From assembly GCF_000023865.1 (NCBI RefSeq), contig NC_013159.1:1700001-1764000 (forward strand): a stretch of DNA of 64,000 bases. Direction: 5' to 3'. The translations under genes and the position numbers were made by a program. This DNA is from Saccharomonospora viridis DSM 43017. GTDB lineage: Bacteria > Actinomycetota > Actinomycetes > Mycobacteriales > Pseudonocardiaceae. Positions 1 through 64,000 of the stretch are shown here, piece after piece. Each line of letters starts with the position of its first letter. Position 1 is the stretch's first letter. The notes beneath the pieces are model-generated. The model had not been told where the DNA came from. It saw nothing but the letters and a program-made list of their open reading frames with translations, and did no database searches.

Positions 1-684
1 ATGCGCTGGACCCTGGCGCGCACCGACCACGTCGACGCCGACACCGAGGAGACCGCGAGTGCTCTGCTGCACTGCGCGGTCAGTGATCCGGATCCCGACC
101 TCGTGGGACGGTCGTTCAGCGGTGCGGCCGTCGAGCTCGGGTTGTCGAGTTATCCCGGTTTCCACCTCACCGCGCCACCGTCGAAGGCCAGTCCCTACGG
201 CGTGTTCTCCGACGCCTTCGTACCCGCCGAGGCGGTACCGCACGTGGCGGTGCTGCCCGACGGACGCCGCGTGGACATCCGTCCACCCGAACACACGCGG
301 GAACTCGTCGGGGTAGCCGAACCCCCACTACCTGAGCCGTTGCCCGAGGGACCCACCCGCCGGGTACCGCTGGGCACGATCGTGGGTGCCCGCAGTGGCG
401 ACAAGGGCGGCGACGCCAACCTCGGCCTGTGGGTGCGCACACCCGAGGCGTGGCGGTGGTTGGCGCACGCGATCACCGTCGACACCGTGCGTGAGTTGTT
501 GCCCGAAGTCGCCGACCTCCCCGTCCGACGGTTCCTGCTGCCGAACCTGTGGGCCGTCAACGTGGTCGTGGAGGGGATCCTCGGCGCGGGTGTGGCGTCG
601 CGGGCGCGGTTCGATCCACAGGCGAAGGCACTCGGCGAGTGGTTGCGCAGCCGTGTCGTGGAGGTACCGGAGGTGTTGCTGTGA
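1..684 (+). CDS. atuA: AtuA-family acyclic terpene utilisation protein, C-terminal part
   Basis: Only the last 227 residues lie in the window; the family is roughly 550-600 residues, so the true start is upstream and the ATG at base 1 is probably internal. The end of the DUF1446/AtuA core is followed from about residue 120 by the small C-terminal domain, recognisable by VPLGTIVGARSGDKGGDANL. AtuA is required for citronellol/geraniol use in Pseudomonas, but its reaction is not established. The stop overlaps the GTG of the following acyl-CoA dehydrogenase (GTGA), and carboxylase genes follow, as in atu-type operons. Family assignment is firm; the substrate is inferred. Confidence 0.8.
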   Translation: MRWTLARTDHVDADTEETASALLHCAVSDPDPDLVGRSFSGAAVELGLSSYPGFHLTAPPSKASPYGVFSDAFVPAEAVPHVAVLPDGRRVDIRPPEHTRELVGVAEPPLPEPLPEGPTRRVPLGTIVGARSGDKGGDANLGLWVRTPEAWRWLAHAITVDTVRELLPEVADLPVRRFLLPNLWAVNVVVEGILGAGVASRARFDPQAKALGEWLRSRVVEVPEVLL

Positions 685-1835
685 CGGGGAACGATCCCTT
701 CGCCACGCCCGAGCGGCGCACGTTGCGCCAGACCGTGCGCCGGTTCGTGACCGCCGAGATCCTGCCGCACCTGGACGAATGGGAACGCGCCGGGGAACTG
801 CCGCGCGAGTTGCACGCCAAAGCCGCCGAACTGGGACTGCTGGGGGTGTCGTTCCCCGAGTCCGTGGGCGGTTCGGGCGGTGACATCGTGGACGCCCTCA
901 CGGTCGTCGAGGAGGTCCACCTCGCCGGTGGTTCGGGTGGAGTGGTCGCGTCGCTGTTCACCGGTGGCATCGCCCTGCCGCACATCGTGGCCGCGGGGGA
1001 TCGGTGGCAGATCGACCGGTGGGTGCGACCCACCCTGGCGGGCAAGACCATCGGGGCGTTGGCGATCACCGAACCCGACGGGGGGTCGGACGTGGCGTCG
1101 TTGCGGACCACGGCGGTGCGCGACGGCGACCACTACGTCGTCAACGGGGCGAAGACGTTCATCACCTCCGGTTGCCGCGCCGACTTCGTCACCACCGCCG
1201 TGCGGACGGGACAGCCCGGGGCGCACGGGCTTTCCCTGCTGGTGATCGAGAAGGGTACGCCCGGCTTCTTTGTGAGCCGCAGGTTGGAGAAGATGGGCTG
1301 GCACTGTTCCGACACCGCCGAATTGTCGTTCGACGACGTGCGGGTTCCCGCCTCGCATCTGGTGGGGGCCGAGAACAGCGCTTTCGGCCAGATCGCCACA
1401 CAGTTCGTCGCCGAGCGGCTCACATTGGCCGTGCAGGCGTACGCCACCGCGCAACGCGCGCTGGAGCGCACGGTGGAGTGGTGCCGGCTGCGGGAGACGT
1501 TCGGCAGGCCGTTGATCTCGCGGCAGACCGTGCAGCACACGCTCGCCGAGATGGCCCGGCGTATCGACGTCGCCCGCACCTATGTCCGCCAGGTGGCGGC
1601 ACGCCATGCCGCGGGTGAGGAAGTGATCGCCCAGACGTGCTTCGCCAAGAACACCGCCGTCGAAGCGGGGTCATGGGTCGTCGACAAGGCCGTTCAACTC
1701 CACGGGGGACTCGGGTATTCACGTGAGTCCGAAGTGGAGCGTCATTATCGGGACATGCGCATCCTCGGTATCGGCGGTGGCGCCACTGAGATCATGACGA
1801 CGTTGGCGGCCAAGCGGCTCGGGTTCACCTCATGA
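681..1835 (+). CDS. Acyl-CoA dehydrogenase
   Basis: FAD enzyme of 384 residues that would introduce an alpha,beta double bond into an acyl-CoA, probably branched-chain or citronellyl-CoA from its position. The ACAD signature ITEPDGGSD lies near residue 130 and the C-terminal QLHGGLGYSRES and GGATEIM motifs of the four-helix FAD-binding domain are present, so the length is complete. I chose GTG at 681 because it overlaps the upstream stop as GTGA; the frame is open further upstream but that stretch overlaps AtuA and has no ACAD similarity. The stop overlaps the next ATG (ATGA), implying translational coupling. The AtuD/LiuA-like role is inference. Confidence 0.9.
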   Translation: MTGNDPFATPERRTLRQTVRRFVTAEILPHLDEWERAGELPRELHAKAAELGLLGVSFPESVGGSGGDIVDALTVVEEVHLAGGSGGVVASLFTGGIALPHIVAAGDRWQIDRWVRPTLAGKTIGALAITEPDGGSDVASLRTTAVRDGDHYVVNGAKTFITSGCRADFVTTAVRTGQPGAHGLSLLVIEKGTPGFFVSRRLEKMGWHCSDTAELSFDDVRVPASHLVGAENSAFGQIATQFVAERLTLAVQAYATAQRALERTVEWCRLRETFGRPLISRQTVQHTLAEMARRIDVARTYVRQVAARHAAGEEVIAQTCFAKNTAVEAGSWVVDKAVQLHGGLGYSRESEVERHYRDMRILGIGGGATEIMTTLAAKRLGFTS

Positions 1836-3439
1836 CGATTTTGAAATCCATTGTGGACACAAATGATCCACGGTACCTCGGTTATCGGGCGGCCATGCTG
1901 GACAAGCTCGCCGAGATCGAGGCCGAACACGCCAAAGCCGTGGCCGGGGGTGGACGGAAGTACGTCGAAAGACACCGGCGGCGCGGCAAACTGCTCGTAC
2001 GCGAACGTATCGAGTCGCTCCTCGACCCCGACTCGCCGTTTCTGGAGCTCTCCCCACTGGCTGGGTGGGGTAGTGACTATCCGGTGGGCGCCAGCGTGGT
2101 CACCGGCATCGGTGTCGTCGAAGGCGTCGAGTGCATGATCATCGGTAACGACCCCACCGTGCGGGGCGGGGCCAGCAATCCGTGGACCGTGCGCAAGATC
2201 TTCCGCGCCTCCGACATCGCACTGACCAACCGCCTGCCCGTGATCAACCTGGTGGAGTCGGGCGGGGCCGACCTGCCGAGCCAGAAGGAGATCTTCATCC
2301 CCGGTGGACGGTTGTTCCGCGACCTCACCCGGTTGTCGGCCGCGGGCATCCCCACGATCGCGCTCGTGTTCGGCAACTCCACGGCCGGAGGCGCCTACGT
2401 GCCCGGCATGTCCGACCACGTGGTGATGGTGGAAGGCCGGTCGAAGGTGTTCCTCGGCGGGCCACCGTTGGTGAAGATGGCCACCGGCGAGGAGTCCGAC
2501 GACGAATCGCTGGGTGGGGCGGCCATGCACGCCCGCACCTCCGGTCTGGCCGATTACCTGGCCCGCGACGAACCCGACGCCATCCGCATCGGAAGACGGA
2601 TCGTGCGCCGCCTGAACTGGCGCAAACGGGGGCCCGCCCCGGAGAAGCCGACACCGCCCCGCTACGACCCCGAAGAACTGCTCGGGATCGTGCCCGACGA
2701 CCTCAAGACGCCCTTCGACCCCCGGGACGTGCTGGCCAGGGTGGTGGACGACTCCGACTTCGACGAGTTCAAACCGCTCTACGGACCGAGTCTGGTCACC
2801 GGATGGGCGCGGATACACGGCCATCCGGTGGGGGTGCTCGCCAACGCGCAGGGCGTGTTGTTCAGCGAGGAGTCACAGAAGGCCGCGCAATTCATCCAGC
2901 TCGCCAATCAGACCGACACACCGCTGCTGTTCCTCCACAACACCACGGGCTACATGGTGGGCGCCGACTACGAACAGGGCGGCATCATCAAACACGGCGC
3001 CATGATGATCAACGCGGTCTCCAACAGCCGGGTCCCGCATCTTTCGATCCTCATGGGGGCGTCCTACGGCGCCGGACATTACGGCATGTGCGGGCGTGCC
3101 TACGACCCCCGCTTCCTGTTCTCCTGGCCCAGCGCGAAATCGGCGGTGATGGGGCCGCAGCAGCTCGCCGGGGTGCTCTCCATCGTCGCGCGCAACGCCG
3201 CGCAGGCCCGCGGCCAGGCCTACGACGAGGAAGGGGACGCCGCGTTACGCGCCGCCGTCGAAGCACAGGTGGAGACGGAATCGCTGCCACTGTTCCTGTC
3301 GGGCCGACTCTACGACGACGGGGTGATCGACCCGAGGGACACGCGCACCGTGTTGGGGTTGTGCCTGTCGGCCGTGCATTCCCAGGTCGTGCGGGGCGCC
3401 CGGTTCGACGGCACCGGTTTCGGTGTCTTCCGGATGTGA
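1832..3439 (+). CDS. Acyl-CoA carboxylase, carboxyltransferase (beta) subunit
   Basis: 535 residues, the normal size for MccB/AtuC/LiuB-type beta subunits. It carries N- and C-terminal crotonase-fold carboxyltransferase halves, with acyl-CoA- and biotin-binding glycine-rich segments such as FGNSTAGGAYVPGMSD (about residue 180) and GASYGAGHYGMCGRAYDP (about 410). It transfers carboxylate from carboxybiotin to an enoyl-CoA such as methylcrotonyl- or geranyl-CoA. The alpha subunit follows within the same operon. The sequence alone does not separate methylcrotonyl-CoA from geranyl-CoA carboxylase; AtuA upstream favours the latter weakly. Confidence 0.9.
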   Translation: MTILKSIVDTNDPRYLGYRAAMLDKLAEIEAEHAKAVAGGGRKYVERHRRRGKLLVRERIESLLDPDSPFLELSPLAGWGSDYPVGASVVTGIGVVEGVECMIIGNDPTVRGGASNPWTVRKIFRASDIALTNRLPVINLVESGGADLPSQKEIFIPGGRLFRDLTRLSAAGIPTIALVFGNSTAGGAYVPGMSDHVVMVEGRSKVFLGGPPLVKMATGEESDDESLGGAAMHARTSGLADYLARDEPDAIRIGRRIVRRLNWRKRGPAPEKPTPPRYDPEELLGIVPDDLKTPFDPRDVLARVVDDSDFDEFKPLYGPSLVTGWARIHGHPVGVLANAQGVLFSEESQKAAQFIQLANQTDTPLLFLHNTTGYMVGADYEQGGIIKHGAMMINAVSNSRVPHLSILMGASYGAGHYGMCGRAYDPRFLFSWPSAKSAVMGPQQLAGVLSIVARNAAQARGQAYDEEGDAALRAAVEAQVETESLPLFLSGRLYDDGVIDPRDTRTVLGLCLSAVHSQVVRGARFDGTGFGVFRM

Positions 3440-3446
3440 GGTCGCT

Positions 3447-5447
3447 GTGATCACGAATCTGCTGGTCGCCAACCGTGGTGAGATCGCACTGCGGGTGTTC
3501 CGCACCTGTCGACAGCAGGGGATCGGCACCGTGGCGGTGTACTCGGACGCCGACGCCGACAGCCCCCACGTCGAGGCCGCGGACGCCGCCGTGCGATTGC
3601 CCGGTGCGACCCCCGCGGACACCTATCTGCGTGCGGAGGCGGTGGTGACCGCCGCCCTCGACGCGGGCGCCGACGCCGTGCACCCCGGGTACGGATTCCT
3701 GTCCGAGAACGCCGATTTCGCCCGTGCCGTGTCGGCCGCGGGACTGACCTGGGTCGGTCCGTCACCGGACAGCATCGAACGCATGGGGTCGAAGGTCGAG
3801 TCGAAACGCCTCGCGGCTTCCGTCGGAGTGCCCGTCTTGGCCGAACTCGACCCCGAGACCGTGACCGACGACGAGTTCCCCGTGCTGGTCAAGGCGTCCG
3901 CAGGAGGTGGTGGCCGCGGCATGCGGGTGGTGCATGACCGTGGCGCACTCGCGGAGGCCGTGGAGAGCGCGCGTGCGGAGGCGGGATCGGCGTTCGGGGA
4001 CCCGACCGTGTTCTGCGAGCGCTACCTCGAACGCGGCCGACACGTCGAAATCCAGGTGTTGGCCGATTCCCACGGCACCGTCTGGGCGCTCGGTGAACGC
4101 GAATGCTCGATCCAACGGCGACACCAGAAGGTCGTGGAGGAGGCCCCGTCCCCGGCCGTGGACCCCGCTTTGCGCGAGCGGTTGTGCGAGGCCGCCCGCA
4201 CGGTGGCGCGCGCGGTCGACTACGTCGGCGCGGGAACCGTCGAGTTCCTCGTCACCCCCGACGGCGAGTTCTTCTTCCTGGAGATGAACACCCGACTCCA
4301 GGTGGAGCATCCGGTCACCGAATGCGTCACCGGACTCGATCTTGTGGCACTGCAGCTGCGCATCGCCGAAGGGGGAACGCTCATCGGGGAACCGCCCCGG
4401 GCGCGGGGGCACGCCATCGAGGCCCGGCTCTACGCCGAGGACCCGGCCGCGGACTGGCGTCCCCGAAGCGGCACACTGCACCGGTTCGCGGTCCCCGAGG
4501 TGCGGGCTGAGTTCACGGTGCCCGACCGACACGGCATCCGACTCGATTCCGGGGTGGCCGACGGGTCCGTGATCGGCGTGCACTACGACCCGATGTTGGC
4601 CAAGGTGGTCGCGTGGGGGCCCGACCGGACCGCGGCCGCCCGGATGCTGGCCGGCGCCCTGGCCTCAGCGCGGATCCACGGGCTGGGCACCAACCGCGAT
4701 CTGCTGGTGGCGGTGTTGCGGCATCCGGAGTTCCTCGCCGGGAACACCGACACGGGATTCCTCGTCCGCCATCGGGCCGTCACCGAGGCCCCGCCCGACG
4801 AGACGGCCGTGCGGCTGTCGGCGGTGGCCGCCGCGTTCGCCGACGTCGCCCACAACCGGGCGCGGGCGACGGTGTTGGGCTCCCTGCCGGCCGCGTGGCG
4901 CAATGTGCCGTCGGCGCCACAGGTCAAGACCTATCGCCACGGCGAAACCGAGTATCACGTCCGCTACACCGCGACCCGATCCGGATTGGTCGCCGTGGAC
5001 CACGCGGACGTCGAGCTCGTGGCAGCCGCCCCGGAACGCGTCGTCCTGCGTCGCGGTGGCGTGCGACGTGCCTTCGACGTCGCCCGGTACCCCGATCTGG
5101 TCACCGTGGACTCGGCATTGGGCGCGGTGAACCTCGTCCCGGTGCCCCGATTCCGCGACCCGGACACCGAACCCGCCACGGGGTCACTGGTCGCCCCGAT
5201 GCCCGGGACGGTCGTGCGGATCGCCGTGTCGGTGGGCGACCGGGTGCATGCCGGACAGCCGTTGCTGTGGCTGGAGGCGATGAAGATGGAGCACCGCGTG
5301 GCCGTGCCCGTCGACGGTCGGGTCACCGAGCTCGCCGTCACCGAAGGGCACCAGGTGGAACAGGGGTCGGTGCTGGCGGTGGTGACACCGGAGGACGAGG
5401 ACCGAAGTGCGTCCGACACCGTCGAGACAGCGAAGGAGACACCGTGA
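3447..5447 (+). CDS. Acyl-CoA carboxylase alpha subunit (biotin carboxylase plus biotin carrier)
   Basis: 666 residues: a biotin carboxylase ATP-grasp module in the first ~450 residues (NRGEIALRV start, glycine-rich ATP loop KASAGGGGRGMRVV, EMNTRLQVEHPVTE), a linker domain, and a C-terminal biotinyl domain with EAMKMEH, whose lysine near residue 613 is the biotinylation site. It carboxylates its own biotin with ATP and bicarbonate for the upstream beta subunit. GTG at 3447 follows the beta-subunit stop by seven bases and begins at the conserved ITNLLVANRGE. An earlier in-frame ATG at 3423 would overlap the beta gene. The end overlaps the next start (GTGA). Confidence 0.92.
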   Translation: MITNLLVANRGEIALRVFRTCRQQGIGTVAVYSDADADSPHVEAADAAVRLPGATPADTYLRAEAVVTAALDAGADAVHPGYGFLSENADFARAVSAAGLTWVGPSPDSIERMGSKVESKRLAASVGVPVLAELDPETVTDDEFPVLVKASAGGGGRGMRVVHDRGALAEAVESARAEAGSAFGDPTVFCERYLERGRHVEIQVLADSHGTVWALGERECSIQRRHQKVVEEAPSPAVDPALRERLCEAARTVARAVDYVGAGTVEFLVTPDGEFFFLEMNTRLQVEHPVTECVTGLDLVALQLRIAEGGTLIGEPPRARGHAIEARLYAEDPAADWRPRSGTLHRFAVPEVRAEFTVPDRHGIRLDSGVADGSVIGVHYDPMLAKVVAWGPDRTAAARMLAGALASARIHGLGTNRDLLVAVLRHPEFLAGNTDTGFLVRHRAVTEAPPDETAVRLSAVAAAFADVAHNRARATVLGSLPAAWRNVPSAPQVKTYRHGETEYHVRYTATRSGLVAVDHADVELVAAAPERVVLRRGGVRRAFDVARYPDLVTVDSALGAVNLVPVPRFRDPDTEPATGSLVAPMPGTVVRIAVSVGDRVHAGQPLLWLEAMKMEHRVAVPVDGRVTELAVTEGHQVEQGSVLAVVTPEDEDRSASDTVETAKETP

Positions 5448-6601
5448 ACTTCACCGAATCACCGGAGCGGCGGGCGCTGCGGAAAGCGGTGGCCGAACTC
5501 GCCGCGAAGTACGGTCACGAGTACTACCTGGAAAAGGCCCGTGGTGGCGGCCACACCAGCGAACTGTGGGATGAGGCGGGCAGACTCGGCTATCTCGGTG
5601 TCTCGGTGCCCGAAGCCTACGGCGGTGGCGGTGCGGGGATCGGCGATCTGGCGGCGGTGTGCGAGGAGTTCTGCGCCGCGGGCACGCCCATGCTGCTCAT
5701 GGTGGTGTCACCGGCGATCTGCGCGACGGTGATCGCACGGTTCGGCACCGACGAGCAGAAAGCCCACTGGCTGCCCGGTTTCGCCACCGGTCGGGTGCGG
5801 ATGTCGTTCGCCATCACCGAACCCGACGCCGGTTCGAACTCCCACCGCATCACCACCACCGCCCGCCGCGACGGCGGTGACTGGATCCTGCGCGGACGCA
5901 AGGTGTTCATCTCCGGAGTGGACGAGGCCGACGCGGTGCTCGTGGTGGGGCGCACCGAGGACGCGCGGACCGGCAAGCTCAAGCCGGCGTTGTTCATCGT
6001 GCCCACCGACGCCCCGAACTTCGAGTACCGGGCCATTCCGATGGACCTGGTGTCGGCGGACAAGCAGTTCGAACTCGTCCTCGACGACGTACGGCTGCCC
6101 GGTGACGCGCTCGTCGGTTCCGAGGACGCCGCCTTGGCGCAGCTGTTCGCGGGGCTGAACCCGGAACGCATCATGGGGGCCTCGTTCTCCCTCGGCATCG
6201 CCCGCTACGCGCTCGACAAGGCGGTGGAATACGCGCGGCAGCGCAGCGTGTTCGGTGTCCCCATCGGCGCGCACCAGGGGCTGGCGCACCCCTTGGCCGA
6301 GATCAAGATCGAGTTGGAACTCGCCAGGCTCATGACCCAGAAGGCCGCGGCGATCTACGACTCCGGTGACGACGGTGCGGCGGGCGAGGCCGCCAACATG
6401 GCCAAGTACGCCGGAGCCGAGGTCGCCGTGCGTGCCGTCGATCAGGCCGTGCAGGTCCACGGCGGCAACGGATTGGCCTCCGAGTACGGTTTGGGAACGA
6501 TGCTGGCCGCGGTACGGGTGGGGCGGATCGCTCCCGTCAGTCGGGAGATGATTCTCAACTTCGTGGCGCAGCACAGTCTCGGGTTGCCCAAGTCGTACTG
6601 A
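5444..6601 (+). CDS. Acyl-CoA dehydrogenase
   Basis: 385-residue flavin acyl-CoA dehydrogenase, complete from N-terminal helical domain (NFTESPERRALRK) through ITEPDAGSN near residue 127 to the C-terminal VDQAVQVHGGNGLASEYG motif. It is the second ACAD of the operon and only moderately similar to the first by eye, so it probably acts on a different chain or oxidation step. GTG at 5444 was chosen because it overlaps the carboxylase stop and has AAGGAGA upstream. A long upstream open frame exists but overlaps the carboxylase and encodes low-complexity arginine-rich sequence. Confidence 0.9.
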   Translation: MNFTESPERRALRKAVAELAAKYGHEYYLEKARGGGHTSELWDEAGRLGYLGVSVPEAYGGGGAGIGDLAAVCEEFCAAGTPMLLMVVSPAICATVIARFGTDEQKAHWLPGFATGRVRMSFAITEPDAGSNSHRITTTARRDGGDWILRGRKVFISGVDEADAVLVVGRTEDARTGKLKPALFIVPTDAPNFEYRAIPMDLVSADKQFELVLDDVRLPGDALVGSEDAALAQLFAGLNPERIMGASFSLGIARYALDKAVEYARQRSVFGVPIGAHQGLAHPLAEIKIELELARLMTQKAAAIYDSGDDGAAGEAANMAKYAGAEVAVRAVDQAVQVHGGNGLASEYGLGTMLAAVRVGRIAPVSREMILNFVAQHSLGLPKSY

Positions 6602-6632
6602 GTCCGCGGACGGCCCAGGAAGGAGTCATTAC

Positions 6633-7475
6633 GTGACCACGTTGGCCGGTAAGACCATCATCATGTCCGGGGGGAGCCGGGGGATCGGGGAGGCCATCGC
6701 CGTGCGTGCCGCGCGGGACGGGGCCAATGTGGCGCTGCTCGCCAAGACCGCCGAGCCGCATCCGAAGCTGCCCGGCACCATCCACACGGCCGCGAAGGCG
6801 ATTGAGGAGGCGGGCGGGCAGGCACTGCCGATCGTGGGTGACGTTCGTGACGACGAGGCCGTGGTGGCGGCGGTCGAGCGCACGGTGGAGCAGTTCGGCG
6901 GGATCGACATCGTGGTCAACAACGCCAGCGCCATCGACCTCACCCCGTCGGAACACATCCCGATGAAGCGCTACGACCTCATGCAGGACATCAACGCGCG
7001 CGGCACGTTCCTGCTGTCGCGCACGGCGATTCCGCACCTACGCCGCGCCGACAACCCGCACATCCTCACCCTGTCGCCGCCGATCCGGCTCGAGGAGAAG
7101 TGGTTCACGGCGGGGCATCTCGCCTACAGCATCGCCAAGTACTCGATGAGCCTGGTCACGGTGGGGCTGGCCGCCGAACTGCGCGCCGACGGCATCGCCG
7201 TCAACTCACTGTGGCCGCGCACGACCATCGACACCGCGGCCATCCGCAACGTGGTCGGTGCGGAGTTGGTGAACCGTTCCCGCACCCCCGAGATCATGGC
7301 GGATGCGGCGCACGCGATCCTCACCAAGCCGAGTCGGGAGTTGACGGGACAGTTCCTCATCGACGACGAGGTGCTGGCCGCCGAGGGGGTCACGGACTTC
7401 TCCCGCTACCGGCTCGCCGAACGCGAGGAGGATCTCCAACTGGACTTCTGGGTCGATCCGGCCGATGGTGCGTGA
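6633..7475 (+). CDS. SDR-family oxidoreductase (HSDL2-like)
   Basis: 280-residue short-chain dehydrogenase. The nucleotide-binding motif SGGSRGIGEAI lies near residue 12, the NNAS structural motif near 91 and the catalytic YSIAK near 167. It is longer at the C-terminus than FabG-like SDRs and resembles the hydroxysteroid-dehydrogenase-like-2 group, whose substrates are poorly known. AGGAGTC precedes the GTG by eight bases. It follows the acyl-CoA dehydrogenase in the same direction after 31 bases, so it probably belongs to the operon, where it could oxidise a terpenoid alcohol or hydroxyacyl-CoA (AtuB/AtuG-like; inference). Confidence 0.85.
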   Translation: MTTLAGKTIIMSGGSRGIGEAIAVRAARDGANVALLAKTAEPHPKLPGTIHTAAKAIEEAGGQALPIVGDVRDDEAVVAAVERTVEQFGGIDIVVNNASAIDLTPSEHIPMKRYDLMQDINARGTFLLSRTAIPHLRRADNPHILTLSPPIRLEEKWFTAGHLAYSIAKYSMSLVTVGLAAELRADGIAVNSLWPRTTIDTAAIRNVVGAELVNRSRTPEIMADAAHAILTKPSRELTGQFLIDDEVLAAEGVTDFSRYRLAEREEDLQLDFWVDPADGA

Positions 7476-8088
7476 ACCGAGGCAGGAGCGCAGCAGGACG
7501 ACACGGCGGCGGTTGCTGACCGCCGCCGTGGAGTGTCTGGCCGAACACGGTTGGACGAACACCACGGTGGCCCTCGTCGCCGAACGGGCGGGCGTGTCGC
7601 GCGGCGCGGCCCAACACCACTTCCCCACGCGGGAGGACCTCGTGGTGGCCACCGTCGAATTCCTCGCCGAAGAGCAGATCGCCGAGGTGCGCTCCCGTGC
7701 GGAGACGCTGCCCCGCGGCCGCCGCAGGGCGTTGGCGGTGGCGCGGATGTTGTTGAACCTCTACGCCGGACCGAAGTTCCGCGCCGCTTTACATCTGTGG
7801 GTCGCCGCGTCCACGGACGAGGCCCTGCGTTCGGTGCTGGCTCCGTTGGAGGCCCGTGTCGGTCGGGAGTCGCACCGGGTCGCGGTGGAACTGTTGGGCG
7901 TGGACGAGTCCCGACCCGGCGTGCGGGAGACCGTACAGGCCACGCTCGATCTGGCACGCGGGCTCGGACTGGCCAATCTGCTCAGTGACGATTCGAAACG
8001 CCGGGAACGCCTCGTGCGGCAGTGGGCGACGGTACTGGAGCCGATCGTGGAGGAGAACGTCGGCGACCAGGCCCGGAGCGGGACCTGA
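7465..8088 (+). CDS. TetR-family transcriptional regulator
   Basis: 207 residues with an N-terminal TetR helix-turn-helix (RRRLLTAAVECLAEHG, then VAERAGVSRGAAQHHF, residues ~12-60) and an all-helical ligand domain. The ATG at 7465 overlaps the SDR end by 11 bases, so it is co-transcribed as the last gene of the acyl-CoA operon. The obvious hypothesis is acyl-CoA-responsive repression of that operon, comparable with AtuR. The operon promoter is outside the window, so no operator can be shown here. Confidence 0.9.
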   Translation: MVREPRQERSRTTRRRLLTAAVECLAEHGWTNTTVALVAERAGVSRGAAQHHFPTREDLVVATVEFLAEEQIAEVRSRAETLPRGRRRALAVARMLLNLYAGPKFRAALHLWVAASTDEALRSVLAPLEARVGRESHRVAVELLGVDESRPGVRETVQATLDLARGLGLANLLSDDSKRRERLVRQWATVLEPIVEENVGDQARSGT

Positions 8089-8160
8089 GGTCTTCCCACG
8101 GCCACCACCGAGATCACAAACCGTCGCGGCGAAACACCCGTTAGGAGGGCTCAGTTTGGT

Positions 8161-8194
8161 CGCTTCGTGTGATAAACCTTCGAGTCCCGAAGCG
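8161..8194. promoter_or_regulatory. Inverted repeat in the leader region of cstA
   Basis: CGCTTCG at 8161-8167 pairs perfectly with CGAAGCG at 8188-8194 across a 20-base loop containing GATAAA. It sits in the 289-base gap between the TetR gene and cstA, about 185 bases before the cstA start. It has no following T-run, so it could be an operator, a leader hairpin or the end of the upstream transcript. I see no other recognisable element in this gap. Confidence 0.3.
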
Positions 8195-8377
8195 TATGCC
8201 GCACAGGGAGGTGGTGCGCACCACTGGATGGGGCCGCTGGACGAGTGAGGCAAGGACACGTCCCAGTCGCGCCATCCGACGCCGGCCGCGGAACGCGGGT
8301 GAGGTGGGCCGACAGCTTCCACCACGGCACGCGACGGGCGCACCATTCGGGCCGGACACACACGCGCAGGAGCACAC

Positions 8378-10597
8378 ATGGCAACGGTCGGGCATCCACC
8401 GGTCGAGGTGAGCGACAAACCCCGCTGGACTCCGGGCAAGATCGCGCTCTGGGTGGCGATCTCGTTGCTCGGGGCCACCGCCTGGACCATTCTCGCGCTG
8501 GCCAGGGACGAGCAGGTGAACGCGATCTGGTTCATCTTCGCGGCACTGTGCTCGTACGCGATCGCCTATCGGTTCTACGCGAGGTTCATCCTCACGAAGG
8601 TCCTCAAGGCCGACGACAAGCGTGCCACCCCGGCGGAGCGGCTGGAGAACGGCGCCGACTACAACCGCACCGACCGCCGAGTGCTCTACGGGCACCACTT
8701 CGCGGCCATCGCGGGGGCCGGTCCTCTGGTGGGACCGGTGCTCGCCGCGCAGATGGGTTATCTCCCCGGCACGATCTGGATCATCGTCGGTGTCATCTTC
8801 GCGGGCGCCGTGCAGGACATGGTGGTGCTGTTCTTCTCGATGCGCCGCAACGGTCGATCGCTCGGTCAGATGGCCCGTGACGAGATCGGCCCCATCGGCG
8901 GTGCCGCCGCCATCATCGCGGTCCTGGTCATCATGATCATCCTGCTGGCGGTGTTGGCGCTCGTGGTGGTGAACGCGCTCGCCGAATCGCCGTGGGGCGT
9001 GTTCTCGATCGCGATGACCATCCCCATCGCGTTCTTCATGGGCTTCTACCTGCGTTACCTGCGGCCGGGTCGGGTCACCGAGGTCAGCCTCATCGGCTGT
9101 GCGCTGTTGCTGCTCGCCATCGTCGCGGGCGGTTGGGTCGCCGAGTCGTCCTGGGCCCCGGTGTTCACGCTGGACAAGGTCACGCTGGTCTGGTGCCTCA
9201 TCATCTACGGCTTCCTCGCGTCGGTCCTGCCCGTGTGGATGCTGTTGGCGCCCCGGGACTACCTGTCGACGTTCATGAAGGTCGGCACCATCGTCCTGCT
9301 CGCGGGCGGTGTCCTCATCGCGATGCCGGCCACCACGATGCCCGCGTTCACCGAGTTCGCGTTCACCGGGGAGGGACCGGCGTTCGCGGGTTCGCTCTTC
9401 CCGTTCGTGTTCATCACCATCGCCTGTGGTGCGTTGTCGGGTTTCCACGCGCTGGTCGCCTCAGGGACCACGCCGAAGATGGTGGCCAAGGAACGGCAGG
9501 TCAGGCTCATCGGCTACGGCGGCATGCTCACCGAGTCGTTCGTGGCGATCATGGCGCTCGTCGCGGCCTGCGTGATCGACCAAGGTCTGTACTTCGCCAT
9601 GAACTCGGCGGCGGGAGCCACGGGCGGCACGGCCCAGGGCGCGGCGCAGTTCGTCAACGGGCTCGACCTGCCCGGCGTGTCCACCACCCCGGAGGCGCTG
9701 AACGAGGCGGCGGCCTCGGTGCAGGAGGAATCGCTGGTGTCGCGCACCGGCGGTGCGCCGACGCTCGCGGTGGGGATCTCGGAGATCCTCGGCGGGGTCT
9801 TCGGCGGCGCGGCGGCGAAGGCGTTCTGGTACCACTTCGCGATCATGTTCGAGGCCCTGTTCATCCTCACCACGGTGGACGCCGGGACCCGCGTGGGCCG
9901 CTTCATGTTGCAGGACACCCTCGGCAACGTGGTGCCGAAGTTCAAGGACACGTCGTGGCGGCCCGGAGCGATCCTGGCCAGCGCAGTGATCGTGGCCGCG
10001 TGGGGATCGATCCTGCTGATGGGCGTCACCGACCCGCTCGGCGGTATCAACACGCTGTTCCCACTGTTCGGCATCGCCAACCAACTGCTGGCCGCCGTGG
10101 CGCTCACCGTGTGTGTGACGATTCTGTGTAAGACCGGACGGGTCAAATACGCCTGGGTCCCGGGCATCCCCCTGGTGTGGGACGTCGTCGTCACGCTCAC
10201 GGCCAGCTGGCAGAAGATCTTCAGCAGTGATCCGAGTATCGGTTACTGGGCCCAGCACAACGCCTACAAGGAGGCACTCGCGGCGGGTGAGACGTCCATG
10301 GGGCCCGCCGAGAACGTGATGCAGATGGAACAGGTGGTGCGTAACACGTTCATCCAAGGCAGCCTGTCCATCGTCTTCGCCCTGTTGATCGTGGTGGTGC
10401 TCCTCGACGCGCTCTGGAAGTCGATCAGCGCCATCCGCTCCGGACGGATCAGCGACACCGAACATCCCGCGGAGGAGTCGCACATCTTCGAACCGGCGGG
10501 TCTGTTCGCCACCGCGGAGGAGAAACGTCTCCAGGCCCAGTGGCGTGAGTGGGAGGCCGGACAAACCGGACAGGAACCCACGGCGGTGCGGACATGA
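8378..10597 (+). CDS. cstA: Carbon starvation protein CstA-type transporter
   Basis: 739-residue polytopic membrane protein. Many hydrophobic helices are visible from residue ~20 to ~690, with the conserved CstA segments RRVLYGHHFAAIAGAGPLVGP near residue 105 and FHALVASGTTPKM near 360. CstA/BtsT proteins import pyruvate or peptides during nutrient limitation; the substrate here is not decided by sequence. GCAGGAGCACAC precedes the ATG. The stop overlaps the ATG of a YbdD-family gene (ATGA), the pairing seen for cstA-ybdD and btsT-yjiX, which supports the family call. Confidence 0.92.
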   Translation: MATVGHPPVEVSDKPRWTPGKIALWVAISLLGATAWTILALARDEQVNAIWFIFAALCSYAIAYRFYARFILTKVLKADDKRATPAERLENGADYNRTDRRVLYGHHFAAIAGAGPLVGPVLAAQMGYLPGTIWIIVGVIFAGAVQDMVVLFFSMRRNGRSLGQMARDEIGPIGGAAAIIAVLVIMIILLAVLALVVVNALAESPWGVFSIAMTIPIAFFMGFYLRYLRPGRVTEVSLIGCALLLLAIVAGGWVAESSWAPVFTLDKVTLVWCLIIYGFLASVLPVWMLLAPRDYLSTFMKVGTIVLLAGGVLIAMPATTMPAFTEFAFTGEGPAFAGSLFPFVFITIACGALSGFHALVASGTTPKMVAKERQVRLIGYGGMLTESFVAIMALVAACVIDQGLYFAMNSAAGATGGTAQGAAQFVNGLDLPGVSTTPEALNEAAASVQEESLVSRTGGAPTLAVGISEILGGVFGGAAAKAFWYHFAIMFEALFILTTVDAGTRVGRFMLQDTLGNVVPKFKDTSWRPGAILASAVIVAAWGSILLMGVTDPLGGINTLFPLFGIANQLLAAVALTVCVTILCKTGRVKYAWVPGIPLVWDVVVTLTASWQKIFSSDPSIGYWAQHNAYKEALAAGETSMGPAENVMQMEQVVRNTFIQGSLSIVFALLIVVVLLDALWKSISAIRSGRISDTEHPAEESHIFEPAGLFATAEEKRLQAQWREWEAGQTGQEPTAVRT

Positions 10598-10827
10598 CCG
10601 GATCCGGTACACGCCGCCTCGGCCTGTCACGGGTCGGGGCGGCGCTCGCCCGTGGTTGGCGCGCGGTGAGCTGGTACGTCAAGGAACTCGTCGGGGAGAA
10701 CGACTACGAGCGCTACGTGACGCACCTACGTCGACACCATCCCGAGACACGACCGATGTCCCGGCGTGAGTTCGAACGCGCCAAGCTGGACCGGATGGAC
10801 ACCGACCCGCAAGCACGCTGCTGTTGA
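10594..10827 (+). CDS. YbdD/YjiX family small protein
   Basis: 77-residue soluble protein of the DUF466 (YbdD/YjiX) family: YVKELVGENDYERYVTHLR in the middle, the MSRREFERAKLD motif and a terminal cysteine pair RCC are hallmarks of the family. It overlaps cstA by four bases, so it is translationally coupled. Family members are needed for, or modulate, the partner CstA/BtsT transporter. I chose ATG 10594 because of the overlap; an earlier in-frame start would lie inside cstA. Confidence 0.88.
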   Translation: MTGSGTRRLGLSRVGAALARGWRAVSWYVKELVGENDYERYVTHLRRHHPETRPMSRREFERAKLDRMDTDPQARCC

Positions 10828-10971
10828 CGTTCGGCGCGGGTACGTCGACGTCGGCCGCGTTCATCGGGGCCACGTTTAAGGTCCGGACGGCAGGGAATCT
10901 CGCGACGTGCGGTCCCGCCGCCGTGGGTGGTTCGCGCATCCGCACGACCACGGCCACCGTTGGGAGAGACG

Positions 10972-11739
10972 ATGGGCGAGCTGACCACTGCCCCGCCGCC
11001 GGGGACACCGACCTGGATCGACCTCGGTATCCCGGACCTGGAGCGCGCCATGACGTTCTACGGCGCCCTGTTCGGCTGGGAGTTCGATGTGGGCCCGGAG
11101 GAGACCGGACGCTACACGATGTGTCTCCTGCGGGGTAAACCTGTCGCGGCGATCATGCCGAACCCCGATCCCGAGGCGACGGAGTTCTGGTGGAACCTCT
11201 ACTTCGCCACCGAGGATTGTGATGCGACGGCCGCCAAGGCCGACAGGGCGGGCGGCACCGTCCTGTCCGGTCCGATGGACGTGATGGACCAAGGTCGGAT
11301 GGCGATCGTCAGGGACCCCACCGGGGCGACCTTCGGCCTGTGGCAGGCCGGTGCGCACATCGGCTGTCAGATCGTCAACGAACCGAACGCCCTGTTGCGC
11401 AACGACCTCGTCACCCCGGACCCACGAGCCGCGCGGGACTTCTACAGCGCGACCTTCGACTACACACAGGAGGCCAATCCGGACATGCCCGATGCGGACT
11501 TCACGTTCCTCCGCCGACCGGACGGTCACGAGATCGGGGGCATCCTCGGCGACCCGGAGGCCCCGAACTCCCGTTGGGCGACGCTGTTCCAGGTGTCCGA
11601 CGTCGATGCGACGGCACAGCGGGCTGTCGACAGCGGTGGAACCGCGGAGGAACCCTTCGACATGATCTACGGGCGGCTCGCGGACATCACGGACCCCTTC
11701 GGCACCCGGTTCCAGGTGGGTGCGCCGACGGCGGGCTGA
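10972..11739 (+). CDS. VOC-family protein with two glyoxalase-like domains
   Basis: 255 residues forming two tandem vicinal-oxygen-chelate domains, roughly residues 12-120 (WIDLGIPDLERAMTFYGALFGWEF) and 135-250 (NDLVTPDPRAARDFYSATF). Similar actinobacterial proteins are annotated as glyoxalase/bleomycin-resistance-like or hydroxylases, but the metal ligands and substrate cannot be fixed from sequence. The ATG at 10972 is preceded by GGGAGAGAC. It stands alone, 144 bases after ybdD, and is followed by a long non-coding stretch. Confidence 0.85.
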   Translation: MGELTTAPPPGTPTWIDLGIPDLERAMTFYGALFGWEFDVGPEETGRYTMCLLRGKPVAAIMPNPDPEATEFWWNLYFATEDCDATAAKADRAGGTVLSGPMDVMDQGRMAIVRDPTGATFGLWQAGAHIGCQIVNEPNALLRNDLVTPDPRAARDFYSATFDYTQEANPDMPDADFTFLRRPDGHEIGGILGDPEAPNSRWATLFQVSDVDATAQRAVDSGGTAEEPFDMIYGRLADITDPFGTRFQVGAPTAG

Positions 11740-12400
11740 CGACGCCGAGGCGACATCGCATCGCGGTGAGCCTCGGGTGGTGTCCCGAGTCGCGGGCACG
11801 GATCGAGACGGAACGTCCGGTGGCGTCGTGTCGGGGATGGTCGTGAGGACACGTCTGGCGGTGGTCCGCCGGTGTCGGTTCCCGGAACCCTCGTCGTGTC
11901 CCCGGGCCGATGAACGGAAAGCGCCTCTGGCGCCTGGCTGGAGGTGTGCGAGGTCCGACGGGTCGAGACACCCATGTGACGCGATCGGGGGATTCCGGCC
12001 GTGTTGGGAGAGGTCAATCCGTCCTGTCTTCGGCCCGAACCGGGACTTCCACGGGTCGTCCACCGTCGGCATCGCCGCGGAACGCGCGGCGACGGAAGGA
12101 GTCCACCGTTCCCGGCGGATGTCGCCCGACCAGCGGGTTCTGAAGTGCTCCGCTCGCGGAGGGACCACGGTCCACACCCAACACCCGAACTTCCGGGGTG
12201 TTCCACGTCCGATCCGGAGTGCCAGCACGGCACATACCTCGTCGGTGACGCAGGGACAACGGACCGTTTCGGTCCGCATCGCACCCTCGAAGAGTGGGTA
12301 GTCCTCTGCCGGACATACCCGACGGCAGCACCGCACGCAGTGGACAGGCGCGCCGTCCGGTTACACCCACACTTCTCGACCGAAGACAGAGGAGACGAAC
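11740..12400. other. Non-coding stretch upstream of an APC permease
   Basis: No convincing gene in 661 bases; open frames here are arginine/proline-rich shadows without family similarity. Directly after the VOC stop, CCGAGGC (11745-11751) pairs with GCCTCGG (11770-11776), a plausible terminator stem without a T-run. The remainder probably holds the permease promoter and a long leader, but I recognise no riboswitch. Confidence 0.4.
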
Positions 12401-13786
12401 GTGCCCGGCGCCCCCGAAGCCGCGCGGAAGCCCACCCTCAAGAAGGCCATCGGCCCCAAACTGCTGCTCTTTTTCGTCGTCGGGGACATCCTCGGGACGA
12501 CGATCTACGCGCTCACCGGCAAGGTCGCGGGTAAGGTCGGCGGGGCACTGTGGCTTCCCTTCCTGATCGCTTTCGTCGTCGCTTTCCTCACCGCGTTCAG
12601 CTATCTGGAGTTGGTCGGGAAGTATCCGAAGGCCGGTGGCGCGCCACTCTACATCCATAAGGCGTTCGGGGTGAACATCCTGACCTTCCTCATCGCCTTC
12701 GCGGTGATGAGCTCGGGGATCACCTCGGCGTCGTCCGCCGCGGAGGCGTTCAGCGGCGATTACCTGGAGGCGATCGTCGGTGAGGACGTGTCCGGATGGG
12801 CTTGGCTCGTGGCCATCGGCTTCCTGGCGCTCCTGTCGATAATCAACTATCGCGGGGTCAGTGAGTCCGTTCGGATGAACCTGGTGTTGACCTGTGTGGA
12901 ACTCGCCGGGTTGGCCATCGTGATCGTCTTCGGGGCGTATGCGTTGTTCACCGGAACACACAGCGCTGAGGTGGACCCCGATCCCGGCCGCCTGGTGAGG
13001 TTCGACCCCGACACCTCACCGCTGCTGGCGGTCACCTCGGCGACCGCGTTGGCCTTCTTCGCGATGGTGGGTTTCGAGGACTCGGTGAACATGGCCGAGG
13101 AGACCAAAAACCCCACCAAGACGTTCCCTCGCGCCCTCCTGTTGGGAATGATCATCACCGCCACGGTCTACCTGTTGATCGCGTTGGTCACCTCGACACT
13201 GGTGCCCACCGACACGTTGGCGGCCTCGGACGGTCCGTTGCTGCTGGTCGTCAAGGCGGCGGCTCCATGGTTCCCGCCGGTCGTCTTCTCTTTGATCGCC
13301 CTGTTCGCGGTGACCAACACCGCTTTGATCAACATGATGATGGCCAGCCGACTCGTCTACGGCATGGCGCAGGAGCGGATCATCCCGCCCCCGTTCGGCG
13401 TGGTGCACCCGACCCGGCGCACACCGTGGGTGGCGATCCTGTTCACCAGTATCGTCGCGGTGATCCTGGTCAGTTCACTGGAGATCGCCGATCTGGGGAG
13501 TACCACGTCGTTGCTGTTGCTCGTGGTGTTCGCGGTCGTGAACGTCGCGGTGCTGGTGCTCCGCCGGGACAAGGTCGAACACGAACACTTCCGGGCGCCC
13601 ACCTGGGTGCCGGTGCTCGGAGCGCTCACCTGTGCGTTCTTCGCAAGCCCGCTGTCCGGTAGGCCGGTCACGGAGTACATCGTCGGTGGCATCCTGCTGG
13701 GGGTCGGTCTCCTCTTCTGGGCGGTCAATCTCCTGTTCCGACGCCGCCGCGCGACGACGTTCGATCCGGCGAAGCTCGGCAAGTGA
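12401..13786 (+). CDS. APC-superfamily amino acid permease
   Basis: 461-residue integral membrane protein with about twelve hydrophobic helices. The APC pattern is clear at the N-terminus (FFVVGDILGTTIYALTG, helix 1 with the GDILGxxIY substrate loop) and in AMVGFEDSVNMAEETKNP near residue 225. It should import an amino acid or polyamine by proton symport. The GTG is preceded by AGAGGAGACGAAC. It is monocistronic: a stem-loop follows immediately and a separately controlled TetR gene comes next. Substrate unknown. Confidence 0.9.
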   Translation: MPGAPEAARKPTLKKAIGPKLLLFFVVGDILGTTIYALTGKVAGKVGGALWLPFLIAFVVAFLTAFSYLELVGKYPKAGGAPLYIHKAFGVNILTFLIAFAVMSSGITSASSAAEAFSGDYLEAIVGEDVSGWAWLVAIGFLALLSIINYRGVSESVRMNLVLTCVELAGLAIVIVFGAYALFTGTHSAEVDPDPGRLVRFDPDTSPLLAVTSATALAFFAMVGFEDSVNMAEETKNPTKTFPRALLLGMIITATVYLLIALVTSTLVPTDTLAASDGPLLLVVKAAAPWFPPVVFSLIALFAVTNTALINMMMASRLVYGMAQERIIPPPFGVVHPTRRTPWVAILFTSIVAVILVSSLEIADLGSTTSLLLLVVFAVVNVAVLVLRRDKVEHEHFRAPTWVPVLGALTCAFFASPLSGRPVTEYIVGGILLGVGLLFWAVNLLFRRRRATTFDPAKLGK

Positions 13787-13793
13787 CCGTGCC

Positions 13794-13809
13794 CGGACCC
13801 TCGGGTCCG
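13794..13809 (+). terminator. Terminator-like hairpin after the permease gene
   Basis: CGGACC-CTCG-GGTCCG forms a perfect six-pair stem with a tetraloop eight bases after the permease stop. There is no T-run, which is common for actinobacterial terminators. Confidence 0.5.
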
Positions 13810-14108
13810 TGGTCCGCGTCGTCGCGTCCGCATCGTGTGATATGGGCCCGCACACCTCAGGGCGGAGCTCGGGTACGCCGGGAATCCGCATTGGCGGCGG
13901 AACTCTTCTTCGCTCTCCGGAGTGGTCGTGGAAAGATCGATGCGGTCGATTTTCGATAAGTTCTTTCAAGCTGCTGAAGTGGCTTGAACCCGACGTGTTC
14001 CGATTCGGCTCCGAGTCCCATTAAAGTGTCGTTGATCTCCTGGTCGGGGATTGTTTCTCGCCGTCGATATCCGACTTCCAGGGGATTGGGCCTATTCGAT
14101 CGGAGTGG

Positions 14109-14127
14109 CCGTTAACCACATTAACGG
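14109..14127. promoter_or_regulatory. Candidate TetR operator (autoregulatory)
   Basis: CCGTTAA (14109-14115) and TTAACGG (14121-14127) form a perfect seven-base dyad around CCACA. It lies 41 bases upstream of the chosen GTG of the TetR gene, the usual place for an autoregulatory TetR operator. Reading it as an operator also argues against the longer in-frame start at 14051, which would place it inside the coding sequence. Confidence 0.5.
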
Positions 14128-14167
14128 TCTTCTTTGGGCCTTTTCGGGGCCATGCGATGATGAGGGA

Positions 14168-14887
14168 GTGGGTGAGCGAACTCCGCGGCGGGACAGGTTA
14201 CGTGAGCAGTTGAGTCACGACATCAAACGCAGTGCGCGACGCCTGCTGGTCGAGCAGGGGCCTTCCACGTTGACCTTGAGCGCGATCGCACGGGACGTCG
14301 AGGTGACGGCACCGGCTCTGTACCGGTACTACGCCGGACTGCACGACATCGTGCGTAGCCTGGCCGCGGATCTGATCACCGAATTGGTCGAGGAGATGCG
14401 GTCGGCGGTGGAGCGCCGGCCCCCACACGATTTGGCTGGGCGGCTGCGGGCGGCGACGTATGCCTTCCGGGAGTGGTCGGTCTCGCACGTCGTCGAGTTC
14501 GGTCTGCTGTTCGGTGCGCCGAGCCCTGAAGCGGGTCCGGCGCAGGCCGAGCTCGCCAAGGACTGGATGGTGCGGCTTGGCGGGGTGTGGGGACCTCTGG
14601 TGTTCGAGACGTGGCGGCGACAGCGGTTTCCCGTCCCGGCCGAGAGCGGCATGCCCGTGGACCTGCTCGAACAGATGTCCAACTACCGCGAGGCCATCGG
14701 TCAACCCGAACTCCCGGCCGGGGTCATCATGGTGTTCCTCGACTGTTGGCGGCAGATCTACGGTGCGGTGTGTCTGGAGGTCTTCGGACACATGGGACCG
14801 GCGATCACCGACCACGAGCCGCTGTTTCGGACCATGGTGGACGAGCTTCTGGCCCGGCTCGGTTTCCCCGGTCGCGAACTCCGCTGA
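14168..14887 (+). CDS. TetR-family transcriptional regulator
   Basis: 239 residues from GTG 14168. The DNA-binding domain spans residues ~10-60 (DIKRSARRLLVEQG, then IARDVEVTAPALYRYY), and the C-terminal part is the TetR_C_13/WHG-like helical domain common in actinomycetes. An in-frame ATG at 14051 exists but would add 39 residues unlike TetR sequence and span a palindrome that looks like its operator; the ribosome site for 14168 (GAGGGA) is close to the codon, so the start is not certain. No neighbour is obviously regulated except itself and possibly the permease. Confidence 0.85.
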   Translation: MGERTPRRDRLREQLSHDIKRSARRLLVEQGPSTLTLSAIARDVEVTAPALYRYYAGLHDIVRSLAADLITELVEEMRSAVERRPPHDLAGRLRAATYAFREWSVSHVVEFGLLFGAPSPEAGPAQAELAKDWMVRLGGVWGPLVFETWRRQRFPVPAESGMPVDLLEQMSNYREAIGQPELPAGVIMVFLDCWRQIYGAVCLEVFGHMGPAITDHEPLFRTMVDELLARLGFPGRELR

Positions 14888-14902
14888 CCATGTTCGGGAA
14901 TC

Positions 14903-14944
14903 CGGGACCCGCAACGGCGTCGTCCGTGGTCCCGACCGAGGACA
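14903..14944. terminator. Stem-loop after TetR gene
   Basis: CGGGACC (14903-14909) pairs with GGTCCCG (14938-14944). It lies 16 bases after the TetR stop in a convergent gap, so it is a plausible terminator for the rightward transcript. Confidence 0.4.
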
Positions 14945-15011
14945 GCCCATGGGCTTGTCTTGGTGCCGTGTGGGATCGATGGTCGCGGGCCGGTTCGGCC
15001 CGTCGACGTGT

Positions 15012-15059
15012 GGCCCGGCCGCCGCAGGGGGTGGCCCACCCACGTAGTGCGGCCGGGCC
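15012..15059 (-). terminator. Terminator of the amino-sugar operon
   Basis: GGCCCGGCCGC (15012-15022) pairs perfectly with GCGGCCGGGCC (15049-15059), an 11-pair G+C stem that begins three bases beyond the aldolase stop codon. Its position at the end of a long leftward operon supports a terminator role. Confidence 0.6.
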
Positions 15060-15062
15060 GCC

Positions 15063-15899
15063 TCACACGGCGTCGAGGACGCCCAGCAGGCGGATGACCT
15101 CCTCGGTCATCGCGGCGCGGCCCGCACCGAGGTATTTGCGCGGGTCCACCACCGTGGGGTGTTCGGCGAGATAGTTCCGCACGGCGTCGGTGAGTGCGTG
15201 GTTGAGGTGCGTGGCGATGTTGATTTTCGTCATCCCGGCGCGGATGGCGGCGGTCAACGTCGCATCGGGCACACCCGACGATCCGTGCAGCACCAGTGGC
15301 ACGTCCACGGCTTTGCGGAGTTCGTCGATCAGATCCAGGTCGAGGACGGCGGTGCGTTCGAGCATCGCGTGCGAGGAGCCCACCGCGACCGCCAGCGAAT
15401 CGACGCCGGTGTCACGGACGAACTCGGCCGCCTCCTTCGGATCGGTGCGTACACCGGGGGCGTGCACCCCGTCCTTGCCGCCGATCTCGCCCAGTTCCGC
15501 CTCCACGGCCGCTCCCACGGCGTGGGCCTCGGCCACGACCTCCGCCGTGCTCGCCACGTTGTCGGCATAAGGCAGTGCGGAGGCGTCGAACATCACCGAC
15601 GTGAACCCCAGTTCCAGGGCCTCGCGAACGAGGGCGCGGTCGTCGGCGTGGTCGAGATGCAGCACCAACGGCGCCGACGACGCCTCGGCCACGGCGGTCA
15701 CCGCTTTCGCCAGTGGTGCCAGCGCACCGCGGTAGCGCACGGCGTTCTGGCTGATCTGCAACACGATCGTGCAGCCGGTCGCCTCGGCCGCCGCCGCGTA
15801 CGCTTCGGCGTGTTCGAGTTGGATGACGTTGAACGCGGCCAGACCACGACGTTCCCGGCGAGCGCGGCGCAGGGCGTCGTGCGGGGTCACCAGGGGCAT
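15063..15899 (-). CDS. Class II aldolase, fructose/tagatose-bisphosphate type
   Basis: 278-residue zinc-dependent TIM-barrel aldolase. HLDHADD near residue 80 carries the catalytic aspartate and a zinc histidine, EAELGEIGGKDG near 135 and HGSSGVPD near 205 complete the GatY/KbaY/FbaA pattern. It would cleave tagatose-1,6-bisphosphate (or fructose-1,6-bisphosphate) into glyceraldehyde-3-phosphate and dihydroxyacetone phosphate. It is the last gene of the leftward amino-sugar operon, seven bases after the SIS gene. Tagatose specificity is inferred from the neighbouring PfkB kinase and SIS isomerase. Confidence 0.88.
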   Translation of the reverse strand: MPLVTPHDALRRARRERRGLAAFNVIQLEHAEAYAAAAEATGCTIVLQISQNAVRYRGALAPLAKAVTAVAEASSAPLVLHLDHADDRALVREALELGFTSVMFDASALPYADNVASTAEVVAEAHAVGAAVEAELGEIGGKDGVHAPGVRTDPKEAAEFVRDTGVDSLAVAVGSSHAMLERTAVLDLDLIDELRKAVDVPLVLHGSSGVPDATLTAAIRAGMTKINIATHLNHALTDAVRNYLAEHPTVVDPRKYLGAGRAAMTEEVIRLLGVLDAV

Positions 15900-15906
15900 G
15901 GGCTGC

Positions 15907-16791
15907 TCACTCCCCCGACAGGATGATCGACCGGGTCAGGTGACGGGGACGGTCGGGGTCCAGTCCCTTCGACAGCGCATACGCCACCGCGAACAGCTGG
16001 CACCGCACCAGGGTCAGCTGCGGGTCCTCGTCGAACCACAACGCCAACGCCCCCGTGGCCTCCACCTCCTCGACGAGACCGTCGGGACGGGAACCGAGGA
16101 ACACCACGGCGGAGTTCTCGTCGGAGATCGCCTTGGGACCGTGCCGGTAGTCCATGGCCGGGTACGACTCCGTCCACGCCAGCGCCGCTTCCCGGCACTT
16201 GAGGGCCGCCTCGTGTGCGAGACCGACGCTCCACCCCCGGCCGAGGAACGTGATCTGGGTCCGTTCCAACAGGGCGGAGGGCGCCGACCAACGCACCGCG
16301 TCCTTTGCCGCCGCGGCCAGGGACTCGACGTCCTCGCCGAGACCGGCCCGCAGCAGGGAGAGCGTCGAGGTGGCGAACCGGGTCTGCACCACCGACCGTT
16401 CGTCGGCGAACGGCAGGGTCACGACTTCGTCCGCCGCCTCGCGGCCCGGCGAATCGGGATCACCGATGATGGCGAGCGTCGGCACGTTCCCCCGCAGCTT
16501 GCGCAACAGAGTGAGCACCTCGCTCGTCGTGCCGGAGCGGGAGATCGCCACGACGAGGTCGTAGTCCCGACCCGTGGGGAACTCGCTGGCGGCGAAGGCG
16601 TCGGTGACACCGTGACCGAGACCTTCCCGACGTGCGGCATAGGCCTGGGCGATGAACCAGCTCGTGCCGCATCCGACGACGGCCACACGCTGTCCGCGCC
16701 GAGGCAGTGGGGACGAGGGGGCCAGCGCGGCGGCCTGTCGCCAGGTGTCGGGCTGGGTGGCGATCTCGGTGGAGACGAGGGGAGTGGTCAA
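15907..16791 (-). CDS. SIS-domain sugar-phosphate isomerase/deaminase (AgaS-like)
   Basis: 294 residues with two sugar-isomerase domains: VVGCGTSWFIAQ near residue 38, ISRSGTTSEVL near 83, and the C-terminal YRHGPKAI motif near 220 found in GlmS-isomerase, AgaS and FrlB proteins. AgaS converts galactosamine-6-phosphate to tagatose-6-phosphate plus ammonia. The protein is shorter than E. coli AgaS (about 384), so a related deaminase/isomerase on another amino sugar remains possible. It sits between the ROK kinase and the aldolase, exactly where this step is needed. Confidence 0.8.
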   Translation of the reverse strand: MTTPLVSTEIATQPDTWRQAAALAPSSPLPRRGQRVAVVGCGTSWFIAQAYAARREGLGHGVTDAFAASEFPTGRDYDLVVAISRSGTTSEVLTLLRKLRGNVPTLAIIGDPDSPGREAADEVVTLPFADERSVVQTRFATSTLSLLRAGLGEDVESLAAAAKDAVRWSAPSALLERTQITFLGRGWSVGLAHEAALKCREAALAWTESYPAMDYRHGPKAISDENSAVVFLGSRPDGLVEEVEATGALALWFDEDPQLTLVRCQLFAVAYALSKGLDPDRPRHLTRSIILSGE

Positions 16792-16846
16792 TTACTTTCG
16801 CTCCTTGTCGAACGTGCCTTCGATCGGACGTGGTGAGGGCCTCGGG

Positions 16847-17854
16847 TCATTCGGCCGCACCGGGTTCGCTTCGGGTACGCACTGCGTCCGCGTACGCGGT
16901 GAGGATCGGGTCGAGGTCGATGTCGGCCGCCTCCCAGCCGAGCAGCGCGGCGCCCCACGAACCGGCCGCTCCGCCGAGGACGGCGGGCAGGATGTGCGCG
17001 GTGGGGTGCACGGTGAGCCGTTCGCGCACTCGGTCCCGTAGCGGCGTGAGCAGGGCTTCTCCCGCGTGGACCAGGCCGCCGCCGATGACGATCCGGGCCA
17101 CGCCGGTCACGCGGATCAGGTCCGCCACGACGGAACCCAGCACCTCGACGGCGTCCTCCCACACCCGGTGGGCCACCGCGTCGCCTTCCCGGGCGCGGGC
17201 GAGCACGTCCCGTGCGCCGTCGACGGGGATTCCCGTCGACGCCGTGTAGCGGCGGGCGATCGCGGCGGCCGAGGCGACGGTCTCCGCGCAGCCCCGCCCG
17301 CCACAGGTACAGGGTTCGCCCTCGAGTGTGCCGCCGTGGCCGATCTCCCCGGCGTAGCCGCCCGAGACCACCAGGCGGCCGTCGAGCAGCAGCGCAGCGG
17401 CCAGTCCCGTGCCCACCGACACGTACACCTGGTCGGCGATTCCGCGGCCCGCGCCGAGCCGCCACTCCGCCGTCGCCGCCGAGCGCACGTCGTGGCCGAA
17501 GCCCACAGGCAGACCGGTGTGCCGCAAGACCCGTTCGACCACGGGCAGTTCCCGCCAGCCCAGGTTCTCCGAGTACACGCACACCCCGCGACGTTCGTCG
17601 ACCGTGCCGGGAACGGCCAGGCCGATCCCCACGGGCGTGTGCGTCGAGGGCAACGCGGCCAGCGCAGTGTCCACTGTGTCTAAAACCACGCCGAACGAAC
17701 GTTCCGGCCCGTCCGCGGCGCGGGTGGGGGTCGTGCCGCGACGGAGGACTCCGGTGCGGTCGGCGACGAGCCATTTGACGAAGGTCCCGCCCACGTCGAG
17801 GGCCACGACGGCGGGCTGAGGTGGCGAATTACCGATCGTCTGGGACACGGGCAC
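16847..17854 (-). CDS. ROK-family sugar kinase
   Basis: 335 residues. ALDVGGTFVKW near residue 18 is the phosphate-binding motif, GYAGEIGHGG and the zinc-binding CTCGGRGCAE near residue 185 are ROK hallmarks. There is no N-terminal winged helix, so it is a kinase rather than a NagC-type regulator. It would phosphorylate the imported amino sugar with ATP (GalNAc or GlcNAc 6-kinase by context). GTG 17854 directly abuts the TAG of the upstream permease gene, with no intervening base, so the genes are co-transcribed. Confidence 0.85.
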   Translation of the reverse strand: MPVSQTIGNSPPQPAVVALDVGGTFVKWLVADRTGVLRRGTTPTRAADGPERSFGVVLDTVDTALAALPSTHTPVGIGLAVPGTVDERRGVCVYSENLGWRELPVVERVLRHTGLPVGFGHDVRSAATAEWRLGAGRGIADQVYVSVGTGLAAALLLDGRLVVSGGYAGEIGHGGTLEGEPCTCGGRGCAETVASAAAIARRYTASTGIPVDGARDVLARAREGDAVAHRVWEDAVEVLGSVVADLIRVTGVARIVIGGGLVHAGEALLTPLRDRVRERLTVHPTAHILPAVLGGAAGSWGAALLGWEAADIDLDPILTAYADAVRTRSEPGAAE

Positions 17855-18784
17855 CTACTTGACGCTTCCCGCCGTCAGACCGGCGACGAGTCGTTTCTCG
17901 ATGAAGGCGAACAGGATGACCACCGGCACGATCGCCACGATGGAGACGCCGAACACGTACTGCCAGGCCGAGTCGTACTGACCCACGAATTTCGTCAGCG
18001 CCACCGAGAGCGGCTGGTTCTCCGCCGAGGTCAGGATCACCAACGAGGCCGCGAACTCGTTCCACGCCGCCACGAACGTGAAGATGACCGCCGTGACGAT
18101 ACCCGGCCACACCAACGGCAAGGTGACGCGGAAGAACACGGTCCACCGTCCCGCGCCGTCGAGCTGGGCCGCCTCGTCGAGTTCCTTGGGGATCGCCGCG
18201 AAGAACGAGTGCATGATCCAGGTGGCGAACGACATGTTGAACGCCGCGTTGATCAGGATCATGGCGAGCCAGGTGTCCTGGATACCCCACGACAGCACCT
18301 GTCGGAACAGCCCGGCCACCAGCACGGCCGGTTGCAGCATCTGGGTCACCAGCACGCAGAACAGGAACGCCAGACGACCCGGGAAACGGAACCGTGCCGT
18401 GTAGTACGCCGCGGGGGTGGCCACGGCCAGGGTCAGCAGTGTGGCACATCCCGCGATGACCAGGGTGGACGTGAGGTTGTCGGGCAGCGGTGTCTCCGGA
18501 GTCGACCACATGGAGACGTAGTTCTCCGGAAGCCATTCCTCCGGCAGGTATGTGGGCGGTATGCGCAGGATCTCCGGGCGTGACTTGAACGAGCCCACGA
18601 GCATCACGAGGTAGGGCAGCAGGAAGACGATCGCGACGATCGCCCCGGCGATCATGCGCAGGGGTGTCGACCCTCGAGCGCCCGGCGCTTCCCGGGTCCG
18701 GCGGGACCGGCGTCGCGGTGGACCCGGGGGAGTCGGGGTGGCCGGTTCCGTGGTCGGGGCGGTGGTCTCGGCAGCAGTGCTCAT
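17855..18784 (-). CDS. Carbohydrate ABC transporter permease (MalG-like)
   Basis: 309 residues. A proline/arginine-rich cytoplasmic N-terminus (residues 1-35) precedes six hydrophobic helices; the EAA loop EAAQLDGAGRWTVFFRVTLP near residue 200 contacts the ATPase. It forms the inner-membrane channel with the preceding MalF-like permease, with which it overlaps by four bases. No ATPase gene is in this operon; the MsiK homologue at 50938-52032 is a likely partner. Confidence 0.92.
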   Translation of the reverse strand: MSTAAETTAPTTEPATPTPPGPPRRRSRRTREAPGARGSTPLRMIAGAIVAIVFLLPYLVMLVGSFKSRPEILRIPPTYLPEEWLPENYVSMWSTPETPLPDNLTSTLVIAGCATLLTLAVATPAAYYTARFRFPGRLAFLFCVLVTQMLQPAVLVAGLFRQVLSWGIQDTWLAMILINAAFNMSFATWIMHSFFAAIPKELDEAAQLDGAGRWTVFFRVTLPLVWPGIVTAVIFTFVAAWNEFAASLVILTSAENQPLSVALTKFVGQYDSAWQYVFGVSIVAIVPVVILFAFIEKRLVAGLTAGSVK

Positions 18785-19698
18785 TCGTCGACCGCCTTCA
18801 GAGGTTTCACGATCCGGATGTACACCGCGATCACCACGATGACGATGATCAGGTTGAGTACGGCGAGCGCCGAGGCCATGCCCGAGTCACGCATGTCCTG
18901 GAGCACTTTGAACATCAGCGTGGTCGTGGTGTCGGCGTCGTATCCCGGCAGCGCTCCGGTGACGACGCTGAGGATGGGGAAGTTGTTGTAGACGTTGATG
19001 ATGTTGATGATCGTGGCCACGGCGAGCGCCGGTCGCAGATGCGGCAGCACGATCCTGAAGTAGGTCACGCGTGGTGAGGCCCCGTCGATCCGAGCCGCCT
19101 CCAGCAGCTCCGGGCTGATCGACTGCATGCCCGCCAGGATCGTGTAGGTGGTGAAGGGCAACGACACGAAGATCGCGATCCCGATGGCGACCAGGAACGC
19201 CGACGGCATCGACTTGGTGAAGCCGAAGTCCGGTGAGTCGATGAGGCCGACGTCGTGCAGGAACTGCTGCACGATGCCGTAGCCCGGTTCGAGTCCGTAG
19301 TAGATGACGGTGGTCGTCATCACCACCGACGCCGCCCACGGCACGATGACCGCGAGCCGCACGAACTGCCGTCCGGGGAACGCCTTGTTGAGCAGGTTCG
19401 CCAGCGCCAGTGAGAGCACGATCGTCACGATGACCACGACCGACACCCACAGCACGGTGCGCAGCAGCACCCCCGGGAGGGCGGGCATGTCGAACAGGGC
19501 CTTGTAGTTGTCAAGACCCGCACTACCGCGGTCCACGCCGGTCCGGGAGATCTCCCGCGTGGAATTGACGATCATCAGGATGGCCGGGTAGAAGACGATC
19601 CCGGCGATGAGGAGCAGGCTCGGTCCGATCCACGGCAGCGCCCGCAGCAGATCACGGGCTCCGCTCGTGCGGCGGCCGCCGGTGGTGACTGATGGCAT
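18781..19698 (-). CDS. Carbohydrate ABC transporter permease (MalF-like)
   Basis: 305 residues with about six transmembrane helices and the EAA loop LLEAARIDGASPRVTYFRIV near residue 205. ATG 19698 was chosen because GGGAAGG precedes it and the protein begins MPSVTTGGRR; a longer open frame to 19818 would add 40 low-complexity residues into the intergenic space. It lies 64 bases downstream of the binding-protein gene and overlaps the second permease (ATGA). Confidence 0.9.
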   Translation of the reverse strand: MPSVTTGGRRTSGARDLLRALPWIGPSLLLIAGIVFYPAILMIVNSTREISRTGVDRGSAGLDNYKALFDMPALPGVLLRTVLWVSVVVIVTIVLSLALANLLNKAFPGRQFVRLAVIVPWAASVVMTTTVIYYGLEPGYGIVQQFLHDVGLIDSPDFGFTKSMPSAFLVAIGIAIFVSLPFTTYTILAGMQSISPELLEAARIDGASPRVTYFRIVLPHLRPALAVATIINIINVYNNFPILSVVTGALPGYDADTTTTLMFKVLQDMRDSGMASALAVLNLIIVIVVIAVYIRIVKPLKAVDE

Positions 19699-19762
19699 CG
19701 ACGTTCCCTTCCCAGGACGCCGGGCGGGCCCGGAACGGACCGCACCCGGCGTCCGGACACGC

Positions 19763-20983
19763 TCAGGCGTTGTCGATCTCGGCTTGGATGGCGGACAACA
19801 CCTGTTTCGGGTCGTCACCCGAGACGATCAACCCGATCTGTGACTGCATGGCCGCCTGGGCAGTGGCCCACGCGGGGTTGGTCGACGGGTAGAACTGCGC
19901 GTGGGGCAACAGTTCGAGGAACGGTTTCATGGCCTCGTCGGTGCTCTCCTCCGCGCCGGACTTGGTGACGGGCAGGAAACCCTCGGTCTCGACGAACTTC
20001 AGGTAGTTCTCCGGCTGGTAGAAGAATTCGAGGAACGCCCCGATCTCCTCCGTCTTGTCCTCGTCGTTGCGGAAGGCCATGAGGTGGTCGGCCACACCCA
20101 ACGTCACCTTCTCGCCGTCCTTCGTGGGAATGTCCACGATGGAGTAATTCAGGTCGGGGTTCTTCTCCTCGATCATGCCCACGATCGGTGGAAGACCCAT
20201 CGCCATGCCGAATTTGCCCTGGATGAACTGGTCCAGCATGGGAGTGCGCTGGGTGGCTCCGGCGTCGGGCTGGGTCAAGCCGTCGTCGTAGAGGCGCTTC
20301 ATGAACCGCGCCGCCTCCAGGTTCTGGGGCGTGTCCACGGTGATCTTGTCCGGCGTGCCGTAGCCGCCGCCCGCGCCGAGGAACCAGATTCCCGCCTCGG
20401 CCTGCGATTCCTCCGACCCGAGCGGGAGACCGTAGCCGTAGGCGTCGGTGGATTCGGTGATCGCCTTCGCCGCGTCGTACAGCTCGTCCCAGGTCGTGGG
20501 CGGTTCTTCGACGCCCGCCTGCTCCAGCAGGTCGTCGTTGACGAACAGGGCCCTCGCCGAGGCGATCAGGGGGAAGCCGTACTGTTTGCCGTCGACGGAG
20601 GCGTTCTCCCGGAAGGAATCCTGGAAGTCGTCGATCGTCTCCTGCGACACCAACTCGTCAGCCGAGTACAACAGGTCGTCCTCCACGTACCCGGCGAAGG
20701 TGTCGATGCTCAGGATGTCGGGGGCTTTGTTCGTCTGCACCCGCGTGCGGATGACGTCGTTGATGTTCTCCCACGACTGGATCTCCAGGTTGACGGTCAC
20801 GCCCGGGTTGGCGTCCTCGAACTCTGCGATCACCTCCTCCCAGAGCTTCTTCGTGTTGTCCGAATAGGACGCCGCGAGCATCGTCAGTTCGACACTGCCG
20901 TCGTCCGAGCCTCCGCCCGAGCAGGCGGTGAGCGCTATCGCGGTCGCCGCGACCAGGGCAGTGGCCCGCGATCGTCTTGTCAC
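19763..20983 (-). CDS. ABC sugar-binding lipoprotein
   Basis: 406-residue extracellular solute-binding protein (family 1). A signal peptide with lipobox LTACSGGG ends at a cysteine near residue 20, so it is a membrane-anchored lipoprotein. The mature part has the two-lobe pattern, including FEDANPGVTVNLEIQSWENI and the C-terminal NPAWATAQAAMQS. GTG 20983 is preceded by GAAGGAGAACC; the frame continues upstream but without signal-peptide character. It delivers an amino sugar or oligosaccharide to the two permeases downstream. Ligand is inferred from the GH109 and kinase neighbours. Confidence 0.92.
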   Translation of the reverse strand: MTRRSRATALVAATAIALTACSGGGSDDGSVELTMLAASYSDNTKKLWEEVIAEFEDANPGVTVNLEIQSWENINDVIRTRVQTNKAPDILSIDTFAGYVEDDLLYSADELVSQETIDDFQDSFRENASVDGKQYGFPLIASARALFVNDDLLEQAGVEEPPTTWDELYDAAKAITESTDAYGYGLPLGSEESQAEAGIWFLGAGGGYGTPDKITVDTPQNLEAARFMKRLYDDGLTQPDAGATQRTPMLDQFIQGKFGMAMGLPPIVGMIEEKNPDLNYSIVDIPTKDGEKVTLGVADHLMAFRNDEDKTEEIGAFLEFFYQPENYLKFVETEGFLPVTKSGAEESTDEAMKPFLELLPHAQFYPSTNPAWATAQAAMQSQIGLIVSGDDPKQVLSAIQAEIDNA

Positions 20984-21066
20984 GGCTGGTTCTCCTTCAC
21001 GGTCGAGAGCGGGAAATCGGGGTGGGTGTGCAAACCGGTGCGAAGTGGCGGAGCCTCGCTCGCGCT

Positions 21067-22482
21067 TTAACGGCGGTTCCCGGAGACCGGCGGCATGTCG
21101 GTCTCCTCGGAGTCCAGGCCCGGACGCGGCTCCTCCCAGCGGCCCCGCGTGAAGTCCGGTACCGCCACGGGTCGGCTGCCCTTGCGGATCGACTCCGCCG
21201 ACAACGGCACGGGCGCGCACCAGGCCGCCGAGTCGTACACGTCGATGTCGGGCACGAGACCCGCACGCATCTGCTGGATGATCCGCCACTGCAGGATGTA
21301 GTCCATGCCGCCGTGGCCGCCGTTGTTCTCGGCGTCGTCGCCGACCTTGCGCCACAACCAGTGGTCGTAGCGGTCGAGGTACGGCTTGGCGTCCGCCCAC
21401 TGGTGGTTGGTGTGGTCGGGTTCGACGTAGATGCGGGTGGGGTAGTCCTCGAAGACGCCGCGGGTGCCGGCGATGCTGTTGATCCGGCTGTACGGGCGCG
21501 GTGAGCTGACGTCGTGTTCGGCGCGCACCATCCGGCCCTTGGCGGTCATGAGCATGCACGTCGTGCGGTCACCCTTGACGTAGGTCTCGCTCCACGACGG
21601 GTGGTCCTTGGGCATGAACCGCTCGCGGTAGTCGGCCAGGCCCAGCGCGGCCGAGCTCGTCGCCGTGAGATAGGTGAACCGGTCACCACGGTTGATGTCC
21701 ATGCAGGCCGCGATCGGTGCGAGGCCGTGCATGGCGTAGAAGCTGGCGTCGATCTTGGTGTGCCACGCCCGTCGCCAGTCCTCGGGGGTGTAGTGGCCGT
21801 TGAACAGCAGTTCGCGCAGGTCGTGCAGGTAGCCGCCGTGCCCGTTGGTGAGCTCGCCGAACAGGCCGTCGTGAGCCATCCGGAGGATGGCCAACTCGTT
21901 GCGGCCGTAGGAGCAGTTCTCCATGAGGAAGCAGTGCCGCCGTGCGCGTTCGCTGGCGTCCACGAGCTGCCACAGCTCCTTGAGCTCGGTGGCGATGGGG
22001 AGCTCGATCCCGACGTGCTTGCCGTTGCGCAGTGCGGCCATGCCCTGGCGGAAGTGCCATTCCCACGGGGTGGCGACGTAGACGAAGTCCACGTCATCGG
22101 ACGCGCAGAGTTCCTCGTACGCCTTGTCACTTCCGGTGTAGACGGTCGGACGGCGACCGGTCTCCGATTTCACGGCCTCGGCAGCGCGTTGGGCGTGGTC
22201 GGGCACGACGTCGCACACCGCGGTGACGACCGCGCCCGGGACGGCGGTCCAACCGGACAGCATGCCCATGCCGCGGTTGCCCAGGCCGATCAGTCCGATG
22301 CGGACCTCGTCGTAGCGGTCGAACGGTACTCCGATCATGGAGCGTTGTCCGCGGGCCCGTTGTGGGGCTTCGGCGGTGCTGGTCACCGCGTTGGCGGGGA
22401 TGGTGCCGCTTGCGGCAACGACTCCCGCCGCCAAACCCACGCTCTGCAGGAACGACCTTCGACTCGGCCTGACGTCCACCAT
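21067..22482 (-). CDS. GH109-type Gfo/Idh/MocA glycosidase, Tat-exported
   Basis: 471 residues. A twin-arginine signal (RPSRRSFLQSVGLAAG, residues ~5-20) is followed by a Rossmann NAD-binding domain (IGLIGLGNRGMGML near 65) and the GH109 core: MENCSYGRNELAILRM, GGYLHDLRE and CMDINRGDRF. GH109 enzymes are NAD-dependent alpha-N-acetylgalactosaminidases that keep their cofactor bound, which explains Tat export in folded form. First gene of the ABC-transporter operon: it would release GalNAc outside the cell for the importer. ATG 22482 follows GAGGAGAGTTC. Enzyme specificity within GH109 varies, so GalNAc is a strong but unproven assignment. Confidence 0.87.
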   Translation of the reverse strand: MVDVRPSRRSFLQSVGLAAGVVAASGTIPANAVTSTAEAPQRARGQRSMIGVPFDRYDEVRIGLIGLGNRGMGMLSGWTAVPGAVVTAVCDVVPDHAQRAAEAVKSETGRRPTVYTGSDKAYEELCASDDVDFVYVATPWEWHFRQGMAALRNGKHVGIELPIATELKELWQLVDASERARRHCFLMENCSYGRNELAILRMAHDGLFGELTNGHGGYLHDLRELLFNGHYTPEDWRRAWHTKIDASFYAMHGLAPIAACMDINRGDRFTYLTATSSAALGLADYRERFMPKDHPSWSETYVKGDRTTCMLMTAKGRMVRAEHDVSSPRPYSRINSIAGTRGVFEDYPTRIYVEPDHTNHQWADAKPYLDRYDHWLWRKVGDDAENNGGHGGMDYILQWRIIQQMRAGLVPDIDVYDSAAWCAPVPLSAESIRKGSRPVAVPDFTRGRWEEPRPGLDSEETDMPPVSGNRR

Positions 22483-22575
22483 GAACTCTCCTCGTTGACA
22501 GTCGGTGTGTCCGGCATCGGCGAATCCCGTGCCGCCGGGTGCAGGAGCCGCGGATGCCGTCGGGGCCCGTGTGTG

Positions 22576-22592
22576 GCGGCAATCTTTGCCGC
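22576..22592. promoter_or_regulatory. 17-bp palindrome over the probable -10 region of the amino-sugar operon
   Basis: GCGGCAA-TCT-TTGCCGC is a perfect seven-base dyad. It covers the place where a -10 element would lie for the leftward promoter whose -35 (TTGACA on the minus strand) is at 22611-22606, so a protein bound here could repress the GH109/ABC operon. It does not resemble the DeoR-type site next to it and may belong to a second regulator. Confidence 0.4.
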
Positions 22593-22605
22593 GGTGCCAA
22601 CAAGC

Positions 22606-22611
22606 TGTCAA
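22606..22611 (-). promoter_or_regulatory. -35 element of the GH109/ABC operon
   Basis: A perfect TTGACA on the minus strand, 124 bases from the GH109 start codon. The matching -10 at 17-18 bases spacing (around 22583-22588, CAAAGA/AAAGAT) is weak, which is expected of a regulated promoter. Confidence 0.45.
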
Positions 22612-22614
22612 GAG

Positions 22615-22652
22615 TTGATTGAAACAGACGCATTTCAATCAAAATCAATCAA
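22615..22652. promoter_or_regulatory. DeoR-type operator upstream of the GH109/ABC operon
   Basis: TTGATTGAAA (22615-22624) and TTTCAATCAA (22633-22642) form a perfect ten-base dyad with an eight-base spacer. A third half-site AATCAATCAA follows at 22643-22652, and the region is strikingly A+T-rich for this genome. Repeated TGATTGA/TCAATCA half-sites are typical of DeoR-family sugar regulators. It lies just upstream of the TTGACA element, and the DeoR gene is 1.2 kb away. Confidence 0.65.
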
Positions 22653-22764
22653 GAAGCGGGTAGACGCGTAGTCCGCCCGCGAACATTCACTCCCTTCGCC
22701 CGAACGGCCTCGTCTTGGCTGCGACGAACGGAGTATTCGCCGCCGTGTTACGGACCAGTGGGTG

Positions 22765-23703
22765 TCAACGGCCGTCCGGCGTGGTCACAGAGACGGTGGT
22801 TCGAAAACGGTGACAGAAGGCGAGATCCACCTCACCCGCGACGGGCCTGGTGACGGCGGACGCGGACAGGGCGACGGCGTCGGCGAGGCAGCCGGCGAGC
22901 GTCGTCTCCAGCGATGCGTCCGTGTCCTGCAGCGCACGGGCCAACGCGGCCACCGCGGCGTCCCCTGCGCCCGTGGGATTGCCGTGCACCACCGTCGACG
23001 GACGTGCTCGCCAGGTTCGCGGACGGTCGGGCTCGCCCGTGGCCGCGAGCATGCCGTCCTCACCGAGTGAGGCGACGACACCGTGGGCCCCGTCCTTGAG
23101 CAACGTCCGTGCCCCGGTGAGGACGTCCTCCTCGCCGGTCGCGGCGCGCAGCTCGTCGCGATTGGGTTTGACCAGCGTCGCTCGGGCCCGGGCCGCGACG
23201 CGCAGTAGAGGTCCGGAGGTGTCCACGATGATGCGTGCGTCGTGCGCCACGACGGTGTCCACGAGTGTGTGCACGACGTGCTCGGGGGTGTCCGGCGGCA
23301 TCGAACCGGACAGCACCACCACGTCGCCTTCCCCGGCGAGTTCGGACACCAAAGCGGTCAGTCGTCGCCAGGCCGCCTCATCGACGGGTGCGCCGGGTTC
23401 GTTGAACAGGGTGGTGTCGGAGGCGGTGACGACGGCGGTGGTGCGGCGGGTCGGCTGTTCCACCGCCACCCATCGCTGGTCGACGTCGCCCAGGAGGCGG
23501 CGGAGGCGATCACCGGTGTCCCCGCCGAGAAAGCCCGTGCACACCACCGTTTCGCCGAGTTGGCGCAGTACGCGTGCGACGTTGACGCCTTTGCCCCCCG
23601 GGGTTTCGGAGACCCGGTGGACCCGGTTGACGTCACCCCAGTGCGCGTGCGGAAGGTGGTAGGTGACATCGAGGGCAGGGTTGGGCGTGATCGTGAGGAT
23701 CAT
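22765..23703 (-). CDS. PfkB-family 1-phosphofructokinase / tagatose-6-phosphate kinase
   Basis: 312 residues of the ribokinase fold: ITPNPALDVTY at the N-terminus, GGKGVNVARVL near residue 36 (PfkB signature 1) and GNPTGAGDAAVAAL near 245 with the catalytic GAGD aspartate. LacC/FruK-like enzymes phosphorylate tagatose-6-phosphate or fructose-1-phosphate. In this locus it would link the SIS product to the class II aldolase. ATG 23703 begins the conserved MILTITPNP; upstream in-frame sequence is the divergent promoter region shared with the DeoR gene. Confidence 0.87.
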   Translation of the reverse strand: MILTITPNPALDVTYHLPHAHWGDVNRVHRVSETPGGKGVNVARVLRQLGETVVCTGFLGGDTGDRLRRLLGDVDQRWVAVEQPTRRTTAVVTASDTTLFNEPGAPVDEAAWRRLTALVSELAGEGDVVVLSGSMPPDTPEHVVHTLVDTVVAHDARIIVDTSGPLLRVAARARATLVKPNRDELRAATGEEDVLTGARTLLKDGAHGVVASLGEDGMLAATGEPDRPRTWRARPSTVVHGNPTGAGDAAVAALARALQDTDASLETTLAGCLADAVALSASAVTRPVAGEVDLAFCHRFRTTVSVTTPDGR

Positions 23704-23879
23704 GGGGGCTCGCTTCCCGCTGCGGTGATAGATACTGTTCGTTTCAGCGGAGTTTGAAGCAATTTCCGTCACGAGGCCAGTACGATGAGGACGATAACAC
23801 TCGGCCTGGACAGGCAACGCCGTGTTCAGCGGCACGCCGAGGGACCCCTTGCCGGGCGCGACAGTGAAAGAGAGTGTCG

Positions 23880-24665
23880 ATGAACCGCCACGAGAGGTTA
23901 GCGGGACTGCTCGAACTCATCATCGAGAGGGAGAGTGTCCACATTGATGACCTCGTGCGTGAGCTCGGCGTGTCGGCGGCCACGGTGCGACGCGATCTCG
24001 ACGAGCTTGCCGAGCAGCAACTCATCATTCGCACGCGTGGAGGCGCCACGACGGCCCCCGGTTCCTCCGACCTGCCACTGCGGTACAAGACGGCACGTCA
24101 TCCCGAGGAGAAGACGCGCATCGCCCGGGAGGCGGCGTCGATGGTGGAGCCGGGTCAGGTGGTCGGGCTCAACGGCGGTACGACGACCACCGAGGTCGCC
24201 AGGGAGATCGCGGTACGCCCCGAGCTGCGTGCTCCCACGCCGGGGGACGAGGTCGTCGTGGTCACCAATGCCGTCAACATCGCCAATGAGCTCACCGTGC
24301 GTCCCCATCTGCGGGTGGTGGTGACCGGGGGCGTGGCCCGCGCGTTGAGCTACGAGCTCACCGGGCCGTTGGCGGCGCCGATCTTGGAGCAGATCTCGCT
24401 GGACGTGCTGTTCCTCGGTGTCGACGCGATCGATGTCGAACGGGGGGCCGCCGCGCACCACGAGGGAGAGGCGGCGGTGAACGGTGTGTTCGTCGCTCGG
24501 GCCAACCGAGTGGTGGTGGTCGCCGATTCGGCCAAGCTCGGCAAGACGGCGTTCGCGACGATCTGCGGTATCGACGCGGTGGACACGTTGATCACGGACA
24601 CCAACGCCGATCGCCGGGTGGTGCAGGAGTTCCGCCGCAGCGGAGTGGAGGTCATCCGGGTCTGA
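23880..24665 (+). CDS. DeoR-family transcriptional regulator
   Basis: 261 residues: an N-terminal DeoR winged helix (residues ~3-57, DLVRELGVSAATVRRDLDEL) and a DeoRC sugar-phosphate sensor domain with LNGGTTTTEVAR near residue 95 and FLGVDAID near 178. It is divergent from pfkB and most likely represses the amino-sugar genes until a phosphorylated sugar binds. ATG 23880 was chosen because GAAAGAGAG lies six bases upstream; a GTG at 23874 would be too close to it. Confidence 0.9.
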   Translation: MNRHERLAGLLELIIERESVHIDDLVRELGVSAATVRRDLDELAEQQLIIRTRGGATTAPGSSDLPLRYKTARHPEEKTRIAREAASMVEPGQVVGLNGGTTTTEVAREIAVRPELRAPTPGDEVVVVTNAVNIANELTVRPHLRVVVTGGVARALSYELTGPLAAPILEQISLDVLFLGVDAIDVERGAAAHHEGEAAVNGVFVARANRVVVVADSAKLGKTAFATICGIDAVDTLITDTNADRRVVQEFRRSGVEVIRV

Positions 24666-24799
24666 CCCCTGCGGGGTTCGGGGAAAGGGCTGGAAAAAAA
24701 GGGGGTGGCGCCATCGATGAGCGACCGCTTAGTATGTTGCGTGTCCGACGGGCGAGCCCCGTGAGGTACTGGCGGTCGGGAGGTGCGTGTGCGCTGTGG

Positions 24800-25435
24800 T
24801 CAGCTCGATCGGTCCGGCGACCGGTCCGGGTCGGCGCCCAGCATGCGCAGGACGAGCTCCCCGTACTCCCGGCCCAATGCGGTGGGTGATTTGCGCGACC
24901 GCTCGGTGTACCAGCGAGCGACGTCCACCCCTAAGGAGAGCACCGCGCGCGCGGCCGTCATCGGGTCCGACACCGTGAAGTCGCCCGCTTCGGCGCCCGC
25001 CACCACGAGATCGTGCACGATCCGTTCGATCTCCCGGCGTAACTCGACGACGACGCGGTACTCCTTCTCCGGCAACGCGTCGAGTTCGTACTGCACCACC
25101 CGCGCGACCGTGTGGCGTCGTGCGTGCCAGGCGACGAACCGCTCCACGATCTCCCGCATGGCCTCCACCGGATCGTCGGCCTGCTCGGCGGCGCTGGCCA
25201 CGAGGTTGAGGGCCTGCTCGTGGCCGCTGCGACTGATCTCGAACAGCAGCGCGGCCTTGGACGGGAAGTGCACGTACAACGCGGCCGGGCTCATACCGGC
25301 GTTGGACGCGATGTCGCGGGTGGTGGTGGCGTGGTAGCCGCGCTGGGCGAAGGACTCGACACCAGCGAGCATGAGCCGCCGCGCCGCGTCCGGTTGAACA
25401 TCCGGCCACAAATCGGCCGACAGCGACATCGACAT
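24800..25435 (-). CDS. TetR-family transcriptional regulator
   Basis: 211 residues. DNA-binding residues ~15-62 include ARRLMLAGVESFAQRGYHATT and IASNAGMSPAALYVHF; the C-terminal domain resembles the KstR2-like group of actinobacterial lipid regulators. It is divergent from an SDR gene, and the 44-base gap contains the dyad TAAGC-GAGT-GCTTA, repeated upstream of the fabG-like gene at 33.6 kb. It therefore probably represses itself, the two SDRs and the fabG/maoC pair, released by an acyl-CoA (inference). A TTG two codons upstream is an alternative start. Confidence 0.88.
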   Translation of the reverse strand: MSMSLSADLWPDVQPDAARRLMLAGVESFAQRGYHATTTRDIASNAGMSPAALYVHFPSKAALLFEISRSGHEQALNLVASAAEQADDPVEAMREIVERFVAWHARRHTVARVVQYELDALPEKEYRVVVELRREIERIVHDLVVAGAEAGDFTVSDPMTAARAVLSLGVDVARWYTERSRKSPTALGREYGELVLRMLGADPDRSPDRSS

Positions 25436-25445
25436 GCCCAAATTG

Positions 25446-25459
25446 TAAGCGAGTGCTTA
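25446..25459. promoter_or_regulatory. TetR operator copy 1 (TAAGC-N4-GCTTA)
   Basis: TAAGC (25446-25450), GAGT, GCTTA (25455-25459): a perfect dyad in the divergent TetR/SDR promoter region. The same dyad with spacer GTGC occurs at 33638-33651, and both are followed by G. Two exact copies at two promoters of a catabolic region support an operator. Confidence 0.6.
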
Positions 25460-25479
25460 GCGTGGATTGGAGAACGGCC

Positions 25480-26232
25480 GTGCAATCACTGAAGGACCGG
25501 GTTGCGATTGTGACAGGGGCCAGTCGTGGCATCGGCTTCGGGGTGGCCCGCTCCCTCGTCGACGCCGGCGCGAAAGTGGTCATCACCGCTCGGAAACCGG
25601 ACCCCCTGGCCGAAGCCGTCGAACAGCTGGGTGGGGAGTCGGTGGCGCTCGGTGTGCCCGGCAAGGCCGACGACGTCGACCATCAGGACGAGGTGGTGGA
25701 ACGCGCGCTGGGGACCTTCGGCCGGATCGACTTCCTCGTCAACAACACGGGCATCAACCCGGTCTACGGCCCGATCCTGGACGTGGAGCCCGAGGCGGCC
25801 GCCAAGATCTTCGGTGTGAACGTCCTCGCGCCACTGGCGTGGACGCGGAAAGTGCGGGACGCGTGGATGGGCGAACACGGCGGTGCGATCGTCAACGTGT
25901 CCTCCATCGCCGGACTGCGGGCCTCCCCCAACATCGGCATGTACGGCGTCAGCAAGGCGGCGCTGCTGCGGCTCACCACCGAACTGGCCCAGGAACTCGC
26001 CCCGGCCATCCGCGTGAACGCCGTGGCCCCCGCCGTGGTGAAGACCTCCTTCGCCACAGCGCTGTACGCCGAACGGGAGGACGAGGTGGCCTCCACCTAC
26101 CCGATGAAGCGGCTCGGCGTGCCCTCCGACGTGGCGGGCGCGGTGACGTTCCTGTTGTCGGACGGGGCGGCGTGGATCACTGGGCAGACGCTCGTCGTCG
26201 ACGGCGGTGTCACGCTCGGCGGTGGGCTGTGA
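25480..26232 (+). CDS. SDR-family oxidoreductase
   Basis: 250 residues of classical FabG-like type: VTGASRGIGFGVA near residue 12, NNTG near 88, and catalytic YGVSK near 153. GTG 25480 has TTGGAGAA seven bases upstream; an earlier GTG at 25453 would lie inside the presumed operator. It probably oxidises a hydroxyacyl-CoA or alcohol. The stop overlaps the next SDR start (GTGA), so the two are translated together. Confidence 0.88.
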   Translation: MQSLKDRVAIVTGASRGIGFGVARSLVDAGAKVVITARKPDPLAEAVEQLGGESVALGVPGKADDVDHQDEVVERALGTFGRIDFLVNNTGINPVYGPILDVEPEAAAKIFGVNVLAPLAWTRKVRDAWMGEHGGAIVNVSSIAGLRASPNIGMYGVSKAALLRLTTELAQELAPAIRVNAVAPAVVKTSFATALYAEREDEVASTYPMKRLGVPSDVAGAVTFLLSDGAAWITGQTLVVDGGVTLGGGL

Positions 26233-27020
26233 CAACCGAGACGATCGATCTTGCGGGAGCCGGGGTCGTCGTCACCGGCGGAGGTAAGGGCATCGGAGCG
26301 GCGTTGGCCGCACGGTTCGCCGCCGAGGGTGCCCGAGTGGTCGTCGCCGACCTCGACGGCGACGCCGCATCGGCCGTGGCGGAGCGGGTGGGGGGCACCG
26401 CCGTGGCGGGGGACGCGGCGTCGGCCGAGGGGGTACGCGCGTTGGTGGGCGCGGCTCGCGACGCACTCGGCGAGATCGATCTGTTCTGCGCCAACGCGGG
26501 TATCGCCGTGCCCGGTGGTCCCGACGCTTCAGAGGAGGTGTGGTCGCGGGTCTGGGAGGTCAACGTCATGGCCCACGTCCGCGCCGCCCGGGAACTCCTA
26601 CCGCGTTGGTTGGAACGGGGTCGTGGTCATTTCCTGGCCACCGTCTCCGCCGCGGGGTTGCTGACGAACCTCGGCTCGGCACCGTACTCGGTGACCAAAC
26701 ACGCGGCCCTCGGATTCGCCGAATGGCTTTCGGTGACCTATCGACACCGCGGTATCCGGGTGCAGGCCATCTGCCCCCAGGGAGTGCGCACCGACATGCT
26801 CGCGAACTCGGGGTCGGTGGGCGCGGCACTGCTGGGACCCGGCGCCATCGAACCCGAGCAGGTCGCCGACGTCACCATGGAGGGGTTGCGGGACGGGCGC
26901 TTCCTCATCCTGCCGCATCCCGAGGTCGCCGAGTACTACGCGAACCGGGCCACCCGGACCGAACGCTGGTTGGCCGGCATGAACAAACTGCAACGCAAAC
27001 TCGAGGGCACGGCGGAGTAG
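26229..27020 (+). CDS. SDR-family oxidoreductase
   Basis: 263 residues. VTGGGKGIGAALA near residue 15 binds the nucleotide and APYSVTKHAALGF near 155 contains the catalytic YxxxK. It starts at a GTG overlapping the preceding SDR stop; the frame is open further upstream, but that part lies antisense-like inside the first SDR and is arginine-rich. C-terminal residues (LPHPEVAEYYANRATRTERW) match SDRs often encoded with acyl-CoA dehydrogenases and TetR genes in actinomycetes. Substrate unknown. Confidence 0.88.
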   Translation: MTTETIDLAGAGVVVTGGGKGIGAALAARFAAEGARVVVADLDGDAASAVAERVGGTAVAGDAASAEGVRALVGAARDALGEIDLFCANAGIAVPGGPDASEEVWSRVWEVNVMAHVRAARELLPRWLERGRGHFLATVSAAGLLTNLGSAPYSVTKHAALGFAEWLSVTYRHRGIRVQAICPQGVRTDMLANSGSVGAALLGPGAIEPEQVADVTMEGLRDGRFLILPHPEVAEYYANRATRTERWLAGMNKLQRKLEGTAE

Positions 27021-27063
27021 CTCACCTGGTCGTCGAGCGGTGACGTCGGTGACGTCCAGGGGC

Positions 27064-27081
27064 GGATCGGCCGATCGGTAT
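27064..27081. promoter_or_regulatory. Candidate operator of the second TetR regulator
   Basis: Read on the minus strand, this 18-mer begins ATACCGA and matches 13 of 18 positions of the perfect palindrome at 32316-32333. It ends ten bases before the TetR GTG, so binding would block that gene's own promoter. Confidence 0.5.
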
Positions 27082-27090
27082 GCTCACCAC

Positions 27091-27681
27091 GTGAGTGCTC
27101 CCGAGAGCCGATCCGACGTACAGCGGAGGTTGTTGTCGGCCGCGACGCGACTGTTCGCCGAACACGGTTTCGACCGCACGTCGGTGAGTCAGATCGTCGA
27201 GGCCGCGGGCGTCACCAAAGGCGCCATGTATCACTACTTCCGTTCCAAGGACGATCTGCTCTACGAGATCTACGCGCGGGTGTTGCGGGAGCAGACACGG
27301 CGGTTGGAGGCGCTCGCCGCGAGCGGCGGACCGGTGGCGAAGCGGCTGCACTCGATCGCCTCGGACGTGGTGGTCAGCACCATCGCCAACCTCGACGACG
27401 CCACGATCTTCTTCCAGTCCCTGCACCAGTTGGACCCGGTGATGCGCAAGACGGTGCGTGCGGAACGACGCCGTTACCACGAACGGTTCCGAGGTCTCAT
27501 CGAGGAAGGGCAGCGCACGGGGGAGTTCCGTGCGGACAAACCCGCCGAGATCATCGTCGATTTCTTCTTCGGCGCGGTGCACCATCTGGCCTACTGGTAC
27601 CGCCCCAGCGGGGAACTGTCGGCACAGCAGGTCGGCGATCACTTCGCCGACCTGCTGCTCGACTCCCTCCGACCGCGCTGA
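27091..27681 (+). CDS. TetR-family transcriptional regulator
   Basis: 196 residues. The helix-turn-helix domain (RRLLSAATRLFAEHGFDRTS, then IVEAAGVTKGAMYHYF) covers residues ~10-57, with a TetR_C ligand domain after it. GTG 27091 was chosen over an earlier GTG at 27040 because the latter would span the operator-like site. It is convergent with the acyl-CoA dehydrogenase operon; the matching palindrome upstream of that operon's first gene (32316-32333) makes it the likely repressor, probably sensing an acyl-CoA. Confidence 0.88.
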   Translation: MSAPESRSDVQRRLLSAATRLFAEHGFDRTSVSQIVEAAGVTKGAMYHYFRSKDDLLYEIYARVLREQTRRLEALAASGGPVAKRLHSIASDVVVSTIANLDDATIFFQSLHQLDPVMRKTVRAERRRYHERFRGLIEEGQRTGEFRADKPAEIIVDFFFGAVHHLAYWYRPSGELSAQQVGDHFADLLLDSLRPR

Positions 27682-27700
27682 ATCCGCCGTCAGGACAGCG

Positions 27701-28852
27701 TCAGGACACTGGAAGGTCCACCACCTCGGCGAGACGCGCGCGGTGCCGGCCCGGTGTGCCGAGTGCGAGCTGGTCGGCTTTGGCTCGCTTGAGATACAGG
27801 TGTGCGGGATGCTCCCAGGTCATGCCGATGCCACCGTGCAGTTGGATCGTCTCCTCGGCGGCGTGGACGGCCACGGTCGCGCAGTAGGACTGCGCCACGG
27901 CCACGGCCACCTCGACGTCCGAGTCCGAGCCGAACGGATCCGGTCCGGCGAGTACGTCGGCGGCGTAGCGGGCGGCGGCACGAGCCGCCACCAGCTCGAG
28001 CCACACGTCGGCGAGGCGGTGCTTGAGCGCCTGGAACGAGCCCACGGGCCTGCCGAACTGGTGGCGCTCCTGCACGTACGCCACCGTGGTGTCCAGGCAC
28101 CACTGCGTCACCCCCACCTGTTCGGAGGCGAGCAGGCCCGCCGCCATCAGCAGTCCCTGCCGCAGCGCGGTGACCGCTTCCTGTCCCTCGGCCAGCGGCC
28201 GCGCCGGGGCCTGCCGTATCGTCACGTCGCTGACCCGGCGGGTGAGGTCGAAGGACACCACCTCGGTGATGTCCACCCCGGAGTGACCGGTATCCACTTC
28301 GTACAGACCTTGACCGTCGGGGCCGACGGCGGGGACCACGAGCACGTCGGCCACCGAGGCGTCGGCGACCGTGGTGATCGTTCCGTCGAGGACGACACCG
28401 TCGGGGCCGGCCACGGCGCGTACCGTCGTGGGGAACGCCGCTTCCGGAGCGGTGGACAACGGAACGGCGAGAGCCCCCGTCGCCTCACCCGTCGCGAGTC
28501 GTCGCAGCAGCGCGGCCACGTGTTCGGCGGCGGTGTCGGCCCGCAGCAACACCGACGTCGTCAGCACGGCACTGCCCAGAAACGGTACGGGAGCCACGCT
28601 ACGTCCCAGCTCCTCCAGCACGAGGGCGGTCTCCCTGGAGGACACACCCTGGCCGCCGAGTCGCTCCGGAACCGGTAACCCCGCCAGCCCCAACTCGGCC
28701 GACAATGTCCGCCACAGCGACATGTCATAGGGCTCGTCGCCATCGGCCCGGGCCACGAGCGAGGACGGCGCGCAGTGGTCGGAGAGCACGTTCCGCAACG
28801 TCGCGCGCAGATCGCTTTCCACATCGGAGTACAGCAAGTCGGGGGTGCTCAC
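27701..28852 (-). CDS. Acyl-CoA dehydrogenase (divergent type)
   Basis: 383 residues. The C-terminal half is well preserved (ERHQFGRPVGSFQALKHRLAD and EETIQLHGGIGMTWEHPAHLYLKR), while the central FAD/acyl segment lacks the usual ITEP motif. This pattern is typical of the partner subunit in heteromeric alpha2beta2 actinobacterial acyl-CoA dehydrogenases, where only one chain is fully catalytic. It overlaps the ACAD upstream by four bases (GTGA), consistent with a heterocomplex. GTG 28852 has GAAGGA upstream; an ATG at 28870 is an alternative. Confidence 0.85.
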   Translation of the reverse strand: MSTPDLLYSDVESDLRATLRNVLSDHCAPSSLVARADGDEPYDMSLWRTLSAELGLAGLPVPERLGGQGVSSRETALVLEELGRSVAPVPFLGSAVLTTSVLLRADTAAEHVAALLRRLATGEATGALAVPLSTAPEAAFPTTVRAVAGPDGVVLDGTITTVADASVADVLVVPAVGPDGQGLYEVDTGHSGVDITEVVSFDLTRRVSDVTIRQAPARPLAEGQEAVTALRQGLLMAAGLLASEQVGVTQWCLDTTVAYVQERHQFGRPVGSFQALKHRLADVWLELVAARAAARYAADVLAGPDPFGSDSDVEVAVAVAQSYCATVAVHAAEETIQLHGGIGMTWEHPAHLYLKRAKADQLALGTPGRHRARLAEVVDLPVS

Positions 28853-30060
28853 CGGGGCAGGTCCTTCCATGCGACGTCCTTGTCCGTCCTCGGTTCGGCG
28901 GGAAGCCCGAGGACACGTTCGGCGATGATGTTGCGCAACACCTCGGAGGTGCCGCCCTCGATGGAATTGCCCTTGGCCCGCAGGTAGCGGTACCCCGCTT
29001 CCCGGCCGACGAAGTCGACCAGTTCGGGCCGCCGCAACGACCAGTCGTCGTAGCGCAACCCCTCCTCGCCCAGCAGTTCGAGTTCGAGCCCCGACAGCTG
29101 TTGAGCCAGGCGGGCGAAGGCGAGTTTCATGCCGGACCCCTCGGGGCCCGGTTCACCCGCGGCGAGTTGCTGACGCAGCCGTATCCCCGCGAGTCGGAAC
29201 GCCTCCTGCTCGACCCACAGGCGCAGCAGCCGTTCGTGCAGTTCGGCGGTGCGTAGCTCGGGGCGTTGCCGCCAGGTGTGCGCGACCTTGCCCAACATGC
29301 CGCTCTCCCGGGGCGCGGCGTTGCCGCCGATGGCCACCCGTTCGTTCATCAGGGTCGTCTGCGCGACCCGCCACCCGTCTCCGACCGGGCCGAGTCGATG
29401 CGCGTCGGGGATGCGTACCTCGGTGAGGAACACCTCGTTGAACTCGGCCTCCCCGGTGATCTGTCGCAGTGGCCGGACCTCCACACCGGGATCGGTCATG
29501 TCGCACACGAAATAGGTGAGGCCCCGGTGCTTGGGCACGTCCGGGTCGGTGCGGGCCAGCAGGATCGCCCAGCGCGCGTTGTGCGCCGAGGACGTCCACA
29601 CTTTCTGTCCGGTGACGATCCAGTCGCCCTTCTCGTCCTGCACGGCACGGGTGGCCAACGCCGCCAGGTCCGAGCCGGCTCCGGGTTCGCTGAACAACTG
29701 GCACCAGATCTCCTCTCCGGTCCACAACGGACGGAGGAAGCGGCGTTTCTGGTCCTCGGTGCCGACGGCGAGGATCGTGGGCGCGGCCATGCCGAGCCCG
29801 ATGCCGTTGCGGCGAGGGTCGTTGTCCGGGGCGTTCGCCGCGGCGAATTCGGCCTCGACCACCGACTGCAGTTCCCGTGCCAGGCCGAGCCCACCGAGCC
29901 CGACGGGGAAGTGCACCCACGCCAGGCCCGCGTCGAAGCGGGCGCGGAGGAACTCCAGCCGTTCGGTGGTGGCCGGATCGTGTTCGGTGAGGAACGCGGC
30001 CACGCGACGACGTAATTCGTCGGCGTCCGTTCCGGTGGTGTCGTTCGGGGTCGTCGCCAT
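28849..30060 (-). CDS. Acyl-CoA dehydrogenase
   Basis: 403 residues, FadE-like, with FSEPGAGSDLAAL near residue 120 and the C-terminal SIEGGTSEVLRNIIAERVLG signature of full-length ACADs. Paired with the divergent ACAD downstream (four-base overlap), it would be the catalytic chain of a heteromer acting on a bulky or long acyl-CoA. The ATG at 30060 overlaps the upstream stop by one base; the frame continues upstream as an arginine-rich shadow of the previous gene. Confidence 0.87.
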   Translation of the reverse strand: MATTPNDTTGTDADELRRRVAAFLTEHDPATTERLEFLRARFDAGLAWVHFPVGLGGLGLARELQSVVEAEFAAANAPDNDPRRNGIGLGMAAPTILAVGTEDQKRRFLRPLWTGEEIWCQLFSEPGAGSDLAALATRAVQDEKGDWIVTGQKVWTSSAHNARWAILLARTDPDVPKHRGLTYFVCDMTDPGVEVRPLRQITGEAEFNEVFLTEVRIPDAHRLGPVGDGWRVAQTTLMNERVAIGGNAAPRESGMLGKVAHTWRQRPELRTAELHERLLRLWVEQEAFRLAGIRLRQQLAAGEPGPEGSGMKLAFARLAQQLSGLELELLGEEGLRYDDWSLRRPELVDFVGREAGYRYLRAKGNSIEGGTSEVLRNIIAERVLGLPAEPRTDKDVAWKDLPR

Positions 30061-31268
30061 CACAGGTACCTCTTCAGCTCTCGCCGGGCCAAGGAACGTT
30101 TGTGCACCTCGTCGGGGCCGTCGGCGAGCCGCAACGTGCGCACCGCCGCCCACAGCGAGGCGAGGGGGAAGTCCTGGCTCACCCCGGCCGCGCCGTGCAC
30201 CTGGATGGCCTTGTCGAGGATCCACTCCACGGTCCGGGGCGTGGCGATCTTGATGGCCTGGATCTCGGTGTGGGCGCCCTTGTTGCCCACCGTGTCCATC
30301 AGCCACGCGGTCTTCAGCACCAGTTGGCGCAGCTGTTCCACCCGCACCCGGGACTCGGCGATCCAGTCCTGGACCACGCCCTGCTCGGACAGGGGTTTAC
30401 CGAACGCGACCCGCGCGACCGCGCGGCGGCACATCAGTTCGATGGCGCGTTCGGCCATGCCGATGGCGCGCATGCAGTGATGGATGCGGCCGGGGCCGAG
30501 TCTGGCCTGCGCTATGGCGAAGCCGTCCCCCTCCCCGCCGATGATGTTGTCGGCGGGGACACGCACCCGGTCGAAGACGATCTCGGCGTGTCCGCTGGAT
30601 TCCTCGTCGCCGTAACCGAACACGGTCATCGCCCGTTTCACGTGCACCCCGGGGGTGTCCCGGGGCACGAGCACCATGCTCTGTTGGCGATGCGGTTCGG
30701 CGTCCGGGTCGGTCTTGCCCATGACGATGAAGATCCGACAGCGCGGGTTCATCGCACCGGAGATGAACCACTTGCGACCGGTGATCACGTATTCCTCGCC
30801 GTCCCGCTCGATGCGGGTACCGATGTTGCGCGCGTCGGAGGAGGCCACGTCGGGCTCCGTCATGGCGAAGGCCGAGCGGATCTCACCGTCCAGCAACGGT
30901 TGCAGCCATTGCTGCTGTTGCCGTGGGGTGCCGAACTCCGCCAGCAGTTCCATGTTGCCGGTGTCGGGTGCCGCGCAGTTGGTGACGAGCGGTGCGATGT
31001 GCGGGCTGCGGCCGGTGATCTCGGCCAGGGGGGCGTACTGGAGATTGGTCAGTCCCGCACCGTGTTCGCCGGGCAGGAACAGGTTCCACAGTCCCCGCTT
31101 CCGGGCCTCGGCCTTGAGCTCCTCGATGATCGGAGGAGTGGCCCATGGATCGTCGGTGACCCGGGTCTGCTCGGCGAGGACGGGTTCGGCGGGATAGACG
31201 TGCTCGTCCATGAACGCGAGCAACTTCTCGCGATACCGTTCGGTGGTGGCGTCGTAGGCGAAGTCCAT
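30060..31268 (-). CDS. Acyl-CoA dehydrogenase (ACAD10/11-like)
   Basis: 402 residues. AMTEPDVASSDARNIG near residue 132 and KAIQVHGAAGVSQDFPLA near 350 match the ACAD10/ACAD11 and LvaC group. It directly follows an APH-fold kinase gene, sharing one base. In mammals ACAD10/11 carry both modules in one chain, and in Pseudomonas putida LvaA/LvaC are separate proteins; the kinase phosphorylates a 4-hydroxyacyl-CoA and the dehydrogenase-fold protein removes the phosphate to leave an enoyl-CoA. The same two-step chemistry is plausible here. Confidence 0.87.
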   Translation of the reverse strand: MDFAYDATTERYREKLLAFMDEHVYPAEPVLAEQTRVTDDPWATPPIIEELKAEARKRGLWNLFLPGEHGAGLTNLQYAPLAEITGRSPHIAPLVTNCAAPDTGNMELLAEFGTPRQQQQWLQPLLDGEIRSAFAMTEPDVASSDARNIGTRIERDGEEYVITGRKWFISGAMNPRCRIFIVMGKTDPDAEPHRQQSMVLVPRDTPGVHVKRAMTVFGYGDEESSGHAEIVFDRVRVPADNIIGGEGDGFAIAQARLGPGRIHHCMRAIGMAERAIELMCRRAVARVAFGKPLSEQGVVQDWIAESRVRVEQLRQLVLKTAWLMDTVGNKGAHTEIQAIKIATPRTVEWILDKAIQVHGAAGVSQDFPLASLWAAVRTLRLADGPDEVHKRSLARRELKRYL

Positions 31269-32284
31269 CAGTCCTCCTTGAGAACGGTGTTTCCGCGCGC
31301 CACCAGTGGTGCGACACTCGCTCCGAGGCGTTCGAAGCCCTCTCCGACGGTCTTGCCCTGGCTGAACCGGTAGTAGATGCCCTCCAGGATCACGGCGAGC
31401 TTGAAGAACGCGAACCCGAGATACCAGTTCAGTGCGGAGGTGTCCCGTCCGGACGTGTTCGTGTAACGCGCGATGAGGTCGTCGACGGAGGGAAAGCCCG
31501 GCGCGGTGGCCACACTGCTGACCTCCTCGCCCAGTGCCTCCCCTTCGGTGTAGGCGATCAGCAGGGCGATGTCGGTGAGCGGGTCACCGAGCGTGGACAT
31601 CTCCCAGTCCAGTACGGCGGTGATGGTGTCGTCGTCGGAGACGAGGAGGTTGTCGAGCCGGTAGTCCCCGTGCACGATCGTGGGTTGCGGGGACGCAGGC
31701 AGTCGGACCCCCAGTCGCTCCCGGAGCTCGTCGATCCCCGGGATGTCGCGGCTGCGGGAGGCGTCGAGCTGTTTGCCCCACCGCCGCAACTGTCGTTCCA
31801 GGAAGCCTTCGGGCCTGCCGAAGTCGGCGAGCCCCACCGCGACGTGGTCGACGGCGTGCAGTTCGGCCAGGGTGTCGATCATCGCCTCGGCGATGCGGCG
31901 TGTCCGTTCGGCGCCCAACGGGACGAGTTGGTCCCGATGCCGGTAAGGGGTGCCTTCGACGTAGTCCATCACGTAGAAGGGTGCGCCGAGCACGGAGGCG
32001 TCGTCGCACAGCAGCACGGTGGGCGGTACGGGGACCGAGGTGGAGGCGAGGGCGCTGATGACGGTGTGCTCGCGGCGCATGTCGTGCGCGGTGGGCAGTA
32101 CATGGCCCAGTGGTGGACGGCGGACCACCCAGCGGTGGGTGCCGTCGTCGACGATGTAGGTGAGGTTCGACCGACCTCCTTCGATCACCCGGCCGCGCAG
32201 GGGACCGGTGAGCAGGCCCGGCCGTTCCCGCTCGAGGTGGGCGCGCAGCCGGTCCAGATCGAGGCCCGGCGGGTTCTCACTCAT
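31268..32284 (-). CDS. APH-fold phosphotransferase, hydroxyacyl-CoA kinase-like
   Basis: 338 residues with the aminoglycoside-phosphotransferase fold: GGRSNLTYIV nucleotide loop near residue 35, WVVRRPP with the lysine/arginine position, catalytic HGDYRLDNLL near 213 and metal-binding DWEMSTLGDPL near 235. Neighbouring acyl-CoA dehydrogenases make antibiotic resistance unlikely and fit the LvaA/ACAD10-11 kinase module acting on 4-hydroxyacyl-CoA. First gene of the leftward four-gene operon, with a perfect palindrome 32 bases upstream of the start. GAGGTCTC precedes the ATG. Confidence 0.85.
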   Translation of the reverse strand: MSENPPGLDLDRLRAHLERERPGLLTGPLRGRVIEGGRSNLTYIVDDGTHRWVVRRPPLGHVLPTAHDMRREHTVISALASTSVPVPPTVLLCDDASVLGAPFYVMDYVEGTPYRHRDQLVPLGAERTRRIAEAMIDTLAELHAVDHVAVGLADFGRPEGFLERQLRRWGKQLDASRSRDIPGIDELRERLGVRLPASPQPTIVHGDYRLDNLLVSDDDTITAVLDWEMSTLGDPLTDIALLIAYTEGEALGEEVSSVATAPGFPSVDDLIARYTNTSGRDTSALNWYLGFAFFKLAVILEGIYYRFSQGKTVGEGFERLGASVAPLVARGNTVLKED

Positions 32285-32315
32285 GAGACCTCCTCGTCAC
32301 GGTGGACACGGCTCG

Positions 32316-32333
32316 ATACCGACCGGTCGGTAT
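32316..32333. promoter_or_regulatory. TetR operator of the kinase/ACAD operon
   Basis: ATACCGACCGGTCGGTAT is a perfect 18-bp palindrome. It stands in the 93-base gap between the maoC stop and the kinase start, upstream of the leftward operon. A related site precedes the TetR gene at 27091, five kilobases away at the other end of the operon. Confidence 0.65.
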
Positions 32334-32377
32334 GGGGACCGGGAGGCGGTATGAGCCGTGTCCACCAGGGTTCGTTC

Positions 32378-32839
32378 CTAGGGCACCAGCAGCGCGACGG
32401 TCTCGGCGACGCAGGCGGGTTTCTCCGCGCCCTCGATCTCGATGGTCCACCGTACGACGGCCTGCTTGCCGTTCGGTGTGTCGGTGACGGACACGAGTTC
32501 GGCGCTGGCCCTGATGCGGGATCCGACGGTCACCGGCTGCGGGAACCGCACCTTGTTGAGGCCGTAGTTGATCCCCATGCGCAAGCCCTCGACGCGGTAG
32601 ATGTCCGCGCCCAGCTTCGGGATCAGCGACAGCGTGAGGTAGCCGTGGGCGATGGTCGTGCCGAACGGCCCCTTGGCGGCCTTCTCCGTGTCCACGTGGA
32701 TCCACTGGTGATCGCCCGTGGCATCGGCGAAGAGGTTGACCTGCTCCTGGGTGATCGTGTGCCACTGCCCGGTGCCCAGCGATTCGCCCACGGCACCGGC
32801 GAACTCGTCGAGATCGGCGAAAACACGTGTGCTGCTCAT
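32378..32839 (-). CDS. MaoC-family enoyl-CoA hydratase
   Basis: 153-residue single hot-dog protein. FADATGDHQWIHVD near residue 37 is the hydratase-2 motif with catalytic Asp and His, followed by GTTIAHGYLTLSL. It hydrates a 2-enoyl-CoA to a 3-hydroxyacyl-CoA. It overlaps the upstream fabG-like gene by four bases (ATGA), so hydratase and 3-hydroxyacyl dehydrogenase steps are coupled. Confidence 0.9.
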   Translation of the reverse strand: MSSTRVFADLDEFAGAVGESLGTGQWHTITQEQVNLFADATGDHQWIHVDTEKAAKGPFGTTIAHGYLTLSLIPKLGADIYRVEGLRMGINYGLNKVRFPQPVTVGSRIRASAELVSVTDTPNGKQAVVRWTIEIEGAEKPACVAETVALLVP

Positions 32840-33597
32840 GCCTTCGGACCACCCGCGACGTAGATGACCTGCCCGGACACGAACGACGCCTCGTCGCTCA
32901 CCAGGAACGACACCACGTTCGCGATGTCGGAGGGCTTACCCACCCTGCGCACCGGGATCTCGGCGGCGGCGGCCTTCTTGAACTCCTCGAACGGGACCCC
33001 GAGACGTTCGGCCGTGGCCGCGGTCATGTCGGTCTCGATGAAACCGGGCGCGATCGCGTTGACGGTGACGCCGAACTTGCCGAGTTCGATGGCCAGCGTC
33101 TTGGTGAAACCCTGCAGCCCCGCCTTGGCCGCGGCGTAGTTGGCCTGCCCCCGATTGCCCAGGGCCGAGGTGCTGGACAGGTTGACGATGCGTCCCCAGT
33201 TCTGCTGGGTCATGTACTTCTGCGCGGCACGGCTCATGAGGAAGGAACCCCGCAGATGCACGTTCATCACCGAGTCCCAATCGGACTCGGTCATCTTGAA
33301 CAGCAGGTTGTCCCGGGTGATGCCCGCGTTGTTCACGAGCACGGTCGGCGCGCCCAGTTCGTCGGCCACGGTGGCGACGGCCGCGTCTACCGCCTCGGAG
33401 TCACTGACGTCGACACCCACGCCGATCGCTCGGCCGCCGTCAGCGGTGATCGCCTCGGCGGCGGTCTTGACCGCGGCTTCGTCGAGGTCGGCCAGGGCGA
33501 CGGCGAATCCGTCCGAGGCCAGCCGCGTCGCGATGGCCGAGCCGATGCCACGTCCCGCTCCGGTGACGATGGCGACCCGGGAAGGGGAGTCGGTCAC
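32836..33597 (-). CDS. FabG-like 3-oxoacyl reductase / 3-hydroxyacyl-CoA dehydrogenase
   Basis: 253 residues, a complete classical SDR: VTGAGRGIGSAIA near residue 12, NNAGITRDNL near 91, catalytic YAAAKAG near 158 and the SGQVIYVAGG terminus. FabG homologues reduce 3-oxoacyl chains or, in degradation clusters like this, oxidise 3-hydroxyacyl-CoA with NAD. GTG 33597 has GAGGAGGATCAA upstream. The TAAGC-N4-GCTTA dyad lies 41 bases upstream of the start, matching the site at the TetR/SDR promoter. Confidence 0.9.
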   Translation of the reverse strand: MTDSPSRVAIVTGAGRGIGSAIATRLASDGFAVALADLDEAAVKTAAEAITADGGRAIGVGVDVSDSEAVDAAVATVADELGAPTVLVNNAGITRDNLLFKMTESDWDSVMNVHLRGSFLMSRAAQKYMTQQNWGRIVNLSSTSALGNRGQANYAAAKAGLQGFTKTLAIELGKFGVTVNAIAPGFIETDMTAATAERLGVPFEEFKKAAAAEIPVRRVGKPSDIANVVSFLVSDEASFVSGQVIYVAGGPKA

Positions 33598-33637
33598 TTG
33601 ATCCTCCTCGTTGAGTGAGCCTGTCCTCGCTATCGAG

Positions 33638-33651
33638 TAAGCGTGCGCTTA
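33638..33651. promoter_or_regulatory. TetR operator copy 2 (TAAGC-N4-GCTTA)
   Basis: TAAGC-GTGC-GCTTA, a perfect dyad identical in both half-sites to the one at 25446-25459, upstream of the leftward fabG/maoC pair. This links the two promoters to one TetR regulator. Confidence 0.6.
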
Positions 33652-33897
33652 GCACCGTACCAGGGATCGCCCGGGTTGGGGATGAGATCGTTTGCGTACG
33701 CGAACCGGCTGTCGAACGGCGTCGTGAAACAGTCGGCGGCCCCTTCCCCCCTCGCACGGTGACCGTCTCAGGCGGCATCGGCGAAGTCAGCTGGTCTCAG
33801 GTGGAGCCACGAGAGTCAGGGCACCGGCGACGGCGGTGACACGCTGTGGTGACGCCGTGGCCGCGGAATGTCTCGACGACGGCCACGGCGGGAGCCG
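33652..33897. other. Gap between fabG-like promoter and the J-domain gene end
   Basis: About 250 bases with no supported gene. Short frames here have no ribosome site and no family resemblance. The leftward fabG promoter probably occupies the first 60 bases. Confidence 0.4.
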
Positions 33898-35016
33898 TCA
33901 CGCGTTGGTGGGTGTGGACGAAGGACTCACCACCTGGCCGAGCACGGTGCGGAACACGTGCCGGTCCACGGTGACGGGTTCGGCGGCCAGCCAGTCGCCC
34001 AGCTGCCGTACGAACTGTTCCGGGGTCATCGGGGGCGCGTCACCGTCGTCCTGCTCGTCGGTGGTGATCTCACCCTCGCGGCTCGGGTAGAGCACCAAAG
34101 CGCCCCGTACCTCCACATCCGGCAGCAACCGGCGGAACGCCTCCACGCTGGTGGGCAACTGGGTGCCACCACCCCGGAACCGGCGCCCGTTCCGGGTGAG
34201 GGTGCCGTCCTCGGCCAGGGCGTAGTGACCCGGAAGCCACGACTTCGACTCCACCAGGACGAGTCTGCGTCCACACAGCACCGCGTGGTCGACGTCGGCG
34301 AACACCGAATCGGGCCAGGCGAGCCCGTGGAAGATCCGGACCCCGGGCAGACGTGTGAGGTAGCGCTCGAGCAACTCGGCCGTCAGTCGTTCCGCAACCT
34401 CGTCCGGTTCGGCCCCCGGAGAGCCGAACACGATCCGGTCACCGAACTCGCTGCGAAACGACCGCACCGTGCGCAGCGACTCCAGATGCCGCCGTACGAG
34501 GAGGACCGTCGCGGCCACGGCCGAGACCACGAGCAGGACCCACACCGACATCAACCACACGGAGAACGCGAACGGCAGTACCAGCGGAAGCGGTAGCAGT
34601 ACGGCACCCGCCACGGCCCCGGCCGCCGGGGCGTGTCCCGGTGAGCCCGGGTGGGCGTAGTGCACTCGGGAGACGCCCTCCATCATGCGCCACCACGGAA
34701 GGTGCGTCACATCGATGTCGGGCACGGTGGGCACGAAATCCGGGTCCTCACCGAACCGACGCGGCCTCGCCCAGCGTTCCGCGCGTCTTTCCGCCGCCAA
34801 CGCCATCGAGGGGCGTCTGCCGCGGCGGTCGTAGGCCGCACGCGACACCGGATCGGACAGGGTCTCGTAGGCCGACCGGAGCAGCTGGAATTCCTCCGCC
34901 GAACCACCCGCGTCCGGATGCGCCCGGAGAGCCAGCGCCCGGTAGGCCGACTTGATCTCCCCGGGTGTGGCGTCACGGGCGATTCCCAGTAGTTCGTAAT
35001 AGTCGACCTCGGCCAC
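33898..35016 (-). CDS. J-domain, membrane and NERD-like nuclease fusion protein
   Basis: 372 residues in three parts. Residues ~3-65 are a DnaJ J-domain with the HPD motif (LRAHPDAGG) needed to stimulate Hsp70. Around 140-175 two adjacent hydrophobic segments (VAGAVLLPLPLVLPFAF and VWVLLVVSAVAATVLLV) form a membrane hairpin. Residues ~210-330 look like a NERD/PD-(D/E)XK fold: FADVDHAVLCGRRLVLVESK contains the spaced D and ExK residues. GTG 35016 has GGGAGG at proper distance; a GTG two codons earlier does not. Role unknown; a membrane-tethered chaperone-nuclease is inference. Confidence 0.75.
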   Translation of the reverse strand: MAEVDYYELLGIARDATPGEIKSAYRALALRAHPDAGGSAEEFQLLRSAYETLSDPVSRAAYDRRGRRPSMALAAERRAERWARPRRFGEDPDFVPTVPDIDVTHLPWWRMMEGVSRVHYAHPGSPGHAPAAGAVAGAVLLPLPLVLPFAFSVWLMSVWVLLVVSAVAATVLLVRRHLESLRTVRSFRSEFGDRIVFGSPGAEPDEVAERLTAELLERYLTRLPGVRIFHGLAWPDSVFADVDHAVLCGRRLVLVESKSWLPGHYALAEDGTLTRNGRRFRGGGTQLPTSVEAFRRLLPDVEVRGALVLYPSREGEITTDEQDDGDAPPMTPEQFVRQLGDWLAAEPVTVDRHVFRTVLGQVVSPSSTPTNA

Positions 35017-35315
35017 GCTCACCTCCCGTTCGCGCGCTCACACTATGACGTGCGCGCGCGATCAGGGGACGACGGGATGTGGGTGCCCGGTGACTCGCCG
35101 TGTGCTAAAGATGATCATTTCGCCGCCGCTCGGCCACCTGTTCGCCCTTCCGGAGTCATAGCGGCACGAAAGGGTGGACACGGTTCGCGAGTGTCCCGTC
35201 CGGAATCGGGTAATCCCCCGCACAGCCGATAAACGGTGTGGCCTGACGTCAAGCTCAATGGTCCTGCCCGCATGCAGGAGAGGACCGGCCGACCACGGAA
35301 AGGATGTGGACACCG

Positions 35316-36089
35316 GTGAATATCACGGAATCGTTCAACGACGCGCTTCGGTCGGTCATCACCTTTCTGCCGAAGTTCGCCGCTTTCTTGGTGATCTTGC
35401 TCATCGGATGGTTGGTGGCGAAAGGCCTGCGTAAGCTGGTCAACGTCATATTGGAACGACTCAATTTCGACCGTGCCGTCGAACGCGGAGGCATCAAGCG
35501 CGCGTTGGAACGGTCGAAGTACGACGCCAGCGGGCTGGTGGCGGCGATCGTGTTCTACGCCGTGCTCTTGATCGCGTTGCAGATCGCGTTCGGGGTCTTC
35601 GGTCCGAACCCGGTGAGCGACCTGCTGGCGGCCATCGTGGCGTGGTTGCCACGGGCGGTCGTGGCCATCGTGATCGTCGTCGTGGCCGCGGCCATCGCCA
35701 ACGGGGTCAAGGACATCATCAACGGCACTCTCGGTGGTCTCAGTTACGGCTCCGTGTTGGCCACCGTGGCGCAGGTGTTCATCATCGGTCTCGGTGTGAT
35801 CGCCGCGCTGAACCAGATCGGTGTCGCCACCGCGGTGACGACACCCGTGTTGATCACGGTGCTCGCGACGATCGGCGCGATTCTCGCCATCGGTGTGGGT
35901 GGCGGCCTGATGCGACCCATGCAGCAGCGTTGGGAACGTTGGCTCGACCGGGCCGAGCAGGAAGTACCGAACGCCAAGGCGCAGGCCGAGGCCTACCAGC
36001 GAGGCAAGGAAGACGTCACCGGCGCTCAGACCGAGCCGATCGAGACCCAAGAGGAGCAGACCCGCACCGCCCACCCACCGCAGTCCTGA
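35316..36089 (+). CDS. CmpX/mechanosensitive-channel-like membrane protein
   Basis: About 257 residues. Four to five hydrophobic helices lie between residues ~15 and 205, including repeated conserved TM-helix segments of the CmpX family (PKFAAFLVILLIGWLVAKGL and LPRAVVAIVIVVVAAAIANG), followed by a charged cytoplasmic tail. Related proteins resemble the pore part of MscS channels. GTG 35316 is preferred because the GGAAAGG site sits directly against an earlier ATG at 35304; both remain possible. It is monocistronic and convergent with the next gene. Confidence 0.75.
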   Translation: MNITESFNDALRSVITFLPKFAAFLVILLIGWLVAKGLRKLVNVILERLNFDRAVERGGIKRALERSKYDASGLVAAIVFYAVLLIALQIAFGVFGPNPVSDLLAAIVAWLPRAVVAIVIVVVAAAIANGVKDIINGTLGGLSYGSVLATVAQVFIIGLGVIAALNQIGVATAVTTPVLITVLATIGAILAIGVGGGLMRPMQQRWERWLDRAEQEVPNAKAQAEAYQRGKEDVTGAQTEPIETQEEQTRTAHPPQS

Positions 36090-36112
36090 AGACGCGGACG
36101 AGCGGCGAAGGA

Positions 36113-36517
36113 TCAAGCGAACAACAGCGGGTCGATGTCGGAGATGTCGTCCGCGGACACGGCCTCGGCGAGGGCGCAGACCGCGAGCAGGCGGGAGGCG
36201 ATCCACCTGGCCGTGCCGGGGGACACGTCGGATTCCGGCCAGGGCGAGGTCAGGGTGTGGTGGGTCTCAGGGGTCCAACCCATTTCGGCCGCCCCGTCGA
36301 GCACGCCCTGGGCGTAGGCGGCGAGTTCCACCACGCCGAATCGGGCGCCGTCGATCGTGAGTCGCTCCTTGACGGCGGCCGCGTGTTGGTCGACGTAGGC
36401 GAGCGAGCCCGGATCGAGGGTCGAGGTGCTCAATCCGGCCGAGGCGAGTCGCTCGGCGAGGGAATCCAGATCACGCCGGGCGTAGGCCACCTGCCGCGCG
36501 CCTGACAACCAACTCAT
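36113..36517 (-). CDS. Conserved actinobacterial hypothetical protein
   Basis: 134 residues, no signal peptide or membrane segment. The sequence is rich in alanine and helical, with conserved-looking WLSGARQVAYARRDLDSLAE at the N-terminus. It recalls small DUF6401-type proteins of actinomycetes, but I am not certain of that. ATG 36517 begins the compact protein; the open frame continues upstream into the promoter region without support. It is 23 bases from the convergent membrane-protein gene. Confidence 0.55.
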   Translation of the reverse strand: MSWLSGARQVAYARRDLDSLAERLASAGLSTSTLDPGSLAYVDQHAAAVKERLTIDGARFGVVELAAYAQGVLDGAAEMGWTPETHHTLTSPWPESDVSPGTARWIASRLLAVCALAEAVSADDISDIDPLLFA

Positions 36518-36748
36518 GGCGGCACAGCATACGAAAGTGTTATGTGCCGCCGAGCAGAGGGCCGTCGACGCGGTGGGCTCCTTCGCACATCGCTCTGCCG
36601 AGGCGGCGGGATAATCGGAAAGTATCCCCAATTTCGGGCTTTTCGGGCCCCGTGCTTCCGTGGCGCTCCGTCCTCCAGGGCTTGCCGGACCTAAGCGGTC
36701 ACTGTGATCGTGACGCTCTAGTCTGTCGGGTGACAGGAGGGTCCATAG

Positions 36749-38428
36749 GTGAGTGAGGGCGACAAAACACTGATCGCGGGGCGTTACCGCCTGGAAAGCC
36801 AGATCGGCAGTGGCGCTATGGGCGTCGTCTGGCGTGCCATCGACGTCCGCCTCGACCGGCCGGTGGCGATGAAGCAACTGCTGCTACCGCCGGGGTTGAA
36901 CGAGAACGAGACGGAGTTGGCGCGGCAACGAGCCGCTCGGGAAGGGCGGATCGCGGCCCGACTGCAGCACCCGAACGCCATCTCGGTGTACAACGTCGTG
37001 GACCACGACGGGCAACCCGTGCTCGTGATGGAGTACCTGCCGTCACGCAGTCTCTCCGACGTGCTGGAGGAGCGCGGCACCCTGCCCCCGCGGGAGGCGG
37101 CGCGCATCGGGGCGCAGGTCGCGGCGGCGCTCACCGCCGCACACGAGGCGGGTGTCATCCACCGCGACGTCAAACCCGGCAACATCCTCCTCGCCGAGAA
37201 CGGCACCGCGAAGATCACCGACTTCGGTATCTCCCGCGCCGCGGGTGACGTCACCCTGACCAGCACGGGCCTGTTGGCGGGCACTCCCGCGTTCCTGGCA
37301 CCCGAGACGGCCCGGGGTTCCGAACCCGGGCCGGCCGCCGACGTGTTCTCCCTCGGCGCCACCCTGTACGCGGCGGTGGAGGGTAGGCCGCCGTTCGAGA
37401 ACCCCGGCAACGAGATCGCCATGCTGCACGTGGTGGCCGCCGGCGTCATCATCCCGCCCCAGCAGGCCGGGGAACTCGACGCGCCACTGCGCTCCATGCT
37501 GAACTCCGAACCGCAAGGACGCCCGACCATGGCGCAGGTCGAGGAACTCCTGCGCGCGATCGCCGAAGGGCGTTCCGCCGGCGCCGACGCCCCCACACTG
37601 CCCGCGTCACCGCCCGTGCGCGGCTCGACGCGCGTGGACATGCAATTGGCCGCCCCCACCGGTCCGCCGACGAGGAGTCACCCCGTCCCGACGCAAAGCC
37701 ACCCGACGCCGCGTCCCCAGCCGACACCCACGTCGGTGGACAGAGCGGTTCAGGCCGCGCCGCCCCCCTCGTCTCATCCGGAAGAGAGCACCACCGGACG
37801 CTCGCGGTCACGGATGGTGACCGTCGCCTTGTCGGTGCTCGCGGCGGCCGCCGTGGGGATTCTCGTGGCCGAGCTGCTGGTGGGCGGTTCCGACGCCTCC
37901 GCCGGGGCGGACACCGGCGCGGAGCAGACCACGACCACCCCGGCACCGACCTCCGAGGCCCCACCGCCCACATCGGAGACGCCCGAGACGCCGACGCCCA
38001 CGCAGCAGCCCACGTCGAGCACACCCACCCAGGAGCTACCCGCGCCCGCCGAGCTCGAACGGACGGTCGTCGATTACTACTCGCTGTTGCCCCACAACAT
38101 GGAGCAGGCATGGCACTATCTGGGGCCGGACCTCCGCGAGCATCCGGAAGAGCCGGGAAGCATGAAGAGGTACATCCTCTTCTGGTCGACCATCGAGGAC
38201 GTCAGCATCGTCGACGGCCCGAGAGCGGTCGGTGGGCACCTCGTGGAAGTGCAACTCGACTTCACCGTGCAAGGAAAGGGCGTCATCCGCGAGACGCATC
38301 GACTGGGCATGATCGTGGAGGACGGCCGCATCCTCATCAACACCGACGAGGTCTTGTCGATCACCGAACTCGATGGTCCGGACGACGATGACGACGACGA
38401 TGACGATTCACACGACGAGGACGACTGA
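36749..38428 (+). CDS. Transmembrane Ser/Thr protein kinase (PknB-like)
   Basis: 559 residues. The kinase domain (~10-270) has all key motifs: GSGAMGVV loop, AMKQ lysine, HRDVKPGN catalytic loop, TDFGIS and APE. A Pro/Thr-rich linker (~280-350) leads to one transmembrane helix (~355-378), a second Pro/Thr-rich extracellular stretch and a ~110-residue outer domain (LERTVVDYYSLLPHN... onward) that looks NTF2-like. It ends in an unusual acidic tail with nine consecutive aspartates. It has no PASTA repeats. GTG 36749 follows GGAGGG. Ligand and targets unknown. Confidence 0.9.
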   Translation: MSEGDKTLIAGRYRLESQIGSGAMGVVWRAIDVRLDRPVAMKQLLLPPGLNENETELARQRAAREGRIAARLQHPNAISVYNVVDHDGQPVLVMEYLPSRSLSDVLEERGTLPPREAARIGAQVAAALTAAHEAGVIHRDVKPGNILLAENGTAKITDFGISRAAGDVTLTSTGLLAGTPAFLAPETARGSEPGPAADVFSLGATLYAAVEGRPPFENPGNEIAMLHVVAAGVIIPPQQAGELDAPLRSMLNSEPQGRPTMAQVEELLRAIAEGRSAGADAPTLPASPPVRGSTRVDMQLAAPTGPPTRSHPVPTQSHPTPRPQPTPTSVDRAVQAAPPPSSHPEESTTGRSRSRMVTVALSVLAAAAVGILVAELLVGGSDASAGADTGAEQTTTTPAPTSEAPPPTSETPETPTPTQQPTSSTPTQELPAPAELERTVVDYYSLLPHNMEQAWHYLGPDLREHPEEPGSMKRYILFWSTIEDVSIVDGPRAVGGHLVEVQLDFTVQGKGVIRETHRLGMIVEDGRILINTDEVLSITELDGPDDDDDDDDDSHDEDD

Positions 38429-38470
38429 CCCCTCGTTGTGTGGCTGCTCGTCGGGGTAGGAATCGTCAGG

Positions 38471-38821
38471 TCAGGACCACCGGTCGCCCTTGGGACGGCC
38501 GGGCTGGGCCGGAACACCGTGTGGCGGGGGACTCGCCCCCTTCGTTTCCTCGCCGCTTATCGCGGAGCCGTGTCGGGTGCCCCCGGGCTGTTCCGGGCGG
38601 ATGTCGTGTCGCCCCGAGGTCGGGGTGGCACCCTGCTTCAGCTCCTCCAACCTGGTGTGCATCGCCATCACCACCGGTAACCGGTCGGCGTGTTCCTGTT
38701 CGTAGGCGAGGAGCTGTTCGAGCTCTTCGGTCGTCAGTGAACGGATGCGGTCGCGTAGCGCGGGGACGGGAAGGTGGTCGTAGTCGGCCAGGGGCAGCTC
38801 GTCGCGACGTGGCGCGCTCAT
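38471..38821 (-). CDS. Conserved actinobacterial hypothetical protein
   Basis: 116 residues. The N-terminal half (DYDHLPVPALRDRIRSL, TTEELEQLLAYEQEHADR) is strongly helical and looks like the short conserved module of actinobacterial lipid-droplet-associated or DUF8129-like proteins; the C-terminal half is polar and probably disordered. AAAGGAGAACGCTC precedes the ATG. No function can be assigned. Confidence 0.65.
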   Translation of the reverse strand: MSAPRRDELPLADYDHLPVPALRDRIRSLTTEELEQLLAYEQEHADRLPVVMAMHTRLEELKQGATPTSGRHDIRPEQPGGTRHGSAISGEETKGASPPPHGVPAQPGRPKGDRWS

Positions 38822-38960
38822 GAGCGTTCTCCTTTCTGCCCACCGAGCCTCGTCGGGGACGGAGCCGATGCCCGTGTCGGACGTCGGCGTCGAGCGATCC
38901 GGGGCTTCAGCCGGGCTGTGCCCACAACCTTCCCGCCCGGCCTCGGGGCAAAACCGTTGA

Positions 38961-39674
38961 TCACTCCAGGTCGTACAGCGCGTATGCCGACCGGATCACC
39001 GGCTGGGCCACGTTGCGCACCCGCACACCACCGGGGGTGACTCCGTGTTCGCACCCTCTGTGGGCGTGTCCGTGCAGTGCCAGCGCGGTTTCCGCCTCGT
39101 CGACGGCCTCCCCGAGCTGATAGGCCCCGAGGAACGGATAGATCTCGAACGGTTCGCCGTGCAACGTGTCCGGGATGGGCGCGTAGTGCATCAACGCCAC
39201 CCGCACGTCGACGTCCAGGGCCTCCAGTGCTGACCGGAGCCTGTCGGCGACCTCCTGGGTGTGGCCGACGAACTTCTTCATCTCCGGTTCGCCGAACGCG
39301 CTCGCGCAACGTCCCTCGAATCCGCCGCCGAAGCCCTTCGCCCCGGCGATCCCCACCGTCTGCCCGTTCACCGGCAACACCGCACCGTTGCCTTCCAGCA
39401 CCCGGATGCCGCTTTCGCCGAACAGGATCTCGGTCACCTCGTCGACCGCGTCACTGTGATAGTCGTGGTTGCCGAGCACCGCGTACACCGGCAACCCCAG
39501 ATCGTGGAATTCGTGGGCGACGATGCGGGCTTCCGCGGGAGTGCCGTGCCGGGTGAGATCGCCCGCCAGCAACAACACGTCCGCACGCTCGCTCACGTGC
39601 TCCAGCGCCGGCCGTAGCCGGCCCTGCGCGTCCTCGCCGAGGTGGACGTCTCCCACCGCCGCGATCCGGATCAT
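38961..39674 (-). CDS. Calcineurin-like metallophosphoesterase
   Basis: 237 residues with the full two-metal site: GDVHL near residue 8, AGDLTRHG near 38, GNHDYHSD near 69, MHYAP near 162 and GHAHRG near 200. Family members hydrolyse phosphodiesters or phosphomonoesters of nucleotides, proteins or lipids; the substrate is not evident. The ATG overlaps the stop of the BON-domain gene (ATGA), so both are likely co-expressed. Confidence 0.88.
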   Translation of the reverse strand: MIRIAAVGDVHLGEDAQGRLRPALEHVSERADVLLLAGDLTRHGTPAEARIVAHEFHDLGLPVYAVLGNHDYHSDAVDEVTEILFGESGIRVLEGNGAVLPVNGQTVGIAGAKGFGGGFEGRCASAFGEPEMKKFVGHTQEVADRLRSALEALDVDVRVALMHYAPIPDTLHGEPFEIYPFLGAYQLGEAVDEAETALALHGHAHRGCEHGVTPGGVRVRNVAQPVIRSAYALYDLE

Positions 39675-39955
39675 CGCAACACCTCGGAGTCGGGCGGTTC
39701 GGCCACCTCGACGACGCGGACGTCGTTGTGCACCCGAAGGTGCGGCTCCTGCTCGTGCAGGACCTTGTCGAGCTGGTCCTTGTATTCCTGGGACGACACC
39801 GTTCCGCTCAGATAAGCGTGCTCTCCCCGCACGTCGACCTGCAGACCCAGTTCGGCCGTTCGGGGATCCTCCGCCAGCGCGCGGCGGAGTCGGGCCGCGC
39901 GGTATTCCGGAGCCTCTTCGAAACGGTGTTCCTCACCATGGCCCTTGCTCTGCAT
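39671..39955 (-). CDS. BON-domain protein
   Basis: 94 residues. A BON fold covers about residues 20-85 (RLRRALAEDPRTAELGLQVDV, then YLSGTVSSQEYKDQLDKVL). BON domains bind phospholipid or other proteins at the envelope, but this one lacks a signal peptide, so it is probably cytoplasmic. AAAGGAGAGGCAC precedes ATG 39955. It overlaps the end of the upstream nucleotidyltransferase gene by 23 bases. Confidence 0.8.
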   Translation of the reverse strand: MQSKGHGEEHRFEEAPEYRAARLRRALAEDPRTAELGLQVDVRGEHAYLSGTVSSQEYKDQLDKVLHEQEPHLRVHNDVRVVEVAEPPDSEVLR

Positions 39956-40535
39956 GTGCCTCTCCTTTCGCGTGGGCGAGTTGCCGGCCATCGACGATGT
40001 CGAGGTCAGCGAGCAGGGTCAGAAACGCCCGTGCGTAGGGGGAGTGGCCGGTCTGCCGGGACACCTCCACCCAATCGATCTTCTCGCGTACGGCACGGGC
40101 GATCAGGAGCAGCGGAGCGAAGTCGCAACGGTGGGCGTTCAAGATCAGCAGTTTGTCGACCATGAGGTCGGTCGCCGGTATCACCGGTGCCGTTGTGGCT
40201 CCCACCCGGAGCTCCTCTGCTCGGTCGAGCCGCTCCGGGGTCACCGGTCTGCCACTCGGACGGAAGATCAGATCGACCAGGCAGTCGCCGTCGTAGACCT
40301 TGAGCAGCCAATCCTCGGGGGGATTGACGGCACGCATCCCCGCTGCGACCAACACCTTTCGGGCTTCAGGGGCGTCCTGCTCGGTGACGAAGACGTCCAC
40401 GTCGTGTTCGGAGGCCGGTCCGCCGTGCGCGTACACGGCGCAGCCACCGGCGAGCGCGAAATGCACCTCGTGGGAACGGAGGGTGTTCGCCACGCGCATC
40501 GCCGTGCGCAGCAGCTGGTCGGGTTCGGCCTCCAC
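39933..40535 (-). CDS. Nucleotidyltransferase-fold protein
   Basis: 200 residues. ALAGGCAVYAHGG near residue 28 followed by SEHDVDVFV gives the G-G...D-x-D motif of minimal nucleotidyltransferases; a second carboxylate lies in CLVDLIF near 85. It resembles stand-alone MNT/AbiEii-type or DUF6036-type proteins, which may be toxins or antibiotic-modifying enzymes; no partner antitoxin is beside it. GTG 40535 lacks an obvious ribosome site. It is first of a leftward group with the BON and phosphoesterase genes. Confidence 0.7.
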   Translation of the reverse strand: MEAEPDQLLRTAMRVANTLRSHEVHFALAGGCAVYAHGGPASEHDVDVFVTEQDAPEARKVLVAAGMRAVNPPEDWLLKVYDGDCLVDLIFRPSGRPVTPERLDRAEELRVGATTAPVIPATDLMVDKLLILNAHRCDFAPLLLIARAVREKIDWVEVSRQTGHSPYARAFLTLLADLDIVDGRQLAHAKGEAHAEQGPW

Positions 40536-40850
40536 TGCATGCGGTTACCCGAGAGCAACGAGGGTATGCCCCTTGCCGGAGGTGGAGCACGATGTCGATG
40601 TCGCGGCCCAGTCCGATCCAGATGCGGGAACACCTCTCCGGCGGGGACCATCCGTGCGTCCGGAGCGAGCTCGTCCGACACGCCCGTGGCCGGGGCGCGG
40701 GCGCCGACGTGCTCCAGCGTTTGGAGTCGATGCCCGACCGTACCTGTGACGGTCGCAGCGCCGGCAGCGCGGAAATTCTTTGAAAGCTGAGCCGCCGCCA
40801 CGCCCCTTCGCAACCGTTTCTCAGTCGAACTCACGAGGTGATGCACGCCG

Positions 40851-42251
40851 ATGACCGATCTCGCCGTGGAACTCGACCTGCCGTCGGCGGAGCCCGCCGA
40901 CCCGAACAGCATCCGCATCGAGAACCCCGTCGACGGCAGTCTGGTCGGACGGGTCGCCATGGCCACCCCCGAGGAGGTGGCCGGTGCCGTCGCCGAGGCG
41001 AAAAGCGCGTTTCCGGGCTGGGCTGCGACGTCAGCCGATCAGCGTGCCGCAGCGCTTCGGGCCGCCGCCGACGCACTCGCAGACCGCGCGGCCGATTTGG
41101 CGAAGGTGAACGCGGCGGAGACGGGACGACCTGTCGCCGAAGCGCGGGAGGGTGTGCTCGCCGGGGTGTCGACGCTGCGACAGTACGCCGAACTGGGCCC
41201 ACTCCATCGCGGCCGTTCCCTGTTGGGCGGGAATTCCGCGACCGACCTCATGGTGCCCGAACCGCGGGGTGTGGTGGCGGTGTTGACCCCGTGGAACGAT
41301 CCGGTCGCTGTGGCCTGTGGTCTGGTGGGGGCCGCGCTGGTCACGGGCAACACCGTGGTGGCGAAACCCAGCGAACGGTGTCCGCACACGGGACTGTTGT
41401 TCGGTGAGGTGTTACGTCCTCACTTCCCCGAAGGGGTGGTGAGGCATCTCGCCGGGGACGGCACCGTCGGAGCGTGGTTGGCCGGTAACGCCGATCTCGA
41501 TGTGATCGCACACGTCGGCAGCACCACCACGGGCCGTGAACTGGCCGCCGTGGCGGCCGGCACGGGCGCGAAGGTGCTGTTGGAGAACGGCGGCAACGAT
41601 CCGTTGCTTGTGGACGGTGATGTGGACCCGGTGTGGGCCGCCGAGCAGGCCGCCACGGGCGCGTTCGCCAACAGCGGCCAGATCTGTGTCGCCGTGGAAC
41701 GGATCTTCGTGCACCGGGATGTCGCCGCCGCCTTCCTCGACGCGCTCATCGCGGCGGCCGAACGCACCGGGATGTCGCCGCTGGTGGATGCACGGCATCG
41801 GGACGCCGTGCACGAGCAGGTCACCGACGCCGTCGCCGCCGGTGCCCGACTGCAGGTCGGAGGGGTGATCCCCGACGGTCCCGGGTCCCTGTACCCCGCT
41901 ACGGTGCTCACCGACTGCGAACCGGGGATGCGGGTGTGGCGGGAGGAGACGTTCGGTCCTGTGGCACCGGTGTGCGTGGTGGCCGACTTCGCCGAGGGAC
42001 TCGCCCGCGCCCGCGACGACGACTACGGTCTCGCCGCGACTGTGCTGACGCGTTCGATGGAGCACGCTCAGCGTGCCTGGCGTGAGCTTCCCGTGGGCAC
42101 GGTCAAGGTGAACTCCGTGTTCGGCGGCGCCCCCGGAGGCGCGGCGCATCCGAGGAGGGCCAGCGGCCACGGCTACGGCTACGGACCTGAACTGCTGGAC
42201 GAGTTCACCGCCACCAAGGTCGTCCACATCGAGCCCGCGCCCGCGCCGTAG
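40851..42251 (+). CDS. Aldehyde dehydrogenase
   Basis: 466-residue NAD(P)-dependent aldehyde dehydrogenase. The Rossmann part contains LTPWNDPVAV near residue 145 and KPSERCPHTG near 170; the catalytic glutamate is in LLENGGNDP near 245, the nucleophilic cysteine in NSGQICVAVER near 280, and the EETFGPV motif near 365. The LENGG variant replaces the usual LELGG. It stands alone, with ATG 40851 after GAGGTGATGCACGCCG. Substrate unknown. Confidence 0.9.
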   Translation: MTDLAVELDLPSAEPADPNSIRIENPVDGSLVGRVAMATPEEVAGAVAEAKSAFPGWAATSADQRAAALRAAADALADRAADLAKVNAAETGRPVAEAREGVLAGVSTLRQYAELGPLHRGRSLLGGNSATDLMVPEPRGVVAVLTPWNDPVAVACGLVGAALVTGNTVVAKPSERCPHTGLLFGEVLRPHFPEGVVRHLAGDGTVGAWLAGNADLDVIAHVGSTTTGRELAAVAAGTGAKVLLENGGNDPLLVDGDVDPVWAAEQAATGAFANSGQICVAVERIFVHRDVAAAFLDALIAAAERTGMSPLVDARHRDAVHEQVTDAVAAGARLQVGGVIPDGPGSLYPATVLTDCEPGMRVWREETFGPVAPVCVVADFAEGLARARDDDYGLAATVLTRSMEHAQRAWRELPVGTVKVNSVFGGAPGGAAHPRRASGHGYGYGPELLDEFTATKVVHIEPAPAP

Positions 42252-42382
42252 CTTTCCCGACAGCAACCGGGTTCGGGCGGCGGTGGGGACCCCACCCGGC
42301 TCATGCGGCGCGGTTTGCCGCCCGGGCCGGGTAGGCGATGCGGTGACGGCCACTGGAAGATCGGTGAGTCAGGTCGGGGCCG

Positions 42383-42928
42383 TCAACGGGCGAACAGTCC
42401 GACGAGCGTGTCGGTGGCCAGGATGTGTTCATCGACGGCGGCGTGGACGTCCTCCGCCGAGGCGCCCTCGCCGAGTCCGAGGGGCCGGTCCACGGCGTAG
42501 AGTCGGAAGAAGTAGCGATGCTCCCCGTCGCCCACGGGGGGCTGCGGTCCGCTCCAACCCAGCTCGCCGAAGTCGTTTTGGCCGAGCTCGGCGCCCGCCG
42601 AGAGCGCGTCGTCGATCCTGGCTGTCTCAGGTGGGATCGACGTGACGACCCAGTGTGTGAACACGCCCCCGGGCGCGTCCGGATCCTCGCACAGCAGAGC
42701 CAACTCCTCCGTACCCTCGGGTACCCGCGTCCATTCCAACGGCGGTACCTCGTTACCACCCTGCCGGGAATAGCGTTGCGGGATCGAGGCGCCTTCGGAG
42801 AAGGCCGGACTGCGCAGCTCCAGGTCGGACGCGGGGGAGTGGGACGGCCCGGCGGACGACACATCACCCCGACCGGTGTCCCGGGCGCCTTCCGGACCGG
42901 TCGCACGGTCCCGTGCCTGGTCGGCCAT
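42383..42928 (-). CDS. YbhB/YbcL-type phosphatidylethanolamine-binding family protein
   Basis: 181 residues. A polar ~50-residue N-terminal extension precedes the PEBP core, with RQGGNEVPPLEW, CEDPDAPGGVFTHWVV near residue 95 and HRYFFRLYAVD near 140, which form the anion-binding pocket of the family. No export signal is visible. AAAGGAGCCGGCG precedes ATG 42928. Function of bacterial members is unclear. Confidence 0.87.
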   Translation of the reverse strand: MADQARDRATGPEGARDTGRGDVSSAGPSHSPASDLELRSPAFSEGASIPQRYSRQGGNEVPPLEWTRVPEGTEELALLCEDPDAPGGVFTHWVVTSIPPETARIDDALSAGAELGQNDFGELGWSGPQPPVGDGEHRYFFRLYAVDRPLGLGEGASAEDVHAAVDEHILATDTLVGLFAR

Positions 42929-43009
42929 CGCCGGCTCCTTTCTCGCCTTTCCCGAGTGGGTGTCCCTTTTTCGCGTTCCCTTGTCCGGGTGACACAAACC
43001 TGTGGGACT

Positions 43010-44011
43010 TCACCGCACCACGACGATGTGTTCGCCGCGGGGCACGAGCTGTCCGATCACGGGTGCTCCCGGCAGTTCCCCGGCCACCAACAGCCCGCCC
43101 GAGGTCTGGGCGTCGGCGAGCAGCAGCGCCGTTTCCTCGGCCACCCCGGAGAGGTCGGTGTACGGACGCACCCAGTCCAGATTGCGGCGCGTGCCGCCCG
43201 AGACGTATCCCGCGCGCACGGCCTCGCGCGCGGCCTCCAGCACCGGGACCGCGGCTGAGTCGACCACGGCGGTGACCCCACTGGCTCGCGCCAATTTGTA
43301 GAGATGGCCGAGCAGCCCGAATCCCGTGACATCGGTCGCGCAGCGGATTCCCGCCGACACCGCCGCCTGTGAGGCGTCGGCGTTCAACGTCGTCATCACC
43401 TCGACGGCCTCGTCGAAGGACTCGCCGGTCGCCTTGTGTCGCGTGTTCAACACACCCACGCCCAAAGGTTTCGTCAACGACAGCGGCAGGCCGGGGCGCC
43501 CGGCGTCGTTACGCATCAGCCTGTCCGCCAACGCCAGACCGGTGACGGCCAGACCGTACTTTGGTTCCGGATCGTCCACGCTGTGCCCACCGGCGAGGTG
43601 GCAGCCCGCCTGTGCGCACACCTCCGCGCCACCGCGTAACACCTCGGCGGCCAGGTCGAAGGGCAGCGTCTCCCGCGGCCAGCACAGGAGATTCACCGCC
43701 ACCAACGGTGTGCCGCCCATCGCGTAGACGTCGGACAACGCGTTGGTGGCGGCGATGCGTCCCCAGTCGTACGGGTCGTCCACGACAGGGGTGAAGAAGT
43801 CCGTGGTCGCGATGACGGCGCGGTCGCCGTCGAGCCGAACGGCGGCGGCGTCGTCACCGTCGTCGAGGCCCACGAGCAGCTCACCGGCGGGTGAGGTGGG
43901 GGTGAGCTGCGGATCGTCCAGCAGGCCACGGACCACGTTCTCCAGTTCACCGGGTGGGATCTTGCACGCGCAGCCGCCTCCGTGGGCGTACTGGGTCAGT
44001 CGGTATGCCAT
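43010..44011 (-). CDS. selD: Selenide, water dikinase
   Basis: 333 residues. SelD makes selenophosphate from selenide and ATP. The N-terminal YAHGGGCACKIPP loop carries the active-site cysteine and lysine (Cys, not Sec, at the first position), followed by TTDFFTPVVDDPYDWGRIAA and DVYAMGGTPL metal/ATP motifs. It is divergent from tRNA-Sec and selA, which confirms the assignment. ATG 44011 starts at the conserved MAYRLTQYAHGGG; the open frame continues upstream across the tRNA, which is not meaningful. Confidence 0.95.
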   Translation of the reverse strand: MAYRLTQYAHGGGCACKIPPGELENVVRGLLDDPQLTPTSPAGELLVGLDDGDDAAAVRLDGDRAVIATTDFFTPVVDDPYDWGRIAATNALSDVYAMGGTPLVAVNLLCWPRETLPFDLAAEVLRGGAEVCAQAGCHLAGGHSVDDPEPKYGLAVTGLALADRLMRNDAGRPGLPLSLTKPLGVGVLNTRHKATGESFDEAVEVMTTLNADASQAAVSAGIRCATDVTGFGLLGHLYKLARASGVTAVVDSAAVPVLEAAREAVRAGYVSGGTRRNLDWVRPYTDLSGVAEETALLLADAQTSGGLLVAGELPGAPVIGQLVPRGEHIVVVR

Positions 44012-44188
44012 TGGCTCATGCTGGCCCGGCGCACCGTTTCCCGCACGGGTCGCTGCGGATATCGCACGGATGTCGTACGGAACCCGATCGGGGATTTCCC
44101 GGCGCGGTCGTCCCCTGTGGTGGTGGCCCGTCGCGTTCGTCGCACTGCGCACTGTGAATCTTGCTGGCACGATGTCGGTATGTCCCAG

Positions 44189-44280
44189 GGAGGCGCTTCC
44201 GGCCTGGTGACCGGCACGGTCTTCAAAACCGTTGAACGGCGGACACCGTCGTTGGCGGGTTCGATTCCCGTTCGCCTCCG
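44189..44280 (+). tRNA. selC: tRNA-Sec (UCA anticodon)
   Basis: A 92-base tRNA with the features of selenocysteine tRNA: acceptor stem GGAGGCG (44189-44195) with CGCCTCC (44273-44279), discriminator G44280, anticodon arm ACGGT-CTTCAAA-ACCGT with anticodon TCA, a long variable arm (CGGCGG/CCGTCG with one G-U pair), and T-arm CGGG-TTCGATT-CCCG. The eighth acceptor position is C opposite T, not paired. CCA is not encoded. selA follows directly, selD is divergent. Confidence 0.95.
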
Positions 44281-44309
44281 CGATGTCGTCCTTGTCCGGG
44301 GAGACGCTC

Positions 44310-45611
44310 GTGACCGACGTGCGTAGGCACATCCCGCGAACCGATGTCCTTCTCGGCGAGCCACGGTTGGCCAAGGCCGTGGACGACCTCGGACGGGATC
44401 TCGTCAAAAGCGCGGTCACGGCGGCGCAGAACCGGGCACGGGCCGGGGAGATCGCGCCCGAGGCGGTCGTCGAGGAGGCGGTGGCCTCGTTGCCGACCTC
44501 CGCCTCGTCGCTGCGGGAGGTGCTCAACGCCACCGGCGTATTGGTTCATACCAATTTGGGGCGTGCGCCGTTGTCCGCCGCCGCGTTGAAGGCCGTGCGG
44601 ACCGCGGGTGGGAGCACCGACGTCGAATTCGACCTCACCGACGGTCGAAGGGCCCGTCGGGGGCGAGGCGCGCTCGACGCGCTCGCGCGGGCGCTTCCCG
44701 AGGTCGGGGGCGTCGACGGCGTCCACGTGGTCAACAACAACGCCGCCGCCCTCCTGCTGTGCGCCCTCGTGCTCGCCCCCGGCAAGGAGATCATCATCAG
44801 TCGCGGCGAGTTGGTCGAGATCGGGGACTCCTTCCGCATCCCCGACCTGGTCACCTCGGCCGGAGCACGACTGCGCGAAGTGGGTGCCACCAACCGCACC
44901 CGGCTCTCCGACTACACCGACGCGCTCGGCCCCGACACCGGTTTCGTACTCAAGGTCCACCCGTCGAACTTCCGCGTCACCGGCTTCACGTCCCAAGTAC
45001 CGGTCTCCCGTCTCTCCCGGCTCGACGTACCCGTGGTGGTCGACATCGGTTCGGGACTGCTCCGCCCCCATCCCCGGCTGCCCGACGAACCCGACGCCGC
45101 CACCGCCTTGGCCGCGGGCGCCGACGTCGTCACCGCCAGCGGTGACAAACTGCTCGGCGGTCCGCAGGCGGGTCTGCTGTTCGGGGACCACGCGTTGCTC
45201 CGCCGGCTGCGGCGACACCCGGCCGCCCGGGCGCTGCGCGTGGACAAACTCACGCTCGCCGCACTGGAGGCGACCGTACGCGGCCCCGAGCCACCGGTGC
45301 GGCGGTTCCTCGACGCCGACGTCGACGCGTTGCGCGCGCGAGCCGAGCGGATCGCGACGGTGTTGACGCGACGGGGGGTGGACGCGAAGGCCGTGTCCAC
45401 CACGGCGGCGGTCGGGGGAGGCGGTGCACCCGGGGTGGAATTGCCGAGCGCCGCGGTGAGTCTGTCCGAGGACTACGCCCCCCGACTGCGCTTGGGGGAA
45501 CCCGCCGTGGTGGGACGGGTCGAACGTGGACGCTGTCTGCTCGACCTGCGGACCGTCGAGCCTGAGGAGGACGAACGTCTGGTGGAGGCCGTGTCCCGAT
45601 GCATGTCGTAG
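44310..45611 (+). CDS. selA: L-seryl-tRNA(Sec) selenium transferase
   Basis: 433 residues. SelA converts seryl-tRNA(Sec) to selenocysteyl-tRNA(Sec) with selenophosphate and PLP. NATGVLVHTNLGRAPLS near residue 75 and TASGDKLLGGPQAGLL near 280, containing the PLP lysine, are diagnostic. GTG 44310 was chosen because GGGGAG lies six bases upstream; ATG 44283 in the same frame starts only three bases after the tRNA and has no ribosome site. It overlaps selB by 13 bases. Confidence 0.94.
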   Translation: MTDVRRHIPRTDVLLGEPRLAKAVDDLGRDLVKSAVTAAQNRARAGEIAPEAVVEEAVASLPTSASSLREVLNATGVLVHTNLGRAPLSAAALKAVRTAGGSTDVEFDLTDGRRARRGRGALDALARALPEVGGVDGVHVVNNNAAALLLCALVLAPGKEIIISRGELVEIGDSFRIPDLVTSAGARLREVGATNRTRLSDYTDALGPDTGFVLKVHPSNFRVTGFTSQVPVSRLSRLDVPVVVDIGSGLLRPHPRLPDEPDAATALAAGADVVTASGDKLLGGPQAGLLFGDHALLRRLRRHPAARALRVDKLTLAALEATVRGPEPPVRRFLDADVDALRARAERIATVLTRRGVDAKAVSTTAAVGGGGAPGVELPSAAVSLSEDYAPRLRLGEPAVVGRVERGRCLLDLRTVEPEEDERLVEAVSRCMS

Positions 45612-47350
45612 CCACGGCAGGGCACGTCGATCACGGCAAGTCCACTCTGGTGAAGGCCTTGACCGGCATGGAACCCGATCGACTCGGCGAGGAACGCCGC
45701 AGAGGCCTGACCATCGACCTCGGATTCGTGTGGACCGACGTGGCCGGTCAGACGTTCGCGTTCGTCGACGTACCGGGACACCAGCGGTTCGTGCCGACCA
45801 TGCTCGCGGGCACCGGACCGGTGACCGCCGTGCTGTTCGTGGTGGCGGCCGACGAAGGGTGGCAGGCCCAGTCCAGCGAACACCTCGCCGCGCTCGACGC
45901 GTTCGGGGTCCGACACGGCGTCCTCGCCGTGACCAAGGCCGACAGGGCGGATCCGCGGCCCGTGCTCGTCGAAGCGAGCGAACGCCTCGCGGCGAGTAGC
46001 CTCGGCCGCGTTCCCGCCGTCGCGGTGAGTGCGCACACGGGCGCGGGAATCGACGCGTTGAGGGCGGAACTGGCGACGCTGGGACGGGAGCTTCCCGCCG
46101 CTGACACCGAGGCGGACGTACGGCTGTGGGTGGACCGGGCGTTCACGGTCCACGGTGCGGGCACGGTCGTCACCGGAACACTCGGCGCGGGTCGACTGCG
46201 GGTCGGTGACGAACTGGTGTTCGGTCGTGACGGACGTCGTTGCGGGGTGCGGGGACTGCAGTCGCTGGGACGTGCGTGCGACACCGTGGAGGCGGTGGCG
46301 CGGGTCGCGGTGAACCTCCGCGGCCTCGACCACCGTGACATCGACCGGGGAGACGCCCTCCTCACCCCGGACGCCTGGCGGTACACCCGCGAGATCGATG
46401 TGCGGTTGCGTGGGGACAAGGCGGAGGACGTGAACCGGGAACTGACGGTGCACCTCGGTGCCGCCGCCGTCCCCTGCCGGGTGCGTCCACTCGCGACCGA
46501 CCTGGCGCGGCTGTCGTTGTCGGCCGAGCTGCCGTTGCGGGCGGGTGACCGGGGACTGCTGCGCGATCCGGGGCAACACCGTGTCCCCGCGGGGATCGAG
46601 GTGCTGGACCCACGGCCTCCCGGACTGCGGCGCAGAGGGGCGGCACGAGCCCGTGCGGAGGAACTGGCCCACGATGACCCCGCGGCCGGATACGTGCGTC
46701 GTCACGGTGTCGTCGCCGTTGCGGAACTGCGGGCACTCGGCTGGGAGGTACCCGGCTCGCGCGTGGGGCGCTGGGCCGTCGCCGACGGGCTGCTCGACCG
46801 GCTGGTCGGCCGTGTACGAGACCTGGTGGCCGAGCGGCGTGACCGGGACCCGTTGGCCCCTGGGTTGTCGGTGGAGTCCTTGCGTCGGGAACTCGACGTG
46901 CCCGACGACCTCCTGGCCGCGGTGCTACCCGCCACCGGGCTCGTCGTCCGCGACGGTGTCGTGGTCGATCCACGCAGGCCGTCGGCGTTACCCGATTCGG
47001 TCGAACGAGCCGTTCGGGTGGTGCAACAGCGGCTCGAACAGGACCCGTTCACCGCGCCCGAGGCGCACGACCTCGCCGAATTGGGGCTCGGGCCGAAACA
47101 GCTCGCCGCCGCCGAACGAGCGGGGCGGTTGGTCCGGATCGCGGACGGTGTCGTCTTGGGCCCCGACGCGCTGGAAACGGCCGTGCGTGTGCTGGCGACC
47201 CTGCCCGAGCCGTTCACCGTCAGCCAGGTCCGACGTGCCCTGGGCACCACGCGCAGGGTCGCCGTTCCGTTACTCGAACGACTCGACGCCGAGGGCAGGA
47301 CCCGGCGTGCGCCCGACGGCACGAGGACGCTGCGGCGTCCCGACCGGTGA
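45599..47350 (+). CDS. selB: Selenocysteine-specific elongation factor
   Basis: 583 residues. The GTPase domain has GHVDHGKST (P-loop, residue ~8), DVPGH and TKAD motifs; EF-Tu-like beta-barrels follow, then C-terminal winged helices (~400-580) that bind the SECIS hairpin of selenoprotein mRNAs. ATG 45599 lies inside the selA 3' end, giving coupled translation. No selenoprotein gene with an in-frame TGA is seen in this window; formate dehydrogenase elsewhere is the usual client. Confidence 0.94.
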   Translation: MHVVATAGHVDHGKSTLVKALTGMEPDRLGEERRRGLTIDLGFVWTDVAGQTFAFVDVPGHQRFVPTMLAGTGPVTAVLFVVAADEGWQAQSSEHLAALDAFGVRHGVLAVTKADRADPRPVLVEASERLAASSLGRVPAVAVSAHTGAGIDALRAELATLGRELPAADTEADVRLWVDRAFTVHGAGTVVTGTLGAGRLRVGDELVFGRDGRRCGVRGLQSLGRACDTVEAVARVAVNLRGLDHRDIDRGDALLTPDAWRYTREIDVRLRGDKAEDVNRELTVHLGAAAVPCRVRPLATDLARLSLSAELPLRAGDRGLLRDPGQHRVPAGIEVLDPRPPGLRRRGAARARAEELAHDDPAAGYVRRHGVVAVAELRALGWEVPGSRVGRWAVADGLLDRLVGRVRDLVAERRDRDPLAPGLSVESLRRELDVPDDLLAAVLPATGLVVRDGVVVDPRRPSALPDSVERAVRVVQQRLEQDPFTAPEAHDLAELGLGPKQLAAAERAGRLVRIADGVVLGPDALETAVRVLATLPEPFTVSQVRRALGTTRRVAVPLLERLDAEGRTRRAPDGTRTLRRPDR

Positions 47351-47473
47351 GCCGGGCACGCGACAGCCCCGTGCCACCTGCGAAAACCGCCGAAACGACT
47401 CCCCGGACAGCGGATACGCCCGCGGTTCGTGAGGCGGAGTCCCCGTCGAACGGGAAATCCGACGATCACTCAT

Positions 47474-47499
47474 GGAATGGTGGGGGACTTCGTGATGTT
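47474..47499 (+). promoter_or_regulatory. SigR/SigH-type promoter of the thioredoxin gene
   Basis: GGAAT (47474-47478), an 18-base spacer and GTT (47497-47499) match the GGAAT-N18-GTT consensus of the redox-stress ECF sigma factor SigR (SigH in mycobacteria). It lies about 50 bases upstream of the thioredoxin start, giving a leader of about 45 bases. Thioredoxin genes are classic targets of this sigma factor. Confidence 0.65.
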
Positions 47500-47514
47500 G
47501 ACCTTATGAAGGTC
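47500..47514. promoter_or_regulatory. Palindrome at the thioredoxin transcription start
   Basis: GACCTT-ATG-AAGGTC is a perfect six-base dyad starting directly after the GTT of the SigR-type -10, so it covers the expected transcription start. It could be a repressor site or a small 5' hairpin protecting the mRNA. Confidence 0.35.
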
Positions 47515-47549
47515 CACGAGGACAGTCCACGAAGACAAGGAGAAATCCG

Positions 47550-47918
47550 ATGGCGACAGTCGAACTGACGAGCGAGAACTTCAACGAGATCGTCGGAGCA
47601 CCGGGGACGGTCTTCGTGGACTTCTGGGCCTCGTGGTGCGGACCGTGCCGTACTTTCGCGCCCGTGTTCGAACAGGCGTCGGAGCAACACCCGGACATCA
47701 CCTTCGGCAAGGTGAACACCGAGGAGCAGCTCGAGTTGGCTCAGGTGTTCGGCATCTCCTCCATCCCCACGCTCATGGCGGTCCGTGACGGCATCGTGCT
47801 CTACGCCGAGCCGGGAGCACTGCCCGCGCCGGTTTTCGAGGAACTCATCGACAAGGTGCGCCAGGTCGACATGGACGAGGTGCGTGCCGAGATCGAGCGT
47901 CAGGAGCGCGAGAGCTGA
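47550..47918 (+). CDS. Thioredoxin
   Basis: 122 residues, the normal thioredoxin fold with FVDFWASWCGPCRTFAP; the WCGPC redox pair lies near residue 29, and the cis-proline is in SIPTLMA near 74. It reduces protein disulfides in the cytoplasm with electrons from thioredoxin reductase, which is not adjacent. AAGGAGAAATCCG precedes the ATG. The upstream SigR-type promoter suggests induction by thiol oxidation. A short C-terminal extension (VDMDEVRAEIERQERES) is helical. Confidence 0.93.
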   Translation: MATVELTSENFNEIVGAPGTVFVDFWASWCGPCRTFAPVFEQASEQHPDITFGKVNTEEQLELAQVFGISSIPTLMAVRDGIVLYAEPGALPAPVFEELIDKVRQVDMDEVRAEIERQERES

Positions 47919-47950
47919 GAACTCGTCGGTAGCACCGGAGTCCGGCCGGT

Positions 47951-47986
47951 ACCCACGATCGCGCACTGTGGTTTGCGATCGTGGGT
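47951..47986. terminator. Perfect 12-bp hairpin after thioredoxin
   Basis: ACCCACGATCGC (47951-47962) pairs perfectly with GCGATCGTGGGT (47975-47986) around a 12-base loop. It lies 33 bases after the thioredoxin stop and just before the promoter of the next gene, so it is probably a terminator; the lack of a T-run is usual here. Confidence 0.55.
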
Positions 47987-48001
47987 GCCTACAATGAATC
48001 C

Positions 48002-48274
48002 ATGGATGGACCTCGACCGGTCACCGAGGTACCCGATGTCGTAGGGCTGGGTGCCGACGATGCATGTGACATCGTGCGCCGTGCCGGACTGATCCCGGTG
48101 GGGCCGGGCGGTGCGGAACTGCCGATGTCCGGAATCGTGACCGCGCAACGTCCGGTGGGCGCCGCGGGTGCGGTCGAGGGCGCGGAAGTGGTGTTGTGGA
48201 TCAATCCCGGTAAGGAAGCCCCGGTCGGTGCCAGTAGTACCGGCCCGCTGGAGACCGCGTCCCCTGATCTTTGA
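48002..48274 (+). CDS. Small single PASTA-domain protein
   Basis: 90 residues. One PASTA module covers ~8-75: EVPDVVGLGADDACDIVRRAGL, then TAQRPVGAAGAVEGAEVVLW. PASTA domains usually bind peptidoglycan fragments outside the cell, but this protein has no signal peptide or membrane helix, so its site of action is unclear. A TACAAT -10 at 47990-47995 places the transcription start at the ATG itself, suggesting a leaderless mRNA; the earlier GTG at 47981 lies in the hairpin and is unlikely. Confidence 0.75.
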   Translation: MDGPRPVTEVPDVVGLGADDACDIVRRAGLIPVGPGGAELPMSGIVTAQRPVGAAGAVEGAEVVLWINPGKEAPVGASSTGPLETASPDL

Positions 48275-48307
48275 GCACGCCACGGATGGGAAACGGGTCG
48301 GATCGGC

Positions 48308-48622
48308 TCACAGCCGTGCCGGAACGCTCGGCGTCCATCGGCCGCCTCGGCCGGGAGCCGAGCCGTGGCTCAGCGGACCCGAGCGCTGACGGGGCAGTGG
48401 AGCGGGACGACGGATCGTCGTACGGCGTGCGGTCGAAGCCGTCGAGACACGGACCCGTTCCCGTTCCCGGCACGGTAGGCAGACGATGACGGTGCCCGCT
48501 TCCTGACCGTCGGTGTCGATCAGCGATGCGATCCTGGCGGTACGGAAACCGCATTCACCACAGACGAATGCCGGTGCGTCCGGCCGAAATCTGACGCCTT
48601 TGTCGCCGGCTGTCGACGTCAC
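48308..48622 (-). CDS. Small zinc-ribbon protein
   Basis: 104 residues. FVCGECGFRTARIASL near residue 20 and VIVCLPCRERER near 47 give two CxxC pairs, a zinc-ribbon pattern. The C-terminal 45 residues are basic and low in complexity. GTG 48622 overlaps the stop of a short open frame upstream (GTGA) and has GAGGAGGGCG upstream. No function assigned. It is convergent with the PASTA gene. Confidence 0.5.
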   Translation of the reverse strand: MTSTAGDKGVRFRPDAPAFVCGECGFRTARIASLIDTDGQEAGTVIVCLPCRERERVRVSTASTARRTTIRRPAPLPRQRSGPLSHGSAPGRGGRWTPSVPARL

Positions 48623-48855
48623 AGCACATCGCCCTCCTCACTGAGTGTGAACGGACTGTCAGCCGGGTACCCAGGCGACGCCATGACACACGGCGTAGAC
48701 GCAGAAAATTCCTGTTCAGTCGATTCGGTGAAGCACGGCGCGAATCCCCTGCGACGGACCAGGTCCAGGCGTTGCCGGCACGGAATTTCCGGTCCCGGTG
48801 GGGCAAGGCGTTCGGGTCGGTACTCAACCGGATCGGGTGTTTTCGTTCCCGTCAT
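48619..48855 (-). CDS. Possible small hypothetical protein
   Basis: 78 residues, no recognised domain. Its only support is the four-base overlap with the zinc-ribbon gene downstream. The composition (SPGYPADSPFTLSEEGDVL at the end) is not obviously shadow-like, but there is no clear ribosome site before ATG 48855. It may be non-coding leader sequence instead. Confidence 0.3.
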   Translation of the reverse strand: MTGTKTPDPVEYRPERLAPPGPEIPCRQRLDLVRRRGFAPCFTESTEQEFSASTPCVMASPGYPADSPFTLSEEGDVL

Positions 48856-49004
48856 GGATCCGCCCGCTCACGGTGGGGCAGGGGGAGTGGACTGTCCGGC
48901 GCCGTCCCGTGGGGTGAGCATGTCCCGGCGGTGTCACGAAGTCGACAAGGCGGCGACGTGCGGACGAGGGTCGGGGCGAGGACACGAGCGAGGGGAGCAC
49001 GGCC

Positions 49005-49469
49005 ATGGCGCCGCGGCGTAGCGCGGGGATACTGCTGTATCGCGTGGTCGACGACGTGCCCCACGTGTTGCTCGGCCACATGGGCGGACCGTTCTGGGCG
49101 CGTCGTGACGCAGGGGCCTGGACCGTGCCGAAAGGCGAGTACGGAAGCGACGAAGGACCCGAAGCGGCGGCGCGACGGGAATTCACCGAGGAACTCGGCA
49201 TGCCGCCACCGGAGGGCAGGCTCGTGTCGCTGGGTGAGGTGCGGCAGTCCGGTGGCAAGGTCGTGACCGCGTTCGCGCTGCGCGGCGAGCTGGACCCCGA
49301 CGCGATCGCCCCGGGAACGTTCTCGCTGGAATGGCCCACGGGGTCGGGTGTGGTGCGCGAATTCCCCGAAGTGGATCGAGTCGCGTGGTTTACCCTCGAT
49401 CGGGCGAGAAGCAAACTCGTGGTAGCGCAGCGGGTGTTCGTGGACCGGCTCGCGGCGTATCTCCATTGA
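49005..49469 (+). CDS. Nudix hydrolase
   Basis: 154 residues. A complete Nudix box (G-x5-E-x7-REFTEELGM) begins near residue 45, with WTVPKGEYG just before it. Such proteins cleave nucleoside diphosphates linked to another group and are often housekeeping enzymes; this group resembles Ap4A or NTP-related pyrophosphohydrolases, but the substrate is not decided. GAGGGGAGCACGGCC precedes the ATG. It is not in an operon. Confidence 0.9.
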   Translation: MAPRRSAGILLYRVVDDVPHVLLGHMGGPFWARRDAGAWTVPKGEYGSDEGPEAAARREFTEELGMPPPEGRLVSLGEVRQSGGKVVTAFALRGELDPDAIAPGTFSLEWPTGSGVVREFPEVDRVAWFTLDRARSKLVVAQRVFVDRLAAYLH

Positions 49470-49622
49470 GCGGGTACGCCGTTCGAGTGTCCACGTTGAC
49501 CATGAAGAGGTGTCGTTGCGTGGAGAACCCCGCTACGACGTCGGGATCTGGATCGATCGGGCAGGAAAGGGCGATTCCGGTCGCGCTGTTTGTCGCCCCC
49601 TGACAAGGGTACGTATGCAGCC

Positions 49623-49931
49623 ATGAGCAGCGCGCCGCAGGCTCCGCCGGTGGGAACGGGTTGGGTCCACGTTGTGGGCGACCCCAGTCACCGGATCGTG
49701 CTCGCAGACGGTACGGCGGTAGAGATCCTCGCGTCCTACCCGGTGCGGACGGACGCCGGACTCTACAGCATCGCCACGGCAATCGAGTTCGGGTGTGCCC
49801 GATGTTGCCAAGGATGTGAGGCCACACTCGTCGCCGTTCGCGACCATCAGTTGCTCTGCCCGGGATGTTACGGCTCGTTGGGGGCCGTGCAGACACCGTC
49901 GGACGAGACGCAGGAGCAAAGCGCTGCGTGA
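49623..49931 (+). CDS. Small cysteine-rich hypothetical protein
   Basis: 102 residues. Cysteines are grouped as FGCARCCQGCEATL near residue 58 and LLCPGCYGSL near 80, suggesting one or two metal sites. The N-terminal half (VGDPSHRIVLADGTAVEILAS) looks like a small beta domain. No signal peptide. ATG 49623 was chosen because the preceding in-frame sequence is not conserved-looking; a 5' alternative exists at 49590. Function unknown. Confidence 0.5.
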   Translation: MSSAPQAPPVGTGWVHVVGDPSHRIVLADGTAVEILASYPVRTDAGLYSIATAIEFGCARCCQGCEATLVAVRDHQLLCPGCYGSLGAVQTPSDETQEQSAA

Positions 49932-50135
49932 ACCGTACCGTGTGGACTGCGCACTCGGCCTTCGGGCGTTCTCGGCGGGGGACAAGGCCCTTCCCTGCCC
50001 TCTTCCGGGATGAAGCCGGTGGCAGAGCCCGGTGGCCGAGGTGACGGGGCCGCTCATCGGAGTCGAAGCGGTCGGCCCGTGTGTCACCGCTACGACAGAA
50101 CGCCGCAGCGGTGTCCTCGGCCCCGGGGCATGCGC

Positions 50136-50888
50136 TCACCGCACCGCGAACAGGGTCGGCCTCGGATCGGCGCTCCACCGCGCCAACCACGGTCCGAGCA
50201 GGGCGTAGACGTCGGGATCGAGTCCCATCCCGGTGTGGGAGCTGGTGACCTCGACGCAGTCCGCACAAGGGTCCTGGCACAGCCACCACGGCACCACGGA
50301 GTCGTTCCGGGAGAACACCGACACCGCGGGCACCTGCCGGGGCAAAGGCGCGCGCAACAGAGCCGAATTCACCCGGTAACAGGCGCCCCGGAGGCAGTCG
50401 GCGTCGAGGAGTCCAGGCACCCCGAACGCGGAAAGCCTCACCAGGGCCTGGGCGAGCTCCAGGCCCCGGGCGTGCACGCCGAGCGGGTTGAGCACGGGGG
50501 AGGCCAGCATCACCAAACCGCGCACCAGATCGGGCCTGCGGACGGCGGCGAGCCTGCTGAGCCACCCACCTCGGCTCTGCCCGATGACGATCACGCGACG
50601 GCCGGTCGTCCGCGCGAGGTCCTCCAGCCGATGTTCGAGGTGGTTGACCAACCGGGTCGTGCAGCCGAGGTTCAGCCCGGTCCGCGTGCCACGAGGGTGA
50701 TATCCCCGGGCCGCGAGCCAGGAACGCAGTAGGCGCAGGCTCCAGTCACCGAAGCCGAACCCCGGAACCAACAGCACGCCCTGCCCGGTTCCGTCACCGG
50801 CATCTCCGGAACGCCAGACGGGGTGCCGGAGCAGTTGCGCGATCATCCGCGCGGTGGGACCCAGCACCCGTTCCCGAGTCGACCGCAT
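50136..50888 (-). CDS. Alpha/beta hydrolase
   Basis: 250 residues. VLLVPGFGFGDWSL near residue 40 is the oxyanion region and VIGQSRGGWLS near 100 holds the nucleophile serine in GxSxG. An aspartate in SRNDSVVPWW near 190 and a histidine in SSHTGMGLDP near 215 complete a likely catalytic triad. It resembles actinobacterial esterase/lipase-like hydrolases of unknown substrate. ATG 50888 lies close to the msiK stop (about 50 bases), same direction. Confidence 0.85.
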   Translation of the reverse strand: MRSTRERVLGPTARMIAQLLRHPVWRSGDAGDGTGQGVLLVPGFGFGDWSLRLLRSWLAARGYHPRGTRTGLNLGCTTRLVNHLEHRLEDLARTTGRRVIVIGQSRGGWLSRLAAVRRPDLVRGLVMLASPVLNPLGVHARGLELAQALVRLSAFGVPGLLDADCLRGACYRVNSALLRAPLPRQVPAVSVFSRNDSVVPWWLCQDPCADCVEVTSSHTGMGLDPDVYALLGPWLARWSADPRPTLFAVR

Positions 50889-50937
50889 CCTGGCTCATAC
50901 CCGGGGCGATCCCGGCTTACGCCGGATCCGGCGGCGA

Positions 50938-52032
50938 TCAGACCGTGAGGCGCACCCCGCTTTCGGGATCGAACATGTGCGCAGCCTCCGCGTTGCGGAG
51001 GGTGACTCGCATGGTCTCGCCGAACGACGGGGTCCGGTCGGCCTCCGTGCGGACGATGAACCGCTCCTGACGGTCGGCGACGTTCACCTGCCCGTAGACG
51101 TAGGCGTCCGAGCCGAGCACCTCGACGAGTTCGACCTTCAGCGCCAGGGCGGGTTCGTCGGCCGAGGCGGGTCGCAGGCTCTCCGGACGGATGCCCACCG
51201 TCACTTCGCGTAGACCGGAGTGACGGGTGAGCACCTCGCGGGCCACGGGGACGGTGAGACCGTCCAGCACGGCACCCTCCTCGGTCAGCGGCACGGTGGT
51301 GAGGTTCATGGCGGGGGAACCGATGAACCCGGCCACGAACACGTTCGCGGGGGCGTTGTAAAGGGTCTTGGGCGTGTCGCACTGCTGCAGGACGCCGTCC
51401 TTGAGCACCGCCACACGGTGCCCCATCGTCATGGCCTCCACCTGGTCGTGTGTCACGTAGACGGTGGTGGTGCCCAGCCTGCTCTGCAAGGCCGTGATGT
51501 TGGCCCGGGTCTCCACCCGCAGTTTCGCATCCAAGTTGGACAGAGGTTCGTCCATCAGGAACACCGAGGGTTCCCGGACGATGGCACGCCCCATGGCGAC
51601 CCGCTGGCGCTGACCTCCCGACAGCGCCTTCGGCTTGCGATCGAGGTAGTCGGTGAGATCGAGCAGGCGGGCGGCCTCGGCGACTCGTTCGGCGATCTCG
51701 GTCTTCGGCACCCGCTTGATCTTGAGGGCGAATCCCATGTTCTCCGCGACCGTCATGTGCGGGTACAGCGCATAGGACTGGAACACCATCGCGATGTCGC
51801 GGTTTTTGGGGGAGACCCCGGTGACGTCCTTGCCGCCGATGGTGATGGAGCCCTCGTCGACGTCCTCCAGGCCGGCGAGCATACGCAACGCGGTCGACTT
51901 CCCGGAACCGGAGGGGCCGACCAACACGAGGAATTCGCCGTCGGCGATGTCCAGCGACAGTTTGTCCACGGCCCGGACGGGAGGATTGCCCGGAAAGACA
52001 CGGGATGCTTCGACGAACGAGACCTCGGCCAT
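50938..52032 (-). CDS. msiK: Sugar ABC transporter ATPase (MsiK/UgpC-type)
   Basis: 364 residues. Walker A GPSGSGKST near residue 39, Q-loop FQSYALYPHM near 84, signature LSGGQRQRVAMGRA near 134, Walker B VFLMDEPLSNLDAKL near 157, and a C-terminal TOBE/regulatory domain (VTVGIRPESLRPA). This is the multi-sugar MsiK type that energises several sugar importers encoded elsewhere without their own ATPase. It could serve the transporter at 17855-20983. A ROK regulator is divergent, with the palindrome AGTCCAGTGGACT between them. Confidence 0.92.
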   Translation of the reverse strand: MAEVSFVEASRVFPGNPPVRAVDKLSLDIADGEFLVLVGPSGSGKSTALRMLAGLEDVDEGSITIGGKDVTGVSPKNRDIAMVFQSYALYPHMTVAENMGFALKIKRVPKTEIAERVAEAARLLDLTDYLDRKPKALSGGQRQRVAMGRAIVREPSVFLMDEPLSNLDAKLRVETRANITALQSRLGTTTVYVTHDQVEAMTMGHRVAVLKDGVLQQCDTPKTLYNAPANVFVAGFIGSPAMNLTTVPLTEEGAVLDGLTVPVAREVLTRHSGLREVTVGIRPESLRPASADEPALALKVELVEVLGSDAYVYGQVNVADRQERFIVRTEADRTPSFGETMRVTLRNAEAAHMFDPESGVRLTV

Positions 52033-52124
52033 GTCGCGTTGTTCCTCTCCTGGGGCGAGCTCGGATGTGACTCGTGGTGGCGCTATGTCTACCGGGGCTC
52101 ACCCGATCGTGGCTAGAGTTAGAT

Positions 52125-52137
52125 AGTCCAGTGGACT
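52125..52137. promoter_or_regulatory. Palindrome in the msiK/ROK divergent region
   Basis: AGTCCA-G-TGGACT is a perfect dyad, 22 bases before the ROK-regulator start and 92 bases before msiK. The region is A+T-rich for this genome. It could be the operator for the ROK regulator, controlling both genes. Confidence 0.45.
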
Positions 52138-52159
52138 TCCAAATTCGGGAGGCGACAGC

Positions 52160-53368
52160 GTGGAGCGAAACGCTCCGGCCCGACCGGAGCAGCAGCACGC
52201 GCACAATCTGGCGCTGGTATCGCGGCTGATCTTCACGCACGGTCCGGTGTCTCGGGCGGAGCTGGCCAAGCACAGCGGGTTGACGAAGACGACGGTGACG
52301 CAGTTGACCCGCGAGCTGCTGGACGCGGGACTGATCCGCGAACTGGGGCTTTCCCGGTCGAACGGTCCCGGCAGGCCCGCCACCCACCTCGTGGTGAACT
52401 CGTCCGGACCGGTGGGCATCGGTGTGCAGATCGAGGCCGACCACGTGGCGGGCTGTCTGTTCGATCTCACCGGACGGTTGCGGGACCGCGCCCTGCGCAG
52501 AGGGGACGACCTTCGAGGGGACCCGGTTCTCGCGGCGAAGGCAGCGGAGCCGGTGCTGCGCAGACTGCTGGCGACGGCCGACGCACGGGACACCGTGGTC
52601 GCCGGTGTGGCGGTGGGGGTGCCCGGACGGGTGGACGATTCGGGCAGGGTGCATTCGGTGGAGCTGGGCTGGGCCGACGTGGAGCTGTCCCGGCTGCTGA
52701 CGCACCGTCTGGAGGTCCTCAGCGGAGGACTCATCCCCGTGACGACGTACAACGGATTCCAGCTCGCCGCGTTGGCCGAACACTGGTTCGGCGCGGTGGA
52801 GACCGACGGACGACCGTTGGTGGTCGTCGCCGGTGAACTCACGGTCGGTGTGGGCGTCGTGGGACTCGGGGACGTGGCCTCGTGGAGCACCGGTCCCGCG
52901 GGGGAGTTGGGGCACGTACGGGTCCGACGAGGCGGTGACCGGTGTGTGTGCGGTGCACGCGGCTGCCTGGACACCGTGGCGGGGCCCAGAACCCTGCTTC
53001 GGGCGTCGGGGCCGGACACCCCCGTGGTGTCGCGGTTGTCCGGAGGCGATGGTCGAATGCGGGCACTGGCACGTTCCCGTGATCCGGAGTCGGTCCGAGT
53101 GCTACGCCGAGCGGCGGCCGCGCTGGCCGACTCCCTCGCCGGGTTCGTGGCCGCACTCGGCCCGGCGACCGTGGTCCTCGGTGGTCATTTCGCACCGTTG
53201 GGTCCGGCTTTCGCGCAACGGGTCGCCGGCGAATTGCACAACCGCTGCGGACGGACCGAGGTGACGGTGACGGCATCGCACCTGGACGGGGACGCCGTCG
53301 CCCGCGCCGCCGCCGTGACGGTCACCCGGCGGCTCGTGGACGACCCGACTCGATGGATGGCCAGCTGA
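52160..53368 (+). CDS. ROK-family transcriptional regulator
   Basis: 402 residues. A winged helix at residues ~15-75 (VSRAELAKHSGLTKTTVTQLTRELLDAG) precedes a ROK sugar-sensor domain with the zinc motif RCVCGARGCLDT near residue 255. Rok7B7-like proteins control sugar uptake in Streptomyces. It is divergent from msiK, its probable target. GTG 52160 has GGGAGGCGACAGC upstream. The kinase ATP-binding loop is degenerate, as usual for regulators of this family. Confidence 0.88.
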   Translation: MERNAPARPEQQHAHNLALVSRLIFTHGPVSRAELAKHSGLTKTTVTQLTRELLDAGLIRELGLSRSNGPGRPATHLVVNSSGPVGIGVQIEADHVAGCLFDLTGRLRDRALRRGDDLRGDPVLAAKAAEPVLRRLLATADARDTVVAGVAVGVPGRVDDSGRVHSVELGWADVELSRLLTHRLEVLSGGLIPVTTYNGFQLAALAEHWFGAVETDGRPLVVVAGELTVGVGVVGLGDVASWSTGPAGELGHVRVRRGGDRCVCGARGCLDTVAGPRTLLRASGPDTPVVSRLSGGDGRMRALARSRDPESVRVLRRAAAALADSLAGFVAALGPATVVLGGHFAPLGPAFAQRVAGELHNRCGRTEVTVTASHLDGDAVARAAAVTVTRRLVDDPTRWMAS

Positions 53369-53444
53369 CCCGTCTGTTCACCCGCGGCAGGGACACAGAC
53401 GGGCCAACGACAGACTCGGCGTTCGTGGTGTTCGGCTCACCCGT

Positions 53445-54059
53445 TCACGCGGGGGCGGGCGGCATCAGGTCGGGGGCCATCCGCTGCAGACATGCCCGAA
53501 CGGCGTCGGCCAAGTCCTCGGCCGTCGCGGCCCCGGACGCCTCGGTCGCCGTGACCCAGGCACTCACCGAGTGCTGGGCGAAGGTCTGCACCTCGGCTGA
53601 GGCGCGCCAAGCGGCGAGATCGTCGGCGGTGTCCTCGGTGACGAACCGGTCCAGGCTCGCGATGGCGACATCCCACATCGGACCCTGACGTACTGCGCCG
53701 TCCGTGGGCAGGCCGGCGTGGACGAGCTCCAGAACGGCGTTGGCGTGCTCGTCCGGCGCCAGCCGAACCGTCACGTTCGCCCCGTCGCCCCAGGTGACGG
53801 TGAACAGGTGCGGCGGCACGCATTCCAGCACCGTGCCCGTGGCATGCCCCTCCACCTCGAAGGACTCACCCACACGAGCCCCTCCGGTGAACGGAGCGAA
53901 CCACGCCCGGATCCGGTCGGGTTCGGTGACGGCCTGCCACACGGTGTCGACCGCGCACCGGAACCGGCGTCGAATCACCAGGGCACAGGCGGCGTCCGTC
54001 GAGTCGCTCGTGCGTACCTCGCGGTAAGTCGCGGTGAGTCGATCGGCGATGTCGATCAT
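53445..54059 (-). CDS. SRPBCC/AHSA1-like domain protein
   Basis: 204 residues. VIRRRFRCAVDTVWQAVTEPDRIRAWF near residue 30 is the start of the AHSA1/START-like lipid- or ligand-binding fold, with FTVTWGDG further on. The C-terminal ~50 residues are an extra helical part. ATG 54059 has GGGGGACGCAG upstream; the frame runs on upstream over the HIT gene without meaning. Function of such proteins is often unknown. Confidence 0.8.
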   Translation of the reverse strand: MIDIADRLTATYREVRTSDSTDAACALVIRRRFRCAVDTVWQAVTEPDRIRAWFAPFTGGARVGESFEVEGHATGTVLECVPPHLFTVTWGDGANVTVRLAPDEHANAVLELVHAGLPTDGAVRQGPMWDVAIASLDRFVTEDTADDLAAWRASAEVQTFAQHSVSAWVTATEASGAATAEDLADAVRACLQRMAPDLMPPAPA

Positions 54060-54084
54060 CTGCGTCCCCCTCCGTGACCGGCCA

Positions 54085-54432
54085 TCACCCCGGGGGCCAG
54101 GTGAAGCTGCGGCCACCGAGCACGTGGCAGTGGACGTGAAAGACCGTCTGCTGGGCGTCCGGCCCCGTGTTGAACACCAGCCGGTAACCGGAGGAGTCCA
54201 CGCCCTCGATCTTGGCGACCTCGCCTGCGGTCGCGAGCACCTCACCCGCGAGCTTGGGATCGGCCGCCGCCATCGACGCGGCGTCGGGGTAGTGCTCCTT
54301 CGGAATCACCAGGACATGGGTGTCAGCCTGGGGATTGATGTCACGGAACGCGAGCACGTCGTCCGTCTCGTGCACCACGGTGGACGGCACGGAACGCTCG
54401 ACGATCCGGCAGAACAGGCAGTCTGTGCTCAC
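54085..54432 (-). CDS. HIT-family nucleotide hydrolase
   Basis: 115 residues. CLFCRIVERSVPS near residue 5 and the histidine triad HVHCHVLGG near 97 mark a HINT-type protein, which hydrolyses AMP linked to amines. It lies 25 bases before the SRPBCC gene and 112 bases after lsr2, all leftward. GTG 54432 is the start. Complete length. Confidence 0.92.
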   Translation of the reverse strand: MSTDCLFCRIVERSVPSTVVHETDDVLAFRDINPQADTHVLVIPKEHYPDAASMAAADPKLAGEVLATAGEVAKIEGVDSSGYRLVFNTGPDAQQTVFHVHCHVLGGRSFTWPPG

Positions 54433-54490
54433 ACATTCACTCTAAGCGGCCTCATCCGTGCGCGCGAGGCCCGTGTCGGTGGTGGCGTGT

Positions 54491-54529
54491 CCCGGCTCAC
54501 CCGACCCGGGAAAGCATGGGTGAGCCGGG
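54491..54529 (-). terminator. Terminator of lsr2
   Basis: CCCGGCTCACCC (54491-54502) pairs perfectly with GGGTGAGCCGGG (54518-54529), a 12-pair stem that starts 16 bases after the lsr2 stop. Confidence 0.65.
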
Positions 54530-54544
54530 AAAGTGTTGAACGCT

Positions 54545-54910
54545 TCAGCGGGCCTTGCCGTGAGCCTTGCGGTAAGCCTCCGCAACCTCGGTGGGAATCC
54601 GGCCGCGGTCGGAGATCTCGTACCCCTGCTCCCTGGCCCAGGCGCGGATGGCCTGGTTCTGTTCCCGCTCGGCGGTGGAGGAACGGGTCGTGACCTGCCC
54701 GTTGCGACGGCGACGGCTGGACGTGCGCTTCCGGCCTCCCGCCCGGCGGGCGTGCTCGATGTACGGGGCGAGCGCATCCCGCAGCTCCTCGGCGTTCTCC
54801 GCCGACAGGTCGATCTCGTAGGTGACACCGTCGAGGGCAAACTGCACCGTCTCGTCGGCTTCTGAGCCGTCGATGTCATCCACGAGGGAGACAAAAATGT
54901 GCTGCGCCAC
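54545..54910 (-). CDS. lsr2: Lsr2 nucleoid-associated protein
   Basis: 121 residues. The N-terminal dimerisation part (HIFVSLVDDIDGSEADETVQF) and the C-terminal AT-hook-like DNA-binding part (AIRAWAREQGYEISDRGRIP, ending with AYRKAHG) are both present. Lsr2 is the actinobacterial H-NS-like silencer of A+T-rich DNA. GTG 54910 has AGGAGGAACTG upstream. A TACACT -10-like element on the minus strand at 54971-54966 gives a plausible promoter. Confidence 0.93.
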   Translation of the reverse strand: MAQHIFVSLVDDIDGSEADETVQFALDGVTYEIDLSAENAEELRDALAPYIEHARRAGGRKRTSSRRRRNGQVTTRSSTAEREQNQAIRAWAREQGYEISDRGRIPTEVAEAYRKAHGKAR

Positions 54911-55511
54911 CAGTTCCTCCTGCTTTACGCCGTTCGGAAAATGAATTGAAGTCCGCTGGTTAAGAAGTGTACCCGACGGGTGTGCTGGGCTGAGCATGTG
55001 CCGTTTGCCGTAACTGCGGATAAGGAAAGTAACCTGTTGGGTTCCCAGTACCTTCCCTCCGCGTCGGAATGCGCGCCGCAGTTGCCGGTATGCGAAGCGT
55101 ATTCATCGCAGGTAGGCGAGGTGGGTCGGAGGGGGTCGGTCCGTCCTCTCCGGAGGCAAGGCCGAGCGCGTGCGGGACGGCTTTTCACTGCCATACCGTC
55201 GCTTCCGTCCTTCCCGTCGCTTCTCGAACGGACGGTGTCCCGTGCTTCCGCCCGTACCGGGGCGGGTTGTCCCGATGGTTGGGAAGAGTGCCACGGTGTC
55301 GGGTGATTCCGTTGGCCGGAACGGGTGGGGCTTATCCAGCGATTTACCACCTCGTTGGTCGGCTTTTTCCGAAAGAAAGTGCCCGCACCGCTGTCCGAAC
55401 CTTGAATAGTTCGCTTTCCTGAGTGCCCGGCTTTCCTTACGAAACCCACCCCGGTATGCCGATCAACGGCGTAGCCTGATCTTCGAGGCGGGCCTGGTGA
55501 AAGGAGGGCTG
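54911..55511. other. Long non-coding region between lsr2 and an aminotransferase gene
   Basis: 601 bases without a supported gene. Left part holds the lsr2 promoter; the rest has lower G+C patches and no open frame with family resemblance or ribosome site. The right end contains the promoter of the class V enzyme. I recognise no structured RNA. Confidence 0.4.
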
Positions 55512-56708
55512 TTGATCCACAACAGCGACACCCGGGAGAAGGTCGCGAAGCTGCGGGCGGACACCCCGGCATGCGAGAATGTCGTCCATTTCAACAACGC
55601 GGGGTCCTCCCTTCCCCCGCGTCCCGTGGTGGACCGAGTGGTGCGACACCTGCGGCGGGAGGAGACCATCGGCGGTTACGAAGCCGCCGACGAGGTCCGC
55701 GACGAGGTCGAAGGCATCTACGAGTCCTTGGCCGAGCTCGTGGGGGCGCGTCCGGAGGACATCGCGATCACCGACAGCGCCACGCGTTCGTGGCTGGCGG
55801 TGTTCACAGCGGTGCCGTGGCGGGAGGGGGACCGGGTCCTCACCGCCGTGCCGGAGTACTCCAGCAACATCATCGCCATGCTGGCCGCCGCCCGTGACCG
55901 AGGTATCGCGGTGGACGTGGTACCCAGCACCCCTGCGGGGGAGATCGACCTCGACGCGTTGCGGAACATGCTCGACGAGCGGGTCCGCATGGTGGCGATC
56001 ACCCACGTGCCGACCAACGGCGGACTGGTGCAGCCGGTGTCCCGGATCGGTTCGATGATCGCGGACAGTCCGGCGATGTTCCTGGTGGACGCCTGCCAGA
56101 GCGCGGGACAACTACCGCTCGACCTCGACGACATGGCAGCGGACGCGGTGTCGGCCACGGGGCGCAAATATCTACGGGCTCCCCGAGGCACCGGATTCCT
56201 CGCCGTCCGCGGTTCGGTGCTGGACCAGCTGACACCCACGCACCTAGACCTGTACTCGGCTCGGACCGACGGCCACGACGTGCGGCTTCGTGACGACGCG
56301 CGACGCTTCGAGTTGTACGAACGCAATGTCGCCGCCGTGCTCGGCCTCGGCGCGGCCGTGCGGTACTACCTCGACGTGGGGCCGCAGTGGGTGCACGACT
56401 ACGTCACCGCGCTGGCGGAACACCTGAGGGGGAGGCTCGCCGACGTTCCGGGGGTCACCGTCACCGACATCGGAACGCGGAAGTCCGGCATCGTGTCGTT
56501 CCACGCCGATACCGTCCCGGCTCGCACGCTGGCCGCCCGATTGAAGGAACGCGGTTTCCACGTCACCGTCTCAGCGGCTTCCTCCACCCCGTGGGACATG
56601 GGGGAGCGTGGACTCGACGCGATCGTGCGCGCGTCGGTGCACTACTACAACACACCCGACGAGGTGGACCGACTGTGTACCGAGGTGGGCTCCCTGCTGA
56701 AGGGGTGA
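55512..56708 (+). CDS. Class V aminotransferase-fold PLP enzyme
   Basis: About 398 residues. VVHFNNAGSSLPPRPV near residue 25, DACQSAGQLPLDL near 195 and the PLP lysine in SATGRKYLRAPRGTGFL near 220 identify the class V fold (cysteine desulfurase/isopenicillin N epimerase/EgtE group). The exact reaction is not clear: a desulfurase needs an active cysteine loop that I do not see; an EgtE-like lyase or epimerase is possible. TTG 55512 is preferred because AAAGGAGGGC lies just upstream, whereas GTG 55497 lies before that site. Confidence 0.8.
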   Translation: MIHNSDTREKVAKLRADTPACENVVHFNNAGSSLPPRPVVDRVVRHLRREETIGGYEAADEVRDEVEGIYESLAELVGARPEDIAITDSATRSWLAVFTAVPWREGDRVLTAVPEYSSNIIAMLAAARDRGIAVDVVPSTPAGEIDLDALRNMLDERVRMVAITHVPTNGGLVQPVSRIGSMIADSPAMFLVDACQSAGQLPLDLDDMAADAVSATGRKYLRAPRGTGFLAVRGSVLDQLTPTHLDLYSARTDGHDVRLRDDARRFELYERNVAAVLGLGAAVRYYLDVGPQWVHDYVTALAEHLRGRLADVPGVTVTDIGTRKSGIVSFHADTVPARTLAARLKERGFHVTVSAASSTPWDMGERGLDAIVRASVHYYNTPDEVDRLCTEVGSLLKG

Positions 56709-56766
56709 CACACCGCAGGCCGTACGGCGGGAGCCGATTCACGGCCGTCCACGGTGAACAGGAGAC

Positions 56767-56798
56767 GGGGAGGCCACCGCGGAGCCGGTGACCTCCCC
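56767..56798. terminator. Bidirectional terminator between convergent genes
   Basis: GGGGAGG (56767-56773) and CACCG (56775-56779) pair with CGGTG (56086+700 region, 56786-56790) and CCTCCCC (56792-56798), with one C-A mismatch in the stem and a six-base loop. It sits between the convergent aminotransferase-like and peptidase genes. Confidence 0.6.
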
Positions 56799-56812
56799 GG
56801 TGTGTCCGGGTG

Positions 56813-58132
56813 TCAGCAGGTACGGAAGAACCGGTCCAGCACACGCGTGCCGAACTTCAGGGCTTCCACGGGGACACGCTCGTCGACACCGTGGAACAGC
56901 GCCGAGAAGTCGAGGTCCGCGGGCAGCTTCAAGGGGGCGAACCCGAAGTTGCGGATGCCGAGCCGCTGGAACGCCTTCGCGTCGGTGCCGCCGGACAACA
57001 TGTACGGCAGAGTGCGGGCGCCGGGGTCCTCGGCCACGACGGCGGCGCTCATGGCCTCCACGAGCGCGCCGTCGAACGTCGTCTCGACCGGCGGCAGTTC
57101 CAACCATTCCTTTTCGATCTCCGGGCCGAGGAGTTCGTCGATCTCCCGGTTGAACGCCTCGACACGACCGGGCAGGATGCGGCAGTCCACGGTCGCCTCG
57201 GCCACCGAGGGGATGACGTTGGCCTTGTATCCGGCGTTGAACATGGTCGGGTTGGCCGTGTCCCGCAGCGTGGCGCCGATCATGCGCGAGATGTTGCCGA
57301 GTTTGGCCACGGCACCTTCGATGTCGTCCTCGGGGAAGTCCCAACCGGTGATCTCGGTGACCCCGGCGAGGAATTCCCGCACCGAATCGGTGAGGACCAG
57401 GGGGAAACGGTGGTTGCCGAGCTTGGCCACCGCCTCGGCCAATTTGGTGACCGCGTTGTCGTGGTGCAGCATCGACCCGTGTCCAGCCGTGCCGCGCACC
57501 CGCAGCGTCATCCAGCGGATGCCCTTCTCGGCCGTTTCGATGAGATAGGCGCGGACGTTGTCGCGCAGGGTGATGGAGAAGCCGCCGACCTCGCTGATCG
57601 CCTCGGTGGCGCCTTCGAACAGCTCGGGGCGGTTGTCCACCAGCCACTGCGCCCCGTACAGGCCGCCGGCCTCCTCGTCGGCCAGGAACGCGAAGATGAT
57701 GTCGCGCGGCGGCACGATGTTGTGACGCTTGTAGTGTCGGGCCAGGGCCAGCGTCATGCCGACCATGTCCTTCATGTCCACCGCGCCGCGGCCCCACACG
57801 TAGCCGTCCTGGATGGCGCCGGAGAAGGGGTGCACCGACCATTCGGAGGGATCGGCGGGGACGACGTCGAGATGGCCGTGCACGAGCAGCGCGCCCCGAC
57901 TCGGGTCAGCGCCCGGTAGCCGGGTGATCACGTTGTGTCGGTTCTTGGCGCCGGACTCCACGTAGGTGATCTCGTAGCCCACTTCGGTGAGCTTCTCGGC
58001 CACGTATTCCGCGGCCTCTCGTTCGCCGACTACCGTGTCCGGGTCGCCGGTGTTGGTGGTGTCGATGCGGATCAGGTCGCTCGTCAGCGTCACCGCCTCG
58101 TCGGCGGCCTCGTCGATCAGGTGTTCCGTCAC
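56813..58132 (-). CDS. M20-family metallopeptidase/deacylase
   Basis: 439 residues. LLVHGHLDVVPAD near residue 85 and GRGAVDMKDMVGM near 115 provide zinc ligands, DEEAGGLYGAQW near 150 the catalytic glutamate, and SGGTDAKAF near 400 belongs to the C-terminal part; a dimerisation domain lies between. Such enzymes remove amino acids from peptides or acyl groups from amino acids (ArgE/DapE-like). The substrate is not decided. Start GTG/ATG at 58132 gives a normal-length protein. Single gene, convergent with the one to the left. Confidence 0.9.
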   Translation of the reverse strand: MTEHLIDEAADEAVTLTSDLIRIDTTNTGDPDTVVGEREAAEYVAEKLTEVGYEITYVESGAKNRHNVITRLPGADPSRGALLVHGHLDVVPADPSEWSVHPFSGAIQDGYVWGRGAVDMKDMVGMTLALARHYKRHNIVPPRDIIFAFLADEEAGGLYGAQWLVDNRPELFEGATEAISEVGGFSITLRDNVRAYLIETAEKGIRWMTLRVRGTAGHGSMLHHDNAVTKLAEAVAKLGNHRFPLVLTDSVREFLAGVTEITGWDFPEDDIEGAVAKLGNISRMIGATLRDTANPTMFNAGYKANVIPSVAEATVDCRILPGRVEAFNREIDELLGPEIEKEWLELPPVETTFDGALVEAMSAAVVAEDPGARTLPYMLSGGTDAKAFQRLGIRNFGFAPLKLPADLDFSALFHGVDERVPVEALKFGTRVLDRFFRTC

Positions 58133-58233
58133 CGCTCATTCCTATCATTCGCGCAGGTGAGCTCGTTGCGGGAGCGAAAAGGCACCCCCTGTGCACGAGC
58201 TGTTGGGCCGTCCGCTACTCTATTCACCAGCAA

Positions 58234-58318
58234 GTCCGAGTGGCGGAATGGCAGACGCGCTAGCTTGAGGTGCTAGTGCCCGTTACAGGGCGTGGGGGTT
58301 CAAGTCCCCCCTCGGACA
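58234..58318 (+). tRNA. tRNA-Leu (GAG anticodon)
   Basis: Acceptor GTCCGAG (58234-58240) pairs with CTCGGAC (58311-58317), discriminator A58318, and CCA is encoded at 58319-58321. The anticodon arm CTAGC-TTGAGGT-GCTAG gives anticodon GAG, reading CUC/CUU. A long class II variable arm (TGCCCGTTACAGGGCG) and T-arm GGGGG-TTCAAGT-CCCCC are typical of leucine tRNA. Confidence 0.95.
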
Positions 58319-58330
58319 CCACCCCACGAG

Positions 58331-58364
58331 AAACCGGCCGTAGTGATGCGTGGCCGGTTTTTTT
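58331..58364 (+). terminator. Intrinsic terminator after tRNA-Leu
   Basis: AAACCGGCC (58331-58339) pairs with GGCCGGTTT (58352-58360), followed by a T-run to 58364. A classic factor-independent terminator ten bases after the tRNA. Confidence 0.85.
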
Positions 58365-58585
58365 GTTCATGGTCGGCTGAGCATCGTCGTTCCCTGTATC
58401 CCGGCCCTGTATCTCCAGCCCTGCGAAGTATCCGCCGAGTGTCGAGCACACGGAGTAGGGCGCCGAGGCCGAATGGCCGTCGCTGACCGGAACAGCCGAT
58501 TGGCCACGTCGTCCGTGCTGTGGAAGAAAGATGGTCAGGTGTATCGATTCACCGGTGTGCCGGTTTCCCGGACCGGAGGTGCGAG

Positions 58586-59629
58586 GTGGGTGATCGGCGG
58601 AACACGCGTCGCCGTAAAGGTGTGGACCTTTCCGCCTTGCGAGCGGATGTGCGTGCCGCGGTGCCGGACGCGACCGCCGCCCTGGTCGTCACCGTCGCGA
58701 TCTTCGTCTGGCTTTACGCACGAGCACGCTCCGGATCGTCTCCGACCATCACGGTGATGCCGTTCATGGCCGAGGCCGACACCTATGTCATGTACTGGCT
58801 GTGTCAGGCGTTCGGCTGGTCGGCCCTGCTGTGGGCGTGGGTCACGACCATGCTCGGCTTGCTGCGTTCCGGCCACACCCCAGGCTGGTTCCCGGCCTCG
58901 CCCGCGCGGTTGGAACGGTGGCACAGGACCACGAGTCTGACCACGGTCGCGCTGATGTTCCTCCACGCCGCGCTGTTCTTCGCCGAACTGGTGCGCGAGA
59001 ACAGGGATGACAAGGCATGGGTGGGCCGACTGTGGAGCGCTTTCGTTCGCACTTTCGTCCCCGGTGGATACGACTCGGGGACCGGCAAGGTCGCCATCCT
59101 GCTCGGCCTGTTGGCCTTCTATCTCGCGATTCCACTCGGACTCGCCTACTACTTCCGGACGAGGCTGGGCGCACGGTCATGGCGTGCGCTGCACCGGTTC
59201 GTGTTGGCGGTGTACGTGCTGAGCGTGTGGCACACCCTGCTGTACGGGACGAACGTGTGGTTCGACGGGTGGCCGAGGACCACGTTGTGGCTGCTGCAAC
59301 TACCGCCCGCGCTGCTGCTGCTGGCACGGCTGATCATTCCCGCACGCCCGAGCGAACGCGGTGGCGCGTTGCGCGGACGTCCGATGGCGCTGACCCTGCG
59401 CATCCCGGCACTGACGGCGGTGGCCGCCACGATCGCCACGATCATCGTGGTGGTGGTCAGCGGACGGGACGGGGGCCGGACTCCCGGGGTGGACGGAGCG
59501 GGTCTCAACGTGACGCCGGGCATGGTCTGGGCCGGATTCGCTGTCTTCGTCGTGATCCTGGCCGTGGCAATGGGGCTTTCCCGACGAGGGGAACCGGTGA
59601 GGACGGCTGAACGGGCTGTCTCCCGTTAG
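58586..59629 (+). CDS. Ferric-reductase-like transmembrane protein
   Basis: 347 residues. About seven hydrophobic helices; two of them carry spaced histidines (RWHRTTSLTTVALMFLHAAL near residue 110 and LHRFVLAVYVLSVWHTLLYG near 195), a pattern of b-type haem ligation in ferric-reductase-like (FRE/MsrQ) membrane domains. There is no FAD/NADH domain, so an electron partner would be separate. GTG 58586 has GGAGG at six bases distance; earlier in-frame ATG 58520 has no such site. The function is inferred only to family level. Confidence 0.75.
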   Translation: MGDRRNTRRRKGVDLSALRADVRAAVPDATAALVVTVAIFVWLYARARSGSSPTITVMPFMAEADTYVMYWLCQAFGWSALLWAWVTTMLGLLRSGHTPGWFPASPARLERWHRTTSLTTVALMFLHAALFFAELVRENRDDKAWVGRLWSAFVRTFVPGGYDSGTGKVAILLGLLAFYLAIPLGLAYYFRTRLGARSWRALHRFVLAVYVLSVWHTLLYGTNVWFDGWPRTTLWLLQLPPALLLLARLIIPARPSERGGALRGRPMALTLRIPALTAVAATIATIIVVVVSGRDGGRTPGVDGAGLNVTPGMVWAGFAVFVVILAVAMGLSRRGEPVRTAERAVSR

Positions 59630-59849
59630 GCCGAATCCAGCAAAGACCGATTCAGCGTCCGCGTGGAACTCCGTTGTGGGGCAGGACTTTTGGTTCGGCC
59701 CCCTGCTGATCTCCACCCGTTCGGTCGCTGGTTGATCGTGATCTCGCCTGGGACTCTTAGCAACGGAAGATCATGTTCCAGTGATGACCGAGGTACTTCG
59801 ACCGGTGTGACGATCGATTGGGGCCTGGTTCGTCGGGAGGCTGACGCCC

Positions 59850-60938
59850 GTGTCGGCTGCGCAAAGAACACCACTCCTCGCGGTCAAAAGCAAAGAAGGT
59901 GAACTGCAAGCCCTTCTCAACACCACCGAAGTGAACGACCGTGTGCAAGTCATGGTCGAATTACTCGACAGCGTGGATTCGGGCGGGCTGGTCATCAAGA
60001 AGGTCGTTGACTTCTGTGTCGAATCCGCTTCGCGAGGTCGTCCGGTCTGGGTCGACACGACGTGGTTGACCAGGGCCAGTGACTTGGGTGCCTCACCCCG
60101 AGCGGTACTCGAGCGTCTCGAACACGAGATCGAGGAAAGCCTTGGTCTTTTCTCGATCTGCTCAGAACAACCGTGCTTGATCCCGGTCGTCCCGCTGAAC
60201 ACCGATGACGAGGGACTTCGCGCGATACGGATGTTCCTGGAACATCGAAGGCGTCCCGTCGTCGTCCGTTGTCGGCAGACCAGCCTGCCGACAACGGAGC
60301 TACTGCGGACACTGGATCGGATCGCGACGGCACTGCGACTCGGGACCGACGAGTTGCACTTGGTCTTCGACGAAGGGTATGTGAGGAAACTCGAGACACA
60401 TCGCGTCGATGCTCTTGTCGACAACATCACCGGACTGGCGAACCGGAACGAATACGCCTCGGTCGCGGTGTTGGCCGGTTCGACGCCACGGAAACGCGGT
60501 GGTTACGAGACACATCTCCGCCGACGCGTCGAGGTGGAGCTGTGGAAGGCCGTGCGGGAGGCGAGTGGCGAACGCATCCGGTACGGGGATTACGGAGTCG
60601 TTCATCCTGATCCCCAAAAATCGAGCAAGGGAGGGAGGATACCCAACCCTTACATCTATTACACCGTTCCGGGAGCGACGCTGTACATCGCCCGCAAGAA
60701 CCCAGAGCGCAAAGGGAACTCGGTACCACCGGGATCCACCGAACGGTACTTCCTCAAAGTCGCCGACGAACTCGTGCATCGGCCCGAATTCGCCGGTGCC
60801 GACTTCTCGTGGGGTGACCGAAACCTCTACACTTGCCGCAAACGACCGAACCCACAGGTGGGCAGCGCATCGAGGTGGATCGCGTTCGCCACCTCGCACC
60901 ATGTGGTGCATGTGTCGAGATCTCTGGACACACCGTGA
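59850..60938 (+). CDS. Beta-family protein (phage T4 Beta-protein-like)
   Basis: 362 residues with no signal peptide or membrane segment. The start PLLAVKSKEGELQAL and the overall TIM-barrel-like alternation resemble the Beta_protein family (phage and bacterial proteins of unknown role, often found with sce7725/sce7726 genes in defence or mobile regions). Later motifs include RNEYASVAVLAGSTPRKRGGYETH and PNPYIYYTVPGATLY. Codons are visibly richer in A/T at third positions than in neighbouring genes, suggesting transfer. GTG 59850 is used; the ribosome site is weak. No partner gene recognised beside it. Confidence 0.65.
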   Translation: MSAAQRTPLLAVKSKEGELQALLNTTEVNDRVQVMVELLDSVDSGGLVIKKVVDFCVESASRGRPVWVDTTWLTRASDLGASPRAVLERLEHEIEESLGLFSICSEQPCLIPVVPLNTDDEGLRAIRMFLEHRRRPVVVRCRQTSLPTTELLRTLDRIATALRLGTDELHLVFDEGYVRKLETHRVDALVDNITGLANRNEYASVAVLAGSTPRKRGGYETHLRRRVEVELWKAVREASGERIRYGDYGVVHPDPQKSSKGGRIPNPYIYYTVPGATLYIARKNPERKGNSVPPGSTERYFLKVADELVHRPEFAGADFSWGDRNLYTCRKRPNPQVGSASRWIAFATSHHVVHVSRSLDTP

Positions 60939-61214
60939 GCGTGAAGACGCTGATCGCACCGCCCCCGGAGTGACTCGGCCCTTCCCGAATCAACGGATTT
61001 TTGGGCGGTGTGAACCGTCCAGCTCCTCGGAAAGGACGATGAGTGAGCGTCGACCGCTTAAGGCGGGACCGTATGGCGACTGCAGACATCCAGCCAGGCG
61101 AAGTGGGGACGAGCCAGCCGCTTGCTCGCTTCGTTCCATCCGAAACCACCGGTCGGACGTCGCGGACTCCGCTATCGTCAGCGCACAACGATGATCTTCG
61201 ACAGGGGAAGGCGC

Positions 61215-61592
61215 ATGGGGCTCTTCGACGGGATGCTGGGCAATGCCTCGAGTATCGAACCTCGCGCGGCGATGCGGGAGTTCGGCCGTCTGCTGGCGCA
61301 GGGGGAGGAGATCCATGCCGCCTATCAGCTGATCCGGGACTCGTTCCTCTTCACCGATCGGCGTTTGATCCTTGTCGACAAGCAGGGCGTGACCGGCCGA
61401 AAGGTCGAGTACCACTCGATTCCGTATCGCAGCATCACCCACTTCGCGGTCGAGACCGCCGGCACCTTCGACCTCGACGCCGAACTGAAGCTGTGGCTTT
61501 CCGGGGAGCCGGAGCCGATCACGAAGCAGTTCGGCAAGGGGGTCGACGTCTACGAAGTCCAAGCCCTCCTGAGCACCTATGTGGTGCGGTGA
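61215..61592 (+). CDS. PH-domain protein (bacterial PH_1 type)
   Basis: 125 residues. A single bacterial pleckstrin-homology-like domain: MGLFDGMLGNASSIEP, then IRDSFLFTDRRLILVDKQGV and KVEYHSIPYRSITHFAVETAG, which is the characteristic bPH_1 pattern found in YvbH-like and related proteins. It is cytoplasmic and has no known enzymatic role. AGGGGAAGGCGC precedes ATG 61215. It is 276 bases after the Beta-family gene, so co-transcription is uncertain. Confidence 0.85.
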   Translation: MGLFDGMLGNASSIEPRAAMREFGRLLAQGEEIHAAYQLIRDSFLFTDRRLILVDKQGVTGRKVEYHSIPYRSITHFAVETAGTFDLDAELKLWLSGEPEPITKQFGKGVDVYEVQALLSTYVVR

Positions 61593-61656
61593 GGTCGTGC
61601 TGAACACGGCTTTACGGGGATGCGAGGCAGCCGGAGGTCGCCCCGCGGAACGGTGG

Positions 61657-62283
61657 TCACGGCAGATAGAGATCCCGGGGCCCGGCGTCGATGACGTCGA
61701 CCGTCGTACCGGTGTGTTCGGCCAGCCAGGTCTTGAAATCCGTCACGGCGTCCTCGGTGACGGCGACGGTGAACGTGACGTCGGCGCCGTACTCCACCTC
61801 TTGCAGCCGGTACGGCGAGTTGCGTAGCTGGTGCTCCAGACGTCCGGCGCGGTCGTGGGGGAGTGCCAGCAGCAGTTCGCGGTGGCGGACCCGGCGGAGT
61901 TCGCCGACGATGTCCAGCGTCTCGGCCAGCACACCGGAGTAGGCGCGGACCAGGCCCCCGGCACCGAGTTTGATACCGCCGAACCAGCGGGACACGATCG
62001 CGACGACGTCGGTCAGCTCGCGTCGGGTCAGCACTTCCAGCATGGGCACGCCCGCGGTACCCGACGGTTCGCCGTCGTCGTTGCTGCGGGCTGTGAGCTC
62101 ACCGGTCTCCGGGTCGCCGATCCGCATGGCGAAGCAGTGGTGGTTGGCGTTCGGGCCGGCCTTGCGCACCCGCGAGATCACCGCGTAGGCGTCGTCGACG
62201 TCAAAGACCCGGGCCACCGTGCACAGGAACCGTGACCGCTGGATCTCGACCTCGTGCTCCCCGTCGCGGGCGATCACCCGCAT
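61657..62283 (-). CDS. IMPACT/YigZ family protein
   Basis: 208 residues. The IMPACT N-terminal domain is clear: EIQRSRFLCTVARVFD, then PNANHHCFAMRIG near residue 55, SNDDGEPSGTAGVPML near 80 and VSRWFGGIKLGAGGLVRAY near 108. A C-terminal ferredoxin-like domain follows. Bacterial members bind ribosome-related RNA or act in translation; their role is poorly known. ATG 62283 begins MRVIARDGEHE; a GTG at 62313 is an alternative start with ten more residues. Confidence 0.88.
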   Translation of the reverse strand: MRVIARDGEHEVEIQRSRFLCTVARVFDVDDAYAVISRVRKAGPNANHHCFAMRIGDPETGELTARSNDDGEPSGTAGVPMLEVLTRRELTDVVAIVSRWFGGIKLGAGGLVRAYSGVLAETLDIVGELRRVRHRELLLALPHDRAGRLEHQLRNSPYRLQEVEYGADVTFTVAVTEDAVTDFKTWLAEHTGTTVDVIDAGPRDLYLP

Positions 62284-62313
62284 CGTCTTGCCCACGCCTC
62301 CCCACGTACTCAC

Positions 62314-62887
62314 CCGGTGCCCGCGTCCAATCCTACGTCTCGCCCACCTCAATGGTGCTGGGCGAGTAGTCCCGCGAGTTACCTCCGGCACTCCAACACC
62401 ACGGCGAGTCCTGAACAGGGCGGTGGGGCTCGGTTCGGGAAGAGAAGCGGATGTGGTGTCGAAACCGGCAAGGAACGTACAGCTGATTCTTCAAGAGTGC
62501 CGAAATGCCCTCACGGATCTATACGAACAATCACGCCACGGAACTCGATCCGCTTCGCGCTCACCGTCTGTTCCGCGGAGTAATGGGTGCGGCTGAAGCT
62601 TGAGCATGACGACGCATCGATCGGAAACGCAACTGATCCCCGTACGAACACGCCGGCCAAGCAGAGTTGATGGAATTTGTATCACCCATCGTTGTCGATG
62701 GATGCCGAGGCTTCGCGACCGACATCAGCCGGACCAGGTGTTGTCACTCTGATCGCAGTTGCCGCGCCCGCCCTGATTCCTGCTGGTTTGAGGGATAACT
62801 ACGTCAGCTTGTGGAGAAGGTGACCGTGACGCTGAAGTTCTTGACCATCTGTTGTGAAGTGGGATCCCCTGACCGCTACATCACGGG
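62314..62887. other. Gap between IMPACT gene and CRISPR array
   Basis: 574 bases with no well-supported gene. It holds a short open frame (62453-62596, listed separately) and A+T-richer sequence towards the array. Since the array appears to be transcribed leftward from the right, this is the leader-distal flank, and no leader should be expected here. Confidence 0.45.
62453..62596 (+). pseudogene. Possible gene remnant
   Basis: A 47-residue frame starting GTG-GTG after GGAAGAGAAGCG. Its first ~30 residues (NVQLILQECRNALTDLYEQ) recall the opening helix of minimal nucleotidyltransferases, but the glycine-serine and aspartate motifs that should follow are absent and the sequence turns to low-complexity arginine/serine. 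It may be a truncated nucleotidyltransferase or chance. Weak call. Confidence 0.2.
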
Positions 62888-64000
62888 GGAATCACCTCCA
62901 CGTGCGTGGAGAGCACGTCTTCAGGCCGATCGAGGCGTTGCTCGCGGGCGGACCACCTCCACGTGCGTGGAGAGCACTGAAGCTGTCTACGGGCGGCTTT
63001 TAAGGCCACCGGACCACCTCCACGTGCGTGGAGAGCACGATGGGCTACAGGTGTTTGGCGCGGTAGACGCCCGGACCACCTCCACGTGCGTGGAGAGCAC
63101 GACTCGCTAACGCCTGAGGAACAAGACGAGATCGGACCACCTCCACGTGCGTGGAGAGCACCCCGGGCGGCCCCGAGCATGTCGAGCGCCATTCGGACCA
63201 CCTCCACGTGCGTGGAGAGCACCCCGGGCGGCCCCGAGCATGTCGAGCGCCATTCGGACCACCTCCACGTGCGTGGAGAGCACGCGGCCACCGGTATCGC
63301 GGCGTCGGCGGCGTCCGGACCACCTCCACGTGCGTGGAGAGCACTACCTGGAGATTGCCGCAGGCCGCCGCGCCCCCGGACCACCTCCACGTGCGTGGAG
63401 AGCACTCGTTCCCGGCGCCCCATCCGAGTGACTCGGTCGGACCACCTCCACGTGCGTGGAGAGCACGTCGAGCGCTGGGCCCGCGCGGCGCGGTCCGGGC
63501 GGACCACCTCCACGTGCGTGGAGAGCACACTGGTGGTGGATTTCACCGCTAGTCAACGCTCGGACCACCTCCACGTGCGTGGAGAGCACTCGGCAGGCGC
63601 TGCCAACCCCCGGCAGCGTGTCGGACCACCTCCACGTGCGTGGAGAGCACTTCGGCTGCTTCGGCAACCTTCCGCTCCTGTTCGGACCACCTCCACGTGC
63701 GTGGAGAGCACGACGGCGCGGTCGCCCGAGAACTCCGTAAATCCGGACCACCTCCACGTGCGTGGAGAGCACGCCGTGAGGAGAGACCACCCTGGCGAGC
63801 TGTTCGGACCACCTCCACGTGCGTGGAGAGCACGCCTCGTCCCGCTCGGCGCGTTGCTGCCGCTGCGGACCACCTCCACGTGCGTGGAGAGCACAGCAGG
63901 GGTTGGCCGGACGGGGCGCGGGCTTGCGGACCACCTCCACGTGCGTGGAGAGCACACACGCTCCGCATACACCATCAGGACACCGGCCGGACCACCTCCA
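62888..64000 (-). CRISPR. Type I-E-like CRISPR array (18 complete repeats, 1 partial, 18 spacers)
   Basis: Repeats of 29 bases (plus strand CGGACCACCTCC...GGAGAGCAC) begin at 62888, 62949, 63010, 63072, 63133, 63194, 63255, 63316, 63377, 63438, 63500, 63561, 63622, 63683, 63744, 63805, 63866, 63927 and 63988 (last cut). Spacers are 32 bases, except two of 33 (63039, 63467). In reverse complement the repeat starts GTGCTCTCC, has a stem CTCCAC-GCAC-GTGGAG and ends GGTCCG, like actinobacterial and E. coli type I-E repeats. The leftmost repeat differs at three of its first five bases. No cas gene lies in the window. Confidence 0.97.
63162..63254. repeat. Duplicated spacer within the CRISPR array
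   Basis: The spacers at 63162-63193 and 63223-63254 are identical over all 32 bases (CCCGGGCGGC...CGCCATT), separated by one repeat. One repeat-spacer unit has been duplicated in tandem. Confidence 0.95.

Follow-up and report, generated by a model that had tools for sequence, protein, structure and literature searches.

A Saccharomonospora viridis locus with a Tat-signal GH109 glycosidase, probably for GalNAc scavenging

Introduction

The Aga/Kba locus of Escherichia coli (AgaS, AgaA, KbaY) relies on PTS import, holds its own deacetylase and has no glycosidase. In the Shewanella Aga pathway, import is of a non-PTS type through a permease, and a separate kinase, AgaK, is accompanied by a deacetylase and AgaS (PMC2996990). 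The BT4240-4250 genes of Bacteroides thetaiotaomicron, described in a mucin setting, link a GH109 alpha-GalNAcase to a GalNAc kinase that phosphorylates O1 and has been likened to the HexNAc kinase BL1642; BT4243, a characterised GH109, liberates GalNAc (PMC11992087). Most streptomycete sugar ABC clusters lack an ATPase gene and are most likely energised by MsiK, and the MsiK-energised DasABC and NgcEFG importers deal with GlcNAc and chitobiose, with ngcE repressed by DasR; GH109 goes unmentioned in the available part of that source (PMC6167110). Neither an actinobacterial GalNAc pathway nor a report on S. viridis with GalNAc was found in the literature searched, whose coverage left out most subscription journals.

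Results

The window is a stretch of 64,000 nucleotides from S. viridis DSM 43017. A first-pass annotation had read a GH109 enzyme, an importer, a ROK kinase, a SIS isomerase, a PfkB kinase and an aldolase as a route from GalNAc to triose phosphates, and all the genes that it named were found at 15063-24665, each matching its own Pfam family. The set comprises nine genes, eight on the minus strand and a divergent DeoR gene on the plus strand; the features are listed below, together with a candidate ATPase gene elsewhere in the window.

15063..15899, minus strand: class II ketose-bisphosphate aldolase, predicted to cleave tagatose-1,6-bisphosphate (PF01116, 289.3 bits)
15907..16791, minus strand: SIS enzyme, predicted galactosamine-6-phosphate deaminase/isomerase yielding tagatose-6-phosphate (PF01380, 61.9 bits)
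16847..17854, minus strand: ROK sugar kinase, predicted GalNAc 6-kinase (PF00480, 165.9 bits, cut-off 22.9)
17855..18784, minus strand: ABC sugar permease 2 (PF00528, 68.5 bits)
18781..19698, minus strand: ABC sugar permease 1, start ATG 19698 (PF00528, 60.8 bits, scored on the longer ORF 18781-19818)
19763..20983, minus strand: lipoprotein sugar-binding protein with an LTAC lipobox (PF13416, 128.5 bits, scored on a longer ORF)
21067..22482, minus strand: Tat-signal GH109 glycosidase (PF21252, 178.1 bits, and PF01408, 56.8 bits, both above cut-off)
22583..22652, minus strand: putative GH109 operator-promoter region (TTGATTGATTTTGATTGAAA, followed by TTTCAATCAA, a TTGACA -35 box and a CAAAGA -10-like box)
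22765..23703, minus strand: hexose-phosphate kinase of the PfkB family, predicted to act on tagatose-6-phosphate, start ATG 23703 (PF00294, 133.6 bits)
23874..24665, plus strand: divergent DeoR-family regulator (PF00455, PF08220)
50938..52032, minus strand: ABC ATPase of the MsiK/UgpC type, a candidate for powering the importer (NF008653, 455.4 bits, cut-off 432)

The starts of permease 1, the binding protein and PfkB were picked by eye from the sequence, and an ORF at 16788-17774, overlapping the ROK gene, matched no family. The nine genes occur in unchanged order in two congeneric genomes (L038 and L039), indicating that their grouping is not due to chance. A scan of the proteins encoded at 15063-24665 found no amidohydrolase or ABC ATPase among those covered, in agreement with the first-pass annotation; the pathway that it called complete may be so for the genome, but is not for the locus.

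The likeliest reading, to which we give a probability of about three in four, is that of a DeoR-controlled locus that scavenges GalNAc to triose phosphates, with NagA and an MsiK-type ATPase supplied from elsewhere in the genome. The Tat-exported GH109 would free GalNAc outside the membrane, and the binding protein and two permeases would take it up, powered by the shared ATPase. The ROK kinase would convert GalNAc to GalNAc-6-phosphate, which the single genomic NagA, encoded elsewhere behind a DasR-type box, would deacetylate; the SIS enzyme would then turn galactosamine-6-phosphate into tagatose-6-phosphate, PfkB would add the second phosphate, and the class II aldolase would split the tagatose bisphosphate into triose phosphates.

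The GH109 start was set at ATG 22482, a longer ORF extending into the promoter, and this start gives the twin-arginine stretch SRRSFLQ. The protein consists of a Rossmann NAD domain (PF01408) and a GH109 C-terminal domain (PF21252), and its top PDB matches were 6t2b and 2ixa. The letters of seven residues which we take to be those of the E. meningosepticum GH109 active site (E149, Y179, H181, R213, Y225, H228 and Y307) were confirmed in the 2ixa alignment, and all seven positions were retained in 21/21 sequences, which speaks for the GalNAc reading.

Only one NagA above the family cut-off was found in the genome, at C1:4148479, outside the window (TIGR00221, about 276.9 bits, cut-off 225.65). 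A DasR-type box precedes nagA, and none was found in the window at up to two mismatches. With one mismatch allowed the motif is fairly frequent, matching 162 times in the genome against 75 for the control. Streptomyces coelicolor NagA deacetylates GalNAc-6-phosphate with a kcat of 29 per s (PMC12680351, Table 1), a point for the GalNAc reading. On the best reading, the deacetylase would be borrowed from the GlcNAc system. For the importer, the ATPase at 50938, which the first-pass annotation had proposed as a candidate, passed the UgpC-type cut-off and would fit the role; a ROK-type regulator gene (52160-53368) is divergent from it. A second MsiK homologue at C1:665978 (51% identity) might energise the importer instead, which counts against the reading. 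The deacetylase and ATPase candidates are probably common to other sugar pathways.

The SIS cassette is widespread in actinobacteria, with at least 589 relatives among 597 candidate stretches. Cassette contents were counted by tblastn in the 80 loci best by score. These are mostly from Streptomyces and Micromonospora, so that fractions are not population rates, and some are truncated at contig ends; PfkB was found in 16/80, at a threshold that may miss divergent copies. In 25 of these loci NagA followed the SIS gene at a distance of 0-1.1 kb, and in Kitasatospora nagA, deoR, SIS, ROK, hexose kinase and aldolase genes adjoin, both in favour of GalNAc; GH109 was present in only three of the 80, which weighs against it. 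The in-cassette NagA of Kutzneria nests within a Pseudonocardiaceae NagA group that includes the NagA of this genome (branch 100/99, midpoint root only), again in favour of GalNAc.

Across 298 genomes, the SIS gene was present in 100, all of which had NagA (100/100), as against 123/198 of those lacking it (Fisher p = 1.3e-16), and 21/21 GH109 genomes had the SIS gene (p = 2.4e-11), both p-values being optimistic because the genomes are related. NagA is common anyway (223/298), so its presence alone is weak evidence. GH109 and SIS fell within one 19 kb stretch in only 10/20 relatives fetched, which argues against a tight link and slightly lowers confidence in the GalNAc reading. ROK went undetected in six of the ten linked relatives, a further point against that reading.

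Hints from 30 scanned neighbour genes of the relatives were mixed: GH20 (L062), GH35 (L113) and GH1 (L132) were seen, and most of the other genes had no apparent amino-sugar link. An Arthrobacter plasmid carried a sulfatase and a formylglycine-generating enzyme beside the cassette.

NagA was absent from the same 19 kb in all ten relatives with GH109-SIS linkage, as from the locus itself, and a survey of gut genomes took AgaS without an adjoining AgaA as a mark of galactosamine use (PMC5583593). The former counts against the GalNAc reading, and both observations favour a galactosamine-like substrate, the fall-back of the first-pass annotation. On this rival reading the locus would use free or polymeric galactosamine without a deacetylase, and GH109 would trim residual acetylated ends. 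This is unlikely, given the NagA-bearing cassettes, the NagA of every SIS genome, the GalNAc released by BT4243 (PMC11992087) and the lack of any GH114 match in the genome. A galactosaminogalactan substrate was rejected on that last ground, GH114 being the only polygalactosaminidase family searched.

The SIS protein failed the models for both AgaS (TIGR02815, 34.9 bits, cut-off 529.2), a point against the GalNAc reading, and GlmD (NF041128, 95.4 bits, cut-off 580). Its predicted structure (mean pLDDT 87.9) was closest in the PDB to 2dec, 2df8 and 2cb0 (Z 32), the last titled as a GlcN-6-phosphate deaminase, and the E. coli tagatose-6-phosphate ketose/aldose isomerase 3c3j gave Z 29.6. NagS, a GlcNAc-6-phosphate dehydratase, is a MurQ-related SIS protein that the available part of its description confines to Streptomycetaceae (PMC12680351); no MurQ-type model was among the nine NCBIfam matches of the SIS protein, in a comparison by model only. 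Plasmid matches of the SIS protein amounted to 129 records, for two of which the surrounding region was looked at, and phage matches to 19, the three listed being at 26-27% identity.

No NagB was found in the genome, the sole PF01182 match having been rejected as the 6-phosphogluconolactonase Pgl, beside opcA. This was counted for the GalNAc reading; together with the deaminases among the closest solved structures, it would also suit a GlcNAc pathway in which the SIS enzyme is a GlcN-6-phosphate deaminase standing in for NagB. Such a pathway is improbable, however: its own PfkB and aldolase would be needless, GH109 is a GalNAc-type glycosidase family, a DasR-type box lies at nagA and, at up to two mismatches, not in the window, and another SIS protein in the genome is NagB-II-like (204 bits, cut-off 430). 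That second protein might compete for amino-sugar phosphates, a point against the GalNAc reading.

To our knowledge, SIS and ROK proteins fit nowhere in sulfoquinovose routes, which tells against a sulfoquinovose locus with an NAD+-dependent sulfoquinovosidase, a type of enzyme akin to GH109. Such enzymes exist (PMC10755693) and SmoF is a distant relative of the binding protein (E 8.7e-11, the last of 24 matches), but the GH109 active-site positions are all retained and related cassettes hold NagA, making this reading highly improbable.

The ROK kinase has relatives in the PDB and failed the ROK family glucokinase model TIGR00744 (136.5 bits, cut-off 260.35). ROK kinases usually carry Asn-Asp, of which the Asp is catalytic and the Asn is not defining. 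This Asp was present in 30/30 cassette loci, and in the same 30/30, counted by locus, His replaced the preceding Asn; His-Asp was also found in 32/32 ROK gene calls, the window included, a set with one duplicate (L038 and L058 are apparently one genome). Asn holds this position in the five PDB alignments shown, of nine listed. Neither the SIS nor the ROK enzymes of the actinobacterial cassette pass the cut-off of any equivalog model scanned.

The PfkB kinase exceeded the cut-off of the broad hexose kinase model TIGR03168 (260.6 bits, cut-off 216.4) and failed that of the LacC tagatose-6-phosphate kinase, TIGR01231 (130.1 against 409.55); the aldolase passed the broad TIGR00167 (234.2 against 215.6) and failed both the tagatose-bisphosphate aldolase model TIGR01858 (217.9 against 443.55) and the fructose model TIGR01859 (253.5 against 343.05). 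These models leave tagatose versus fructose undecided, a point against the GalNAc reading, while a dedicated PfkB and aldolase would suit the tagatose rather than the fructose route, a point for it.

AgaR (NF040755) was the best model for the DeoR regulator, which failed its cut-off (190.7 bits against 260). The exact pattern of the GH109 operator is a single site, with no second copy genome-wide or near nagA, which was counted against the GalNAc reading; at three mismatches two further genome sites appeared, against four for a reversed control pattern. In the two congeners the direct repeat is conserved along with the -35 and -10-like boxes, whereas the inverted arm is less well kept. A regulon common to nagA and the locus was rejected, the operator having no second exact site and the window no DasR-type box at up to two mismatches.

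Discussion

On the GalNAc reading, this locus makes sense as a variant of a known pathway and is no mystery. It would illustrate how shared parts can complete a locus that looks incomplete by itself; an unclustered agaA is poor ground for calling a locus 'galactosamine only'. More tentatively, actinobacteria may possess their own, unnamed version of the GalNAc pathway, in which a short GlmD-like SIS enzyme would replace AgaS, the Asn-to-His change would adapt the ROK kinase to galacto sugars with their axial O4, and the GH109-linked forms would leave deacetylation to the NagA of the GlcNAc (DasR) regulon. If so, GalNAc use would be gated by the supply of GlcNAc, and the His-Asp motif would offer a one-residue specificity marker, open to test.

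Compared with the E. coli Aga/Kba locus, the S. viridis locus is alike in its predicted SIS step to tagatose-6-phosphate, second kinase, class II aldolase and DeoR-type regulator, but has ABC import, a GH109 enzyme and a deacetylase outside the locus. It resembles the Shewanella pathway in its non-PTS import and separate kinase, although in S. viridis the deacetylase gene lies apart, the SIS enzyme is not AgaS by model score, an ABC importer takes the place of the permease, and a Tat-signal GH109 is attached (PMC2996990). With B. thetaiotaomicron it shares the linkage of GH109 to a kinase, which there acts on O1 and here is a predicted 6-kinase (PMC11992087), and with the Streptomyces DasABC and NgcEFG systems a sugar importer without its own ATPase, although those serve GlcNAc and chitobiose (PMC6167110).

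Gene content of the locus

Nine genes were located within 15063-24665, eight on the minus strand and one divergent on the plus strand; the gene set described by the first-pass annotation was right, and its reading, GalNAc catabolism to triose phosphates, is the likeliest one. The features considered here are:

15063-24665, minus strand, in the order read: PfkB kinase, GH109 enzyme (start ATG 22482, Tat signal SRRSFLQ), binding protein, two permeases, ROK kinase, SIS enzyme, class II aldolase
Within 15063-24665, plus strand, divergent: DeoR regulator
50938-52032: MsiK-type ATPase
52160-53368, plus strand, divergent from the ATPase: ROK-type regulator, a ROK-family protein whose N-terminal domain is MarR-type

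The binding protein carries a lipobox, and the same nine genes, with their order kept, were found in two congeneric genomes (L038 and L039).

Among solved structures, the GH109 enzyme is most closely related to 6t2b (E 2.9e-96), itself a member of family GH109, and to 2ixa, whose entry is named alpha-N-acetylgalactosaminidase. All 21 compared GH109 sequences keep seven active-site positions described for 2ixa. A Bacteroides GH109 enzyme is reported to free GalNAc from the Tn antigen, and pNP-alpha- and pNP-beta-GalNAc were both used to assay it (PMC11992087).

SIS enzyme

The SIS protein (294 residues) scored under the cut-off of all nine NCBIfam models that it matched. Its predicted structure (mean pLDDT 87.9) was closest to 2dec, 2df8 and 2cb0 (Z 32), ahead of E. 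coli 3c3j (Z 29.6); rows within 1 Z count as tied, and a common fold gives no proof of function. The protein is best called a predicted SIS deaminase/isomerase of unsettled subfamily. Residue 287, near the C-terminus, is an Arg invariant among relatives and aligned with Lys in the T. maritima deaminase; residue 214, in the motif before RHG, is Asp, aligned with Glu in three solved relatives, and varies between Asp and Glu among relatives. Streptomyces NagS is reported as a MurQ-related GlcNAc-6-P dehydratase that did not bind GalNAc-6-P (PMC12680351).

Elsewhere in the genome (C1, whole-genome position), an SIS protein at C1:3773885 (L142:1333-2412) resembled the GlmS isomerase part (208.8 bits) and NagB-II (204), both below cut-off; since no NagB was found in the S. 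viridis genome, it may be a GlcN-6-P deaminase. Four other genomes, G205, G133, G220 and G163 (L050, L051, L052 and L053), have two SIS copies each, one adjoining GH109 without NagA and the other on a separate contig, with a NagA match about 2 kb off.

Candidates for the deacetylase and transporter ATPase

The genome search for nagA that the first-pass annotation had proposed returned nine places with a PF01979 amidohydrolase, and a single gene above the NagA cut-off, C1:4148479, outside the locus and preceded by a sigma-70-type gene. S. coelicolor NagA deacetylates GalNAc-6-P with a kcat/Km about one tenth of the GlcNAc-6-P value (PMC12680351, Table 1). Among the 80 best related loci, NagA sits 0-1.1 kb past the SIS gene in 25, and in a midpoint-rooted NagA tree two in-cassette Kutzneria genes fell inside the Pseudonocardiaceae group (branch 100/99) with the S. 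viridis NagA. Across 298 genomes of the order, NagA was present in 100/100 with the SIS gene versus 123/198 without it, and all 21 GH109-bearing genomes carried the SIS gene, although p values for these co-occurrences overstate the case because the genomes are related. GH109 and SIS lay within the same fetched 19 kb in only 10/20 relatives, and NagA was in that stretch in none of those ten; this linkage, together with the lack of a close copy of the locus operator near nagA, counts against a dedicated link between NagA and the locus.

Immediately 5' of the nagA start, TGGTCTGGACCA (C1:4148457-4148468; L013:8458) is one base off the core of the DasR site consensus TGGTCTAGACCA (PMC4398421). Such a box also precedes nagA in 5 of 12 fetched relatives with nagA outside a cassette. 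Exact TGGTCTNGACCA occurred at four places in the genome, and the box by itself is no proof, because one-mismatch matches numbered 162 versus 75 with a control pattern.

ORF 50938-52032, the MsiK candidate named by the first-pass annotation, exceeded the UgpC-type cut-off; on the flank away from the ROK-type regulator lies an ORF without a Pfam match. A second MsiK-type homologue (51% identity) is at C1:665978. Most clusters encoding streptomycete sugar importers are reported to lack an ATPase gene, MsiK being the likeliest energy source (PMC6167110).

Regulation

In the GH109 promoter, TTGATTGATTTTGATTGAAA and TTTCAATCAA lie upstream of a TTGACA -35 box. Two congeners keep the direct repeat and the promoter boxes, and the inverted arm less well; no second exact operator copy was found in the genome. 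Counted on either strand, TTGATT has 27 copies in the 55 DeoR-SIS spacers, 25 of which contain it, a density of 2.66 per kb, whereas the 622 remaining spacers of these loci have 16 copies (0.15 per kb). All 79 SIS upstream spacers together have 31 copies, versus a mean of 2.5 and a maximum of 9 in 500 shuffles. These counts are not independent because the loci are related.

Cassette distribution and kinase motif

Plasmid-borne cassettes were found in Kitasatospora, where nagA (on the opposite strand), deoR, SIS, ROK, hexose kinase and aldolase genes are adjacent, and on conjugative plasmid p232 of Arthrobacter sp. Rue61a (L184), whose cassette comprises SIS, ROK, hexose kinase and aldolase genes. 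Next to the Arthrobacter cassette are genes for a sulfatase and a formylglycine-generating enzyme, a hint of sulfated GalNAc glycans as substrates there.

Among the best 80 loci, His precedes the catalytic Asp in all 30 with a ROK protein sharing at least 40% identity with that of the window, and Asn does so in the 18 others with a ROK match, one extra ROK gene having Gly. Asn also stands there in five PDB ROK proteins among the matches listed. In glucokinases this Asn contacts sugar O3/O4, so the change to His would suit a galacto sugar.

The literature searched gave no description of an actinobacterial cassette combining a non-AgaS SIS protein with His-Asp ROK kinases. The missing deacetylase and ATPase look like ordinary sharing of parts, and it is this combination that is modestly unusual.
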